Position numbers and translations under genes: made by a program
In this document: positions 1-64,000 of the stretch, piece by piece
Layout of the letters: every line of letters begins with the position of its first letter
Position numbering within the stretch: position 1 is the stretch's first letter
Notes under the pieces: model-generated
The model's database searches: none
The model's input: only the letters and a program-made list of their open reading frames with translations
Told to the model about the DNA's origin: nothing
Assembly: GCF_017353515.1 (NCBI RefSeq)
Contig: NZ_JAFMPY010000020.1
Span: forward strand, 1-64,000
Reading direction: 5' to 3'
DNA length: 64,000 bases
DNA from: Jiella sonneratiae
GTDB lineage: Bacteria > Pseudomonadota > Alphaproteobacteria > Rhizobiales > Rhizobiaceae

Positions 1-45
1 TCCTGAGGTGCCGCCGCAGGCGGCCTCGAAGGGCGAGGGGCGTCG
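1..45. repeat. palindromic intergenic repeat, copy 1
   Basis: GC-rich repeat running from TCCTGAGGTGCC to CGAAGGGCGAGGGG. It recurs at 945-1000 with one or two changes and, inverted and more diverged, at 853-912. Its inner part (GCCGCC...GGCGGC) is self-complementary. The copy here is cut by the window edge. It lies just beyond the remnant lpdA stop codon, the same position that copy 945-1000 has beyond the intact lpdA stop. Confidence 0.7.
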
Positions 46-55
46 GGCGCAAGCG

Positions 56-125
56 TCAGACATGCAGCGCCTTTCCCAATGCCGCCAGCGCCGCCTCCTG
101 AAAACCCTCGCCGAGCGTCGGATCG
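56..125 (-). pseudogene. duplicated 3' end of lpdA (remnant)
   Basis: Read on the minus strand this stretch encodes the last 21 or so residues of dihydrolipoamide dehydrogenase (PTLGEGFQEAALAALGKA then LHV and stop), identical in protein to the end of the intact lpdA at 1011-1080. The nucleotide differences inside the codons (GCG/GCA, CTC/TTG, GGC/GGA) are all synonymous. Homology stops abruptly at about 125, after which the sequence leads into the vapB promoter region. No upstream lpdA sequence exists in this copy. The whole repeat unit, including the flanking palindromic element, aligns 1-125 with 956-1080 without gaps. It is a remnant, not a gene. Confidence 0.85.
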
Positions 126-166
126 CGCGCATCGTTCCTTGAGTTTCCGATTGACGCTCGTTACGT

Positions 167-189
167 ATATCCCATTGGCATATCCCATT
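167..189 (+). promoter_or_regulatory. direct-repeat operator candidate before vapB
   Basis: The ten-base word ATATCCCATT occurs twice (167-176 and 180-189), separated by three bases, directly before the vapB ribosome binding site. A TTGACG hexamer lies upstream at 151-156. VapB antitoxins commonly autoregulate through repeats of this kind; the assignment as operator is inference. Confidence 0.45.
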
Positions 190-200
190 CGGAGGCGGTG

Positions 201-434
201 ATGGCGAGCTCAACCATCTTCACCAGCAATCGCAGTCAGGCCGTCCGGCTGCCGAAAGACGTCGCATTTCCCGAGGATGTCCATCAGGTCGATATCCTGA
301 AAATCGGTCGCAGCCGTGTCATCGTGCCGAAAGGCCAGCGCTGGGACGACCTTTTCGAGAACGGCCCGCGGGTCAGCGACGATTTCCTCGACGTGCGCGA
401 GCAGCCTGAAGCGGATGAACGTGAGCCCTTTTGA
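201..434 (+). CDS. vapB: VapB-family antitoxin (AbrB-type DNA-binding)
   Basis: About 77 residues. The N-terminal half has the VapB/AbrB swapped-hairpin signature (ATLFxxNxSQAVRLPK-type, here IFTSNRSQAVRLPK) and the acidic C-terminal half matches the toxin-wrapping tail of VapB proteins. A GTG at 198 could also start the frame, but GGAGG at 191-195 is correctly spaced only for ATG 201. The stop codon overlaps the start of the downstream PIN-domain toxin (TGATG), so the two are translationally coupled. The protein would neutralise the toxin and repress the operon. The locus is bracketed by two copies of the lpdA 3' end, which suggests arrival as a unit. Confidence 0.88.
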   Translation: MASSTIFTSNRSQAVRLPKDVAFPEDVHQVDILKIGRSRVIVPKGQRWDDLFENGPRVSDDFLDVREQPEADEREPF

Positions 435-832
435 TGCTCACCCATATGCTCGATACCAATATCTGCATCTACGTGATGAAGACCTATCCTCCCGGCGTGC
501 GTGAAAAGTTCAACGGGCTGGCGGAGCAGCTGTGCATATCGAGCATCACGCTGGGAGAGCTGCATTACGGCGCAGAGAAGTCCGGGCGACCTCCGGAAAA
601 CCTGGCGGCGATCGAACATTTCGTGGCGCGGCTGGAGGTGCTGCCCTTCGCCGACAAGGCAGCGGCGCATTACGGCCAGCTCCGCGCCGAACTGGAGCGG
701 GCCGGAACGCCCTGCGGCCCGTACGATATGCAGATCGGCGCCCATGCTCGCAGCGAGGGGCTGATCCTCGTCACCAACAATCGGCGCGAATTCGACCGGA
801 TGCCGGGTCTGCGGGTCGAGAACTGGGTGTAG
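434..832 (+). CDS. vapC: VapC-family PIN-domain ribonuclease toxin
   Basis: 132 residues, the usual PIN toxin length. The acidic metal-binding residues of the fold are visible: Asp in MLDTNICIY near the N-terminus, Glu in SITLGELHYG, Asp in GPYDMQIGAHA, and Asp in TNNRREFDRM near the C-terminus. It should be a Mg-dependent endoribonuclease of the VapC class (known members cut initiator tRNA or rRNA; the target here is unknown). ATG 434 is chosen because it overlaps the vapB stop; the TTG at 431 is less likely. Palindromic repeats follow the gene immediately. Confidence 0.9.
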   Translation: MLTHMLDTNICIYVMKTYPPGVREKFNGLAEQLCISSITLGELHYGAEKSGRPPENLAAIEHFVARLEVLPFADKAAAHYGQLRAELERAGTPCGPYDMQIGAHARSEGLILVTNNRREFDRMPGLRVENWV

Positions 833-852
833 CCCGTTACGCTGCTGTCTGA

Positions 853-912
853 AGCGCCCCTCGCCCTTCGAGGCTCCGCCGGTCTTCGACCGGCTCCACA
901 CCTCAGGATGAG
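853..912. repeat. palindromic intergenic repeat, inverted copy
   Basis: Begins CCCCTCGCCCTTCGAGGC and ends CACCTCAGGATGAGGGG, the reverse complement of the 945-1000 element except for the central arm, which here is CCGGTCTTCGACCGG. The two copies face each other between the convergent vapC and lpdA genes and could fold into one large hairpin. Confidence 0.7.
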
Positions 913-944
913 GGGGGACTGGTATGCAGCGACCGCCGTCGAGC

Positions 945-1000
945 CACGCCCCTCATCCTGAAGTGCCGCCGCAGGCGGCCTCGAAGGGCGAGGGGCGTCA
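945..1000. repeat. palindromic intergenic repeat, copy 2
   Basis: Near-identical to 1-45 (for example CTCATCCTGAAGTGCCGCC and CCTCGAAGGGCGAGGGG). It lies eleven bases after the lpdA stop and may serve as a transcript-end hairpin for the bkd operon. Repeats of this kind are common downstream of genes in rhizobial genomes. Confidence 0.7.
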
Positions 1001-1010
1001 CGCGCACTCG

Positions 1011-2408
1011 TCAGACATGCAGCGCCTTGCCGAGCGCCGCCAGCGCCGCCTCCTGAAAACCCTCGCCGAGCGTCGGATGGGCGTGGATCGTGCCGGCCAA
1101 GTCTTCGAGGCAGGCGCCCATCTCCAGCGCCAGCGAGAACGCCGCGGAAAGTTCGCTGATCCCGGCGCCGACCGCCTGGATGCCGAGGATGAGATGGTCG
1201 TCGCCCCGGGCGACGACGCGCACGAAGCCGTCTTCCCTGCCGAGCGACATCGCCCGGCCGCTCGCCTGGAACGGGAACCGGCCGACGGTGGTCTCGATCC
1301 CTCGCGCCTTCGCCTGTGCCGGCGACAGGCCGACGGAGACGATCTCCGGATCGGTGAAGCAGACGGCCGGGATCGCCCGGTGGTCGAAGACGCGGCGGTG
1401 GCCGCTCGCGATCTCGGCGACCATCTCGCCCTCCGCCATCGCCTTGTGGGCGAGCATCGGCTCGCCGGCGACGTCGCCGATGGCGTAGACGCCGCGCATC
1501 GCGGTTCGCCGCGTCTCGTCGGTGCGGATGAACGGCCCGTCCATGTCGAGCACCAGCTCCTCGCGGCCCCAGCCCTCGGTGACCGGCCGGCGGCCGACGG
1601 TGACGAGCACCTTTTCGCAGGCGATCCGCCGTTCCCCGCCGCCATCGGTCTCGACCAGGAGATCGCCGTTCTCGCCGGCGAGCCCCTGCGCCCTGGCGCC
1701 GGTCATGACCTCGACGCCGAGCCGGTCGAGCCGCCGGCGCACCGGCTTGACGAGGTCGGCGTCGTAGAGCGGCAGGATCTCCTCCGCTGCCTCGACGATC
1801 GTCACCTTCGATCCCGCCTTGGCGAAGGCGGTGCCGAGCTCGACGCCGATATAGCCGCCGCCGACGACGGCGAGGCGCTCCGGCGGCTCCGCGAGCGACA
1901 GGGCACCCTCCGACGAGATGACCTTGCCGCCGAAGGGCAGGGCCTTCAGCGCCACGGGCTCCGAGCCCGTGGCGATGACCACGGTCTCGGCGGAAATCCG
2001 CTGCTCGCCGGTCTCGCCGGTCACGATGACGGTCTTGCCGTCGACGAAGCCCGCCCGGCCCTCGACCAGCTTGACGCGGGCCTTCTTCAAAAGCCCGGTG
2101 ACGCCGTTGTTGAGGCGGTTCACGATCCCGTCCTTCCAGCCGAGGACGGCCGGCCAGTCGAGGCTCGGCGCCCCTGCCGCAAGGCCCGGAATTCCGGCAG
2201 CCTCGGACGCTTCCTTCATGCGGAAATACTCGTCCGCCGCATGAATCAGCGCCTTGGACGGAATGCAGCCGATGTTGAGGCAGGTGCCGCCGGGCTTGGC
2301 GGAATCGACCACCACCGTGTCGAGGCCGAGCTGGCCGGCGCGGATCGCCGCGACGTAGCCGCCGGGCCCCGCGCCGATGACGAGGAACTGGCAAGCGATT
2401 TCGTTCAT
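1011..2408 (-). CDS. lpdA: dihydrolipoamide dehydrogenase (E3)
   Basis: 465 residues, full length. It reoxidises dihydrolipoyl groups on the E2 subunit with FAD and NAD+. The N-terminal FAD-binding motif (GAGPGGYVAA), the redox-active disulfide GGTCLNIGCIPSK (Cys43 and Cys48), the central NAD-binding motif VVGGGYIGVELG and the C-terminal interface domain with the catalytic His region (HAHPTLGEG) are all present. The start overlaps the stop of bkdB by ATGA. As the last gene of the bkd operon it is the dedicated E3 for branched-chain 2-oxoacid oxidation. Its 3' end is duplicated at 56-125. Confidence 0.96.
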   Translation of the reverse strand: MNEIACQFLVIGAGPGGYVAAIRAGQLGLDTVVVDSAKPGGTCLNIGCIPSKALIHAADEYFRMKEASEAAGIPGLAAGAPSLDWPAVLGWKDGIVNRLNNGVTGLLKKARVKLVEGRAGFVDGKTVIVTGETGEQRISAETVVIATGSEPVALKALPFGGKVISSEGALSLAEPPERLAVVGGGYIGVELGTAFAKAGSKVTIVEAAEEILPLYDADLVKPVRRRLDRLGVEVMTGARAQGLAGENGDLLVETDGGGERRIACEKVLVTVGRRPVTEGWGREELVLDMDGPFIRTDETRRTAMRGVYAIGDVAGEPMLAHKAMAEGEMVAEIASGHRRVFDHRAIPAVCFTDPEIVSVGLSPAQAKARGIETTVGRFPFQASGRAMSLGREDGFVRVVARGDDHLILGIQAVGAGISELSAAFSLALEMGACLEDLAGTIHAHPTLGEGFQEAALAALGKALHV

Positions 2409-3850
2409 CGTGCCGCCTCCTCGACGAAGATCATCGCCGGGTTTTCGAGAAGCGCCTTGATCCGCTGCACGAACACCGCCGCGTCGTGGCCGTCGATCAC
2501 CCGGTGATCGAAGCTCGATGAGAGGTTCATGCGCCTGCGCGGCGCGAAGGCCGTGCCGTTCCAGACCGGCCGGATCTCCATCTTGTTGACGCCGACGATC
2601 GCCACCTCCGGATGATTGATGATCGGCGTCGTGGCGATGCCTCCCAGAGCACCCAGCGAGGTGATGGTGATGGTCGAGCCGGAAAGCTCCTCGCGCTTCG
2701 CCGCGCCCGCCTTGGCGGCCTCGCCGAGCCTTGCGACCTCGCCGGCGCAGCTCCAGACGTCGCGGGCCTCGCAGTGGCGGACCACCGGGACCATCAGCCC
2801 GGATCCGGTCTGCGCGGCGATGCCGATATGGACGCCGCCATGCTGATGCAGGAGGCCGGCCTCGTCGTCATAGAGGGCGTTCATCGACGGCTGTTCGCGC
2901 ACGGCGATGACCATCGCCTTCATCAGGAAGGGAAGGAGAGTGAGCTTCGGCCGGTCGTCGCGGCGGTCCCGGTTCATCGCCGCCCGCAACTGTTCGATCG
3001 CCTCCATGTCGATCTCGTCGACATAGGTGATGTGGGCGATGCGGCGCGAGGCCGTCTCCATCTTTTCGGCGATGCGCCGCCGCAGCCCGGCGATCCTGAT
3101 TTCTGTGACGGAGGTGTCGGCGATGGCGCCGGTCCGTCCGACGATCTCGGCTCCCGCCTCGAGATAGGCGTCGAGATCGGCCTGAGCGATGCGGCCCGCC
3201 GGACCGGAGCCGGCGACCCGGCGCAGGTCGACGCCGGCTTCCAGCGCCCGGCGGCGCACCGCCGGCGAGGCGAGGGGCTTTTCGCCGGGCTTGCGGGCGG
3301 GGTGGGAGGATGGCGCGCCTTTCGCGGCGGGCGCGGCCTTTGCGGTGGGCCTGATCTCCCCCCTTGCGGGGGATCCGGGGGACGGGCGAGACGCGTGGCT
3401 CGCCCCGGCAGGCGTCAGCCCAGAGGGGGGTGTGCCGCCGCCACGGTTCCGCGCGTCGAATTCAGGACGCTTGTGCCCTTCGGCGCCCCCCTCTGCCCTG
3501 CCGGGCATCTCCCCCTCAGGGGGGGAGATCGGCGGCTTGGAGGGCGTCACATCTTCTGAAGCGGCCGAGTCGCCCGAATTCTCCTCCGGCTCATTCGTGC
3601 CGCCCGGCCCGTCGACGTCGAGCCGCACCAGTGGCGAGCCGACGGCCAGCGTGTCGCCGACCGCGCCGCCGAGCCATGCGACCGTGCCGTCGACGGGAGA
3701 GGGAATATCGACCGTCGCCTTGTCGGTCATCACCGCGGCGAGCGTCATGTCTTCCCGGACGGGATCGCCGACCGCGACGTGCCATTCGACCAGTTCGGCC
3801 TCGGCGACGCCTTCCCCGACATCCGGCAGCTTGACGGTGACGGTGCCCAC
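2405..3850 (-). CDS. bkdB: lipoamide acyltransferase E2 of branched-chain 2-oxoacid dehydrogenase
   Basis: 481 residues. Residues 1-78 form one lipoyl domain with the lipoylated Lys44 in MTDKATVDI; about 193-230 is the E1/E3-binding domain (ASPAVRRRALEAGVDL); the rest is the catalytic domain ending with the DHRVIDGHDA motif. It transfers isobutyryl, isovaleryl or 2-methylbutyryl groups to CoA. The start is GTG at 3848-3850, directly after the bkdA2 stop. The linker at residues about 80-190 is unusually long and contains two translated palindromic repeat units (residues 106-125 and 137-166), absent from typical E2 linkers. The linker remains in frame and Pro/Ala/Gly rich, so the protein is probably functional. 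Confidence 0.93.
   Translation of the reverse strand: MGTVTVKLPDVGEGVAEAELVEWHVAVGDPVREDMTLAAVMTDKATVDIPSPVDGTVAWLGGAVGDTLAVGSPLVRLDVDGPGGTNEPEENSGDSAASEDVTPSKPPISPPEGEMPGRAEGGAEGHKRPEFDARNRGGGTPPSGLTPAGASHASRPSPGSPARGEIRPTAKAAPAAKGAPSSHPARKPGEKPLASPAVRRRALEAGVDLRRVAGSGPAGRIAQADLDAYLEAGAEIVGRTGAIADTSVTEIRIAGLRRRIAEKMETASRRIAHITYVDEIDMEAIEQLRAAMNRDRRDDRPKLTLLPFLMKAMVIAVREQPSMNALYDDEAGLLHQHGGVHIGIAAQTGSGLMVPVVRHCEARDVWSCAGEVARLGEAAKAGAAKREELSGSTITITSLGALGGIATTPIINHPEVAIVGVNKMEIRPVWNGTAFAPRRRMNLSSSFDHRVIDGHDAAVFVQRIKALLENPAMIFVEEAAR
3353..3540. repeat. pair of inverted palindromic repeats inside bkdB
   Basis: Two units in opposite orientation. Unit one (about 3353-3442) begins GATCTCCCCCCTTGCGGGGG and ends in CAGAGGGGGG. 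Unit two (about 3476-3540) reads CCCTCTGCCCTGCCGGGCAT, then CTCCCCC and GGGGGAGATC, then GGCTTGGA. The same element occurs twice, also inverted, between cysS and murA (52889-53121). Here the units lie wholly within the coding frame of bkdB and are translated as PPISPPEGEMPGRAEGGA and TPPSGLTPAGASHASRPS. Confidence 0.85.
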
Positions 3851-4864
3851 TCAGCCCTCCATCACGCGCTTCATCGCCCCGCCGACCCGCGCCTGGCCGG
3901 GAAAGTAGTCCCACTCCTGGGCGTGAGGATAGGGGGTGTCCCATCCGGCGACCCGCACGATCGGCGCTTCGAGATGGTAGAAGCAGGCATCCGCGACCAC
4001 CGCGACCAGTTCGGCCCCGAAGCCGGAGGTCAGCGTCGCCTCGTGGACGACGAGGCAGCGGCCGGTCTTCTTCACCGAGGTCGCGATCAGTTCGATGTCG
4101 AGCGGCACGAGAGTGCGCAGGTCGACGATCTCGGCGTCGACGCCGACCAGCGCCGCTGCCGCCTCGGCCACATGCACCATCGTGCCGTAGGCGAGCACCG
4201 TCAGTTCCGCGCCTTCCCGGCGGACGATCGCCTTGCCGAGCGGCACGACGTGGCGCCCCTCGGGCACCTCGCCGAGCGGGTGTTTCGACCACGGCGTCAC
4301 GGGCTTGTCGTGGTCGCCGTCGAAGGGGCCGTTGTAGAGGCGCTTCGGCTCGAGGAAGATCACCGGATCGTTGTCCTCGATCGCGGCGATCAGAAGTCCC
4401 TTGGCGTCGTAGGGGTTGGAGGGGACGACGGTCTTCAGGCCCGAGACGTGGGTGAACAGCGCCTCCGGCGACTGCGAATGGGTCTGGCCGCCGAAGATGC
4501 CGCCGCCGGTCGGCATCCTGACGACGAGGGGGCAGGTGAAGTCCCCGGCCGAGCGGTATCGAAGACGCGCGGCCTCCGAGACGATCTGGTCGTAGGCCGG
4601 ATAGACGTAGTCGGCGAACTGCATCTCGACCACCGGCCTGAGGCCGAAGGCGGCCATGCCGATCGCCGTGCCGACGATGCCGCTCTCGTTGATCGGCGCG
4701 TCGAAGCAGCGGTTTCTGCCGAACTTCTCCTGCAGTCCGGCGGTGCAGCGGAAGACGCCGCCGAAATAGCCGACGTCCTCGCCAAACACGACGACGCTGT
4801 CGTCCTCGGCCATCTTCACCGCATGGGCGTCGCGGATCGCCTCGATCATCGTCATGCGCGGCAT
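3851..4864 (-). CDS. bkdA2: 2-oxoisovalerate dehydrogenase E1 beta subunit
   Basis: 337 residues from ATG 4864 (MPRMTMIEAIRDAH), the start shared by BkdA2/BCKDHB proteins; an in-frame upstream start at 4939 would add 25 residues that run into the spacer and lacks support. GGAAG precedes the chosen ATG. The pyrimidine-binding region (GEDVGYFGGVFRCTAGL), EMQFADYVYPA and the C-terminal transketolase domain (VDLRTLVPLD, HEATLTSGFG) are intact. With BkdA1 it forms the thiamine-diphosphate E1 decarboxylase. It is separated from bkdA1 by a foreign-looking two-gene insert, with 43 bases between the insert and this start. Confidence 0.95.
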   Translation of the reverse strand: MPRMTMIEAIRDAHAVKMAEDDSVVVFGEDVGYFGGVFRCTAGLQEKFGRNRCFDAPINESGIVGTAIGMAAFGLRPVVEMQFADYVYPAYDQIVSEAARLRYRSAGDFTCPLVVRMPTGGGIFGGQTHSQSPEALFTHVSGLKTVVPSNPYDAKGLLIAAIEDNDPVIFLEPKRLYNGPFDGDHDKPVTPWSKHPLGEVPEGRHVVPLGKAIVRREGAELTVLAYGTMVHVAEAAAALVGVDAEIVDLRTLVPLDIELIATSVKKTGRCLVVHEATLTSGFGAELVAVVADACFYHLEAPIVRVAGWDTPYPHAQEWDYFPGQARVGGAMKRVMEG

Positions 4865-4907
4865 GCTGACTTCCGAAACCTCAAATCGGGTTGGTCGGAG
4901 GACCTCC

Positions 4908-5101
4908 TCAGGCAGCCTTGCCGAGAAGATCCGGTGCAAGACGACGGGTCGCTTCCATCACCTCCATTCCGACGATCCGACCCATGGCGTCGAAATCGAG
5001 AACGATCCCCTCCGACACTTCCTCGCTTTCGAGCACCGGTGCCGGAGAAAAGCGGATATAGGCGGCGTCCGAGGACTCGTCGTACCGAACTGTTGGCGTC
5101 G

Positions 5102-5105
<4 letters not shown>
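4908..5105 (-). CDS. DUF2283 family small protein (putative antitoxin)
   Basis: 65 residues. The core reads YDESSDAAYIRFS...EGIVLDFDAMGRIVGMEVMEA, the two-strand-helix pattern of DUF2283 (YxxxxDaLYIrl...vvlDyDeeGrvVGIEil). Its ATG overlaps the stop of the upstream DUF4258 gene (ATGA at 5102-5105). Neighbouring DUF4258/DUF2283 genes are a recurrent pair thought to act as toxin-antitoxin modules; that role is inferred from pairing, not proven for this family. Position between bkdA1 and bkdA2 means it is transcribed with the bkd operon. Confidence 0.85.
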
Positions 5106-6969
<1,864 letters not shown>

Positions 6970-7986
6970 TTGACGATGTTCTTGCCCAACCCTGGAGGCG
7001 CGTTTCGCGTTGCGAAAGACATCAAGGGGCGCCTCGCGGAAAGTCTCGGAGAAATGGCGAAAGCCGTCTCCAAGGCAGGAATGCTGTCGCACAAGGCGTT
7101 GACGATGGGGCAGGCGTTGCAATATCTGCCGGTCGCGCCGCCGGATTATTTTGCGAGATACTTCGAAATATTGCAGGCCGTCGATGCAGGCGACGTGAGC
7201 ACTTCCGTCGCATTGATGGAGGATATGTCTCGCGAGATCGAGCGGGGAGCCGGGCAGCCGGGGCGGCTGCGCGATCGCCGCATGCCGGCCGGATCGCTGG
7301 AAGTCTTTTCGTGGGCCGATCTGGAGCCGGGGCGCCGCGCCCGCTACGCCCGCCCCTTCGCACGCGGCGGGAAAGAAAGTCTCGATCTCGTCGAACCGGC
7401 TGGAGAAGAGGTCGTTCGCCTGAGAAGCGACGTCGCAGCGTCGCTCGAACTGCTCGATGTCTACCTGCCCGATCTCGCCGACGAGATAAGGACCCTCCTC
7501 AGCGAGATCGTGCTCTGCTCGCCTGCTGATGTCGACGGGGACTTCGCCGGTGCGTCGACCTTCTACATCTGGGGCGCGGTCTTCCTGAACCCCGCCGCCT
7601 GCAGCCGGCGCCTCGACGTCGTCGAGGTGCTCGTCACCGAGAGCACCCATGCGCTGCTCTACGGCCTCGCCCAGGGCGGGTCGCTGTTGCGGGACAGGGC
7701 GGTACCGACCTCGCTTCCGTCCGGCCACGACGAGCCGCTCGACCGTTCCTTCCATGCGGCGGTCGTCTCCGCGCGTCTGCAGTGGGCCCTGCGGCACCTC
7801 GCCGGAAAGAACGCGCTTTCGGGCGAGGAACTGTCGAGCGCCCGCGAGAGGGCGGACCGGTCCCTGCGACGCTTCGTCGAGGCCGATGCGGCCCTCGGAG
7901 ACGAAGGTCGCTTCGTCGATGCGGGCCGGGCGATGCTGCGCGAGACGCGGCGCCTGACGTCCGTGTCGGCGTCGCGGGCCGCCTGA
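6970..7986 (+). CDS. HExxH-domain peptide beta-hydroxylase-like protein with altered metal motif
   Basis: 338 residues from TTG 6970, chosen because GGGAGG at 6956-6961 is eight bases upstream; ATG 6976 and TTG 6847 are alternatives. The C-terminal third fits the family of HExxH-motif peptide-modifying proteins (TIGR04267, aKG-HExxH peptide beta-hydroxylases): FYIWGAVFLNP, then VLVTESTHALLYGLA, then LDRSFHAAVVSARLQWAL. The first metal-binding His of HExxH is Thr here (ACC, 7636-7638); the Glu, the second His (227) and the downstream His (262) remain. No radical SAM enzyme, transporter or obvious precursor gene is adjacent, so substrate and activity are unknown. It could be a pseudoenzyme. Third-position GC falls towards its 5' end. 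Confidence 0.65.
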   Translation: MTMFLPNPGGAFRVAKDIKGRLAESLGEMAKAVSKAGMLSHKALTMGQALQYLPVAPPDYFARYFEILQAVDAGDVSTSVALMEDMSREIERGAGQPGRLRDRRMPAGSLEVFSWADLEPGRRARYARPFARGGKESLDLVEPAGEEVVRLRSDVAASLELLDVYLPDLADEIRTLLSEIVLCSPADVDGDFAGASTFYIWGAVFLNPAACSRRLDVVEVLVTESTHALLYGLAQGGSLLRDRAVPTSLPSGHDEPLDRSFHAAVVSARLQWALRHLAGKNALSGEELSSARERADRSLRRFVEADAALGDEGRFVDAGRAMLRETRRLTSVSASRAA

Positions 7987-8036
7987 CGCCCGCAGGCTCG
8001 CCGAAGGGCGCCGCAGGCGGGTCGATACGCCTTCAT

Positions 8037-8051
8037 GTTCTTGACATGTTC
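8037..8051 (+). promoter_or_regulatory. LexA (SOS) box before ruvA
   Basis: GTTC at 8037-8040, seven bases, GTTC at 8048-8051: the exact alphaproteobacterial LexA operator GTTC-N7-GTTC. The spacer begins with TTGACA (8041-8046), a consensus -35 hexamer, so LexA bound here would cover the promoter. No good -10 hexamer is seen at 16-18 bases. The site lies 85 bases before the ruvA start and implies DNA-damage induction of ruvA, the inserted toxin-antitoxin pair and ruvB. Confidence 0.8.
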
Positions 8052-8136
8052 CGCCGGTTTGCGTAGCGCCTGATCCCTGCCGAGCAGAAGCGGCCGTCGC
8101 GGCCGGAGGGCTTTTCGGCGAGGGGTGCGGGCGACG

Positions 8137-8757
8137 ATGATCGGCAAACTCAAGGGAACGATCGACGAGATCGGCGAGGACCATCTGACCGTCGACGTCC
8201 ATGGCGTCGGCTACGTCGCCTATTGCGGGGCGCGCACCCTTGCCGGACTGGCCGGGCCGGGCGAGGCCGTGGTGCTCTTCATCGAAACCGTCGTGCGCGA
8301 GGACATGATCCGCCTCTACGGCTTTGCCAGCGCCCCCGAGCGCGAGTGGTTCCGCCTGCTCCAGACGGTGCAGGGGGTCGGCTCGAAGGTGGCGCTCGCG
8401 GTGGTCGGCACGCTGTCGGCCGGCGACCTCGCCAATGCCGTTGCATTGCAGGACAAGGCGATGGTGGCCCGGGCGCCCGGCGTCGGGCCGAAGGTCGCGG
8501 CGCGCATCGTTGCCGAGCTCAAGGACCGGGCGCCGGCCTTTTCCGGCCCCGGTGCCGAAGAGAGCTTCGGCCTGAAGCGCGACATCGGCGGCGGAACCGC
8601 GTCGGCGCCGGTTGCCGATGCGGTCTCGGCGCTGACCAATCTCGGCTATTCGCGCGACCAGGCGGCAAATGCCGTCGCCGCGGCCGTCAAGGAGGCTGGC
8701 GAGGGAGCGGACGGCGCCAAGCTGATCCGGTTGGGGCTCAAGGCGCTGAGCCGGTGA
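8137..8757 (+). CDS. ruvA: Holliday junction DNA helicase subunit RuvA
   Basis: 206 residues from ATG 8137 ([12 protein letters not shown]), preceded by AGGGG; the start at 8125 would add four residues not seen in the family. N-terminal OB domain, the two helix-hairpin-helix motifs ([18 protein letters not shown] and [20 protein letters not shown]) and the C-terminal domain III ([16 protein letters not shown]), which contacts RuvB, are all visible. RuvA tetramers hold the Holliday junction for branch migration. A LexA box precedes it. ruvC, which usually precedes ruvA, is not in the window; the gene upstream is an unrelated HExxH protein. Confidence 0.96.
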
Positions 8758-8774
8758 ATTGACCGTCGACGTAT

Positions 8775-8818
8775 TTCCTTACAGTATGCCATCGTAAGGA
8801 CGAGAAAAAAGGTAAGGA
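8775..8818 (+). promoter_or_regulatory. inverted-repeat operator of the AbrB/PIN pair
   Basis: TCCTTAC at 8776-8782 and GTAAGGA at 8794-8800 form an inverted repeat, and a third half-site GTAAGGA at 8812-8818 overlaps the ribosome binding site immediately before the antitoxin ATG. Three such half-sites suit an AbrB-family autorepressor that would block both transcription and translation start. Inference from arrangement. Confidence 0.6.
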
Positions 8819-8819
8819 A

Positions 8820-9110
8820 ATGGGCATCCTGGGCCGGATAACGTCGAAAGGCCAGACCACCGTCCCCAAAGCTGTTCGCGATGCTCTCGGCCTTCATGAA
8901 GGCTCGATGGTCGAATGGGAGGTCGCGGATGGAAGGGCCTATCTGCTCTCCAAATCCGTCGATATTGCCGAGCTGGCCGGAATATTGGGAAATCCGCTTG
9001 GACGCGCCCTGACGGACGAAGAAATGGACGATGCGATCGGCCAAGCCGTTGCCGAGGACGATGAGCGCATCCGGCGCGAGTGGCACGAGCGGCGCCATGA
9101 CGGGCGTTGA
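8820..9110 (+). CDS. AbrB/SpoVT-family antitoxin
   Basis: 96 residues. The N-terminal swapped-hairpin domain is clear (LGRITSKGQTTVPKAVRDALGL...VEWEVADGRAYL). The C-terminal half is acidic and helical (TDEEMDDAIGQAVAEDDERIRREW), as expected for a toxin-binding tail. It overlaps the PIN toxin gene by 14 bases. It is inserted between ruvA and ruvB, 62 bases after ruvA, behind its own operator (8776-8818). Confidence 0.9.
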   Translation: MGILGRITSKGQTTVPKAVRDALGLHEGSMVEWEVADGRAYLLSKSVDIAELAGILGNPLGRALTDEEMDDAIGQAVAEDDERIRREWHERRHDGR

Positions 9111-9495
9111 TACCAATGTCCTCCTTCGCTTCATCCTCGACGATGACCCGCGTCAGCATCCGATCGCCAGGCGCTTCTTCACCGAGAGAACGCGGGCCGA
9201 TCCGGCCTTCATTCCGGCCATCGTGCTGATTGAAGCGATCTGGTATCTCCGCCGAATCGCGAAAGTCGACGCCAGGGCGGTCGCCGACACCTTCCAAAAG
9301 CTCCTGTCGGTCGACAGCGTGAAGTTCGAGGATCAGGATTTCATCCGCATGCTGTTTGCCGACGAAGAGGCGGTCAGGGGCGGCCTGGCGGATCGGTTGA
9401 TTGCGAGAGCCTGCGAGAGACACGGTTGTTCGCGCATGGTGACCTTCGACCAGCACGCCGCCAAGACCATCCCCGTGGCGGATCTCCTCGCATGA
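9097..9495 (+). CDS. PIN-domain toxin (VapC-like)
   Basis: 132 residues from ATG 9097 ([18 protein letters not shown]); a start at 9031 would add 22 residues that only re-read the antitoxin. The conserved acidic residues are at Asp5, Glu in VLIEAIWYL, Asp in [10 protein letters not shown] and Asp in VTFDQHAAK. It belongs to the PIN group with the GVDTNVLLR start, not to the group of the vapC at 434, so the two modules have separate origins. Its stop overlaps the ruvB start (ATGA, 9492-9495), so translation of ruvB is coupled to the toxin gene. Confidence 0.9.
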
Positions 9496-10538
9496 GCGAG
9501 ACGACCCGCCTGATCACGCCGGACAAGCGCGGCGAGGACATCGACGCGACGCTGCGGCCGCAGCGGCTCGACGACTTCGTCGGCCAGGCCGCAGCGCGGG
9601 CCAATCTCAAAGTGTTCATCGAGGCGGCCAAGGCGCGGGGCGAGGCGCTCGACCACGTGCTCTTCGTCGGTCCGCCGGGCCTCGGCAAGACGACGCTCGC
9701 CCAGATCATGGCGAAGGAGCTCGGCGTCAATTTCCGCTCGACCTCCGGCCCGGTGATCGCCAAGGCCGGCGATCTCGCCGCGCTCTTGACCAATCTCGAA
9801 GAACGCGACGTGCTGTTCATCGACGAGATCCACCGGCTGTCTCCCGCCGTCGAGGAGATCCTCTATCCGGCGATGGAGGATTTCCAGCTCGACCTGATCA
9901 TCGGCGAGGGGCCGGCGGCGCGTTCGGTGAAGATCGACCTGGCGAAATTCACCCTCGTCGCCGCGACCACCCGTCTCGGCCTCCTGACGACGCCGCTGCG
10001 CGATCGCTTCGGCATTCCGGTGCGGCTGAACTTCTATACGGTCGAGGAGCTCGAGCAGATCGTCACGCGCGGCGCCCGGCTGATGGCGATGCCGATGTCC
10101 GAGGACGGTTCCCGGGAGATCGCCCGAAGGGCCCGCGGCACGCCGCGCATCGCCGGACGGCTGCTTCGCCGGGTGCGCGACTTCGCCCATGTCGCCGGCG
10201 CCGAGCGTGTCGACCGCAAGGTCGCCGACGCGGCGCTGTCGCGGCTCGAGGTCGACAGCCTCGGCCTCGACCAGCTCGACCGCCGGTATCTCGACCTGAT
10301 CGCCCTCAACTTCGGCGGCGGACCGGTCGGCATCGAGACCATCGCCGCCGCGCTTTCCGAGCCGCGCGACGCGATCGAGGACATCGTCGAGCCCTATCTC
10401 CTGCAGCAGGGCTTCATCCAGCGCACGCCCCGTGGCCGGCTTTTGACCCAGCACGCCTTCCGCCATCTCGGCCTCGCCGTGCCGCCGGCCCATCAGGGGA
10501 CGCAGGCGAGCCTCTTCGAGGAAGGCGGCGGGGACTGA
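9492..10538 (+). CDS. ruvB: Holliday junction DNA helicase RuvB
   Basis: 348 residues from ATG 9492 ([18 protein letters not shown]). Walker [10 protein letters not shown] at residues 60-68, Walker [10 protein letters not shown] at 108-115, sensor 1 [10 protein letters not shown], arginine finger region [11 protein letters not shown] and the C-terminal winged helix ([15 protein letters not shown]) are all present. It is the AAA+ motor that drives branch migration with RuvA. Earlier in-frame starts only re-read the PIN gene. In most genomes ruvB follows ruvA directly; here a toxin-antitoxin pair lies between, and the ruvB start overlaps the toxin stop. Confidence 0.97.
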
Positions 10539-10543
10539 GCGCG

Positions 10544-11386
10544 GTGGCGGGCCGGGACCAGATCCGCTTCCGCCGGGATGCCGCAAGCGGCGTCGAGGCG
10601 ATCCGCGCCCGCTTCTTCGGTCATGCCTACGACATGCATCACCACGACGAATGGCTCGTCGGGGTGACCGATCGGGGCGTCCAGGACTTCTTCTGCCGCG
10701 GCGCGCGGCGCCAGAGCACCGAGGGCCGGGTCATCCTCATCGAACCCGGCGAGATGCACGACGGCCAGGCGGTCACCGCCGCCGGCTTTGCCTATCGCAT
10801 GCTCTATGTGCCGCAATCCGTCATGCGGGCGGGGCTGGGTGATCCCGCCGGCGGTGCAGGCGGGTTTCGCCAGACGATCTCGGACGACCGGCAGCTCGCC
10901 GTCGCCATCCGCAACGCCTCGGATCTCGTCGGGGAGAGCGGCGAGAGGCTCGGCGCCGAGGCCGCCATCGACGCGGTCGTCGACCGGCTGCGCACCCACC
11001 TCGGCCTTCGCGAGCGGCCGGTCGAGGCAGCCGGGGGGCCGGAGATCGCACGGCGTGCCCGGGAGAGGCTGCATGACGAGCTGGCGAGCGAGATCGGCAC
11101 CGATGCGCTCGCCCGGGCGGCCGGCGCCGGCGACCGGTTCCAGCTCGCCCGCGCCTTTCGCGCCGCCTACGGCGCCTCGCCGCACGCCTATCTCGTCCGC
11201 ATCCGGCTTGCGGAGGCGCGCCGCCTTCTGGCGCGCGGCGAGCCGCCGGCAGCCGTGGCCACGGCCTGCGGCTTTGCCGACCAGAGCCATCTCGGCCGCT
11301 GGTTCCGCCGCGCCTTCGCCATGACGCCGGGGGCCTACCGTGCCGCCTGCACGGACGTTCCAGACACAGGCACGGCCCGGCGCTAG
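10544..11386 (+). CDS. AraC-family transcriptional regulator
   Basis: 280 residues from GTG 10544, five bases after ruvB. Residues about 10-120 form an AraC-type cupin sensor (HAYDMHHHDEWLVGV...LIEPGEMHDGQ), and the C-terminal hundred residues carry two helix-turn-helix motifs, the second being AVATACGFADQSHLGRWFRRAFAMTPGAYR in family pattern. The following DUF2000 gene is its usual companion in this order, so it likely regulates that gene or a transporter elsewhere. The ligand is unknown. Confidence 0.87.
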   Translation: MAGRDQIRFRRDAASGVEAIRARFFGHAYDMHHHDEWLVGVTDRGVQDFFCRGARRQSTEGRVILIEPGEMHDGQAVTAAGFAYRMLYVPQSVMRAGLGDPAGGAGGFRQTISDDRQLAVAIRNASDLVGESGERLGAEAAIDAVVDRLRTHLGLRERPVEAAGGPEIARRARERLHDELASEIGTDALARAAGAGDRFQLARAFRAAYGASPHAYLVRIRLAEARRLLARGEPPAAVATACGFADQSHLGRWFRRAFAMTPGAYRAACTDVPDTGTARR

Positions 11387-11425
11387 CAAGCCTCTTCGAC
11401 GCGGCAGGTTCGAAAGGCGACGGCG

Positions 11426-11836
11426 ATGACGTTCGAGACCAAGGTGGCGATCCTCGTGCGGGAGGATCTGGCGATGTGGCAGAAGCTGAACGTCACGGCG
11501 TTTCTTGCGTCCGGCATCGCCGGGGCGGCGCCGGAGGCAATGGGCGAGGCCTACGAGGACGCGGCGGGGCGTCGGCATGCGGCTCTGCTCGGTCAGCCGG
11601 TGATGATCCTCGCAGCAACGCCCGACGTGTTGCGGCGCGCCCTCGGCCAGGCGATCCAGCGCGGCCTGATCCGCGCCGTCTATGTCGAGGCGATGTTTGC
11701 GACGGGGCACGACGCCGCCAATCGCGAAGCCTTCCGGGCCGAACCTGAGGACGCGCCGAACCTCGTCGGCGTCGCGCTCTACGGGCCGAGGAAGGACGTC
11801 GACAAGGCGGCCAGGGGCGCGGCGATGCATCCGTGA
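11426..11836 (+). CDS. DUF2000 family protein
   Basis: 136 residues. Family features: VAILVREDLAMWQKLNVTAFLASGI at the start, then LLGQPVMILAATPDVLRRA and a tail VEAMFATGHDAANR. The fold is of the peptidyl-tRNA hydrolase II type by family knowledge, but no activity is established. Forty bases after the AraC regulator on the same strand, with GGCGACGGCG before the start. Probably co-transcribed with it. Confidence 0.82.
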   Translation: MTFETKVAILVREDLAMWQKLNVTAFLASGIAGAAPEAMGEAYEDAAGRRHAALLGQPVMILAATPDVLRRALGQAIQRGLIRAVYVEAMFATGHDAANREAFRAEPEDAPNLVGVALYGPRKDVDKAARGAAMHP

Positions 11837-11848
11837 CCGGCCGCCCCG

Positions 11849-12049
11849 TCAGGAGCGGGCGGTCGCCAGCACCTGCGCCTGCTGCCGCATGTCGGTGACG
11901 CATTCGTTGTAGGGCGGGGTACCGGGGGTATAGCCGAAGCGGGCGCATTCGGCCTCGGCGGTCGACGGCTTGTGGACCGCGGTCGAGCTGGCGGTGCTGG
12001 TGCAGCCCGAGAGGGCGGCGAGTGCGGCGACGAGAAGAAGCGGTTTCAT
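11849..12049 (-). CDS. small putative outer-membrane lipoprotein
   Basis: 66 residues. MKPLLLVAALAALSGCTSTA is a lipoprotein signal with lipobox LSGC; the acylated Cys would be residue 16. The mature part is short and Cys-containing (AECARFGYTPGTPPYNECV), a pattern of two cysteines about 18 apart seen in small rhizobial lipoproteins. No clear ribosome binding site is visible, and starts slightly upstream are possible. Function unknown. Convergent with the DUF2000 gene with 12 bases between the stops. Confidence 0.75.
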   Translation of the reverse strand: MKPLLLVAALAALSGCTSTASSTAVHKPSTAEAECARFGYTPGTPPYNECVTDMRQQAQVLATARS

Positions 12050-12338
12050 GCGGGGGACTACCATCACGTCAGACATGGGCCGGGCGGTCGGCGCAACGGC
12101 CGTCCGCCGCCCTTCGAGAAGGCAGGACGGCCGTCCGGTCGACGCCCGGCGGTATCGATAGCACGAACGGCGCGCCGTCCCGCCATTTATCCATCGGAGC
12201 GCGCCGCAGAAGCAACCCACACGACTCCGCCCGCCGGCAGAGCCGGCGCGATTCGTTCAGGCGGTCGGCAGGGGCAATCCCGGCATCGGGGCCCCGACAT
12301 CGGGGCGCGACATCGGGCCCGACTTCGCTGGCCGGCGC

Positions 12339-13712
12339 TCAGCGCGCCTTCAGCACCCGTTCCGCCGCCGCCTCGACCGTGGTCAGCGACGCACCGGACA
12401 GCGCCTCGCGGGCAAGTTCCAGATATCGCCGGACCTGGCGGCGGATCGCCTCACGCTGGCTGTCCTCCCGGCAAGCCGGCAGGACCTTGCCGAGGCAGGC
12501 GACGAGATGTTCGCCGGCGATCATGTCGGACGCGGCATATTGGCGGAGATGCCCGAAGGCGATCTCGAGATAGCTGGCGAAGTCGCCAGCCTCGATGAGC
12601 GCCCTGAGGTGCCCTTCGTCGTCGACGAGGAAGGGGTCGCCCGGATGCTTGGCGGCGATCGCCGCCATCGCCGCCGTCAGCCAGTCCATGCAGGTGATCG
12701 CCGTATAGGGATCGTTGACGCCGGGAGACAGGGCCCGGCCGGCGATCTCGACGAGTTCGTCGAACAGGAAGTTGATGTCCTGGCGGGGACTGCGCCGGGT
12801 GCCGGCGGCGATCGAGGCGAGCAGACGCTCGCCGGTCTGCGGGCCGCAGCGCTCGGCCGGCCAGACCTCGAAGAGCGTCTGGCCCTCATGGACGAAGACG
12901 CCGGGCCGGCAGACGACGCGCACGACGACCTCGTCCCTGCGCGCGGCCTCGATCAGCGATTCCCTGTCGACGATCTGGAGATAGCCGACCCTGTCCGAGG
13001 GGATCCTCCCATAGGCGCGGGGCTCGCCCGCTCCGCGTTCGGTCTGCCCGTCATGTCCGTCATGCCGGAAGCAGGGCGGCACCTGCCAGCGCACCGCCTC
13101 GTCTTCCTCGGCGCTGCGCACCGCCTCGTCCGGAAACTCCCGCTCGACGTGTTTCAGGAGACCCTGGCCGATGCCGGCGATGACGTTGGAGATGTGGATG
13201 TTCGAGGGGACGTGGTGGATGAAGTAGATGAGGACGCCGATCGAGACGATGGCCAGCACGATCGCCCCGAAGATCGCGAGGTTGGGGACGAACATCGGGC
13301 CGAAGCCGCTGTCCGCGCCGCCGTCGCGCACGCTCCTCAGGACCAGCATGGAATAGACGAAGGTCGCGACGAAGACGCCGAGGGTGACCTGGTTGCCCCG
13401 GTCGTTCATGAAGTTGGTGAGGAGCCGCGGGCCGTAGCTTCCGGAGGCGAAGACGACCGCCGCCATGGTGACGGAGAAGACGGTGCCGGCGACGCCGATC
13501 ATCGAGCCGCCGATGGCGGACAGGATGGCGCGGGCGCCGTCCGGCTGCGTGGCGTAGAGGAACGGGCTGGAGCCGAGCGCATCGACCGAGATGGCGCTGT
13601 CGGCCTGAATCAGCAGGAAGGCGAGGGCGGCGGCCGCGATAGCCATGATGGAGGGAATGAACCAGTAGCTCGCGCTGATCCGCTCGTAATATTGCTGAAT
13701 GAGTGCGCGCAT
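12339..13712 (-). CDS. DUF2254 family membrane protein
   Basis: 457 residues from ATG 13712 (MRALIQQYYERISASYWFIPS); a TTG at 13787 would add 25 residues. Transmembrane segments at about residues 15-38, 75-100 (GSMIGVAGTVFSVTMAAVVFAS), 115-140 and 155-180, followed by a large soluble domain with the family signature INFLFDELVEIAGRALSPGVNDPYTA. The hydrophobic N-terminal part with GSYGPRLLTNFMNDRGNQ is diagnostic for DUF2254. Role unknown; an ion-channel-like function has been proposed for the family only by architecture. Monocistronic. The preceding 290 bases (12050-12338) hold only a GGGGC/GACATCGGG short repeat. Confidence 0.85.
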   Translation of the reverse strand: MRALIQQYYERISASYWFIPSIMAIAAAALAFLLIQADSAISVDALGSSPFLYATQPDGARAILSAIGGSMIGVAGTVFSVTMAAVVFASGSYGPRLLTNFMNDRGNQVTLGVFVATFVYSMLVLRSVRDGGADSGFGPMFVPNLAIFGAIVLAIVSIGVLIYFIHHVPSNIHISNVIAGIGQGLLKHVEREFPDEAVRSAEEDEAVRWQVPPCFRHDGHDGQTERGAGEPRAYGRIPSDRVGYLQIVDRESLIEAARRDEVVVRVVCRPGVFVHEGQTLFEVWPAERCGPQTGERLLASIAAGTRRSPRQDINFLFDELVEIAGRALSPGVNDPYTAITCMDWLTAAMAAIAAKHPGDPFLVDDEGHLRALIEAGDFASYLEIAFGHLRQYAASDMIAGEHLVACLGKVLPACREDSQREAIRRQVRRYLELAREALSGASLTTVEAAAERVLKAR

Positions 13713-13814
13713 CGGTCCATAGTGAATGTTCGGCAGGACAGCCGCATCTATGGGGGCAAGCCGGAAGAACCAGAGCAGCCAGCGCAAGGCCCGCCCGAGC
13801 GCCCGGCCCCCGCC

Positions 13815-14315
13815 TCAGGCCTCTCCGTCCCAGTAGTCGACGCCGCTGTCGGCTCTGACGGTGATCGCGACGCGGCGGGCCGCCTTGTCGCCGCCGGGCG
13901 CCGCGCCGGCGAAAACCGTGAGCTTGCCGCTGTCGGGATATTCCATGACGTCCGGCTCGTTCATCGTCGAGACGGCGAGATAGGCGAGGGGCGCGTCGTC
14001 CGCCGCGATCAGCTGGTGGGCGGTCTCCGGCCCGCCGGCAGGGCAGACGACGACGTCGCCGGCCGCGACCGGAAACGTCTCTGTCCCGAAACGAAGCGTG
14101 CCGCGGCCCGAGAGGATGACGAAGAGCTCGTCATTGGCGTGGTGGCAGTGGAGCGGCCAGCCCTTCCTGCCGGCGGGGATCTCGACGTAGCGCGAGCCGA
14201 GCCGTTTCGCGCCAAGGGGCGCGGCGACGGCTGCGAAACGGGCTTCGAAGCCCGCACCGTGGGTCTGGGTCGTGAGCTTCAAATCGGACAGTCTGACGAC
14301 GGGGCTATCGGCCAT
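13815..14315 (-). CDS. cupin domain protein
   Basis: 166 residues. The cupin motifs are HCHHANDELFVILSGRGTLRFG (first motif with His-His-Glu metal ligands) and PAGGPETAHQLIAADD (second motif His). C-terminal part ends DSGVDYWDGEA, common in rhizobial cupins annotated as sugar- or auxin-binding-like. AGGAACGAGAG precedes the start. Probably a metal-dependent small-molecule enzyme or binding protein; substrate unknown. Stands alone between DUF2254 and pyruvate carboxylase genes. Confidence 0.82.
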   Translation of the reverse strand: MADSPVVRLSDLKLTTQTHGAGFEARFAAVAAPLGAKRLGSRYVEIPAGRKGWPLHCHHANDELFVILSGRGTLRFGTETFPVAAGDVVVCPAGGPETAHQLIAADDAPLAYLAVSTMNEPDVMEYPDSGKLTVFAGAAPGGDKAARRVAITVRADSGVDYWDGEA

Positions 14316-14515
14316 GGCTCTCGTTCCTCGCTCTCGTTTCGGGGAACGTAGCCTGTCGTCGCCGGGGGCTTCCAACCAAAATCGGTGATGCCTGGCATCG
14401 ACGCATCGACGCCGGACGAAGGCCCGCCGGGATGCCGAGGGCTGTCGTCCCGTCAGGCCGCTCCCGGCCGGGACGGTTTTCTCCGATCGCACGTCGTCAC
14501 GCCGAGGCGCTTGCC

Positions 14516-17977
<3,462 letters not shown>

Positions 17978-18165
17978 TGAGGAACACCTCCCGATCGTTC
18001 ACATGGACCGCCGACTTATCGCCAGCGGCGCGGATGCACAAGATTGCGGCGCGGCGTCTGATTTCGCAAGTGCGAAGAAGTGGCCGCGCGCCGCGCGTCT
18101 CCGGATCGGGACCTCGGTCCCTGTTTCGCGGCCTCCGCGAATGTCAGCACCGTGGGAAGCGATTC

Positions 18166-18194
18166 TTGATCTATATGACTTGGTCATATAGATT
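18166..18194 (+). promoter_or_regulatory. palindromic operator and promoter of the RelE-like/HTH pair
   Basis: ATCTATATGAC at 18169-18179 and GTCATATAGAT at 18183-18193 are perfect eleven-base inverted repeats with a three-base spacer. TTGATC (18166-18171) and TAGATT (18189-18194), 17 bases apart, could be -35 and -10 hexamers, in which case the palindrome fills the spacer. It stands out as AT-rich in GC-rich surroundings. It lies about 88 bases before the toxin start and most likely binds the HTH antitoxin. The rest of 17978-18280 holds nothing else recognisable. Confidence 0.7.
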
Positions 18195-18280
18195 TCAGGC
18201 GATTTCACATCAGTTGCGACGACGGCGAGACCGCTTTTGGAGCCTTGCGATTTTCCATCGTTACGTCGACGAGCAGAGAA

Positions 18281-18676
18281 ATGAGGGTTTTCAAGACCAA
18301 GGAATTTGCGCGAGCCGCCCGGAAAGAGAAGGTCGTCGAAGACGAATTGAGAAAAACGATCAAACGGACCCTCGGCGGGACCATCGATGCAGAGCTTGGT
18401 GCCTTTCTGATCAAGCAGAGGATATCCCAGGGACAGGGCGGCCGGTGGGGCTCACACCGGGCCGTGATCGTCTTCAGGGCGCGCGACCGGCTCGTTTTCG
18501 TCCATCTTTTCGGCAAGAGCGAGAAGGCCAATCTGAGCACGAATGAGGAGCGCTCATACAAAAAGGCGGCAAAGGTCATCGTTGGTCTGACCGAAGGTCA
18601 GGTGCAGGCTCTTGTTCAATCCGGGGAATGGATCGAGATCGAAAATGGCGACGAAGCAACACCCCTATCGAAGTAA
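18281..18676 (+). CDS. type II toxin of the RelE/HigB-like family (PF06296)
   Basis: 131 residues from ATG 18281 (MRVFKTKEFARAARKEKVVEDELRKTIK). The family pattern FxKxFaRfArKexisDxxL...GtxDAdLGgfliKqRI...GqGxsGgyR...ff...GFaKsexaNlsxxE is followed closely, with GRWGSHR replacing the usual KSGGYR. It should be a ribosome-dependent or free mRNA interferase of the RelE superfamily. The toxin is upstream of the antitoxin and overlaps it by 32 bases, the HigBA order. Base composition is lower in GC than neighbouring genes, in line with transfer. The 13-residue upstream extension from 18245 has no ribosome binding site. Confidence 0.85.
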   Translation: MRVFKTKEFARAARKEKVVEDELRKTIKRTLGGTIDAELGAFLIKQRISQGQGGRWGSHRAVIVFRARDRLVFVHLFGKSEKANLSTNEERSYKKAAKVIVGLTEGQVQALVQSGEWIEIENGDEATPLSK

Positions 18677-18971
18677 GGCGCTTCGTTCGCTTCATCTGGC
18701 GATGGAAGGGCTTCACAAGGTCGGTGCGATAGACCGGAAGACCATGCGGGAATTCGACGTCGAATGCCTGACGACCATCGAAACTTTCGATGCCGATGGC
18801 ATTCGGGCGCTTCGCGAGAAGGCGCAAATGAGCCAGGCCGTCTTTGCCAGAGTGTTGAATGTCAGTACCTCGGTCGTCAGCAAGTGGGAGCAGGGAGAGA
18901 AGCGGCCCAGCGGGCCGTCGCTGAAATTGCTCTCGCTTGCCTACAGGAAGGGGGTCGAGGCGATCATGTGA
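18645..18971 (+). CDS. HTH-type antitoxin (HigA/XRE-like)
   Basis: 108 residues. Helix-turn-helix at about residues 53-95: DADGIRALREKAQMSQAVFA, then VLNVSTSVVSKWEQGEKRPSG, typical of antitoxins partnered with RelE-like toxins. The N-terminal fifty residues are the toxin-contacting region. ATG 18645 lies inside the toxin gene. It likely represses the operon by binding the perfect palindrome at 18169-18193. Confidence 0.87.
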   Translation: MATKQHPYRSKALRSLHLAMEGLHKVGAIDRKTMREFDVECLTTIETFDADGIRALREKAQMSQAVFARVLNVSTSVVSKWEQGEKRPSGPSLKLLSLAYRKGVEAIM

Positions 18972-19006
18972 CTGCGCTTCGCTGCGCCAGACGTGCGAGG
19001 CAGCGT

Positions 19007-19891
19007 CTATCGGTTGCGCAAGAGCGGCGTCTTTTCCGGCCAGTCGGTCTTTTCCTTCTCGCGCACGAAGGTGAAGAGGCCGGAGACCGCGACGAGCGCC
19101 ATGCCGGCCATGGCGACGACGTCCGGGAACTCCTCGAAGAACATCGCCCCCATCACCGTCGCCCAGATGATCTGGCTGTACTGGGTCGGCGCGACCCGCG
19201 CCGCCGAGGCGAGGCGCGTCGCGAAGACGAGGAGGAGATGGGCGACGCCGACGACCAGACCCCCGAAGACGAGCAGCGGCCAGAGCTCGCGCGTGGGCAT
19301 GACGAACTCCGTCAGCATCAAAAGGCCGTTCGCCGCCACCGCGGCGACGAGGACGGCGCCGATCAGCGTGACGCGGCGTTCGCTCGTGCCGAGAACGCGC
19401 AGCACGATGACGGTGACCGCGCCGCAGATCGCGACGCCGACCGCGGCGAAATGGCCGGGCAGGATCTCCCGAAAGCCCGGGCGCACCACGAGGATGACGC
19501 CGAGAAGGCCGCCGAGGACGGCGAGCCAGCGCCGCCAGCCGATCTCTTCCTTGAGGACGACGTAGGAAAACACCGTGACGAAGATCGGCAGGAGGAAGAT
19601 CAGCGCATAGGCCTCGGCGAGCGGCAGCGAGGTGAAGGCGACGACGCCGAGGATGCCGCCGATCGTGCCGCTCGCCATGCGGACGGCGAGGAGGGCCGGG
19701 CGCTTCGGGACGAAGACGCTCGCCCAGCTGTCTTCCGGCCGCTTGGTGAAGAGGGCGGGAAGAAGCGCGATCAGCGAGATGAAGAAGCCGACCTCGAAAA
19801 CCGGCAGCCGGTGCCCGATCGCCTTCAGCGTGGCGTCGCCCAAGGCGAACGAAAGATACGCCGCGAAAGCGAGCAGGATGCCGGTCTGCAT
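19007..19891 (-). CDS. EamA/DMT-family transporter
   Basis: 294 residues with ten hydrophobic segments, arranged as two five-helix EamA repeats (first ending near residue 140, second from about 150). Signatures include GTIGGILGVVAFTSLPLAEAYALIFLLPIFVTVFSYVVLKEEIGWRRW in family pattern and the equivalent segment AARVAPTQYSQIIWATVMGAMFFEEFPD in the second repeat. Inner-membrane drug/metabolite exporter; substrate not predictable. Convergent with the RelE/HTH pair. Confidence 0.88.
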   Translation of the reverse strand: MQTGILLAFAAYLSFALGDATLKAIGHRLPVFEVGFFISLIALLPALFTKRPEDSWASVFVPKRPALLAVRMASGTIGGILGVVAFTSLPLAEAYALIFLLPIFVTVFSYVVLKEEIGWRRWLAVLGGLLGVILVVRPGFREILPGHFAAVGVAICGAVTVIVLRVLGTSERRVTLIGAVLVAAVAANGLLMLTEFVMPTRELWPLLVFGGLVVGVAHLLLVFATRLASAARVAPTQYSQIIWATVMGAMFFEEFPDVVAMAGMALVAVSGLFTFVREKEKTDWPEKTPLLRNR

Positions 19892-20407
19892 GGGGGAGGG
19901 GCTTTCCTCAAGAGGTCAGACCCCGCGATAGCCCCGGCGGGACGGAACTGACAAGCCGCATCGGGACACGGCAGAGGATAAACGCGCCGCGACCCGGCCG
20001 GCGGGCGGTCGGGCATCGATGGGAGCCGGACGTCGGACTTCGGCCATGTCGCGCAGGAGCGCGGAGGATCGGCGGCGGCCATGGCAGGGAGGTGCAGACA
20101 CGAAAAAGGGCAGCGAGGGGGAAGCTGCCCTTTTTCGTCTGCATGTTGCGATCGAGGGGGATGATCGCTTGGGGGTGCCTGAATAATGCGCCGACGAAAG
20201 CAGGGTTCCCGACCGCCGAAATTTTTTTTGCGCCATCATGGTTTCCGGCGCCGCGTGCGCCTGCCGCCGCGGGAAGTCGCTGCCGGCAATTTTAACGATT
20301 TGTAACCTTCGACGGGGCGCTGCCGGGCTTTTCCGGCTTGGCGCCGCGCTTCGCTCGGGTGCATAGTGCCTCTACGCAAAGTTCGGGCGGAGCCTTCGGA
20401 GGATCAA
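19892..20407. other. gene-poor stretch around an orphan terminator
   Basis: 516 bases between the divergent EamA transporter and phosphatase-like genes. It contains the strong hairpin at 20095-20141, a T8 tract at 20222-20229 and an AT-rich patch (TTTTAACGATTTGTAACC, 20290-20307) likely to be promoter DNA for the next gene. No open frame in it has family resemblance. A small RNA ending at the hairpin is possible. Confidence 0.4.
20095..20141. terminator. strong bidirectional intrinsic terminator
   Basis: CGAAAAAGGGCAGC (20101-20114) and GCTGCCCTTTTTCG (20124-20137) pair perfectly over 14 bases around a nine-base loop, extended by CAGA/TCTG. The A5 and T5 tracts make it a terminator on either strand. 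It sits in front of two divergent genes, so it does not end either of them; the transcript it ends is unknown. Confidence 0.85.
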
Positions 20408-21016
20408 TTGGTCACGACGTTTCACGCTCTTCCCAAGCCGGGCTCCCACCCGAACGGATGGCCCTGCCGGATGCTCGTCTGCGGGCAGTCGGAAGCGCGT
20501 CGGTTCCATGTGGAATTGGCGCCGAGCCACGTCCTGTCGATCGTCACGCCGGGGCGCTCCTATCTCGGGCCGCGCGACGTTCCGCCCGACAGGCATCTGA
20601 AGATCGAGTTCGACGACGTCGAGGATGCCGCCCGGCCGGGCGCCCCGACCCTTTCGGCAATGCGCGAGATCATGGATTTTGCCGGCGCGCTTCCGGAGGA
20701 GGCGAGGCTCTGCCTGCACGGGCTGCAGGGCGTGCGCCGCGCCCCTGCCGTGGCGCTCGGCATCCTCGCGGCGAGCCTCCCGCCGACCGAGGCGGCCGCG
20801 GCGCTGAAGCCGTTCTGCCGGCATGCCCCGGATCCGAACCTTCTCGTGGTCGCCCTTTTCGACGAGCTTCTCGGCCTCGCCGGCGCGCTCAGCGCCGCCT
20901 GCCAGGCACGCTTCGTCGCCTCGCATGCGACGCTCCGACGTCGCGGCGACGAGGACGGCCCGGGTTTCGACTTCGACATGCTGGCGATGAAGGACGAGCA
21001 GGTCCGGCACGGCTGA
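20408..21016 (+). CDS. protein tyrosine phosphatase-like protein (COG5350 type), catalytically degenerate
   Basis: 202 residues from TTG 20408, which has GGAGG five bases upstream (20398-20402). The frame also has a GTG at 20366 and ATG 20471; the latter gives MLVCGQSEARRF, the usual family start. The family core is VLSIVTPG...RHLKIEFDDVED...LPPTEAAAALKPF...PDPNLLVVALFDELLG. In the phosphatase loop the expected HCxxGxSRS reads HGLQGVRRA: the nucleophilic Cys is Gly and the Ser is Ala, while the Arg remains. It should not be an active Cys phosphatase. Binding or scaffold function is possible. Confidence 0.75.
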   Translation: MVTTFHALPKPGSHPNGWPCRMLVCGQSEARRFHVELAPSHVLSIVTPGRSYLGPRDVPPDRHLKIEFDDVEDAARPGAPTLSAMREIMDFAGALPEEARLCLHGLQGVRRAPAVALGILAASLPPTEAAAALKPFCRHAPDPNLLVVALFDELLGLAGALSAACQARFVASHATLRRRGDEDGPGFDFDMLAMKDEQVRHG

Positions 21017-21476
21017 GGCCCGGCCGGGGCCGGCCCGGGATGGACGAGCCGACCGGTGCCGTACGCGCGGCGAAGTCGACCGGGCGGCTGGGACAGGGCG
21101 ACAGCGAGCACCGCTCGGCCTTGCGGCGGGCTCCTCGCGCCGCCGGGCGCTCTCTCACTTTTCCCGTCGGAAGACCTTTGAAGCGGCCGTCGTCCCTCGC
21201 CGCCTCTCGGCTTCGAGGGCTTGCGGATCGGCGCCGCGGGCTTCCGAGCGTTTCGCGGCCGATCGCCGAGACCTGCCGAAGGCATTGCGACGAACGTCCG
21301 GGATTCCTCTGCGTCGCCCCGAGGTGTTTTTCTGCGAGGCGAGCGCCGATCTTCTCGGCGCTAACCATAGCGGCGAAGCTTCGGACGATCACGACTTTGG
21401 CAATTGATTCACCAGTCCGCTCGATTTAGGTTTTTTCGGGGCAAAAGAACGACGACGTTTTGGCAGGAGTGGTGTT
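21017..21476. other. gene-free stretch
   Basis: 460 bases of mostly high-GC sequence after the phosphatase-like gene. I find no frame with family resemblance. The last 100 bases (from about 21370) become AT-rich (GGCAATTGATTCACCAG, ATTTAGGTTTTTTCGG) and probably carry the promoter of the L,D-transpeptidase gene. Confidence 0.4.
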
Positions 21477-21905
21477 GTGAAACGAATTGTCCTTGCGGCC
21501 GCGGTCGCGATCGCCTCGTGCTTTGCTGCGGTGTCGGGAGCAGAAGCCGGTCTCGTGGCGAAGATCGATCTATCTTCGCAGACCCTGACGGTCATCAACG
21601 ACGGCACGGTGATGTATCGCTGGCCGGTCTCGACTGCCCGGCGCGGCTACCGCACGCCGACCGGCAGCTGGACGCCGAAGCGCCTGCATCGCATGTGGTA
21701 TTCCCGCAAATACGACATGTCGCCGATGCCCTATTCGGTGTTCTTCACCGGCGGCTACGCCATCCACGGCACGGGCGCGGTCAGCCGGCTCGGCCGGCCC
21801 GCCTCGCATGGCTGCGTGCGGCTGCATCCGGCGAACGCCAAGGTGTTCTACTCGCTGGTCAAGCAGAACGGCATGAGCAACACCCGCGTGGTCATCCAGC
21901 GCTGA
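21477..21905 (+). CDS. L,D-transpeptidase (YkuD domain)
   Basis: 142 residues from GTG 21477, eight bases after AGGAG. A signal peptide spans residues 1-24 (cut after GAEA). The catalytic motif HGTGAVSRLGRPASHGCVRLH gives His97, His111 and nucleophile Cys113. It would form 3-3 peptidoglycan crosslinks or attach proteins to peptidoglycan in the periplasm. It is a minimal YkuD domain without LysM, a form present in many copies in rhizobia. Confidence 0.92.
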   Translation: MKRIVLAAAVAIASCFAAVSGAEAGLVAKIDLSSQTLTVINDGTVMYRWPVSTARRGYRTPTGSWTPKRLHRMWYSRKYDMSPMPYSVFFTGGYAIHGTGAVSRLGRPASHGCVRLHPANAKVFYSLVKQNGMSNTRVVIQR

Positions 21906-21980
21906 CCGCAGCGCCGGAGGCTTTTCCGGGACGAAACGGGCAAGGAGGTTCGCGGCGGCGACATTCGCCGCCGGCGCGGA

Positions 21981-22934
21981 TCATGCCCGGCCCGTCCGTC
22001 GCTTGTTAAGCCGGCGCTTGATCTGCCAGCGGTCGTGGAACCACATCCACTGGTCCGGATGCTCGCGCACCCAGCCCTCGACGACGTCGTTGAGGGCCTG
22101 GCAGCTCTTCTCGACGTCGATTTCGCCGGCCCCGTCGCGCGGCAGATCGAGCCGCGGCTGGAGTTCCAGCCGGTATCTGCCGCCGGGAAGGCGGATGCAG
22201 CGGGCGGGATAGACCTCCGCGCCGTATTGCCGCGCGAGCTTCGGCAGAAGCGGATTGGTCTTCACCGGTAAGCCGAAGAACGTCGTCCTGACGCCTTTGC
22301 GGAATTTCTGATCGACCAGCACGCCGACGGAGCCGCCGCCCTTGAGGATGCCGGCGAGCGACCACACGGCCCCGGCCTTCGACGGGATCAGATGGCCGCC
22401 GGCGGTGCGGCGCGCCGCCTGGACGCGTCTTGCCACATAGACGTTGTTGGGCTGACGGAAGAGCGCGGTGAATTCGAGGCCGTAGGCGGCGGCGCCGATC
22501 GGCAGGAGCTCGAAGCAGCCGAGATGGCCGGTGAAGAAGATGAACGGCCCCTTGCGTTCGCGCAGCTCGACGAAGGTGTCGATGCCGGCGACCTCGATGC
22601 GGCCCTCGTTCGGCCGCGCCGGATCGAAGTCGAAGAGGTCGTCGAGATAGACGAACTCGGCGGCGATCCGGCCCATCTGACCCCAGTTCGCCTTGGCGGT
22701 CGCCTCGACCCAGGCGGCGTCCCTCTCCGGAAACGCCTGGGCGAGGTTCTCCTTGGCGAGCGCGTGGCGCGGCGACAGCGGGCCGAGCAGCCGAGCGGCC
22801 CGGTCGGCGATCGCAAGGCCCGCATCGGCGGGGAGCAGACGCAGGATGCGCAAGAGCCCGAACAGCGTCTTGGCGATGACGAAGTCGCCGGCGCGCTTCG
22901 CCCTAAGCGCGAATTTCAGAAACCGCGGGTTCAT
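21981..22934 (-). CDS. lpxXL: lipid A very-long-chain acyltransferase LpxXL-like
   Basis: 317 residues, HtrB/LpxL superfamily (lysophospholipid acyltransferase-like). The acyltransferase motif is FFTGHLGCFELLP (HxxxxE variant with His and Glu), followed by ALFRQPNN and VDQKFRKGVRTTFFGLP. Being the last gene of an acpXL-fabF-adh operon it is assigned as LpxXL, which adds the 27-hydroxyoctacosanoate-type acyl chain to lipid A from AcpXL. The start overlaps the adh stop (ATGA). Inner-membrane associated through its hydrophobic N-terminal helix. Confidence 0.87.
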   Translation of the reverse strand: MNPRFLKFALRAKRAGDFVIAKTLFGLLRILRLLPADAGLAIADRAARLLGPLSPRHALAKENLAQAFPERDAAWVEATAKANWGQMGRIAAEFVYLDDLFDFDPARPNEGRIEVAGIDTFVELRERKGPFIFFTGHLGCFELLPIGAAAYGLEFTALFRQPNNVYVARRVQAARRTAGGHLIPSKAGAVWSLAGILKGGGSVGVLVDQKFRKGVRTTFFGLPVKTNPLLPKLARQYGAEVYPARCIRLPGGRYRLELQPRLDLPRDGAGEIDVEKSCQALNDVVEGWVREHPDQWMWFHDRWQIKRRLNKRRTGRA

Positions 22935-24001
22935 GCCGGGGCGGTGCTGCCGGCCTCTTTCGCGCCGTCCTGCCGGTCGACCCTCAGGACGATCTTGCCG
23001 AACACCTCGCGGGCCTCCATCCGCTTCAGCGCCAGATCGATCTCGTCCATGCCGATCTCGGAATCGATCACCGGATGGACGAGGCCGCGCGCCATCTTTT
23101 CCATCGCGTCGGCCATGTTCTCCATGCGGCAGCCGAAGGAGCCGAAGAGCTTCAATTGCTGCTGGAAGAGCTGCATGAGGTTGATCTGGGTGGAGACGCC
23201 CGAGGTCGAGCCGCAGGTGACCAGCCGGCCGCCGCGCTTTAGGCACAGCATCGAGCCTGCCCAGGTGTCGGCGCCGACATGTTCGAAGACGACGTCGACG
23301 CCCTTCTTCTTCGTCAGCTTGCGCGTGACGCCCTCGAAGCGGTCCGCCCGGTAATTGATGACGTGATCGGCGCCGAGCGCCTTGGCGCGCTCCACCTTGT
23401 CGTCGGAGCCGACGGTGGTGATCACCGTGCAGCCGGTGCGCTTGGCGAGCTGGATCGCCGCCGTGCCGATGCCCGAGCCGCCGGCATGGACGAGGATCGT
23501 CTCGCCCGGCTGGAGCTTCGCGTTGTCGAAGAGCATGTGCTCGACCGTGCCGAAGGTGACCGGCGCGAGCGCCGCGCCCACGGCGTCGCAGCCGGGCGGG
23601 GCAGGGACGACGAGGCGGGCGGGGAGGTTGATCTTCTCCTGGGCGAATCCGTCGAGATGGAAGCCGTGCACCCCCCCGACGTTTTCGCAGAGATTGTCGC
23701 GCCCCGCGCGGCAGTGGTGGCAGAGGCCGCAGGTGCGGGCGCCGTAGATCGCGACGAGCTGCCCGGGCAGGACGTTGCCGACGCCGGGCCCGATCGCCTC
23801 GACGACACCGGAAGCCTCGGCGCCGACGGTGAGCGGCAGCTTGCGCTTGGCGAACGCCATGCCGCGCCAGCCCCAGACGTCGATGTGGTTCAGCGCGACG
23901 GCGGCGATCCTCAACGTCACCTCGCCGGCAGCGGGCGGCGGCGGCGGCGGGACGTCGACGGAGCGGAGGTCGCGGTCGGCGACGAGTTGCAGTGCGCGCA
24001 T
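22931..24001 (-). CDS. zinc-binding alcohol dehydrogenase of the VLCFA cluster
   Basis: 356 residues, MDR superfamily. N-terminal GroES-like domain with the structural-zinc cysteines in ARTCGLCHHCRAGRDNLC, and a nucleotide-binding motif VHAGGSGIGTAAIQLAKRTG. It is the conserved dehydrogenase of the acpXL cluster (adhXL in rhizobia) and may act as an enoyl or keto reductase in elongation of the very long chain; its reaction is not proven. Stop overlaps lpxXL start. Confidence 0.87.
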   Translation of the reverse strand: MRALQLVADRDLRSVDVPPPPPPAAGEVTLRIAAVALNHIDVWGWRGMAFAKRKLPLTVGAEASGVVEAIGPGVGNVLPGQLVAIYGARTCGLCHHCRAGRDNLCENVGGVHGFHLDGFAQEKINLPARLVVPAPPGCDAVGAALAPVTFGTVEHMLFDNAKLQPGETILVHAGGSGIGTAAIQLAKRTGCTVITTVGSDDKVERAKALGADHVINYRADRFEGVTRKLTKKKGVDVVFEHVGADTWAGSMLCLKRGGRLVTCGSTSGVSTQINLMQLFQQQLKLFGSFGCRMENMADAMEKMARGLVHPVIDSEIGMDEIDLALKRMEAREVFGKIVLRVDRQDGAKEAGSTAPA

Positions 24002-24038
24002 GGAGAAAAGCCCTGAAGCGATGGTCCGGACGATGCGG

Positions 24039-25325
<1,287 letters not shown>

Positions 25326-25395
25326 CGCTTGTCCTTCCTGTCGCTTGGTGGTCCGGGCCGTTCGGCCGGGCTGGTCCGCCCTTGTGCCGCGCACG

Positions 25396-26607
25396 TCACG
25401 CCGGGCTGTCCTCGATCTTTTCCACCAGGCACACGCCTTCGGCATGAAGATGGCCGATGCTCGTCACGACGGCGCGGCGGGGCGGCGCGCCGGCGGCACG
25501 CTCCTCGCCGGTGTCGAAGGCTGGAAGCGCCATGCCGCGCGCCAGGGCACCGGCGGCAATCGCGACGCCGGCCGGCATCTGCGCCTCGAAGGAATGGCCG
25601 AGCATCGTGCCGTAGGCGCGGACGGCCGCGCCGGGATACCGTTCGGCGAGCACCGCCCGCTCGGCAGCCGTCAGCTCTTCGATCCCCGTCGCGCCGGAAA
25701 GCACCATCAACTCATCGGACCCGCCCGAGGCTGCGGGCAGGAGATCGGCGAAGCGCTTCGCGGTCTTTCCGCCGCCGCGCCGGCCGCGGTCCCCGACCGC
25801 CGAGGTGAGCCGGGCATAGGCCCGCGCCGACCGCCGCGCGGCATGGGCGGGGGATTCCAGCACGAGGAACGCCCCGACGCTGCCGACGGCGATGCCCTGA
25901 TGCGCGCCGGAACGGGCGAAGACCGGCCGCCATTCGTCCCTGAGCAGCAGGCCGGCGAGATCGAAGTTCAGGAGCAGATCCTTGCGCTCGGCGGAAAACG
26001 CGCTGCCGACGAGGCAGATCTCGCTCTGGCCGGAGGCGATCCGCGCCCGCGCGGAGTAGAGCGCCGAGATGCCGGCGGCCTCCTCGCCCATGAAGGTCCG
26101 CGACGAGCCGGTGACCTTGTGGACGATGGAGATGTTGCCGGCGAGGAGATTGGACAGCTGGGCGAGAAACAGCGTCGGCCGCAGCTCGGTGGAAAGCGTC
26201 TCGTTGATGACGGTCTCGACGTCGTTCGCGCCGCGGGCCCGCTCCAGCACCATGGCGTCGACCGCGGCGTCGCGTTCGCCGCCGCCGGCCGCGACGACCA
26301 TGTCGATCTCGCTCCGCACGGCCTCGTCCATCGGAATGCCGGCATCTTCCAGCGCCAGCCCGGCCGAATAGGTGCCGAGCTTCTGCCAGGTCTCCATCTG
26401 GCGCTGGTCGCCCTTCTTGGGGATCTGCCGCGACCAGTCGATCGGCGGCAGGCCGTGGACGAAATAGGGTGCGAAGCCGTCGCTGCGGATGTTCGGCTGC
26501 AGGCCCGGTCCGCGGGCGAAGACGTCGAGATGCGTGCCGATCCCTTCGCCGAGGGATGAGACCAGACCGATCCCGGTGATCAGGACGTCCCTCTGCGTGT
26601 CGCTCAT
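25396..26607 (-). CDS. fabF2XL: FabF2XL, ketosynthase homologue without active-site Cys (chain-length-factor-like)
   Basis: 403 residues, KAS fold throughout (VLITGIGLVSSLGEGIGTHL start; GNISIVHKVTGSSRTFMGEEAAG at the nucleophile elbow). Aligned with KAS II the nucleophile Cys position is Glu176, and the first active-site His is replaced (LSGATGIEE in place of NAHGTSTPE); the second His remains in GTMLGHSFEAQMPAG. This is the pattern of type II polyketide chain-length factors, in which Cys is usually Gln. It likely pairs with FabF1XL to set the C26-C28 chain length. GGAAG precedes the start. Confidence 0.87.
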   Translation of the reverse strand: MSDTQRDVLITGIGLVSSLGEGIGTHLDVFARGPGLQPNIRSDGFAPYFVHGLPPIDWSRQIPKKGDQRQMETWQKLGTYSAGLALEDAGIPMDEAVRSEIDMVVAAGGGERDAAVDAMVLERARGANDVETVINETLSTELRPTLFLAQLSNLLAGNISIVHKVTGSSRTFMGEEAAGISALYSARARIASGQSEICLVGSAFSAERKDLLLNFDLAGLLLRDEWRPVFARSGAHQGIAVGSVGAFLVLESPAHAARRSARAYARLTSAVGDRGRRGGGKTAKRFADLLPAASGGSDELMVLSGATGIEELTAAERAVLAERYPGAAVRAYGTMLGHSFEAQMPAGVAIAAGALARGMALPAFDTGEERAAGAPPRRAVVTSIGHLHAEGVCLVEKIEDSPA

Positions 26608-26768
26608 GCAAAGCTTCCATCAAGTCCGGAGGGCGGCGACGGCACGGGCGTCGCCGCTTCGCCCGCGGTTGCGGGCAAGGGCGCATATGGGCCTTGCCCC
26701 ACGGAACGTGAAACGGCGGCCCGCGGGATCGCCGCGTCGATGCGCCGGAAGCCCGGCGCCGCGAGCGC

Positions 26769-27053
26769 TCAGCCGGCGGCCTTGGCCGCCCGCAATTCGT
26801 CGATCTTGGCGCAGAGATTCTTCAGGACGAAGTATTCCTCGGTCGGAACCTGCCCCTCGTTGACCTCCTGCGTCCACTTCTCGAGCGGGATCTTGATCCC
26901 GAACTCCTTGTCGATCGCAAAGACGATGTCGAGGAAGTCGAGGGAATCGATGCCGAGATCCTCGATCGTGTGGCTTTCCGGCGTGATTTCCGAGCGGTCG
27001 ATCTCGCTGGTTTCGGCAATGATGTCGGCGACCCGGTCGAATGTTGACGACAA
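26769..27053 (-). CDS. acpXL: acyl carrier protein AcpXL
   Basis: 94 residues from a TTG start at 27053 (product [21 protein letters not shown]). The phosphopantetheine Ser is Ser37 in [21 protein letters not shown]. The insertion [23 protein letters not shown] is specific to AcpXL and separates it from housekeeping AcpP. It carries the very long hydroxy acyl chain for lipid A. First gene of the operon; the 161 bases after it (26608-26768), where fabZXL usually sits, contain no dehydratase gene. Confidence 0.95.
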
Positions 27054-27418
27054 TGACCCACCCTTATGCAACTGGTCTCTTCGGATTGGCGCGATGCTAT
27101 AGGGAAAAGGCGGGCGAAAAGCAAAGTCTGTTCGATTCCCCTGTCCGCGTGGCAGCCATGACGGCGCCGGAGGGGCCGTGCGGCGGCCTCGGCGGGCGCC
27201 GATCGCCCGGACAAAATCCAACAGTCACGACTTGCAAGCCGGCTAAATCCGCGCGAAGCTGGCGTTGCGTGACGTGACCGGCGATCCATCGAGCCTCGAA
27301 CGCGCGGATGCTGGCGCCGGCCGCGAGCCAGTTTGGCCAGAGAGCGCGAAGGCGGCCTGTTGCGAGGTCCGAGAGGCCGCGACGAGAAGACGACCGTTCT
27401 GAACCGAGGAGCCGGATC
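27054..27418. other. divergent promoter region of acpXL and marR
   Basis: 365 bases between the divergent acpXL and MarR-family genes. GC content is moderate with several AT patches (AACTGGTCTCTTCGGATTGG near 27070, AAATCCAACAGTCACGAC near 27210). I cannot name promoter hexamers with confidence and see no gene. Confidence 0.4.
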
Positions 27419-27865
27419 ATGGGAGGCGTTGGGGACCAAGGTCTGCCACTTCTGATTTCAAATCGGCTGATTCGCGCGGCGACGGCGCTCGGCCGGGTCA
27501 CGTCTCGCGTTCACAAGCGCGAGCAGGGCCTGACCTCTCCGGAATTCGCCGTGCTCGTGGCGCTGAGCGGCGAGCGATCCAAGCTCACCTCGTCGCACAT
27601 CGTCGAAGTGACGGCGATGGACAAGACCAAGGTAAGCCGGGCGGTGGCGGCGCTTGACCAGCGCGGCTGGATCTCCCGCGAACGCGCGACGTCGGACCGG
27701 CGCTTCGAATATCTGACGCTCACCGAGACCGGCAGTAACGCGCTCGCGCATCTGATGCCGAAGATCTTCGAGGCGGAGTCCGCCGTTCTCAGCAGTCTCT
27801 CGGAGGACGAGCGGCTGGGTCTGGAGACGGGCCTGAAAGGCCTCGACCGGGCGATCAGCCACTGA
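27419..27865 (+). CDS. MarR-family transcriptional regulator
   Basis: 148 residues from ATG 27419, preceded by GAGGAG. Winged helix-turn-helix: LTSPEFAVLVALSGE, LTSSHIVEVTAMDKTKVSRAVAALDQRGWISRERATSDRRFEYL in the usual MarR order, with the beta-wing Asp-Arg-Arg. Divergent from the acpXL operon, so regulation of lipid A acylation is possible but not shown. Ligand unknown. Confidence 0.88.
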   Translation: MGGVGDQGLPLLISNRLIRAATALGRVTSRVHKREQGLTSPEFAVLVALSGERSKLTSSHIVEVTAMDKTKVSRAVAALDQRGWISRERATSDRRFEYLTLTETGSNALAHLMPKIFEAESAVLSSLSEDERLGLETGLKGLDRAISH

Positions 27866-28055
27866 CACGAGATCCGCTCGATCTGAGCGGGGCTCGTCGC
27901 AAGCCCGCGCGGCGAATGAGCGGCTTTGTTTCCGGCATCACGACGTGATCTACCGGAAACCGTATGAGGCTCGGCAGACCGCCGGGACGCGTTCACGCAA
28001 GCCGGGCGCGGCCCGTGGTGAACCTCACCCCGGCAGATGCAAAAACGTCAGACGC

Positions 28056-28092
28056 AAAAAAAGGGTGCGGACCGCCGTCGTGGTCCGCACCC
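28056..28092 (-). terminator. intrinsic terminator of the liv operon
   Basis: GGGTGCGGACC (28063-28073) pairs with GGTCCGCACCC (28082-28092) across an eight-base loop, followed on the minus strand by seven Ts. It lies about 140 bases beyond the livK stop, the last gene of the branched-chain amino acid transporter operon. The remaining part of 27866-28230 shows no gene. Confidence 0.87.
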
Positions 28093-28230
28093 CGTCGATT
28101 ATGATTCACAGGCGAGGCATCGGCCGGCCCTGCCGCATCGCCGCGGCGCGGCGCCGGTATGAGGGCCGACACTGCCGATCCGGCGTCCGGAGGATCAACT
28201 CCGGACGTCGGCTGCGGCGCGGGAAGAAGC

Positions 28231-29373
28231 TCAGTTGCTCTTCTTCTCGGTGCCCATCGCGTCGCCGGCGTCGGCCGATTCGACGTAGTCGTACTTGCCG
28301 TCCTTCCACTCGTAGACGACGTAGCCCGGCAGGGTGACGTCGCCCTTGTCGTCGAACTGCAGCGAGCCGATCACCGTGTCGAAGGTGCCGTCGTCGAGCG
28401 CCTTGACCACCGCGTCGTAGTCGGTCGAGCCGGCCTTCTCGGCCGCCTGCGCCCAGGCCTGGATCGCGGCATAGGTGTAGAGGACGTAGCCTTCCGCCGT
28501 CTGGCCCTTCTTGTTGAGCTCGTCGACGACCGGCTTGGCTTCCTCGTTCTTGCGCGGGTCCGGCGAGAAGGTCATCAGCGTGCCTTCGCCGGCGTCGCCG
28601 GTGATCGCCCAGTACTCGTCGGTGACCAGCGCGTCGCCGGACATGATCGTCGTCTTCATGCCCTGTTCGCGCATCTGGCGCGCCATCAGGCCGGCCTCGG
28701 TGTGGTAGCCCCCGATATAGACGAGATCGACGCCCGCCTGCTTCATCTTGGTGACCAGCGAGGTGTAGTCCTTCTCGCCCGCCGTGTAGGCCTCGACGAG
28801 CACCGGCTTGCCGCCGGCTTGCTCGTAGTATTTCTGCGTCTGGTCGGCGAGACCCTTGCCGTAGGCGGTCTTGTCGTTGATGATCGCGACCTTGGCGTCG
28901 GGGAAGTTCTTGGCGATGTAGTTGCCGGCGACCTCACCCTGCTGGTCGTCGCGGCCGCAGACGCGGAAGACGCCGTCGCCGGGACGCTTGTCGGTGAAGT
29001 CCGGATTGGTCGAGGCCGGCGAGATCTGGACGATCTGCTCGTCTGCATAGACCTGGCTCGCCGGGATCGAGGAACCCGAGCAGAAGTGGCCGGCGACGAA
29101 GGGCACGCCCTCGGAGGCGAAGTTGTTGGCGACGGCGACCGCCTGCTTCGGATCGCAGGCGTCGTCGCCGACCGAGAGCTTCAGCATCTCGCCGTTGACG
29201 CCGCCCTTGGCGTTGATGTCCGCGACCGCCTGCTCGGCACCGATCTTCAACTGTTCGCCGAAGCTCGCATACTGGCCGGTCATCGGGCCGGCGACGCCGA
29301 TGGTGATGTCGGCAAGGGCCGCGCCCGCGAAGACCAGATTGAGCGCCGCGCCTAAAAGAAGTGCCTTCTTCAT
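28231..29373 (-). CDS. livK: branched-chain amino acid ABC transporter, periplasmic binding protein
   Basis: 380 residues. Signal peptide at residues 1-22 (LLLGAALNLVFAGAALA). Mature part is a type I periplasmic binding protein: DITIGVAGPMTGQYASFGEQLKIGAEQAVADIN, VAGHFCSGSSIPASQVYADE, VYIGGYHTEAGLMARQMREQG patterns, with a Cys pair (DDACDPKQA, FVAGHFCSG) as in LivJ/LivK. It delivers Leu/Ile/Val or related amino acids to LivHM. It is last in the operon, behind a 142-base spacer that may hold an additional promoter, and followed by a strong terminator, allowing higher expression than the membrane genes. Confidence 0.94.
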   Translation of the reverse strand: MKKALLLGAALNLVFAGAALADITIGVAGPMTGQYASFGEQLKIGAEQAVADINAKGGVNGEMLKLSVGDDACDPKQAVAVANNFASEGVPFVAGHFCSGSSIPASQVYADEQIVQISPASTNPDFTDKRPGDGVFRVCGRDDQQGEVAGNYIAKNFPDAKVAIINDKTAYGKGLADQTQKYYEQAGGKPVLVEAYTAGEKDYTSLVTKMKQAGVDLVYIGGYHTEAGLMARQMREQGMKTTIMSGDALVTDEYWAITGDAGEGTLMTFSPDPRKNEEAKPVVDELNKKGQTAEGYVLYTYAAIQAWAQAAEKAGSTDYDAVVKALDDGTFDTVIGSLQFDDKGDVTLPGYVVYEWKDGKYDYVESADAGDAMGTEKKSN

Positions 29374-29515
29374 ACGAACCTTCCCTATCGTTGGACGTTT
29401 CTGCGGCTTGAGCCGCAGCAGGTAGCAAATCTCCCCCTACCTGGCGGGGATTAAAGCCCGGATCGCCTCCGGATGGAAGCAGAACGGGCCGATGGCGACC
29501 GGCATTTCTGCGGCG

Positions 29516-29869
29516 TTACGCCGATTGCTGGTCGAGAAAACCGTATTGCCGCGACATCTGGAGGCCCCTGACATAGAGCCGGCCGGCCGCGGCGATGGCG
29601 AACAGCACGATGTAGTCGACGACGCCGTAATAGAGGCCGGTCTTAAAGCCCGTCGGCGGCAGCAGGAACGTGCCGTGGAACAGGCTGAAGTGGATGAACC
29701 GCACCGCGATCGCCAGCAGCAGCACGTAGAAGGCGAGCAGACCCCAGCCGCTCCAGGTCAGGGCCGTCGAGCGGCCGATCATCCAGGCGCCGCCGCCGCC
29801 GAGGAGGATGGTGACGAAGAAGAACTCCCAGAAGGAGACTTCCCAAAGAATGCCCATCGCATTCGTCAT
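29516..29869 (-). CDS. DUF6867-type membrane protein in the liv operon
   Basis: 117 residues from ATG 29869, one base after the livF stop. Three or four transmembrane segments (FFFVTILLGGGGAWMIG, WGLLAFYVLLLAIAVRFIHF, VDYIVLFAIAAAGRLYV). Conserved at this position in liv operons of the order, so an accessory role in the transporter is likely. No motif identifies a mechanism. Confidence 0.75.
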   Translation of the reverse strand: MTNAMGILWEVSFWEFFFVTILLGGGGAWMIGRSTALTWSGWGLLAFYVLLLAIAVRFIHFSLFHGTFLLPPTGFKTGLYYGVVDYIVLFAIAAAGRLYVRGLQMSRQYGFLDQQSA

Positions 29870-29870
29870 G

Positions 29871-30629
29871 TCAGTGCGCTCCCCCTTCCAGATAGGCGCT
29901 GCGCACCTCCTCACGGGCGAGAAGCTCCCGGCCGGTTCCGGCCATGGTGATCGCGCCGTTGACCATCACATAGCCGCGATGGGCGAGCCGCAGCGCATGG
30001 AAGGCGTTCTGCTCGACGAGGAAGACCGTCAGGCCCTCGCTGGCGTTGAGTTCGCGGATGACCTCGAAGATCTGCTTGACGACCAGCGGGGCGAGGCCGA
30101 GCGACGGCTCGTCGAGAAGCAGGAGCTTCGGCCGGCTCATCAGGGCGCGGCCGATGGCCAGCATCTGCTGTTCGCCGCCCGACAGCGTGCCGCCGCGCTG
30201 GCCGCGCCGCTCCTTGAGGCGCGGGAACAGCTCGAAGACCTTGCGCAGGTCATCCTCGAAATAGCGATCGTCCTCGAGAATCGCCCCCATCTGCAGGTTT
30301 TCCATCACCGTCATGCGCGGGAAGACGCGGCGGCCCTCCGGCGACTGGGCGATCGCCATCGACATGATGTCGTGGGTCGGCAGCCCGGTGATGTCCTTGC
30401 CGTTGTAGACGATGCGGCCGGTGCGCGCCTGCGGATTGCCGCAGATCGTCATCATCAGCGTCGACTTGCCGGCGCCGTTGGCGCCGATCAGCGTGACGAT
30501 CTCGCCGCGATGCACCTCGATGTCGACGCCGCGCAGCGCCTGGATCTTGCCGTAGAAGGTCTCGACGCCGCTGACCGAGAGCAGGGGCTCGGCGTCGGGC
30601 TGCGCCGCGATGCGTTCCGCTGCACTCAT
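29871..30629 (-). CDS. livF: branched-chain amino acid ABC transporter ATPase LivF
   Basis: 252 residues. Walker A GANGAGKST, ABC signature LSGGEQQML, Walker B LLLLDEPSLGLAP and H-loop region VFLVEQNA are present, in the short LivF arrangement. ATG 30629 overlaps the livG stop (ATGA). Hydrolyses ATP with LivG to drive uptake. Confidence 0.95.
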   Translation of the reverse strand: MSAAERIAAQPDAEPLLSVSGVETFYGKIQALRGVDIEVHRGEIVTLIGANGAGKSTLMMTICGNPQARTGRIVYNGKDITGLPTHDIMSMAIAQSPEGRRVFPRMTVMENLQMGAILEDDRYFEDDLRKVFELFPRLKERRGQRGGTLSGGEQQMLAIGRALMSRPKLLLLDEPSLGLAPLVVKQIFEVIRELNASEGLTVFLVEQNAFHALRLAHRGYVMVNGAITMAGTGRELLAREEVRSAYLEGGAH

Positions 30630-31584
30630 CGGGCGTCTCCCTCGGCGCGCGTCGGCGCCGGCTTGACCTCGAGGTCGCGCTCGACGTCCTCGACCTCCTC
30701 GTCGTCGACGCCGAGATAGGCGGCGATGACCTTCGGGTCGCTGCGCACTTCGGGCGCCGTGCCGTCGGAGATCTTCTTGCCGTAGTCGAGGACGATGATG
30801 TGGTCGGAGATCTCCATCACGACGCCCATGTCGTGCTCGATCAAAAGCACCGACACGCCGTGATCGTCGCGGATGTATTTCAGCAGCGTGTTGAGCTCGG
30901 CTGATTCGCGCGGATTGAGGCCGGCGGCCGGCTCGTCGAGGCACAACAGCACCGGATTGGTGCAGAGCGCCCGGGCGATCTCGAGCCGCCGCTGGGCACC
31001 GTAGGGAAGGTCGGCCGCCGGATCGTCGGCGCGGTCGAGCAGGTTGACCCGCCGCAGCCATTCGACGGCGGTCTCCTTGGCGGCTTCCGCCGCGCGGCGA
31101 TAGCCCGGCAGCCCGAGCAGGCCGCCGATGGTGTAGCCGGAGGCGCGCATCAGCTCGTTGTGCTGGGCGACGAGGAGGTTTTCCAGGACCGTCATGCCGC
31201 CGAAGAGGCGAATGTTCTGGAAGGTGCGGGCGACCCCGGCGACCTCGGTGATCTTGAAGTCGGCCATGCGCTCGAGCAGGAAGATCGAGCCCTTGTCGCC
31301 CTCGGCATACTGGCGGCCGCTGCGGGTGAGCTCGGCCAGCGCCTCGGGCGTCACGCTGCCGTCGCGGCGCAGCGCGATGCGGCCCTCGGTCGGCTTGTAG
31401 AAGCCGGTGACGCAGTTGAAGACGGTTGTCTTGCCGGCGCCGTTCGGCCCGATCAGGGCAGTGATGTCGCCGCGGCCGACGTCGAAGGAGAGGTCGTCGA
31501 CGGCGACGAGGCCGCCGAAGCGCATGGTGAGGTGTTCGACGGACAGGACCGGATCGGCCGACCAGTTGCGGTTCTGCTTCAGCA

Positions 31585-31585
<1 letters not shown>
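30626..31585 (-). CDS. livG: branched-chain amino acid ABC transporter ATPase LivG
   Basis: 319 residues. Walker A GPNGAGKTT, signature region LPYGAQRRLEIARAL (the LivG form of the ABC signature), Walker B LLCLDEPAAGLNP, H-loop LLIEHDMG. It carries an insert after Walker A (RRDGSVTPEALAELTRSGR) and a C-terminal tail of about 40 charged residues longer than in E. coli LivG. Starts inside the livM stop (TGATG). Confidence 0.95.
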
Positions 31586-33042
<1,457 letters not shown>

Positions 33043-33046
33043 TGTC

Positions 33047-33964
33047 TCAGACCTTCTCGACCTCGGGCCGTCCGAGCAGGCCGGAGGGCAGGAAGATCAG
33101 CACGATGGCGAGGATCGAAAAGGCCGCGACGTCCTTGTATTCGACCGAGAAGTAGCCGGACCAGAAGGTCTCGATGAGGCCGATGGCGAGGCCGCCGAGC
33201 ATTGCGCCGGGCAGCGAGCCGATGCCGCCGAGGACGGCGGCGGTGAACGCCTTCACCCCGGCGATGAAGCCGATGTAGAAGTCGATCACGCCGTAATAGA
33301 GCAGGTACATCATGCCGGCGACCGCAGCGAGCGAGGCCCCCATCACGAAGGTCAGCGAGATGGTGCGGTCGACGTTGACGCCGAGGAGCGAGGCCATCTT
33401 GCGATCCTGCTCGCAGGCGCGCTGCTGACGGCCGAGCGAGGTCTTCGAGATGATCAGCGAGAAGGCGGTCATCAGGACGACGGTCATGACGATGATGATG
33501 ATCTGCATCCAGGAGATCTGGACGACGATCCCGTCGTGCGAGTCCATCAGGATCAGCCCGCCCTGGATCTGCGGGGGCAGCGGCTTGACCCGCGCGCCCT
33601 GGGTCACCTGGACGAAGTTCTGCAGGAAGATCGACATGCCGATGGCGGTGATCAGCGGCGCGAGGCGGAAGGAGCCGCGCAGCGGCCGATAGGCGACCCG
33701 CTCGATGGTCCAGCCCCAGGCCGCGGTGCAGATCATGGCGACGATCACCATGATGAGCAGCACCAGCGGCAGGAAGGTGATGCCGAGGGCGGCGAGACCG
33801 AGAAACACCGCGAGCGCGATGAACGACCCGATCATGAAGATCTCGCCATGGGCGAAATTGATCATGCCGATGATGCCGTAGACCATCGTGTAACCGATGG
33901 CGATCAGCCCATAGATCGAACCGAGGGTGACCCCGTTGATCAGCTGCTGCAGAAAATATTCCAT
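33047..33964 (-). CDS. livH: branched-chain amino acid ABC transporter permease LivH
   Basis: 305 residues with eight hydrophobic segments. Typical LivH start [27 protein letters not shown], the motif [15 protein letters not shown] and the cytoplasmic loop [19 protein letters not shown]. First gene of the livHMGF operon. The 220 bases upstream include the promoter; no attenuator or riboswitch is evident. Confidence 0.95.
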
Positions 33965-34188
33965 CGACCGCCTTTTGCCGGTTCTTATCTGGTCAGGGCG
34001 TCGTCGCGCGGCTTTGTCGTCAGGAGCGCCACGTCACTGGGCATGATGAATTCCATAGCAGGGACGGGCATGGCAAGCCTCGGTGGCGAAAAAAGTCCCT
34101 GCGCCCGGACGTGCCGGGCCGGCCTGCGACGAAAGTCTGAGCCCGTTCGCCAGCGCCCGCCGCGGGACGCCGGCGGTTGTGCGGCGCC

Positions 34189-35037
34189 CTATTTTTGAGG
34201 GCGCGGCGCACCGCCCGCCGGTGCGCCGCGGGAGGCGAGGTCGCTGCGGATCGCTTCCCTCTCGTCTGGTTCTGCGAGGCCGATCGTCACCGGGCCCGCG
34301 ACGTCCTGAGGGCTCGGCTCGACGGCGCCGCGGCTCTCCAGCCAGGTCGCGAGCAGCCACCACATCAGCGCCCAGGCGGCGCCCGCCGTCCAGCCGGCGA
34401 GGACGTCGGAAGGCCAGTGGACGCCGAGATAGACCCGGCTGATGCCGACGATCACCGTGAGGAAAACCGCGAGGCCGAGCAGGAAGGCCCGCACCCGCCG
34501 CCGCGGCTCGACGCGGGCGAGGAGAATCGCCAGCGTCAGATAGGTGACGGCGGACATCATCGAATGGCCGCTCGGAAAGCTCGCCGTGTAGACGTAATCG
34601 CCATGCGGGACGAGGTCGGGACGCGGCCTGTCGAAGCTGCGCTTGAGGACCTGGCCGACCAGGAAGCCGCCGGCGATCGCCGCGACGGTCATCACCATCG
34701 AGCGGTGCTTGCCGGAGATCAGAAGATAGATCGCGACGAAGGTGGTGATCATGATCAGGATGCCGGTGCCGCCGAGGGCGGTCACGTCGCGGCCGAATTC
34801 TTCCAGCCAGCGCGGACCGACCGGATCGGAAGGGTCGGTCGAGGAGCGCAGCGCCAGAAGGATCGTCCGGTCGAGCCCCTTGGTGTCGCCCTCGACGACC
34901 TCGCCGGCGAGCGCGACGAAGGCCCAGATCGCCCCGGCGGCGAGCAGCGCGCCGATCAGCGTCCAGAGTTCCACCTTCGACCAGAGCCGGAGCGAAAGCT
35001 GGCGAATCCAATGCGCGGTCCTGCCGGTGTCGATCAT
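34189..35037 (-). CDS. PAP2-family membrane phosphatase
   Basis: 282 residues, six membrane segments. The three phosphatase motifs are in order: KRSFDRPRP (motif 1), SFPSGHSM (motif 2, His) and SRVYLGVHWPSDVLAG (motif 3, His). It dephosphorylates a lipid phosphate on the periplasmic face; undecaprenyl diphosphate or phosphatidic acid are common substrates. Soluble tail of about 45 residues at the C-terminus. Monocistronic. Confidence 0.9.
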   Translation of the reverse strand: MIDTGRTAHWIRQLSLRLWSKVELWTLIGALLAAGAIWAFVALAGEVVEGDTKGLDRTILLALRSSTDPSDPVGPRWLEEFGRDVTALGGTGILIMITTFVAIYLLISGKHRSMVMTVAAIAGGFLVGQVLKRSFDRPRPDLVPHGDYVYTASFPSGHSMMSAVTYLTLAILLARVEPRRRVRAFLLGLAVFLTVIVGISRVYLGVHWPSDVLAGWTAGAAWALMWWLLATWLESRGAVEPSPQDVAGPVTIGLAEPDEREAIRSDLASRGAPAGGAPRPQK

Positions 35038-35075
35038 CGCGTCCGTTCCGAGGCGTTTTCTTGAAGGGAGGGGAA

Positions 35076-35906
35076 TCAGGCGGCGGGAAGCGACAGGATG
35101 CGCCGCGCCTCGGCCGGTGTCGCGACCCGGCGGCCATGCCGTTCGCAGCGTTCGGCGGCAAGCCGGACCAGCGCGGCATTCGAGGGTGCGAGCGCGTCGC
35201 GGCTGAGCCTAACGTTGTCCTCGAGGCCGGTCCGGCAGTGGCCGCCGGCGTCGAGGCTCCAGTCGACCAGCGTCGTCTGGAAACGGCCGATGCCGGCGCC
35301 GGTGAAGGTCGCGTCCGGGGCGAGGCGCTTCAGGGTCGCCGCGAAGAACGCAAAGCTCTCGCGATCGGCCGGCATCGCATTCTTCACCCCCATCACGAAC
35401 TGGACGTGAAGCGGCCCTTCGATCCGGCCTTCCTCAGCCATCTGGACGGCCTTGAAGATCATCGACAGGTCGAACGCCTCGATCTCCGGCTTCACGCCGT
35501 GGCGCAGCATCTCCTCGGCCAGCCAGTCGACGAGATCGGGGGAATTTTCGTAGACCCGCGTCGGGAAGTTCACCGAACCCGTCGACAGCGAGGCCATGTC
35601 CGGCTTCAGCGAGAGCATGCCGCCGCGCTCGCGCCCGCTTCCCGATCGCCCGCCGGTCGAAAACTGCACGATCATGCCGGGGCAGTACCGGCGCACGCCT
35701 TCCATCAGCCGGGCGAATTTCTCCGGGTCCGACGAGGGCGTCCCGTCGTCGTTGCGGACATGGCAGTGGACGAGGCTCGCGCCGGCCTCGAACGCCGCGT
35801 GAGTCGATTCGACCTGCTCGGGGACGCTGATCGGCACGGCCGGGTTGTTCGCCTTGGTGGGCAGCGACCCGGTGATCGCGACGGTGATGATGCAGGGCTC
35901 GGTCAT
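35076..35906 (-). CDS. beta-keto acid cleavage enzyme (BKACE, DUF849)
   Basis: 276 residues, single TIM barrel. Zn ligands in the strand LVHCHVRND (the HxH motif), Glu in PEIEAFD and the acyl-CoA-facing region QFVMGVKNAMP are as in Kce-type enzymes. The family condenses a beta-keto acid with acetyl-CoA to give acetoacetate and an acyl-CoA; the keto acid here cannot be named from sequence. Stands alone upstream of a PAP2 gene. Confidence 0.88.
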   Translation of the reverse strand: MTEPCIITVAITGSLPTKANNPAVPISVPEQVESTHAAFEAGASLVHCHVRNDDGTPSSDPEKFARLMEGVRRYCPGMIVQFSTGGRSGSGRERGGMLSLKPDMASLSTGSVNFPTRVYENSPDLVDWLAEEMLRHGVKPEIEAFDLSMIFKAVQMAEEGRIEGPLHVQFVMGVKNAMPADRESFAFFAATLKRLAPDATFTGAGIGRFQTTLVDWSLDAGGHCRTGLEDNVRLSRDALAPSNAALVRLAAERCERHGRRVATPAEARRILSLPAA

Positions 35907-35984
35907 GCCCGACTATCTGGCCGTAAGACGTCAATCGGAAAGGCAGCACCGGGCGGGCGGATCGCCGCGGCAGGCGCCGGGGCT

Positions 35985-36791
35985 TCAGAAGCCGGCCACG
36001 CGGAGGAATCCCTCGACCATGCCGCGATAGCCGGCGCCGAAGAGGTTGAGATGGACGAGCGCCGGCCACAGGGCATAGACGGGCGCGCGTTCGCGGTGAC
36101 CGTCCGGCAGTGCGCCATATGCCTCGAAGAACGCCCGGCTCGGCCGGGCGAAGAGCGACAGCATGGCGATGTCGATCTCGCCGTCGCCGAAATAGCAGGC
36201 GGGATCGATGAGCCCCGACACCCGGCCGCCGGAGGTCAGCACGTTGCCGCTCCAGAGATCGCCGTGGAGGAGGGCGGGCGACGGTCGCCGCGGCAGGATC
36301 TCTGCGAGCCTGCCGCACAAGGCGTCGACGCGGCGCTCGACGTCGGCGCCGGTGCCGCGGGCGGCGGCAAGCAGGCGATGCTCGGCATAGAAGGCCGGCC
36401 AGTCGTCGGACGACCGGTTGACGATCGGAAGCCGGCCGAAGGCATAGTCATCCGGCCAGCCATAGGATTCGCCCTTCGTCCCGTGCAGGCGCCGCAGCAC
36501 CCGGCCGAGGTCGCCCCAGGCGGCGGCAAGGCCGCCGTCGTCGGGCAGACGCCCGATCGCCAGCACCTCTGCACCCGAGGCGAAGACCTGCGGCGCCGGA
36601 ACGCCGGCCTTCCTGAGCGCGCCCAGCATCCGGGCCTCCGCTTCGGGCGAGGGACCGGACTTCACCAGCATCTCGCGGCCGTCCGTCAGGCGGACGAGCT
36701 CGACGCTCGACAGGGAGCCGCCGGCGAAATGCCGGGCTTCGGCGACCTTGCCGGCAACGAGTTCGGCGGCTCGTCCGGCAAGATCCGTCAT
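35985..36791 (-). CDS. fructosamine kinase family protein
   Basis: 268 residues, aminoglycoside-phosphotransferase fold. Catalytic loop LLHGDLWSGNVLT with Asp and Asn, and metal-binding LIDPACYFGDGEIDIAM. Family members phosphorylate ketoamine adducts on proteins so that they come off (FN3K) or small molecules. Its ATG overlaps the stop of the LMW phosphatase gene by ATGA, so the two are one operon, an arrangement recurrent in bacteria and compatible with deglycation. Confidence 0.87.
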   Translation of the reverse strand: MTDLAGRAAELVAGKVAEARHFAGGSLSSVELVRLTDGREMLVKSGPSPEAEARMLGALRKAGVPAPQVFASGAEVLAIGRLPDDGGLAAAWGDLGRVLRRLHGTKGESYGWPDDYAFGRLPIVNRSSDDWPAFYAEHRLLAAARGTGADVERRVDALCGRLAEILPRRPSPALLHGDLWSGNVLTSGGRVSGLIDPACYFGDGEIDIAMLSLFARPSRAFFEAYGALPDGHRERAPVYALWPALVHLNLFGAGYRGMVEGFLRVAGF

Positions 36792-37270
36792 TGATCCGCG
36801 GCTTTCCCCTTCAGTTCCGCGACCAGCGCCTCCGCGCCGGCGACGGCATCGCGCCACGCCGTGTCGAAGGCGGCATCCTGATCGTAATAGGGATCGGCGA
36901 CCGACTGGCCCTCGCGCCCGGAGACGTGATCGAGGAGGAGGCTGACCTTGGCGGTGGAATCTGCCGGCGCGAACCGGCGCAGGCCGGCGAGATTCTCCGT
37001 GTCGAGCCCGACCACGTGATCGAAGCGGTAGAAGTCCTCGCGGGTGACGAGGCGCGCCCGCTTTTGGCCGATGTCGATGCCGTTCCGCATCGCGACGGCC
37101 TGCGCCCGGCGGTCCGGCGGAAAACCGATGTGGTAGCGGCCGAGGCCGGCAGATTCGACGTGGAGGGAGAGCTTCTCGCGTTCCGCCGCGGCGCGCATGG
37201 CGGCTTCCGCCAGCGGCGAACGGCAGATGTTGCCCAGGCACACGAAGAGGATGGCGGGCGGTTCATTCAT
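36788..37270 (-). CDS. low-molecular-weight protein tyrosine phosphatase
   Basis: 160 residues. P-loop VCLGNICRSPLAEA near the N-terminus with Cys and Arg intact, and the general acid Asp in SVADPYYDQDAAF. Active enzyme by all visible residues. In an operon with a fructosamine-kinase-like gene, it may remove phosphate from the products of that kinase rather than from protein tyrosine. Confidence 0.92.
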   Translation of the reverse strand: MNEPPAILFVCLGNICRSPLAEAAMRAAAEREKLSLHVESAGLGRYHIGFPPDRRAQAVAMRNGIDIGQKRARLVTREDFYRFDHVVGLDTENLAGLRRFAPADSTAKVSLLLDHVSGREGQSVADPYYDQDAAFDTAWRDAVAGAEALVAELKGKAADQ

Positions 37271-37448
37271 GACGGGTCTTTCTCGGCAATCTTACAAGTT
37301 GAATCTTGGGGGCCGCAGCCGCGGGCGCCACACGCTCTCCCGCGTCACAGGGCCGCACCCGGCGGCGCAGGGCGGCGAAAACGCCGACGCGGCCCGACGA
37401 CCGTTTCGGTCGGTGGCTTTCAGTCGTCGTCTTTCTTGAAAAGCGCGG

Positions 37449-37523
37449 TGGCTCCCCGGGCCGGATTCGAACCAGCGACCTGTCGATTAACAGTCGAATG
37501 CTCTACCGCTGAGCTACCGGGGA
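37449..37523 (-). tRNA. tRNA-Asn (GTT)
   Basis: Cloverleaf on the minus strand: acceptor TCCCCGG pairs with CCGGGGA, D-arm GCTC...GAGC, anticodon loop CTGTTAA with anticodon GTT, T-arm with GGTTCGAATCC. CCA is encoded. Length 75 including CCA. Confidence 0.97.
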
Positions 37524-37729
37524 ATACGCGGCACCGCGTTGGCGTGGCCTATAGCAAAGGCCTTCGCCCTTTGCCAAGCCTCGGCGGGAAAAAAGCTCAC
37601 CGGTCCGGAAATTGCCGGAATCCCGGCGTCGACCGCCGGCCGGCGCCCGGCAGCGAGGCCGATTGCGCTCCGCTGCCGGCGCTCCCATCTCTGCCTCCAC
37701 ATTTCGTGAAGACGCGTCGGAGACGAGGC

Positions 37730-38080
37730 ATGGCATCGACGCCGGAAGGCAGGGAGGATCGCAGGCGGCCGGAAGACGCGGCGCCGGACGCGTCTTTCGA
37801 CGGTCAGGGGGCGTCGGAGCGGAGCGGGACGCGCGCGAGGCTGCGCCTCTTCGGGCGGGAGTTTCCGCTGCCCGGGTCGAAACCCTGGCGGATCGCGCTC
37901 GGCAGCGCCCTCCTTGTCGGCGGCATCCTCGGTTTCCTGCCGATCCTCGGATTCTGGATGGCGCCGCTCGGCCTCGTCGTCCTGTCTGTCGATTCGCCGC
38001 TCATGCGGCGCTGGCGGCGGCGCATGGACGTGCGGATCGCCAGGTGGCGCCGGTCGCGCCGCCGAGGGCGCGCCTCTTGA
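37730..38080 (+). CDS. small PGPGW-type membrane protein
   Basis: 116 residues. A basic hydrophilic N-terminus, two membrane segments with a tight Pro/Gly turn (WRIALGSALLVGGILGFLPI and LGFWMAPLGLVVLSVD), then a strongly basic tail (RRWRRRMDVRIARWRRSRRR). The pattern matches the putative transmembrane PGPGW family common in the order. GACGAGG precedes the start. Function unknown. Confidence 0.75.
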   Translation: MASTPEGREDRRRPEDAAPDASFDGQGASERSGTRARLRLFGREFPLPGSKPWRIALGSALLVGGILGFLPILGFWMAPLGLVVLSVDSPLMRRWRRRMDVRIARWRRSRRRGRAS

Positions 38081-38311
38081 GGGCCGCGCCGGCGGCGGAC
38101 GGGTCCGACTGCCGGCAGCGGCGGCACGACTTCGCGCCGCCGAGGTCGATCGAATCGAGCGACGCGGATTCACCGTTCCTTTGCCACATCCGGCGATAGC
38201 GGCCGTTCGCACGCGCCGGATCCGCGATCCTCAACGCCCTCGAAACCGTCAGCGACGAGAATGGTCGCCACGACAGGGAGCCGAAACTCCCGGTTCCGAG
38301 GGAGAGGTTTC

Positions 38312-39748
38312 GTGGACGCTTGCGTTGGCCAGAAAGACCGTCCGATCTACGTCGATCTCGACGGCACCCTGATCAAGAGCGACATGCTGTGGGAGACGCT
38401 GTTCCTCACCGCCCGCCAGTCGCCCCTCCGCCTCGCGCAGCTTCCCGGCTGGTACCTTGCCGGCAAGGCACGGATGAAGGCGGAACTCGCCGCCGGGATC
38501 AACTTTGATCCGGCGCTGGTTCCCTATCGCGAGGACGTCCTTCGCCAGCTTCGCGCGGCCAAGGCGCAGGGCCGGCGCATCGTCCTCGCCACCGGCGCCA
38601 ACGAGCGGCTCGCCCATGCGATCGCCGACCATCTCGGTCTGTTCGACGAGGTGATGGCGTCCTGCGACGCGGTGAACCTCACCTCGGACCGCAAGCTGGA
38701 GCGGATCACCGCCAGCTGCGGGGAGGAGGGCTTCGACTATCTCGGCAATTCGCGTGACGACATCTGCCTGCTCGAGGCGGCGGCCGAGGCGACCGTCGTC
38801 GCGCCCGACCGCACGGCCCGCCGCTGGCAGCGGACGAGCGGCGCCGAGCTGATCGTCGCGGAGGGCAATCCGGTCCGGGCGGCGCTGAAGGCGATGCGGC
38901 CGCACCAGTGGGCGAAGAACGTCCTCGTCTTCGTTCCGACCGCGCTGACCCACGAGTTCTTCAACCTCGGCATGATCGTCGAGGCGATGATCGCGTTTCT
39001 CGCCTTCTCCTTCGCCGCGTCCTCGGTCTACATCCTCAACGACCTCGTCGACCTGACCGCCGACCGCAAGCACAAGACCAAGCGCAACCGGCCTTTCGCC
39101 AGCGGCACGCTGAAGATCCCGGACGGGCTCAAGCTCGCCGCCGGACTACTGGCGACGTCGCTGGTGCTCGGCCTCTTGCTGCCGCCGGCCTTCCTCGGGG
39201 TGCTCGCGGTCTATCTCGTCGCCACCACCGCCTATTCGATGGTGATCAAGCGGATGCTGCTGATCGACGTGCTGACGCTCGCCGGCCTCTACACCACCCG
39301 CATCATGGCGGGTGTCGCCGCGACGGACGTGTCGGTGTCGTTCTGGCTGCTGGCCTTCTCCTTGTTCTTCTTCCTCTCGCTCGCGCTGGTGAAGCGCTAC
39401 ACCGAGCTCATGGATTTCGGCTCCGGCGCCGAGCGGTCCAAGACCGGCCGCGGCTATGTCGACGCCGATCTGGAGACGCTCGCCCAGGCCGGCATGGCCT
39501 CGGGCTTCGCGGCGGTGATGGTGCTCGCGCTCTACATCAACAGCCCCGAGGTCCTGACGCATTACCAGGTGCCCTGGCTGGTCTGGCCGCTCTGTCCGAT
39601 CCTCCTCTACATCATCGTGCGGATCTGGGTGCTGGCGCGGCGCAACCAGATGCACGACGATCCGGTCGTCTTCATGCTGCAGGACTGGCGCAGCCAGATG
39701 ATGATCGGCATCGGTGGCGTGATGTTCCTCCTGGCCGCCTATGCGTGA
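38312..39748 (+). CDS. HAD phosphatase-UbiA prenyltransferase fusion (polyprenyl-phosphate phosphoribosyltransferase-like)
   Basis: 478 residues from GTG 38312, five bases after GGAGAG. Residues about 10-190 form a HAD domain (YVDLDGTLIKSD, VLATGANERLA, YLGNSRDDICLLEAA). Residues about 200-478 form a UbiA membrane domain with the Mg-binding motif NDLVDLTADRKHKTKRNRP. UbiA proteins next to DprE1-like oxidases resemble mycobacterial Rv3806c, which transfers 5-phosphoribose from PRPP to decaprenyl phosphate. The HAD part could remove the 5-phosphate, a step done by a separate enzyme in mycobacteria. It overlaps the next gene by eight bases. The 231 bases upstream show no other gene. Confidence 0.85.
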   Translation: MDACVGQKDRPIYVDLDGTLIKSDMLWETLFLTARQSPLRLAQLPGWYLAGKARMKAELAAGINFDPALVPYREDVLRQLRAAKAQGRRIVLATGANERLAHAIADHLGLFDEVMASCDAVNLTSDRKLERITASCGEEGFDYLGNSRDDICLLEAAAEATVVAPDRTARRWQRTSGAELIVAEGNPVRAALKAMRPHQWAKNVLVFVPTALTHEFFNLGMIVEAMIAFLAFSFAASSVYILNDLVDLTADRKHKTKRNRPFASGTLKIPDGLKLAAGLLATSLVLGLLLPPAFLGVLAVYLVATTAYSMVIKRMLLIDVLTLAGLYTTRIMAGVAATDVSVSFWLLAFSLFFFLSLALVKRYTELMDFGSGAERSKTGRGYVDADLETLAQAGMASGFAAVMVLALYINSPEVLTHYQVPWLVWPLCPILLYIIVRIWVLARRNQMHDDPVVFMLQDWRSQMMIGIGGVMFLLAAYA

Positions 39749-41165
39749 GAGTGCCGACCACGACAGCTGGGGCCGGCTGAACCGCCGGCCGCGTGCGGCA
39801 ATGCCGATGCGCGAGGCGATCCTCGATCCCGCACCGGCGACGGGCGAGGGCGGCTATCTGCCCTTCGGCAACGGCCGCTCCTACGGCGACTCCTGCCACA
39901 ACGACGCCGGCGTCCTCGTCGACGCGCGGATCGGGTTTTTGCCGCAGATTCACGCCTTCGACGTGGAGACGGGACTCCTCACCGCCGATGCGGGGGTGCT
40001 GTTCTCCGAGATCACCCGGCACGTCGCGCCGCATGGCTGGTTCCTGCCGGTCACCCCCGGCACACAGTTCGTCACGCTCGGCGGGGCGATCGCCAACGAC
40101 ATCCACGGCAAGAACCACCATCGTCGGGGAACGTTCGGCCGTTGGGTCGAGGCGATCGAGCTCGAACGCTCCGATCTCGGCCGCCTCACGCTGACGCCGG
40201 AGGAGAACGCGGAGCTGTTCGCCGCCACCATCTCCGGCATGGGGCTGACCGGCCTCATCCGCCGCGCCACCGTGCGGCTGATGCGGGTGCCGTCGCTGTC
40301 GATCGTCGAGACGACGACCCGCTTCGACCGGCTCGCCGACTATTTCGACCTCGCCGCCGAAGCCGACGCGGCGCACGAATACGCCGTCGCCTGGATCGAC
40401 TCGCTCGCCGGCGGCAGCAGCCTCGGGCGCGGACACCTGATCTGCGGCGACCACGCCGCGAAGGGCGATCATACCGGCGAGGCCTCGCCGCGGCTCGCCG
40501 GCGTTCCCTTCACCCCGCCGGTCAGTCCGCTCGCCGGCCCGCTGCTGAAGGCGTTCAACGAGGCCTACTACCGCAAGGCCCGGCCCGGCACGCGGCAGCG
40601 CACGGTGCCGTTTTCCGGCTTCTTCTACCCGCTCGACCGCATCGGCGACTGGAACCGCCTCTACGGTCCCCGCGGCCTGTTCCAGCACCAGAGCGTCGTC
40701 CCCCTCGCCGACGGCGAGGCGGTGGTGCGGGCGCTGATCGAATGCGCCAGGAGCCACGGTCACGGCTCATTCCTGACGGTGCTGAAGCGGTTCGGCGATC
40801 TGAAGAGCCCGGGCCTCACCAGTTTTCCGCGTCCCGGCTACACGCTGACGCTCGACTTTCCGCATCGCGGCGCGCGGACGCTGGCGCTTCTCGCCGAACT
40901 CGACCGGATCACCGTCGAGGCCGGCGGCGCCGTCAATCCCTACAAGGACGCGCGGATGTCGCCCGCGACCTTCGCGGCGGGCTTTCCGCACCACGCCGCG
41001 CTGGAGGCGCTGCGCGATCCCGCCGCCATGTCGGACTTCTGGCGGCGGACCGGAATGCGCCTCGGCGCGGCGCCGGCGGCAAACCCCGCCGATGCAGACA
41101 ATTCGAGCGATCCGGCGGACGCTTCCTTTACCATCGCCGGGACAATACTTGGCGCCCGCGCCTGA
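39741..41165 (+). CDS. DprE1-like FAD-dependent decaprenylphosphoryl-ribose oxidase
   Basis: 474 residues. FAD-binding PCMH domain with FGNGRSYGDSC, VTPGTQFVTLGGAIANDIHG and KNHHRRGTFG, all signatures of DprE1. C-terminal part has FSGFFYPLDRIGDWNRLYGP and HGSFLTVLKRFGD. By family it oxidises the 2'-hydroxyl of polyprenylphosphoryl ribose to a ketone. In mycobacteria DprE2 then reduces it to arabinose; no DprE2 homologue is in this cluster. Azorhizobium noeCHOP (Nod factor arabinosylation) is the known rhizobial relative of such genes. Confidence 0.88.
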   Translation: MRESADHDSWGRLNRRPRAAMPMREAILDPAPATGEGGYLPFGNGRSYGDSCHNDAGVLVDARIGFLPQIHAFDVETGLLTADAGVLFSEITRHVAPHGWFLPVTPGTQFVTLGGAIANDIHGKNHHRRGTFGRWVEAIELERSDLGRLTLTPEENAELFAATISGMGLTGLIRRATVRLMRVPSLSIVETTTRFDRLADYFDLAAEADAAHEYAVAWIDSLAGGSSLGRGHLICGDHAAKGDHTGEASPRLAGVPFTPPVSPLAGPLLKAFNEAYYRKARPGTRQRTVPFSGFFYPLDRIGDWNRLYGPRGLFQHQSVVPLADGEAVVRALIECARSHGHGSFLTVLKRFGDLKSPGLTSFPRPGYTLTLDFPHRGARTLALLAELDRITVEAGGAVNPYKDARMSPATFAAGFPHHAALEALRDPAAMSDFWRRTGMRLGAAPAANPADADNSSDPADASFTIAGTILGARA

Positions 41166-41289
41166 GGGCGACGACCTTTAACCCATCACTGAACTTCAGG
41201 CCTTATGACGTTCGGTCATGGAGACGCCCCGCGCACGCGTCGCGCATGCCTCGCCAATGCCTTGATGGCTCGACGGAAAGATCCGGCCG

Positions 41290-41751
41290 ATGACGAAATA
41301 CATCCCCTTCATCCTCTTCACCGTCTTCACCAACGCCGCGGCGCAGGTGATGCTGAAATACGGCATGATGCAGCTCGGTCCGCTGACCTTCGCCGGCGTC
41401 AATCCGATCCTGAAGATCCTGCAGATCGTCTTCAGCCCCTGGGTGTTCCTCGGCCTCTGCACCTTCGTGATCTCGATGGCCTCGCACCTCTTCGTCCTGT
41501 CGAAGGTCGATCTCTCCTTCGCCTATCCGTTCCTGTCCCTCGCCTACGTCGCCGTGGCGGTCTTTGCGTATTTCGTCTTCCGCGAGGACGTCAACGCGAT
41601 GCGCATCCTCGGCATCGCCCTGATCTGCGGCGGCACCTTCTTCATCGCCCAGAGCGGCGGACCGTCGCGTGCCGAGAGCGTCGACCGGCAGGTGGCCGAC
41701 GCCGTCGCCAATCCCTCCCACATGCACAACGCGTCAGAGGTTTCGCAATGA
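41290..41751 (+). CDS. small EmrE/ArnE-like transporter
   Basis: 153 residues, four membrane segments (YIPFILFTVFTNAAAQVMLKYG; WVFLGLCTFVISMASHLFVLS; FAYPFLSLAYVAVAVFAYFVF; ILGIALICGGTFFIAQS). The QVMLKYG helix and LSFAYPFLSLAYV are as in ArnE/ArnF, which flip polyprenyl-phospho-aminoarabinose across the inner membrane. Given its neighbours it probably flips the lipid-linked pentose made by this cluster. Overlaps the epimerase start by ATGA. The 124 bases after the oxidase gene have no other gene. Confidence 0.82.
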   Translation: MTKYIPFILFTVFTNAAAQVMLKYGMMQLGPLTFAGVNPILKILQIVFSPWVFLGLCTFVISMASHLFVLSKVDLSFAYPFLSLAYVAVAVFAYFVFREDVNAMRILGIALICGGTFFIAQSGGPSRAESVDRQVADAVANPSHMHNASEVSQ

Positions 41752-42761
41752 AACACGTGATCTTCGGCGGCGACGGCTTCGTCGGCCGCCACCTCGCCCA
41801 GAAGCTCGTGGCCGAGGGCCAGGATGTCGTCGTCGCCGACATCGTCAGGAGCGACCTCAAGCATTACGGCCGGGCCCGCTTCGTCCATTGCGACGTCACC
41901 GACAAGGCCTCCGTCGCGGCGGTGGCGATCGCTCCCGAGGACATGGTCTACAACCTGTCGGCCAAGATGCTGTCGCCGATCCAGGTTCGGGCGAAGCGCC
42001 ACGACTTCTTCTACCCGGTGAACTATTTCGGCACCGAGAACATCATCGAGGCGATGGCCAGGGCCGGAGCGCCGAACCTCGTCCACTTCACCACCGACAT
42101 GATCTACGGCCACACCGTGGTCTATCCGATGACCGAGGACCATCCGGTCGCCCCGCTCGGCGAATACGGCCAGTCGAAGCTCGACACCGAGATCCTCGCC
42201 GCCAAATGGCGCGAGAAGGGCATGAACATCTCCTTGTTCAGGCCGCGCCTGATCATCGGACCTGGGCGCCTCGGCATCCTGGAAAAGCTGTTCAAGCTGA
42301 TCGACCACAACCTGCCGGTCCCGATGATCGGCTCGGGCCGCAATCCCTACCAGTTCATCTCGGTGTTCGACTGCGCCGAGGCGGCGCGGCTCGCCTGGAA
42401 GGCGGGCGTGCCCAACGAGGCCTACAATCTCGGCTCGCTGAACCCGCCGCCGGTCAGGAAGCTGCTCGGCGACCTGATCAAGCATGCCGGCTCGAAGTCG
42501 ATCCTCGTCCCGACGCCGGGATGGGCGGTGAAGAAGACGCTCGACCTCCTGGACCGTCTCAACATGCCGCTGATGGACCCGGAGCAGTATCTGATCGCCG
42601 ACGAGGAGTGCGTCCTCGACGTTTCCAAGGGCAAGCGGCAGCTCGGCTGGGTACCTCAGTACCGCGACGAGGACATGCTGATCGCCGCCTACAGCGAATA
42701 CCGCAACAAGCGCGCCGGCGCGGCCGGCCACGCCGCGCCCAGCGCGCAACCCGCCGAGTGA
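41748..42761 (+). CDS. NAD-dependent epimerase/dehydratase (extended SDR)
   Basis: 337 residues. Rossmann motif GGDGFVGRHLAQKL (an odd GGxGFxGxxL form), catalytic YxxxK in YGQSKLDTE, and Ser/Thr region HFTTDMIYG. C-terminal substrate domain includes FISVFDCAEAARLAW. It belongs with nucleotide-sugar or lipid-linked sugar epimerases; the substrate is not identifiable. In this cluster it could act where DprE2 would, as the reductase or epimerase of the keto-pentose. Starts within the transporter stop; 11 bases before the aminotransferase. Confidence 0.85.
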   Translation: MKHVIFGGDGFVGRHLAQKLVAEGQDVVVADIVRSDLKHYGRARFVHCDVTDKASVAAVAIAPEDMVYNLSAKMLSPIQVRAKRHDFFYPVNYFGTENIIEAMARAGAPNLVHFTTDMIYGHTVVYPMTEDHPVAPLGEYGQSKLDTEILAAKWREKGMNISLFRPRLIIGPGRLGILEKLFKLIDHNLPVPMIGSGRNPYQFISVFDCAEAARLAWKAGVPNEAYNLGSLNPPPVRKLLGDLIKHAGSKSILVPTPGWAVKKTLDLLDRLNMPLMDPEQYLIADEECVLDVSKGKRQLGWVPQYRDEDMLIAAYSEYRNKRAGAAGHAAPSAQPAE

Positions 42762-42772
42762 GGGAGTAGACG

Positions 42773-44218
42773 ATGCTCGACCGTCCCGTGACCACGCTCG
42801 ATGCCGCAGAACGCCGCGGCCCGGCAAAGCCGAACCTCCTCTCCGTGGAGGACGCCAAGGCGATGCCGGTCGAGACCATGGCCGACCTGTTCAAGAGCCA
42901 CATCAATCCCGGCCAGTTCCACTTCATGAAGCTGCTCGGCTTCCACAAGGTGAAGATCGAGCGCGCCGAGGGGATGTTCTACACCGACCAGAACGGCCGC
43001 AAGATCCTCGACTTCTTCGGCGGCTTCGGCTCGCTCGCCCACGGCCACAACCACCCGCGGGTCCTCGCGGCGCGCGAGCGCTTCCAGGAGGAGAAGCGCC
43101 ACGAGATCGCGATCGCCTTCCTGTCGCAATATGCCGCGGCGCTGGCGAAGAACATCGCCGCCTGCTCGCCGGGCGAGCTCGACATGGTGTTTCTCGGCTC
43201 GACCGGGTCGGAAGCGATGGAAGCGGCGATCAAGGTCGCCGAACGGGCATCGGGCCGCAAGAATTGCAAGGTCGTCCATGCCGAGAACTCCTTCCACGGC
43301 AAGTCGAAGGGCGTTCTGTCGATCACCGATTCGACGCTCTATCAGGGCGAGTTCAAGCTGGTCGACAACCGGGTGAAGGTGCCTTTCGGCGATCTCGAAG
43401 CCCTGAAGCGGGCGGTGGAGAACGACAGGGACATCGGCGTCGTCGTGCTCGAGACGGTGCAGGGCGGCGGCGGCATCATCGGCGCGCCGACAGAATACTG
43501 GCAGGGGGTGAGGGCTCTCTGCGACCGGCACGGCGTCATCTGGGTCGCCGACGAGGTGCAGTGCGGCTACGGCCGGACCGGCAGGTTCTACGCCTTCGAG
43601 CATCACGGCGTGGTGCCGGACGTGACGGCGCTGGCGAAGTCGCTCGGCGCCGGCAAGGCAGCGGTCGGCGCGATGATCGCCCGGCGCGACGTCTACATGA
43701 AGGCCTATGGTTCGCCGAAGACGGCGATGATCCACGCCCAGGCGACCTTCGGCGGCATCGGCGAAGCCTGCGTGACGGCGATCGAGGGCCTCAACGTCCT
43801 CTACGACGAGGACCTGATCGGCAATTCGGCCGACACCGGCGCCTATCTGCTGGCCCGACTGAAGACCATCCAGGCGAAGTATCCGACGATCATCAAGGAG
43901 GTCCGCGGCCAGGGCCTGATGGTGGGGCTGGAGTTCCAGGACTTCTCCCGCACGCTGCCTTTGGCGCTGCGGCCGATGGTGGCGATGCTGGACGACAAGC
44001 TGAAGGGCTCGCTCTCCGGTTTCATCGGGGCGCTGCTGCTCAGGGATTACGACGTCCTCGTCGCGTTCACCGAGTACAACCGCAACGTCATCCGGCTCGA
44101 GCCGCCGCTGATCTGCGGCGAGGAGCATGTCGACCAGTTCTGCGACGCGCTGGACGACCTGCTCGGCCGCGGCATCGTGGCGATCGTCAAGGACTTCGTG
44201 AAGTCGCAGCTCGGCTAA
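42773..44218 (+). CDS. class III pyridoxal-phosphate aminotransferase
   Basis: 481 residues. Class III features in order: FFGGFGSLAHGHNHP, GSTGSEAMEAAIKVAERASGRKN, HAENSFHGKSKG, WVADEVQCGYGRTGRF, and the PLP Lys in TALAKSLGAGKAAVGAM. Long N-terminal extension (about 60 residues). Related class III enzymes include HpnO of hopanoid synthesis and enzymes acting on sugar aldehydes. It is the last gene of the pentose-lipid cluster, so it may aminate a keto or aldehyde sugar, or a hopanoid side chain; I cannot decide. GAGGGAGT precedes the start. Confidence 0.9.
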   Translation: MLDRPVTTLDAAERRGPAKPNLLSVEDAKAMPVETMADLFKSHINPGQFHFMKLLGFHKVKIERAEGMFYTDQNGRKILDFFGGFGSLAHGHNHPRVLAARERFQEEKRHEIAIAFLSQYAAALAKNIAACSPGELDMVFLGSTGSEAMEAAIKVAERASGRKNCKVVHAENSFHGKSKGVLSITDSTLYQGEFKLVDNRVKVPFGDLEALKRAVENDRDIGVVVLETVQGGGGIIGAPTEYWQGVRALCDRHGVIWVADEVQCGYGRTGRFYAFEHHGVVPDVTALAKSLGAGKAAVGAMIARRDVYMKAYGSPKTAMIHAQATFGGIGEACVTAIEGLNVLYDEDLIGNSADTGAYLLARLKTIQAKYPTIIKEVRGQGLMVGLEFQDFSRTLPLALRPMVAMLDDKLKGSLSGFIGALLLRDYDVLVAFTEYNRNVIRLEPPLICGEEHVDQFCDALDDLLGRGIVAIVKDFVKSQLG

Positions 44219-44435
44219 TCGCCGGACTGGACGACGGCCGTATCCCGCCTGAAGACGCCCGGCCGCTGGCAGAGCGGCCGGGCCTCGAAGGCCGGCGAGG
44301 CGATCGTCCGGGGGATTTTCACGGGACGGTGGCGGCGCCGGAGCCGCCTTCGCTTTTCGAAATCCCGCCGTCTTCAATCCAGCCGGCTCGTCACGGGCGA
44401 AATTCGGCGCCTGCCGGGTGGCGGCCCCGGGACCG

Positions 44436-44900
44436 TCAGTCTTCGGCGTCTGTCAGTTCGGCGGCGCCTGCGGCCCCGAGATTCTCGCGAATGCGCATCA
44501 GATAGCGGCGGAAATTCTTGCGCTCCTTGGGCGAGAACCCGCCAAGGGCGCGGCGCTCCAGCGACTTCTGCGCCCTCTTCACGTCCTCGACCGCCGCCTG
44601 GCCGGCGACGGTCAGGAACGCCCGGCTCTGCCGCAGATCGTTTTCCGACGCGCGCTTTTCCACCAGTCCCTGGCCGACGAGGCGGGCGATGGTCTTGGTC
44701 ACGGTCGGCGGTCTGACGGCGAGCTTTTCGGCGAGATCGCGCAGCGAGATCCCGTCCTCCTCGCCGATGGCGACGAGGACGCTGTCCTGGCCCGGATAGA
44801 GGCCGACGTCGTCGAGATCATGCATGAGGGCGGTTCTGGCGCTTCGGGCGGCGAGCACGAGCTGACCCGTGACGGAGCTCTTCTTCTTTTTCCGCGCCAT
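44436..44900 (-). CDS. MarR-family transcriptional regulator
   Basis: 154 residues from ATG 44900 (MARKKKKSSVTGQ), five bases after GGGAG; an upstream GTG at 44933 is possible. Winged HTH: ISLRDLAEKLAVRPPTVTKTIARLVGQGLVEKRASENDLRQSRAFL in the MarR order. Unusually basic first ten residues. Convergent with the pentose-lipid cluster and divergent from the creatininase homologue, which it may control. Confidence 0.87.
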   Translation of the reverse strand: MARKKKKSSVTGQLVLAARSARTALMHDLDDVGLYPGQDSVLVAIGEEDGISLRDLAEKLAVRPPTVTKTIARLVGQGLVEKRASENDLRQSRAFLTVAGQAAVEDVKRAQKSLERRALGGFSPKERKNFRRYLMRIRENLGAAGAAELTDAED

Positions 44901-45027
44901 CATGTCTCCCATGCCATGACCCTGCGCCACCATGGGCGAGCGGAACGGCGTTGTCTAGTCGCAACAAGAGCTTGCGCCCGACCGGCGGGGAGGGCATCAA
45001 GGCGGGAACGGGATCGACGAGGGGCCG

Positions 45028-45822
45028 ATGCGACGCCGCTTCGAGGAACTGACGAGCGAGGAACTGGCGGGGCTGCGGCCGAAACTCGGCCGCGCCGCCG
45101 CCGTGCTGCCCATCGCCGCCGTCGAACAGCACGGGCCGCACCTGCCGCTCGGGACCGACGCGATGCTCGCCGACGCGATGGTCGAAACGGTGATCGAGCG
45201 CCTGCCGGACGACCTGCCGGCGACGTTCCTGCCGACCTTCAGGTTCGGCAAGTCGACCGAGCACACCGGCTTTCCGGGCACCCTCAGCCTAAGCTGGCAG
45301 ACCGCCACGAAGACGCTGATCGAGATCGGCGAGGGACTGGCGGATGCCGGCTTCCGGCGCCTCGTCGTGGTCAACGCCCATGGCGGCAACACGCCGGTCA
45401 TGGACACGGCGGCGCTGGAACTGAGGCACAGACGCCATATGCTGGTCGCCACATGTTCGTGGCTACGCTTCGGCTATCCCGAAGGCGTCCTGCCCGAGGC
45501 CGAGATCGACCATGGCATCCATGGCGGTGCCGTCGAAACCGCGCTGATGCTGCATTTTCGCCCGGCGTTGGTGCGCCGCGAGAAGATCCGCCGCTTTGAG
45601 ACGCTGCAGGCGAAACTTGCCGGGCGCCACACCCATCTGCGCGCCCATGGCCGCCTCGGCTTCGGCTGGATGGCGGGCGATCTCAACCGCGCGGGCGTCG
45701 TCGGCGACGCCGGCCTCGCGACGCCGGAGATCGGACGGGCGATCGCCGAGCATCAGGCGGAGGCCTTCGTCGCCTTTCTCCGCGACGTCCTGGCCTTCGA
45801 CATGGACGACCTCGCGCCGTGA
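45028..45822 (+). CDS. creatininase-family amidohydrolase
   Basis: 264 residues. Metal-binding motifs: Glu and His in AAVEQHGPHLPLGTD, His in VVNAHGGNTP, Glu in HGGAVETALM. The family includes creatininase, mycofactocin peptidase MftE and enzymes of guanine-type catabolism. Its stop lies just before an 8-oxoguanine deaminase gene, so a role in opening a purine-derived ring product is plausible. Confidence 0.87.
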   Translation: MRRRFEELTSEELAGLRPKLGRAAAVLPIAAVEQHGPHLPLGTDAMLADAMVETVIERLPDDLPATFLPTFRFGKSTEHTGFPGTLSLSWQTATKTLIEIGEGLADAGFRRLVVVNAHGGNTPVMDTAALELRHRRHMLVATCSWLRFGYPEGVLPEAEIDHGIHGGAVETALMLHFRPALVRREKIRRFETLQAKLAGRHTHLRAHGRLGFGWMAGDLNRAGVVGDAGLATPEIGRAIAEHQAEAFVAFLRDVLAFDMDDLAP

Positions 45823-45854
45823 CCGGGGCGCCGTCTTCACGAGGGGAGCCGCCG

Positions 45855-47237
45855 ATGGCCGGAGAGCCGCGTCATGAAGGCGAAGGGGCGCCCCCACGCC
45901 CGCGCCGCCTCTGGTTGAAGAACCCGCTGGCGATCCTTGACGACGCTGCCGGCGGCGGCATCGTCGTCGAGGATGGCCGCATCGCCGAGCTGGTGCCGGC
46001 GGGCAGGGCGCCGCAGGCGCCCGTCGACGAGACCTTCGACGCCTCGCGGCACGTCGTTTTGCCGGGGCTGATCAACACCCACCACCATTTCTACCAGACG
46101 CTGACGAGGGCCCATCCGGCGGCGATCGACAAAGAGCTGTTCCCCTGGCTGACGAGCCTTTATCCGATCTGGGGACGGCTCGACGCCGACAGCCTGCGGC
46201 TCGCCGCCCGGTTGGCGCTCACCGAACTTCTGATGTCCGGCTGCACGACCGCCGCCGACCATCACTATCTCTTCCCGCGGGGGCTCGACGAGGCGATCGA
46301 CATCGAGGTCGAGGAGGCGAAGGCGCTCGGCATCCGCGTGACGCTCACCCGCGGCTCGATGGATCTTTCCGAAAAGGACGGCGGCCTGCCGCCGGACCAC
46401 GTCGTCCAGGATGCCGACACCATCCTCGCCGACTGCGAGCGGCTGATCGCCCGCCACCATGACCGCTCGACAGGGGCGATGGTGCAGATCGCGCTGGCGC
46501 CGTGCTCGCCCTTTTCAGCGACGAAATACCTGATGCGGGAGACCGCGTCGCTCGCGGAGCGGCACGACTGCCGGCTGCACACCCATCTCGGCGAGACCGA
46601 GGACGAAAACCGCTTCTGCGAGGCGACCTTCGGCTGCCGGCCGCTCGACTATCTGGAGGAGGTCGGCTGGCTCGGCCCGCGGACCTGGCTCGCCCACGGC
46701 ATTCATTTCACCACCGAGGAATGCCGCAGGCTCGGGCGCCATCAAGTGGGCGTCTGCCACTGCCCGTCCTCCAACGCGGTGCTCGCCTCGGGCTTTTGCC
46801 AGGTGAGCGATCTCCTGGCCGCCGGCGCGCCGGTGGGGCTCGGGGTCGACGGCTCTGCCTCGAACGACGGCTCGAACATGATCGCCGAGCTGCGCAGCGC
46901 GCTGATGCTCCAGCGGCTGAGGACGCGGTCGGCGGCCGCCTTCACCGCCCGCGAGGCGATCGCCCTCGCCACCACCGGTTCCGCCGCCTGTCTCGGCCGG
47001 CCGGAACTCGGCCGCATCGCCGTCGGTGCACAGGCGGACCTCGCGCTGTTCACGCTCGATGATCTGCGCTTTTCCGGAGCCCATGATCCGATCGCCGCGC
47101 TCGTCCTCTGCGGCGCCCAGGGCGCCGACAGGGTGATGGTGGCCGGCAACTGGCGGGTGGTCGACGGCCTGCCGCTCGGCGTCGACGTCTCGGCATTGCG
47201 GGCCGCCCACGGGCAGGCGGCGACACGCTTTCGCTGA
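45855..47237 (+). CDS. 8-oxoguanine deaminase
   Basis: 460 residues from ATG 45855, six bases after AGGGGAG; a GTG at 45819 overlapping the preceding stop is the alternative. Amidohydrolase superfamily with metal ligands in PGLINTHHHFYQT, HTHLGETEDENRF, LAHGIHF and the final Asp in GLGVDGSASNDGSNM. The VDGSASND signature and overall sequence match the cog0402 8-oxoguanine/isocytosine deaminases, which give urate from 8-oxoguanine. Operon partner of the creatininase homologue. Confidence 0.9.
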   Translation: MAGEPRHEGEGAPPRPRRLWLKNPLAILDDAAGGGIVVEDGRIAELVPAGRAPQAPVDETFDASRHVVLPGLINTHHHFYQTLTRAHPAAIDKELFPWLTSLYPIWGRLDADSLRLAARLALTELLMSGCTTAADHHYLFPRGLDEAIDIEVEEAKALGIRVTLTRGSMDLSEKDGGLPPDHVVQDADTILADCERLIARHHDRSTGAMVQIALAPCSPFSATKYLMRETASLAERHDCRLHTHLGETEDENRFCEATFGCRPLDYLEEVGWLGPRTWLAHGIHFTTEECRRLGRHQVGVCHCPSSNAVLASGFCQVSDLLAAGAPVGLGVDGSASNDGSNMIAELRSALMLQRLRTRSAAAFTAREAIALATTGSAACLGRPELGRIAVGAQADLALFTLDDLRFSGAHDPIAALVLCGAQGADRVMVAGNWRVVDGLPLGVDVSALRAAHGQAATRFR

Positions 47238-47305
47238 GGCCGCGCCGGGGCGAACGGCGTCTGCCGGCCCGGGAGAGGCTTTTCGCAGGACGGAAGGGCC
47301 GGCGG

Positions 47306-48301
47306 TCAGTCGCCGGCGACGAAGAACTGCAGCTTGCCGTCCGGCGTGATGCCGATCCGGTAGAAGTTGTAGGCGCCGAAATCCGTCATCGACTGGTAAT
47401 CGCCGGCGGTGACGATCTGGAACAGCTCCACCAGCTGCGGCTTGGTCAGCTTGGTGATGTCGACCTGGGTGAAATACGGCCAGACGTAGATCTCGTCCGG
47501 CGTGTCCGGCTCGACCCGCGCATAGCCCGATTCCAGAAGGTCGAGCATGATGGCGAGCGGCTCGATGCCTTGCCCGTCTCCGGAAATCTGCTTGAGAAAG
47601 GCGATCGGATCCTCGGGCGTGTCGGCGAAGCTGAAGACCGTGCCTTCGTCGCCGGTCTCAATCAGCGGCCGCAGGCGCTCGATGTCGCCGCTGCGGGCGA
47701 CCTCCATCAGCTTGCGGCGAATCTCGCGAACCGGGCCGGGGAGCTTCTCCTCGCCATGGCCGATCTCCGCCGCGAGCGGTACCGCCGCAGCGGCATCGGC
47801 GCCGGCGGCCGATTCGTCTCCGAGCGACGGCCGGCCAACCCGCGGTCCGGTGCCGTCCCGGCCGGGCGGCGGGGGGTCGGCCTGGTATCTGACCGGCGCG
47901 GAGGGGGCACCTTCCTCGATCGGGCGCGGCGTGGCCGCCGGGCGGCCCGACTTGCCGCCGCTCTCCTTCTCGTCTTCCGGCGAGATCGGCACCTCGCCGG
48001 CGTCGGTCCCCTCGACGTCTCCGCCGGTGCCGCCGGAGGGCGTGCCGCGATGCCGGTCGTCCTGCTGCCGGGCCTTGCCGGCCGGCTTGTCGGAGGGAAG
48101 ATAGGGGCCGGCGCGCTCGCGTTCCGTGCCTGGAAGGGGGGGCAAAGGCACGGCCAGGATGCCGTCCCGGCTGCCGCTGTACTTGCCGCTGTCACCCTCG
48201 AACTGCGAGAATGCAGAGGCGCCCTCGGCCGCGAGCAGCGACAGGCCGGCGAGGGCATAGCGAAGGGCCGGGCGAAGGGCGGGGCGTCTGGACGGGCGCA
48301 T
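47306..48301 (-). CDS. conserved periplasmic protein of unknown function
   Basis: 331 residues. Signal peptide 1-29 (YALAGLSLLAAEGASA). Residues about 40-165 are low-complexity, rich in Pro, Gly, Asp and Arg, probably disordered. The last 140 residues are a conserved globular domain (REIRRKLMEVARSGDIERL, EDPIAFLKQISGD, PDEIYVWPYFTQVDI, GAYNFYRIGITPDGKLQFF). I recall similar proteins in this order but no characterised function. Perhaps tethered in the envelope by the linker. Confidence 0.7.
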   Translation of the reverse strand: MRPSRRPALRPALRYALAGLSLLAAEGASAFSQFEGDSGKYSGSRDGILAVPLPPLPGTERERAGPYLPSDKPAGKARQQDDRHRGTPSGGTGGDVEGTDAGEVPISPEDEKESGGKSGRPAATPRPIEEGAPSAPVRYQADPPPPGRDGTGPRVGRPSLGDESAAGADAAAAVPLAAEIGHGEEKLPGPVREIRRKLMEVARSGDIERLRPLIETGDEGTVFSFADTPEDPIAFLKQISGDGQGIEPLAIMLDLLESGYARVEPDTPDEIYVWPYFTQVDITKLTKPQLVELFQIVTAGDYQSMTDFGAYNFYRIGITPDGKLQFFVAGD

Positions 48302-48396
48302 GGTGCGGCTGTCTCCGATGTCGTCAGGCTGCCGCGACAGAGCGCGCCCCGACGCCCTGCCGTGCAAAATTTTCAGTATCGCGATGCGGGTCGTGG

Positions 48397-48657
48397 CTAC
48401 TGGATCGTCCGGTCGGGGCGGAACTCTCCGTATTCGAGCCGCTTCTTCAGCGTCTCCATCATGATCAGGACGTCGTCCTCCCCATGCAGCCGGACGAGTT
48501 CCGTGAGCGCCGTGGCGATGGCGGTCTCCGCCAGGATGTCCGCCTCGATCCCGTCGGACATGCCGTCCGCCCAGGCCTCGTTGTGGTATTCCAGGGCCAC
48601 CTGCTTCTTCTCCGCCTGGATCATTTCCTCCAGCTCGGCGCTCTGTACATCGATCAT
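48397..48657 (-). CDS. conserved small acidic protein
   Basis: 86 residues, predicted helical (IDVQSAELEEMIQAEKKQVALEYHNE; ILAETAIATALTELVRLHGEDDV), no signal peptide, no Cys. It reads as a single domain conserved in rhizobial genomes at unlinked places; function unknown. Followed by the periplasmic protein gene 95 bases on, same strand. Start ATG 48657 follows TCGATGTACAG-type sequence without a clear Shine-Dalgarno. Confidence 0.68.
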   Translation of the reverse strand: MIDVQSAELEEMIQAEKKQVALEYHNEAWADGMSDGIEADILAETAIATALTELVRLHGEDDVLIMMETLKKRLEYGEFRPDRTIQ

Positions 48658-48759
48658 GTGACCCCCATAAAACTTTCGTACCGAATTTCACCAGTCGTTA
48701 AGACCTAGCATGATCCGACACGCGCGACCGGCGAATCCCCCGCGATCGTTAATCAAACG

Positions 48760-49191
48760 TTAAGTCCCGTACCTTGAGCCGATCTCACGTGCGAGGGCGG
48801 CGCCCTCCTTCTGATACCGGTTCACCGCGACGCGGGCGGCGCTGGTGCAGCTGCGATAGGTCGCCGCGAAGGTGCGGTAGCCGTTGTTGAAGCTCGCGAT
48901 GATCTGCTGGCGTTCCGCATCCGCCGGGTTCTGCGCATCGAGCAGCGCCTGCATCTCGTCGCGCCAGACGTCGGCCTCGGCATCGCCGCAGAGCTTGCGC
49001 AGAAAGTGCATCGAGCCGAGAATCATCGCGAGACGGCTGAGCTGCGGCATGTAGGCGGCCTCGTTCTGCCGCTCGGGCGGAGCCTCGAGGGGTGCCTGCG
49101 CCATTGCGGCGCCCGCCGTCGCCGGCCCCGCAAGGGCCAGAAACGCGGCAGCGATGAGTCGTCTCGCTTGCATGGGACGAGAATTCATCAT
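48760..49191 (-). CDS. TIGR02301 family periplasmic protein
   Basis: 143 residues with signal peptide (LIAAAFLALAGPATAGAAMAQ). Family features: AYMPQLSRLAMILGSMHFLRKLC, WRDEMQALLDAQ, FNNGYRTFAATYRSCT, with two Cys that may form a disulfide. The family is confined to the Hyphomicrobiales and supports the assignment of the window. Function unknown. Two adjacent ATG codons (49191, 49188) precede it. Confidence 0.83.
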   Translation of the reverse strand: MMNSRPMQARRLIAAAFLALAGPATAGAAMAQAPLEAPPERQNEAAYMPQLSRLAMILGSMHFLRKLCGDAEADVWRDEMQALLDAQNPADAERQQIIASFNNGYRTFAATYRSCTSAARVAVNRYQKEGAALAREIGSRYGT

Positions 49192-49336
49192 TCGCTAACC
49201 TTGCTGCAAGCGCGAGTGGGCGGGTGAGGGGCGTTATTCCCAAGCCTGCGTCCGCTTCGCAACAGCCCAGAAGGTTGCTTTTGGCGTCATCCTGCAGCCA
49301 GAAGGGGAAAGACAGGACAAAGCCGTCGGCCGGCGC

Positions 49337-49771
49337 TCAAGGCTCGGGCAGCGACCTGCCCGCAAGACACTGCCGCACCACCCCCCAAAGCCCCGGCGTC
49401 GTGCGGCCGGCCGCCTCGCGCGCCTCGACATCGGCGAACGCGACGATCTCGGCCGCTTCGGCATCGTCGCCGGCGAGCGGCGCCGTTTCGCTGGGGAGCC
49501 TGCCGCGAAACACCGCGATGACCGCATGCGCGTCCTCGCCGATCGCTTCGTGCAGCGTGGCGAGACTGAGGGCGGGCGCCGCGACGCCGGTTTCTTCCGA
49601 GAGTTCCCGCCGTGCCGCAGATTCGAGAGTCTCGCCGAACTGCACGGCCCCGCCCGGAAGGCTCCAGAGTCCGCGGAACGGCTCCTTGCCGCGGCGCACG
49701 AGAAGGATACCCTCCTCGTTTGCCAGACACACCGACACGCCGAGGAGTGGTTTTCCGCTTGCTGCAGCCAT
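49337..49771 (-). CDS. NUDIX hydrolase
   Basis: 144 residues. Complete Nudix box [24 protein letters not shown] (Gx5Ex7REUxEExGU). The start [30 protein letters not shown] resembles ADP-ribose pyrophosphatases of rhizobia. Substrate undetermined. Divergent from the SRAP gene with 78 bases between. Confidence 0.92.
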
Positions 49772-49849
49772 CGCGTCGCGCCTTCTCGTCCTTCTGCGGC
49801 CCCGCCATCGGCCTCGCGGCGATCCGGCGCGGCGGAAGGGACTGACGCC

Positions 49850-50494
49850 GTGCCGGGCCGATTCGCCCTGACCGCCCCACCGCCGATCGTCGCCGAATGT
49901 CTCGGCCTGTCCAGCATCGACGACTTTCCGCCGCGGCCGCTCATCCTTCCGACCCAGCCGATCCTCGTCGTTCTCGCCGGCCGGGAAGGGAGGGCCGAGG
50001 CGACCCACGACGGCCGCGCGGCCATGCTCGTCCGTTGGGGACTGATCCCCGCCTGGTTCAAGGCGGACGAACGGCTGCCGGCGATGTTCAACGCCAGGGC
50101 GGAGACCGCGGCGGAAAATGCCGCCTTCCGCGGCGCCCTGCGCTACCGGCGCTGCCTCGTCCCGGCAACCGCCTTCTTCCGCAAGATGAGCGGTGAGGGC
50201 CGGGCGGGCGCCGCCCTGGGCTTTTCGGCGAAGGGCGCGGCGGTGTTCGCGATGGCCGGGCTGGTGGAGACCTATCTCGCACCGGACGGCAGCGAGATCG
50301 ACACGGCGGCGATCCTTACCGCGGAGCCGCGCCCCGGCGAGGGGTCGCCGGTCCAGAGGCTGCCTGTCGTCATTCGTAAGGGCGATTTCGCCCGCTGGCT
50401 CGATTGCCGGCACGTTCCGCCGGAAGGGATCGCCGATCTGATGCGGGCGCCGGCTCTGGCGGATCTCGCCGTGTCAGGAGAGATGCCCGGCTGA
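49850..50494 (+). CDS. SRAP (HMCES/YedK-like) protein lacking catalytic residues
   Basis: 214 residues from GTG 49850. SRAP proteins start MCGRF and use Cys2 to crosslink to abasic sites in single-stranded DNA. Here the start reads MPGRFAL: Cys2 is Pro. The catalytic Glu in GFYEW is Arg (AFFRK) and the active-site His in HDRMPVIL is Val (VQRLPVVI). The DNA-contacting FNARAET and MRWGLIP-like ([10 protein letters not shown]) motifs remain. It is probably a non-catalytic paralogue that still binds DNA. A GTG start with GGAAGGG ten bases upstream is the only sensible one. Confidence 0.8.
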
Positions 50495-50701
50495 GAAAAG
50501 CGGACGCAACTCCTTCGAGATGCAGACGGCGGGCGACCCGATCGGAGCACCCGCCGTCAAGCTGTTCCGTGGCGAACGCGCCCTGTGGCAATCCCGCGCA
50601 GGATCGCCGTCCGGCACGCGCTCGCTCCCTTGTCGAGCGCCGCCCGGACGCGCGGATCTGCAGCGCCTCGTCGCTGCGATCCGCCCGCCAGGCTGCAAGC
50701 G

Positions 50702-50890
50702 CTATTCCGCGGCGACGAGAGTGACCGTCTGCCGCGCCGCTGCCTCGCGCGTCGCCGTGTTGTTCTTGCGCGTTGCGCTGCTGGCGGCGGCGATCGCCGG
50801 GATGGCGATGTCGCGATAGTTGCGGACGAGGTCGATCTCGCTCTCGCGTTCGCGCTTCGACCGGAATTTCAGGGTGTCCTTGGTAGTCAT
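50702..50890 (-). CDS. small basic protein of unknown function
   Basis: 62 residues (MTTKDTLKFRSKRERESEID start, then LVRNYRDIAIPAIAAASSATRK). Charged N-terminal half and an Ala-rich helical C-terminal half. Short proteins of this pattern are common in rhizobia. Weak ribosome binding site, so the call rests on codon pattern and length. The 207 bases before it (50495-50701) show nothing. Confidence 0.5.
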   Translation of the reverse strand: MTTKDTLKFRSKRERESEIDLVRNYRDIAIPAIAAASSATRKNNTATREAAARQTVTLVAAE

Positions 50891-51362
50891 GTCATGCTGC
50901 TCGCATCTTCAGGGTGATGGTCTCTAAGAGGCCGCCGATTGCGCCAGTTTGAAGACAATCGCTAACGGATCCTTGTGGCTAATCCGCCATGGCCGTCGAG
51001 GTTCCTCGGCCGTTGCCTGTCGGCGACAGGGATGATGCTGAAAAGCGGAGGATTTTTCCTCGTATCGGCCGGTGCGAGGACTTTCGTTCCAGATCGCTTC
51101 AGCGGACAATTTGTGTTTCGTTTCGAGACGAATCGTCAGGCTGCGGATGTGTGAATGCAGGGTGCCCTCCGCGGCGGCCGGCGGCGGCATGTCCGAGGGC
51201 CGGACCGGCGTGCCGGACACCAGCGCGGGGGCCTCGCCCCACCCGGCCGAAGCAGCCGAGAATCGCCATCACCGGCGACATCCTGTAAGGCGGGCGGCGA
51301 CCATATCGACTTGCATGGACGGGGTGGCAGGGGACGAGCCCCGCCGGACGGGATCTGAGACG
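50891..51362. other. gene-free stretch before cysS
   Basis: 472 bases. A short hairpin GAGGA-TTTT-TCCTC lies at 51048-51061. Open frames on both strands lack codon bias or family resemblance. Promoter for cysS is presumably here, but no clear hexamers can be named. Confidence 0.4.
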
Positions 51363-52826
51363 ATGAGCGAAGACGACGGCTTTCGCGGCCTCACCCTCTT
51401 CAACACCATGACGCGCGAGAAGGCGCCGTTCCGCCCGCTCGACTGGCGCGCCGAAAGCGGCGTCGCCGAGCGCGACCGGCACGTGCGCATGTATGTCTGC
51501 GGGCCGACGGTCTACGACTTCGCCCATATCGGCAACGCCCGGCCGGTCATCGTCTTCGACGTGCTCTACCGCCTGCTCCGCCATCTCTACGGCGCCGACC
51601 ACGTCACCTATGTCCGCAACATCACCGACGTCGACGACAAGATCAACGCGCGGGCCCTGCGCGACTATCCGGAGCTGCCTTTGAACGAGGCGATCGTCCG
51701 GGTGACCTCGGCGACGGCCGAGCAGTTCCATGCCGACGTCGCGGCGCTCGGCTGCCTTCCGCCCACCTTCGAGCCGCGCGCCACCGCCTATGTCAGCCGC
51801 GGCGACGGCCACGACATGGTCTCGATGATCGAGACCCTGATCGAGAGGGGCCACGCCTACGAGGCCGGCGGCGAGGTGCTGTTCGACGTCACCTCGATGG
51901 CCGACTACGGCCGGCTTTCGCGGCGCAGGCTCGAGGACCAGCGGGCCGGCGCCCGCGTCGCCGTCGACGCTCACAAGAAGAACCCGGGCGACTTCGTTCT
52001 GTGGAAGCTGTCATCGCCCGAGGAGCCGGGTTGGGAGAGCCCCTGGGGGCGCGGCCGCCCGGGCTGGCACCTCGAATGCTCGGTGATGTCGGAGGCGCTG
52101 CTCGGCGAGACCTTCGACATCCATGGCGGCGGTCTCGACCTGATCTTCCCGCACCACGAGAACGAGATCGCCCAGTCGCGCTGCGCCCACGGCACGGACG
52201 CCATGGCACAGGTCTGGATGCACAACGGCTTCCTGCAGGTCGAAGGCCGCAAGATGGCGAAGTCGGAAGGCAACTTCGTCACCATCCGCGAACTGCTGGA
52301 GACCGAAAAATTCGGCGGCCGCAAATGGCCGGGCGAGGTGCTGCGCCTCGCCATGCTGATGACGCATTACCGCGAGCCGATCGATTTTTCGGTCAAGCGG
52401 CTGGAAGAGGCGGAAGACCTGTTGGACGGATTTGCCCGGGCCGGGACGGGCGTTGCAGCCAGCGCACCGAGCCAGGCATTCGTCGCCGCTCTTCAGGATG
52501 ATCTGGCAAGCGCCGGGGCCATCGCCGAACTGCACGCGCTGCGCCGCTCCGACCCGGCGGCGCTGGTCGCCTGCCTCGACCTCGTCGGCGTCGATCTCGC
52601 GGCCTTCCAGACACGGCTGGCGGAAGCGACGGCCGAAGGATCGGCGGGGATCGATCCGGCGGAAGTCGATGCCGCCGTGGCCAATCGCCTCGCGCTCATC
52701 CGCGACAGGAACTTTGCCGAGGCCGACCGCATCCGCGACGAACTCGCGGCAAAGGGCATCCAGCTGAAGGACGGCAAGGACCCGGCGACGGGAGAGCGGG
52801 TGACTACCTGGGAGGTCAAGCGCTGA
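51363..52826 (+). CDS. cysS: cysteinyl-tRNA synthetase
   Basis: 487 residues from ATG 51363. Class I signatures: zinc Cys and HIGH-type motif in [29 protein letters not shown] with the second zinc Cys, HHENEIAQS, and KMAKSEGN as the KMSKS loop (the alphaproteobacterial form). C-terminal anticodon-binding DALR domain ends TWEVKR. Charges tRNA-Cys. Monocistronic. Confidence 0.97.
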
Positions 52827-52888
52827 GGAGACCGGTTCGGGAGGGATAGGTTGGCGCGGGGCGGCCCCCTCGTTGAAGCTGCGCGAGG

Positions 52889-53121
52889 CACCCCCCCTCT
52901 GTCCTGCCGGGCATCTCCCCCGCACGGGGGGAGATCTGAAGCTTGGACGCTGCCGCCCCTTCTGCCGACGAGCGGCGGCGGGCGGAACAGTACCAATACG
53001 GGCGGGCCGATCGATCGACGAGGGGCGGGCCGATCGATCGACGGATACGGCAGGGCGTCGATGCAAGGGGTGATCTCCCCCCTGGCGGGGGAGATGCCCG
53101 GCAGGGCAGAGGGGGGCGAAC
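52889..53121. repeat. palindromic repeat pair and tandem direct repeat between cysS and murA
   Basis: Two palindromic units in opposite orientation, 52889-52947 (CCCCCTCTGTCCTGCCGGGC, then ATCTCCCCC, loop, GGGGGGAGATC, AAGCTTGGA) and 53070-53120 (GATCTCCCCCCTGGCGGGGG, then AGATGCCCGGCAGGGCAGAG). They belong to the family found inside bkdB. Between them the 20-base word GGCGGGCCGATCGATCGACG occurs twice (53001-53020 and 53024-53043). The remaining intergenic DNA to 53482 contains only the murA promoter region. Confidence 0.85.
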
Positions 53122-53482
53122 TCGCGGCCGACCTTCGATGGATAGCGGCGCAACACGCTCCGGATTGCCCGTCTCCCTCGAAAAGGACCGGGATGGGCGC
53201 GTCGCCGACCGCCAGGCTCGATCCGGATTGCAGTTATCTGACGGCGACACCTCGGTGCAGCGTCGCCCTGCGGTCCTCCCCGGCATCCGGCCGCTTTTCG
53301 CGGATTTGTAACCTTTTCCTCGCTGGTGTAGAGACCGCCGCGGAAGAGACGGGTCGCGGGTGGTCGCCCGCGATCGGCCCATTGCCGCCACATTTGCGAC
53401 GGACCGTTCTGCGGCCCCGCCTGGCCGATCCGCCCGGATTTTAGAACCGACACCGCCGGACGACCGGCCACCAGGAGCGCTC

Positions 53483-54772
<1,290 letters not shown>

Positions 54773-55094
54773 TCGGCGAGCCGCGCCGGCGGCTGATGGC
54801 GGCCGGTCAGCTGCAGGGTGTCCGCCGCTGCGGAAGCGCCGCGACGGGCCGGCTTGCATTTTGCCGCATTTGCGCCGATTTAAGGGGCGCAATCCGGCGG
54901 GCTTGCTCGGCGGCGCGGTTCCGGCGCGCGCGTGGCCTGCCGGGACGAGATCGGGACGACGGGTCGCCCCGGCCGCCGTCACCCGAAGGAACCAGAACAT
55001 AAACGCGGCGGGCAGGCACCGATGCCGACGATCGCAATGCTCGCGCCCGGCCCAGCCGGGCCGCGACGAACCGAAGTCTAGGATCACAGAGCGA
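54773..55094. other. gene-free stretch between murA and infA
   Basis: 322 bases. An AT-richer patch (TTGCATTTTGCCGCATTTGC, then GATTTAAGG, 54853-54882) probably holds the infA-maf-yacG promoter. hisD and UPF0262 genes, commonly found between murA and infA in the order, are not here. Confidence 0.4.
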
Positions 55095-55313
55095 ATGGCA
55101 AAAGAAGAAGTTCTCGAATTTCCGGGCGTCGTGACCGAGCTGCTGCCGAATGCGACATTTCGGATCAAGCTCGAGAACGACCACGAAATCATCGCCCATA
55201 CGGCCGGACGGATGCGCAAGAACCGCATCCGCGTGCTGACGGGCGACAAGGTCCTCGTCGAGATGACCCCCTACGACCTGACCAAGGGTCGTATCACCTA
55301 CCGCTTCAAGTAA
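55095..55313 (+). CDS. infA: translation initiation factor IF-1
   Basis: 72 residues, exact family length. OB fold with [31 protein letters not shown]-type strand and [23 protein letters not shown]. Blocks the ribosomal A site during initiation. First gene of infA-maf-yacG, eighteen bases before maf. Confidence 0.97.
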
Positions 55314-55331
55314 GCCGCAAGTCCGTCGGGC

Positions 55332-56441
55332 ATGTCGTCCTCCCAACGTCTGGTCCTCGCCTCCGCCTCGCCGCGCCGGCTGGCTCTCCTGCAGCAGGCG
55401 GGCGTCGAGCCGGACCGGCTGATGCCGGCCGACATCGACGAAACGCCGCAGAAGAGCGAACATCCGCGCTCGCTGGCAAAGCGGCTGTCGAAATGGAAGG
55501 CGGAAGTCGCGGTGCGGCGCCTGCGGGAGCTGGCCTACGGTCCGGCGACCGTGCTCGCTGCCGATACGGTGGTCTCCGTCGGCCGGCAGATCATGCCGAA
55601 GGCCGAGAACGAGGAAGACGCGCTCGCCAATCTGCGCACGCTTTCGGGCCGCACCCACCGGGTCTATACAGGCGTCTGCGTCATCGGGCCGAACGGCGCG
55701 CTGCGCCAGCGGCTGATCGAATCGCGCGTGCGGTTCAAGCGGCTGTCGCGTCTCGACATCCAGAGCTATCTCGCCTCGGACGAGTGGCGCGGCAAGGCCG
55801 GCGGCTACGCCATCCAGGGGCTCGCCGGCGCCTTCGTCGTCCGGCTCGTCGGCTCCTACACCAATGTCGTCGGCCTGCCTCTCGCCGAGACGCTGGCGCT
55901 GCTTTCGGGCGAGGGTTACGACATCTATGCCGGCTGGCGCGCGCCGCAGACGCTGCGCGAGGCGGACGACGACGCCGCGGGGGGCGGCGAGCCGCAGGGC
56001 CGGACGATGCCGAAAGCAGGCTTTGTCGTCGGCCGCGGCCCCGAACCGGCTGCCGGCCGCCCGGTCGATCAGGCCGCGGCCAGGGACGGACGCCGCCCGA
56101 CGCCTCCCTCCCATGACCTTTCCGACGCGGAAATCGTCGACGAAGAACCCTCCGACGAGGCGGATCTGGTCGATGACTTGGAGGACGAGGAGGACGCCGC
56201 CAACGGCCCGCCGCGCCGGCCCGCCGCGGGCCCGGAACGCGGTCCGATTGCGGACGACCGGGACGAGACGGCAGGCGAGGGGGCGGACGACGCCGCTGCC
56301 GATGCGGATGACGCCGACGCCGACGCCGACGCGGACGCCGACGAGGACGACGTCGACGGAGATGACGATCGCAGGCTCGAACCGGCGAGCGCCACCGGTG
56401 ACGGCCCGAAGCCGGCCGGCAAAGGCGGGGACGGCCGGTGA
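55332..56441 (+). CDS. maf: Maf nucleotide pyrophosphatase with long acidic tail
   Basis: 369 residues. Residues 1 to about 205 are a complete Maf domain: [19 protein letters not shown], catalytic Asp in [34 protein letters not shown]. Maf enzymes hydrolyse non-canonical or surplus nucleoside triphosphates. The remaining 160 residues are a low-complexity extension, Gly/Pro/Arg-rich at first and then very acidic ([20 protein letters not shown]; a run of Asp-Ala repeats). Ordinary Maf proteins end at about 200. The tail overlaps the start of yacG by GTGA and is encoded partly by GACGCC repeats. Expression as one protein is supported by unbroken frame, not by homology of the tail. Confidence 0.88.
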
Positions 56442-56635
56442 GCGGCGAGGTGTCACCCCCGACGGCGATGCGGCCGACCCGCAAATGTCCGGAATGCGGA
56501 CGCCCGTCGCGGCGCGAGAACTATCCGTTCTGTTCGCCGCGCTGCAAGTCGGTCGATTTGAACCGGTGGCTCTCCGGCAGCTACGTCATTGCCGGCCCGG
56601 AGCACGAAGAAACGTCCGAGGACGAAGAGCGCTGA
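56438..56635 (+). CDS. yacG: DNA gyrase inhibitor YacG
   Basis: 65 residues from GTG 56438. Zinc finger [20 protein letters not shown] (C-x2-C...C-x3-C), then [15 protein letters not shown] and an acidic tail. YacG binds GyrB and inhibits gyrase. Start overlaps the maf stop. Confidence 0.95.
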
Positions 56636-56704
56636 AAGCCTTTCAGCCGGCGGGCGCAAAGGGACACGGCTGCGGCGTCGCCTGACGGTCCCGCTGCCGA
56701 GCGG

Positions 56705-56896
56705 TCATTTCCGCTGGCCCGTCGAGCCCGCATCCGTTTCGAAGACGCGCCGGGAATCCCTGTCCCGGCGCAGGGCGGCCACGGCGTCGACGATGTTGCC
56801 GGAAACGTCGGAGCGCGCGCGCGTCGTGGCGATGCCGAGCGCCCGGAGTGCGCTTTCGACTTCTTCGGCGAGGTCCGTGTCGTCATCGATCCTCAT
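56705..56896 (-). CDS. small hypothetical protein
   Basis: 63 residues from ATG 56896 (MRIDDDTDLAEEVESALRAL). One predicted helix with acidic N-terminus and basic C-terminus. Not recognised. Codon pattern is consistent with coding; ribosome binding site weak. Convergent with yacG. The stretch to 57165 beyond it is empty. Confidence 0.45.
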   Translation of the reverse strand: MRIDDDTDLAEEVESALRALGIATTRARSDVSGNIVDAVAALRRDRDSRRVFETDAGSTGQRK

Positions 56897-57165
56897 GCGA
56901 GTTCCGATCTCTCCAACGAATCTCCAACAAAGTGGCCGCTGCCTGCGGGAGCCGCGAGCCGGAGCATCGCTCTCGCGAGCCTGACGCTTCCGGGACGGGA
57001 CGCAACGAGGGACCACTTTCGAACCGGCATCCGGCCGCGACCCGATGCCGATCTCTGCAGGCTCCGTTCGTAGCGTGATTTCCGTCGGGAGAATATCAAG
57101 CAGTTAAACGTCCGACGACAGTCGCGGCGGCGTCGCGGGCAGAAGCCGGGCAGCGTCGAGCGCTC

Positions 57166-57792
57166 CTACCTGGCGACGGCACCGACCAGGATGTCGCGGC
57201 CGTTGGTGATCCGGTTCCACTTGCCGGGATCGTCGACGCTCTGGCGCTTCAGATAGGCATAGGGCGTCCGGCTCCAGGGCAGGATCCGCCAGTTGAGATT
57301 GTCGAGGATGAAGTCGCCGTCGGCGGTGTGGAGCGTCAGGACGGCATGGCCCTCGCCATTGGTCTTCTTGACCACCGTGAGGAGGAGATCCGCATAGTCG
57401 ATCTTCAATTCCTCGTGCAGCCGTCGGCGCTTCAGGAGAGCGTAGTCCTCGCAGTCGCCGGCGGTCGTCGGATAGGTCCAATATTCCTCGACGCCGTAAC
57501 GGTCCTCGTCGGATTCGGCCTTGATCTGGGAATTCACCAGCGTGTTGATGGCGGCGATCCGGTGCATCAGCGCGGGGTCGAGGGCCAGTGGCTGCGGCAG
57601 TCCCTTCTTCTCGCCAGGCCGGCATTCGTCCGGAAGGCGCCGGCAGAAGTCCTGATGGCCGATCGGCCGCGGCGCCGATACGCCGACCTGCATGAACGGC
57701 CCCCGGGCCTCCATGGCGCCGGCGTCGCCGGTCCCGGCGGCTGACGTCAGGCAAAGCAACAGCGTGGCGCCGATTGCGCGAAATCCCACCAT
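57166..57792 (-). CDS. transglutaminase-like cysteine peptidase (BTLCP)
   Basis: 208 residues from ATG 57792, after GAGGGG. Signal peptide 1-26. Catalytic Cys in TTAGDCEDYALLKRRRL, His in EGHAVLTLHT and Asp in FILDNLNWR. The family includes LapG, the periplasmic protease controlled by c-di-GMP through LapD, but many rhizobial paralogues have no LapD/LapA partner, and none is adjacent. Calcium-binding Asp residues of LapG cannot be verified. The 288 bases upstream are empty. Confidence 0.88.
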   Translation of the reverse strand: MVGFRAIGATLLLCLTSAAGTGDAGAMEARGPFMQVGVSAPRPIGHQDFCRRLPDECRPGEKKGLPQPLALDPALMHRIAAINTLVNSQIKAESDEDRYGVEEYWTYPTTAGDCEDYALLKRRRLHEELKIDYADLLLTVVKKTNGEGHAVLTLHTADGDFILDNLNWRILPWSRTPYAYLKRQSVDDPGKWNRITNGRDILVGAVAR

Positions 57793-58080
57793 GCGTCCCC
57801 TCGATCCGCAGGTCTGTCCCGTATGCTGATCTGCCGATGTTCTATGCAAGACCGCAATGTGTCAATCGATTGTGCAGCGCCGAAAGGCCCCGGCTGAAAG
57901 CCAGGCACAAGATTGACGACGGCCTCGCGCAGGATACGCGCAACGGCTGCGGCGGCGGGCTTTTCAGCCCGCTTTCAAATACTTGATGGAAAAGCGATAT
58001 TTGCTGCGGCTCCGCGAAGTGCGTCGATCGGATCACACCCGGGCCGTCGAAAGCTTGGAAAAGGTCGAAGCCAGCCTGGC

Positions 58081-58923
58081 TCAGCCTAGTTCGACGGCCG
58101 CCCGGACGAGGTCGGCGAGGCTCCGCTCGATCAGGTCGAGATCCTGCGGTCGGGAAAGGCGATGGTCGCCGTCGCGCACGAGGCTGAGGATCACCGCCTG
58201 GTGGGGCAGGTGTTCGACGAGGGCGAGGGCATGCTCGAAGGGGACGTCCGCATCGGCCATTCCCTGGACGATCGTCACCGGGCAGCCGGTGTCGATGAGG
58301 CCGTCGAGAACGAGATTGGCCCGGCCGTCATCGAACAGCGCCCGCGTATAGACGTCCGGCTCGCTGGCATAGGCTGAGGGCACCACGAGGCGCCCGTCGA
58401 TCGCGATCGCGGCCCGCTGTTCGGCGGTCAGCTTCGGCAGGATCAGGCGCTCGGTGAAATCGGGAGCGGGAGCGAGCAGGAGAAGGCCGCGGATGCGCCC
58501 GGCCAGCCCGAAGGCTTCTGCGTTCCTGACGAGGTTGAGGGCGATCCAGGCGCCCATCGACGAGCCGGAAAGGACGAGGGGGCCGTCGCCGAGTTCCCGC
58601 AGCACCGCCGCCGCTTCGTCGGTCCAGCCGCCGATCGTCCCGTCCTCGAAGCGTCCGGTCGATTCGCCGTGGCCGGAGTAGTCGAAGCGACAATAGCCGA
58701 GGTCCTCGCGTCGCGCGAAGTCGAGAAGGCGCTCGGCCTTGGTGCCGCGCATGTCGGAACGGTAGCCGCCGAGCCAGACGATGGTCGGGGCATCCGTGCG
58801 GCCGCGGCTGCGGCGCCTGCGCCAGGCGATCTCGCGCGCCGCCGGGCCGTCGCCGACGGTCAGGCGGCCGGCGGTCTCGTCGTCGGGCATCGGCGAAAGC
58901 TGCGGGCTCGTCTCGTCCACCAT
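58081..58923 (-). CDS. alpha/beta hydrolase
   Basis: 280 residues from ATG 58923 (MVDETSPQLSP), behind GGAGAGGTGCGAG. Serine nucleophile in LSGSSMGAWIAL, Asp in QGMADADVPF, His in DGDHRLSRP. Long N-terminal lead (about 40 residues) before the core strand IVWLGGYRSDM. Closest to the rhizobial hydrolases similar to human ABHD10 (palmitoyl-thioesterase). Substrate unknown. Confidence 0.88.
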   Translation of the reverse strand: MVDETSPQLSPMPDDETAGRLTVGDGPAAREIAWRRRRSRGRTDAPTIVWLGGYRSDMRGTKAERLLDFARREDLGYCRFDYSGHGESTGRFEDGTIGGWTDEAAAVLRELGDGPLVLSGSSMGAWIALNLVRNAEAFGLAGRIRGLLLLAPAPDFTERLILPKLTAEQRAAIAIDGRLVVPSAYASEPDVYTRALFDDGRANLVLDGLIDTGCPVTIVQGMADADVPFEHALALVEHLPHQAVILSLVRDGDHRLSRPQDLDLIERSLADLVRAAVELG

Positions 58924-59160
58924 CTCGCACCTCTCCTCGCGTTGCGCCCCGGCCTCCCATGTCGGGGCTCTCCGCGCAAGTCCGCGCCGAGGGTTCGGTA
59001 AAGCCGCCGGGCGCGGCGCCGGACGGCGAAGCTCGACCGGGTCGAACCGAAGGGGGATGAAACGAGCCGATCGGATGATCATGTAGGAGAGGACGTCGCC
59101 GCTGCGCCGCCCGTTTGCGCCGCCCGACCGCCTGAAAGCCGCCGCGATCTCGCCGGTGAG

Positions 59161-59189
59161 GTGTCAAGCGCGCAGATCGATGCTATAAA
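59161..59189 (+). promoter_or_regulatory. candidate infC promoter
   Basis: TATAAA at 59184-59189 with GTGTCA 17 bases upstream (59161-59166), about 140 bases before the infC start. The leader in between is moderately GC-rich. Otherwise 58924-59326 shows nothing. Confidence 0.4.
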
Positions 59190-59326
59190 GGGCGACGGCG
59201 CGTCGCTGCAGGCGGCGAGCGAGACTGTCGGACCGGCGCTCGAAGCGATCGCCGGCCTTCGAGCGTTCCGATTTTATAGATCGTTCCGCTCTCGCAGATC
59301 AGTGTCAACAACCGGAGAATACGACC

Positions 59327-59866
59327 ATTCGCAGACCATTCCGTGCACCGCCGGCTCAAAAGGAGGGGCCTCGCTCCAATCGGGAAATCCGCGTCCCGCA
59401 GATTCAGCTCATCGACCACGAGGGCCAGAATCGCGGTCACATCGCGACGCAGGAAGCCCTCGCACTCGCGGAGGAGGCCGGGCTCGATCTCGTCGAGATC
59501 GTTCCGACCGCCAATCCGCCCGTCTGCAAGATCCTCGATCTCGGCAAGCTGAAATACGAGAGCCAGAAGAAGGCGGCCGAGGCGCGCAAGCGCCAGAAGA
59601 CCATCGAGGTCAAAGAGATCAAGATGCGGCCGAACATCGACGAGCACGACTACGAGACCAAGATGAAGTCGGTGCGCCGGTTCTTCGACGAGGGCGACAA
59701 GGTCAAGGTGACGCTGCGCTTCCGCGGCCGCGAGATGGCGCACCAGGAGCTGGGGATGCAGCTCCTCAACCGCGTCAAGGAAGACACTTCCGAGTTCTCG
59801 AAGGTCGAGGCCGAGCCGAAGCTCGAAGGCCGGCAGATGATGATGGTGCTCGCCCCGCGCGGCTGA
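59327..59866 (+). CDS. infC: translation initiation factor IF-3
   Basis: 179 residues starting at ATT 59327, which has GGAG nine bases upstream. The product begins [20 protein letters not shown] after the initiator, the usual rhizobial IF-3 N-terminus. N-domain ([13 protein letters not shown]...[19 protein letters not shown]) and C-domain ([22 protein letters not shown] in family pattern) are complete. An ATT start is the hallmark of infC: IF-3 itself rejects such codons, giving negative autoregulation. rpmI-rplT, the usual followers, are not adjacent. A hairpin terminator follows. Confidence 0.94.
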
Positions 59867-59934
59867 GCCTGCCGCTGCCGCTCGTTGCGATCCGCCTGGG
59901 CGCGGTGGCAATGCCGGCATGAGACGAAATTTGG

Positions 59935-59969
59935 AAAACGCCGCCGGGCCGTCGCCTGCGCGGCGTTTT
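59935..59969 (+). terminator. intrinsic terminator of infC
   Basis: AAAACGCCGC (59935-59944) pairs with GCGGCGTTTT (59960-59969) over ten bases, then T and CG. About 70 bases after the infC stop. Confidence 0.87.
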
Positions 59970-60117
59970 TCGTTCGGTGTATGAATCGCGCGGGCATGGC
60001 AGCGCCCTCGGCCCACGCGGGGCCCGCGGCAGGACGTTCGCGCCCGCCTGCGCTCGTCGAGCCGGCATGTGCGGGCGGCGCATCACGATCGGCCGCGTCC
60101 TGCGAAAGCGCTCGGTC

Positions 60118-60181
<64 letters not shown>

Positions 60182-60263
60182 GGCAAGCGGCGTCCGCCCC
60201 CTTATCTGGTGGCGACAAGCGGCGATGCCCGGTGTGGATCCGGGCCGGCAGCAGGGGGCGGAA

Positions 60264-60683
60264 ATGGATGTCTTCAAGGATCATCGTATCGCCGGGCTGC
60301 GGTCTCCCAGTCTCGACGACGTCGAGGCGCTGGCGATCGCGGCCTATGACGAACTTCCGCAGGAGTTTCGCGCCCTGTGCGGCGAGATCCGCTTCATCGT
60401 CGCGGATTTTCCCGACGAGGACGTGATCGACGCCATGGAGCTGGAATCGGAGTTCGACATTCTCGGGCTCTTCGAGGGCCGGCCGATCGGCGACATGGGC
60501 GTCGGGGCGACCGGGGCGATGGCCAACCGCATCCTGCTCTATCGCCGGCCGATCCTCGACTACTGGGCCGAGAACGACGAGACGCTGGAGGCGATCGTCC
60601 GGCATGTGCTGATCCACGAGATCGGCCATCATTTCGGCCTCTCGGACGACGACATGGAAGCGCTGGAGCGCGACGCCGAATAG
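60264..60683 (+). CDS. zincin-like metallopeptidase
   Basis: 139 residues from ATG 60264, which has GGGGGCGGA before it. Zinc motif HEIGHHFGLSDDDMEALE at residues 118-135 (His118, Glu119, His122, Asp or Glu downstream), and ILLYRRPILDYWAE before it, as in the small metallopeptidase family related to minimal zincins. Cytoplasmic by lack of a signal peptide. The frame is also open upstream through the CT repeat to 60069. Substrate unknown. Confidence 0.87.
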   Translation: MDVFKDHRIAGLRSPSLDDVEALAIAAYDELPQEFRALCGEIRFIVADFPDEDVIDAMELESEFDILGLFEGRPIGDMGVGATGAMANRILLYRRPILDYWAENDETLEAIVRHVLIHEIGHHFGLSDDDMEALERDAE

Positions 60684-60784
60684 AGGCCGGCATCGTCCGG
60701 TTGCCCGGGCAGTCAGGCTCTCTTTGCCGGCGGTTGCGCGGCCTGCCCGACGAGGCCGCCGCCTCCGACGGCTCGGGGCCCGCC

Positions 60785-61057
60785 TCAGCCCGCCTGATGC
60801 CGGCTGACGAATTTGTTGAAGTTCGGATTGTCGCCGGACGTGTCGAGCATCAGCGCGAGTTCCTGCGCCTCGAAGATCTCGAAGAACGCGTCCCAGGATA
60901 TCTCTTCGAGGCCCTGGTTGTCGTGCCCGTGGTCGAAGCGCAGCACGCCCGGTCCGCCGTCGCCCCTGGTGTCGGAAACCACCGCCGGCTTGCCTTTGGT
61001 GCGCTTGGCGAAATCCTTGATGTCGTTGTGGTCGATGACGATGTGCGAAGCTGCCAT
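60785..61057 (-). CDS. conserved small protein of unknown function
   Basis: 90 residues (start HIVIDHNDIKDFAKRTKGKP; core GGPGVLRFDHGHDNQGLEEISWDAFFEIFEAQELAL). The pattern of a GKPAxV turn, then LEEISWDEFFEIFE and a short tail matches a widespread family often mislabelled as a branching enzyme. Acidic, single domain. GGAGAGGAAAG upstream gives a strong ribosome binding site. Confidence 0.8.
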   Translation of the reverse strand: MAASHIVIDHNDIKDFAKRTKGKPAVVSDTRGDGGPGVLRFDHGHDNQGLEEISWDAFFEIFEAQELALMLDTSGDNPNFNKFVSRHQAG

Positions 61058-61121
61058 GATCTTTCCTCTCCTCAGGGTTGCCTGTGAGAGAAAAGATCGT
61101 CGGCGGCCGGACGTTCCGGCG

Positions 61122-61328
61122 TCACTGGTTGCCGAGCTTCATTTCCGGATCGTAGTTCTTGCCTTCGACCGACTTCGTCACCGCCTGGCCGCAGCGCATC
61201 GTCTTCGTCTCGGCGTCGAAGGCATAGGTCGGAGAACCGTGGAGCTCCCACCCCTTCGACAGAGCGAGCGAGACCTTGTGGCAGAAGCTGGCATCATCCG
61301 GGCCGGAGAGGAAGCGGTAGAGTTTCAT
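61122..61328 (-). CDS. DUF1737 domain protein
   Basis: 68 residues: MKLYRFLSGPDDASFCHKVS then LALSKGWELHGSP, the DUF1737 signature in full. A compact alpha/beta domain of unknown role. Same strand as the preceding 90-residue gene, 64 bases apart. Confidence 0.85.
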   Translation of the reverse strand: MKLYRFLSGPDDASFCHKVSLALSKGWELHGSPTYAFDAETKTMRCGQAVTKSVEGKNYDPEMKLGNQ

Positions 61329-61668
61329 CGGGCGTCCATCGGTTGAGGCGCCGCGTTCGGTGCGGCGGCGGCATCGCGCATCGGCGCACCCCGACATCGC
61401 TCGGCGTGGCGTCGTTGCGGCGATGGCCGATGCCATACGCGAAACGCGCCATCCCGCAAACGTGCCCCCGCCTCGGAAGCCCGGCAATTCCGCGCAATGA
61501 AATCTCGTTGTCGCAACCGTCATTGTCCCGGTCAGATATTTCCGCGCCGAAGGACTGATCCGGCACGTTCGGTCCATAGCCGCCGAAGCAATCGGCTTCG
61601 GCTGCCAGGGAACGCTCGTCGGGCAGGCGGCTTCCCGTCATACGACATCGTGATCACAGGAGGCGATC
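61329..61668. other. gene-free stretch
   Basis: 340 bases between the divergent DUF1737 and ferritin-like genes. A GGAAC occurs at 61610-61614 but without a matching -10 element for an EcfG-type promoter. No gene recognised. Confidence 0.4.
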
Positions 61669-62118
61669 ATGACGACCACCGTCGGCCGGGAAACCGAAAT
61701 CGGCAGCCTCGTCGAAGATCTCATCGTTCTCGAGCGGGATGCCATCGCGGCCTATGATTCGACCATCGAGCGGCTTGCCGGCGGGGCTCTCGGAACGCAG
61801 GTCGCGCAATTCCGCAAGGATCACATCCAGCACCTCGACGTGCTCAACGAGATGGCGGCCGAACTCGGCATCGACGCGCCGCGCGAGGGCGACGCCAAGC
61901 AGCTCCTGACCACCGGCAAGATCGCCCTGGCACAGCTGATGGGCGACAAGGCCATCCTCAAGGCGATGAAGACCAACGAGGACAAGACGGTGAAGGCATA
62001 CGAGCGCGCCACCAATCACCCCGAGGCCGTGGAGAAGTCGCGGGCCTTCTTCGCCAGGGCACTTGCCGACGAGGAGCGGCACCGGGAATGGATGGAAAGG
62101 ACCGCCGCTTCGCTCTGA
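61669..62118 (+). CDS. ferritin-like four-helix protein (PA2169/DUF2383 type)
   Basis: 149 residues, four long helices. Glu/His residues in the helical pattern are [52 protein letters not shown] and [14 protein letters not shown], fitting a diiron or stress-type ferritin-like bundle. AGGAGG at 61659 sets the start. Function unknown; homologues are often stress induced. Confidence 0.85.
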
Positions 62119-62332
62119 GCCCGCCCCGGCGCGGGAACACTCCTGGTCATCGGGTCCGTCGATCGAGGCGCGGGCGACTTCTCCATCGACCGAAGGGTGG
62201 GCGGCCGAAGCGCGGGGAATTTCCGGCCGCCGCTTCTTTTCCATGCCGCACGGCGCCGCGTTCCGCCTTTCGTCCGCAGCGCGGCTCGTGCTATCGACGA
62301 ACCCCATCTTGGACGAGTTGAAGGCCGATCAA

Positions 62333-62938
62333 ATGCAGAAATTCGACAGGCTGACCGGCGTCGCGGCGCCGATGCCGATGGTCAACGTCGACACCGACAT
62401 GATCATCCCGAAGGATTATCTGAAGACGATCAAGCGCACCGGCCTCGGCACCGGGCTCTTCGCCGAGCTGCGCTACAAGGACGACGGATCGGAGAACCCC
62501 GACTTCGTGCTCAACAGGCCGGCCTATCGCAACGCCGAGATCATCGTCGCGGGCGACAATTTCGGCTGCGGATCGTCGCGCGAACACGCTCCCTGGGCGC
62601 TGCTCGACTTCGGCATCCGCTGCGTGATCTCGACCTCCTTCGCCGACATCTTCTACAACAACTGCTTCAAGAACGGCATCCTGCCGATCCGCGTGACGCC
62701 GGAGCAGCTCGCCCTCCTGCTCGACGATGCCGAGCGCGGCGCCAATGCGCGGCTGACCGTCGATCTCGAGCGCCAGACGATCTCCGGACCGGACGGGGGC
62801 GAGATCTCCTTCGAGATCGATCCGTTCCGCAAGCACTGCCTGCTCAACGGCCTCGACGACATCGGCCTGACGCTCGAGCGGGCAGGCGCGATCGGCGACT
62901 ACGAGGCGCGGCTTGCCGAAGAGCGGCCCTGGGCCTGA
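62333..62938 (+). CDS. leuD: 3-isopropylmalate dehydratase small subunit
   Basis: 201 residues from ATG 62333 ([24 protein letters not shown]). Swivelling domain with [31 protein letters not shown] and [16 protein letters not shown]. With LeuC it isomerises isopropylmalate in leucine synthesis. leuC is not adjacent, as is usual in this order. The 214 bases upstream are empty. Confidence 0.96.
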
Positions 62939-63103
62939 CGACGCCGCGGCGCGCCATCGGCGCCGCCGGCGCCGGGGCCGGCCTCCGGGGCTGCCGGGTG
63001 TGGCCGGCAGGCTCCTTGCGCAAGGCTTTCCGGGCGTTCCACCGAAACCCGCCGATCGGGTGTTGACGCGCCGGGCGAAATCATCGAATAAGGCGCCCGC
63101 AGC

Positions 63104-63178
<75 letters not shown>

Positions 63179-63311
63179 TTCCCCTTCAGTATCGACATTG
63201 CCGCATCCGGTTGCAGAGTGCTGCCGGTCTGGACTCGGCTTTGCCCGCCGGGCCGGGAGGCGCTATGAGAACCGCGGCGGCCCGCCGGGGAGGCTCGCGG
63301 AGACATGATCG

Positions 63312-64000
63312 ATGGCCATCACGCTCTATGAACTCGTCGGACGCGACACGGCGCGGCCCTTTTCGCCCCACTGCTGGAAGGCGCGCATGGCGCTGCGGCA
63401 CAAGGGTCTCGACTTTTCGACCGCGACGGCCGGATTCACCGAGATCCCGGAGATCGAGGGCGGCGTGTCGAAGATCGTGCCGATCCTCAGGGACGGCGAG
63501 AGGCTGGTCGCCGATTCCTTCGCCATCGCCGAATATCTGGAAGAGACCTATCCCGACCGGCCGAGCCTGTTTCGCGGCGAGGGCGGACGGGCGCTGTCGC
63601 GCTTCGTCGAGAGCTGGAGCCAGCGCACCATCCATCCGGCGATCGCCCGCTTCGCGGTGCTCGACATCCATGACGGACTCGCGGAGGCCGACCAGCTCTA
63701 TTTCCGGCAGAGCCGGGAAAAGGCCCTTGGCACGACGCTGGAGGCGTTCGTCGCCGACCGCGCCGACCGCGTCGAACCGCTTCTGGCGTCGCTCGAGCCG
63801 CTGCGTGCCATCGTCTCGAAGCAGGCCTTCCTCGGCGGCGAGAGCCCGCTCTTTGCCGATTACATCGTCTTCGGGGCCCTGCAGTGGGCGCGTATCGCCT
63901 CGCCGTTCCGCTTCCTGCCAAAGGGCGACCCGGTCACCGCATGGTTCGAGCGCTGTCTGGCGCTGCACGACGGCGAGGGCGCCAGGGTGCCGGCGGCCGC
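63312..64000 (+). CDS. glutathione S-transferase family protein (3' end outside window)
   Basis: At least 229 residues, running off the window. N-terminal thioredoxin-like domain ITLYELVGRDTARPFSPHCW with FSPHCWK at the active-site turn, LVADSFAIAEYLEETYPDRP for glutathione binding, then a helical domain (AFVADRADRVEPLLASLEPL; GGESPLFADYIVFGALQW). It resembles the beta-etherase-like GST group of alphaproteobacteria. ATG 63312 is used. Confidence 0.87.
   Translation, partial: MAITLYELVGRDTARPFSPHCWKARMALRHKGLDFSTATAGFTEIPEIEGGVSKIVPILRDGERLVADSFAIAEYLEETYPDRPSLFRGEGGRALSRFVESWSQRTIHPAIARFAVLDIHDGLAEADQLYFRQSREKALGTTLEAFVADRADRVEPLLASLEPLRAIVSKQAFLGGESPLFADYIVFGALQWARIASPFRFLPKGDPVTAWFERCLALHDGEGARVPAA

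Follow-up and report, generated by a model that had tools for sequence, protein, structure and literature searches.

What does a bacterium make when a DprE1-like oxidase is encoded beside an aminotransferase, with no DprE2 in the cluster to reduce the ketone that such an oxidase would form? The question is raised by a window of 64,000 nucleotides (the whole stretch of DNA that was analysed) from Jiella sonneratiae, whose genome comprises 5.15 Mb in 76 contigs and carries the cluster on contig C10. Five genes lie on the forward strand between positions 38261 and 44218, in the following order:

38261 (ATG) or 38312 (GTG) to 39748, + strand: fusion of a HAD phosphatase and a UbiA-type polyprenyl-phosphate phosphoribosyltransferase (Pfam, NCBIfam, structure alignment, motifs)
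39741-41165, alternative start 39801, + strand: DprE1-like FAD oxidase (NCBIfam, phmmer)
41290-41751, + strand: EamA/SMR-type, ArnF-like transporter, predicted flippase (Pfam, NCBIfam)
41748-42761, + strand: extended SDR of the NAD-dependent epimerase/dehydratase family (PF01370, motifs)
42773-44218, + strand: class III PLP-dependent aminotransferase (PF00202, invariant residues)

The preliminary description had placed these five families close together on one strand, and the layout bears this out: the HAD-UbiA and DprE1-like genes overlap by 8 bases and the transporter and SDR genes by 4, with gaps of 124 bases from the DprE1-like gene to the transporter and of 11 bases from the SDR to the aminotransferase. 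For the first gene, the GTG at 38312, with GAGGGAGAGG upstream, is a more likely start than the ATG at 38261; a promoter scan found no site.

The gene assignments were examined at the level of domains, motifs and solved structures. The first protein carries a HAD domain (PF12710, 43 bits, residues 32-171, above the cut-off) and a UbiA domain (PF01040, 75 bits), matches NCBIfam NF006088 with 617 bits, and contains the DLDGT and GNSRDD motifs of HAD enzymes together with the Asp-rich NDLVD motif of UbiA. It scored 123-160 bits against three decaprenyl-phosphate phosphoribosyltransferase models, under their cut-offs, and aligned to the solved structure of such an enzyme (8j8j) with an E-value of 3e-28; a search for phage proteins similar to the fusion gave no match at E≤1e-15. 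The oxidase scored 327 bits against the NCBIfam DprE1 model, under the equivalog cut-off of 500, and aligned over residues 13-417 to mycobacterial DprE1 structures (phmmer, E 5e-66), including the DIHGKNHH and KD.R stretches. The transporter (153 residues; 56-90% identical to six relatives) reached 32 bits for EamA (PF00892, cut-off 28) and 53 bits for the ArnF model (cut-off 99). The SDR (Epimerase PF01370, 120 bits) retains GGDGFVG (G7-G13), T115-T116 and the YxxxK pair (Y140, K144) in all of nine aligned sequences. In the aminotransferase (Aminotran_3 PF00202, 276 bits), K289, D260, T325 and the C-terminal arginine R441 are invariant in 13 aligned sequences, and we take these to be the residues that serve catalysis and cofactor binding in class III enzymes; its closest solved structures are 4ppm, which is PigE-type (E 2e-74), and putrescine aminotransferase (E 1e-66). 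A structure prediction for the aminotransferase from the 13 sequences gave a mean pLDDT of 56.5, and this model was set aside.

We consider it probable that polyprenyl-phosphate ribose is here oxidised and then transaminated instead of reduced, and that the product, an amino-pentofuranose, is carried across the membrane to a GT-C enzyme. The HAD-UbiA protein would build the polyprenyl-phosphate ribose; its direct precedent is another HAD-UbiA fusion, described in 2024 as making polyprenyl-phosphate ribofuranose (PMC11127046). The DprE1-like oxidase, judged by homology, would turn the lipid-linked ribose into a 2'-keto sugar; the aminotransferase may transaminate the lipid-borne sugar at the step where DprE2 would reduce the ketone; and the SDR may either epimerise a neighbouring hydroxyl, in the manner of the Citrobacter O2 enzyme that converts incorporated ribose to xylose (PMC11127046), or prepare a ketone. 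The ArnF/EmrE-like protein could then flip the polyprenyl-phosphate amino-pentofuranose, and a GT-C enzyme encoded elsewhere in the genome would transfer the sugar to a periplasmic or surface glycan.

A comparison of co-occurrence across genomes had been proposed in the preliminary description, and its outcome supports the association of the five families. With the SDR as query, named genomes yielded 302 relatives. In the best 80 of these 302 loci, both the transporter and the aminotransferase adjoin the SDR in 80, the UbiA gene in 75 and DprE1 in 69, and two of the loci (L110 and L112) stop within the aminotransferase. By SDR identity, the nearest named relatives are strains of Jiella (86-91%) and a metagenome-assembled genome named Fulvimarina (90%). 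Carriers occur in Jiella, Aurantimonas, Aureimonas, Fulvimarina, Mesorhizobium, Aminobacter, Nitratireductor, Chelativorans and Hoeflea, among other genera; Aurantimonas manganoxydans SI85-9A1 (L085), for instance, has the five genes next to one another. All five are also present on a megaplasmid of Neorhizobium, in a PLSDB record that is without annotation at that place. The genome searches, in which a portion of the first-look candidates was scored, found the aminotransferase in two genomes of a class-wide sample (n=289, E≤1e-100), namely J. sonneratiae and G205, which belongs to another order, and in five of a phylum-wide sample (n=299, E≤1e-90), its own and four of the same family. Within the family sample (n=199) it was found in 106 genomes (E≤1e-100), compared with 113 for DprE1 (E≤1e-40) and 116 for the UbiA enzyme (E≤1e-20). 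All 106 aminotransferase genomes also contain DprE1 and UbiA, while the 93 genomes without the aminotransferase include 7 with DprE1 and 10 with UbiA. The exact-test p-values for these and the later counts assume independent genomes and loci, an assumption that does not hold, and shared ancestry is taken in only by the tree described below. That the five genes serve one pathway is supported by these comparisons across genomes.

The same genomes bear on the suggestion of the preliminary description that the aminotransferase might be HpnO, acting in aminobacteriohopanetriol synthesis. HpnO is of the same aminotransferase class. Neither HpnH nor squalene-hopene cyclase was found in any of 40 genomes with the aminotransferase (sampled from the 106, own included), in a search whose controls gave sub-cut-off matches only, one each, and held no hopanoid producer above the cut-off. 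Because the hopanoid genes are lacking in these 40 genomes, the suggestion fails, and with the aminotransferase linked to DprE1 as well, we regard it as barely conceivable.

Co-occurrence could also reflect the shared descent of a chromosomal neighbourhood and not a common pathway, and all aminotransferase genomes but one across the class, family and phylum samples do come from one bacterial family. Against this, DprE1 and the aminotransferase are no more than 5 kb apart in 95 of the 106 genomes, whereas the other 11 still have the oxidase but at another place; at least six of the 11 have a DprE1 of another lineage, and in two of the 11 (G377 and G463) the separation is perhaps only a contig break. 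In G334, UbiA-DprE1 and the transporter-SDR-aminotransferase triad are 2.3 Mb apart, and seven of the 11 genomes (G325, G330, G370, G376, G383, G390 and G462) have a DprE1 that is 41-50% identical to that of J. sonneratiae. Presence is patchy in genus g296, where four of the eight members listed have the aminotransferase.

A further argument comes from a tree of DprE1 sequences (59 rows, made up of 14 named loci and the others). In G205 the gene order is transporter-SDR-UbiA-DprE1-aminotransferase, and the HAD domain is probably missing, because the UbiA protein has just 283 residues; measured against J. sonneratiae, identity is 64% for the SDR and 67% for the aminotransferase, but 40% for DprE1. 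The G205 oxidase groups with 11 DprE2-type oxidases (support 100/100), apart from the Rhizobiaceae clade, and G325, G330, G370, G376, G383 and G390 also fall outside the main triad-linked clade (G462 is not in the tree). Well-supported branches require at least two changes of partner, with bootstrap not fully settled, and therefore the triad has joined at least two DprE1 lineages. With two independent unions on the tree, we think it very improbable that shared descent accounts for the association.

We next consider the relation of the triad, which is the new part of the cluster, to DprE2. No match to an alphaproteobacterial DprE2 was found in the J. sonneratiae genome at E≤1e-35 (13 of 67 first-look candidates scored), and none lies near the cluster, in agreement with the absence reported in the preliminary description. 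In the family sample, 9 of the 199 genomes gave a DprE2 match at E≤1e-35, always adjoining a DprE1; these comprise five of the seven DprE1 genomes without the aminotransferase and four of the 106 with it, so that 102 of the 106 triad genomes gave no match at this threshold. Two genomes (G333 and G426) have DprE1 with neither the aminotransferase nor a DprE2 match, which was counted against the model. Among 114 DprE1 loci, the triad is nearby in 71, DprE2 in 35, neither in 8 and both in 0; DprE2 thus lies beside 0 of 71 triad-linked DprE1 genes and beside 35 of the 43 others. This locus set is non-random (69 came from the SDR scan, the class sample contributed its 30 best matches with flanks of about 1.5 kb, and 16 were hand-picked from the DprE1 matches of the family sample; L017 was dropped, as was L032, which is the same place as L161), and for that reason the telling figure is the 0 of 71. 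Excluding J. sonneratiae itself and G205, DprE2 is near in 27 of 28 class-sample loci, the short locus L023 having neither, and the aminotransferase was found in none of the genomes of these 28. Family cassettes without the triad have the order UbiA, small gene, DprE1, DprE2. Transporter, SDR and aminotransferase usually occupy the place that DprE2 would have.

A strict exchange is doubtful, however. Of the four aminotransferase genomes with a DprE2 match, two (G359 and G485) have a pair of cassettes each, the first containing DprE2 and the second adjoining the triad. In G390 and G462 the sole DprE1 found is linked to DprE2, and likewise in G383 via a weaker DprE2-like neighbour; these three genomes speak against a strict swap of DprE2 for the aminotransferase, and their keto sugar could be reduced first, since the only DprE1 found adjoins DprE2.

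These data also bear on another outcome, in which the SDR takes over from DprE2 (or epimerises C3 too), the lipid bears a plain pentose (arabinose, xylose or lyxose), and an unrelated product is made with the aminotransferase. An SDR acting on incorporated ribose has its precedent in Citrobacter O2, and the 102 triad genomes without a DprE2 match would be accounted for. Against it, the aminotransferase lies beside the SDR in all of the best 80 loci, was not found without DprE1 in any of the 106 genomes and remains in the reshuffled operon of G205. The version of this outcome offered in the preliminary description, plain arabinose with the SDR acting as DprE2, is weakened and retains a modest share of probability; we consider a plain pentofuranose unlikely. 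Taken together, co-occurrence, the 0 of 71 triad loci with DprE2 and the independent unions place the aminotransferase in the pathway of DprE1, as the preliminary description had supposed.

If the lipid-borne sugar is transaminated as we propose, the 2' carbon is the most likely site and the 3' carbon the next. The 2'-ketone would be the most direct substrate for the aminotransferase; C3', through the SDR, or C5' is also possible. When class III aminotransferases work on sugars, they usually take aldehydes at primary carbons, not ring ketones, and this preference was counted against amination of the 2'-ketone. Within the proposal as a whole, a variant that we rate as improbable, if less so than a plain pentofuranose, has the SDR making a 3' or 5' ketone or aldehyde, which is aminated to a 3- or 5-amino-pentose, with DprE1 setting just the C2 configuration. 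The closest solved relatives of the aminotransferase, PigE-type enzymes and putrescine aminotransferase, take aldehydes, and the known SDR of pentofuranose systems inverts C3 (PMC11127046); on the other side, the 2'-ketone of DprE1 is the ketone nearest to hand, and most triad genomes gave no DprE2 match.

The proposed route ends at a GT-C enzyme. The cluster in the 64-kb window has no GT-C gene. Two membrane-protein families, C6 and C13, track the triad, and neither adjoins the cluster in this window; both are without a Pfam or NCBIfam match and without a PDB sequence match at E≤1. For C13, plain Foldseek gave nothing at E≤0.001, with the best GT-C rows at E 0.13-0.3, and a second structural comparison, which re-aligns just what Foldseek had ranked, clearly gave the GT-C fold; on this model C13 is a GT-C glycosyltransferase by predicted fold. 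C13 was not found in the J. sonneratiae genome (9 of 19 first-look candidates scored). The genome does hold a C6-family gene (G000, contig C75:152966-154639), which is likely the counterpart of the missing GT-C. C6, which was sought in 24 of the 59 aminotransferase-positive genomes without C13, strongly resembles a protein of G321, and profile comparisons found no relation of C6 to C13 or to the 572-residue protein beside the UbiA gene of G372. The position of the GT-C candidates apart from the cluster in the window, and the failure to find C13 in the genome itself, were counted against the model.

If the proposal is true, 106 of the 199 sampled family genomes are predicted to encode the synthesis of a lipid-linked amino sugar and of a glycan with amino-pentofuranose, the named carriers including strains of Mesorhizobium, Aminobacter, Aurantimonas, Hoeflea and Neorhizobium. 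A single swap of reductase for aminotransferase would divert the PRPP-based pentofuranose pathway to nitrogen-bearing sugars, giving a sugar-decorating pathway of known type in a new version, and roles would be assigned to the SDR, the aminotransferase and two membrane families nameless in Pfam and NCBIfam, one of them GT-C by fold. The most specific form of the proposal is a lipid-borne polyprenyl-phosphate 2-amino-2-deoxy-pentofuranose, an unreported class of activated sugar in which the DprE2 step is swapped and a charged furanose is placed on Rhizobiaceae glycans; we advance it tentatively, as a conceivable outcome somewhat short of probable. On this 2-amino reading, a positively charged furanose would decorate the surface glycans of much of the Rhizobiaceae sensu lato.

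How, then, does the cluster compare with known systems? The literature searches made here found no amino-pentofuranose version in print. The Arn pathway shares the idea of a lipid-linked amino-pentose and an ArnF-like transporter, but in it a DegT-type enzyme aminates the UDP-sugar ahead of transfer; the Jiella cluster has a class III PF00202 aminotransferase in place of the DegT-family ArnB, and would use a PRPP-derived furanose. The family's UbiA-DprE1-DprE2 cassettes (L149, L151, L152 and L163) have UbiA and DprE1 proteins 40-44% identical to those of J. sonneratiae, with DprE2 and a small gene between UbiA and DprE1 (GtrA by Pfam in L149 and the similar L150) and without the triad. The mycobacterial pathway of Rv3806c, Rv3807c, DprE1, DprE2 and Rv3789 has in common a UbiA phosphoribosyltransferase, a DprE1-type oxidase and a small transporter, whereas the Jiella cluster lacks DprE2, adds the extended SDR and the aminotransferase, and has a HAD-type phosphatase fused to UbiA, Rv3807c being unrelated to HAD (PMC11127046). 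Of the DprE1/DprE2 pair, an oxidase below the equivalog cut-off is thus present and no classical-SDR DprE2 adjoins it.

The closest likeness, drawn from published descriptions and not from sequence comparison, is to ORF12-15 of Citrobacter youngae O1/O2 (PMC11127046). In that account an SDR with GalE-type motifs sets ribose against xylose, a GT-C enzyme attaches the sugar, a MATE protein is the predicted flippase, farnesyl phosphate served as the acceptor, and the role given to DprE1/E2 homologues is in making arabinose; some systems are recorded to have more than one candidate epimerase or GT-C, their significance left unexplained by its authors, and the word 'aminotransferase' does not occur in its main text (PMC11127046). 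Neither this kind of system nor the missing GT-C gene of the window figured in the preliminary description. A HAD-UbiA fusion, an SDR (GalE-aligned in the published account) and a predicted flippase are common to both clusters: the Jiella fusion, with its Asp-rich UbiA domain and fused HAD, fits the polyprenyl-phosphate ribofuranose synthase of ORF15 type, and the flippase gene that accompanies the synthase in three-component systems has its counterpart in the EamA/ArnF-like gene, a predicted flippase. In contrast to Citrobacter, the Jiella transporter is EamA/SMR and not MATE, GT-C is absent from the cluster, and the DprE1-like oxidase and the aminotransferase are added. As far as the published account describes them, the Jiella cluster is a pentofuranose system of this kind with two changes, a DprE1 without DprE2 and an added aminotransferase (PMC11127046).

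The five-gene cluster of the window (38261-44218, + strand) and loci carrying the transporter, SDR and aminotransferase triad are flanked by the following features (locus coordinates refer to each fetched locus).

34189-35037 of the window, opposite strand to the cluster and 3 kb upstream: PAP2-family phosphatase (Pfam)
37449-37523 of the window, - strand, immediately upstream of the cluster: tRNA-Asn gene
L044:13679-15650: PIG-L-like deacetylase and GNAT-domain protein pair (Pfam, assigned in L044 only, the PIG-L-like score lying under the Pfam cut-off)

The phosphatase is probably unrelated to the cluster: of 86 loci, just 6, the window being counted among them, have a relative close to the triad. 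The deacetylase and GNAT-domain protein were paired near the triad at six loci (L044, L051, L073, L081, L107 and L165).

At one DprE1 locus of the window's family (genome G330, L157:5659-8246), DprE2 was not found alongside and an aldo/keto reductase adjoins the oxidase gene, representing a further possible substitute for DprE2. An alpha/beta hydrolase adjoins DprE1 at L146:6015-8241 and L147:4823-7037, with DprE2, UbiA and the triad all absent nearby.

Among HAD-UbiA loci, genome G372 carries HAD-UbiA, an unnamed 572-residue protein and an EamA/SMR protein consecutively (L162:5888-9418), with no adjoining oxidase; profile comparison revealed no relation between the 572-residue protein and C6, one of two membrane-protein families that track the triad. 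A minimal three-component set, consisting of a C6-like membrane protein, HAD-UbiA and a GtrA protein, was observed in genome G321 (L183:8545-12071), where no oxidase or SDR was called adjoining; this set would yield plain lipid-linked ribose. In the window's own genome, an unnamed 529-residue protein adjoins the C6 gene (L169:6178-9742), as it does in two relatives.
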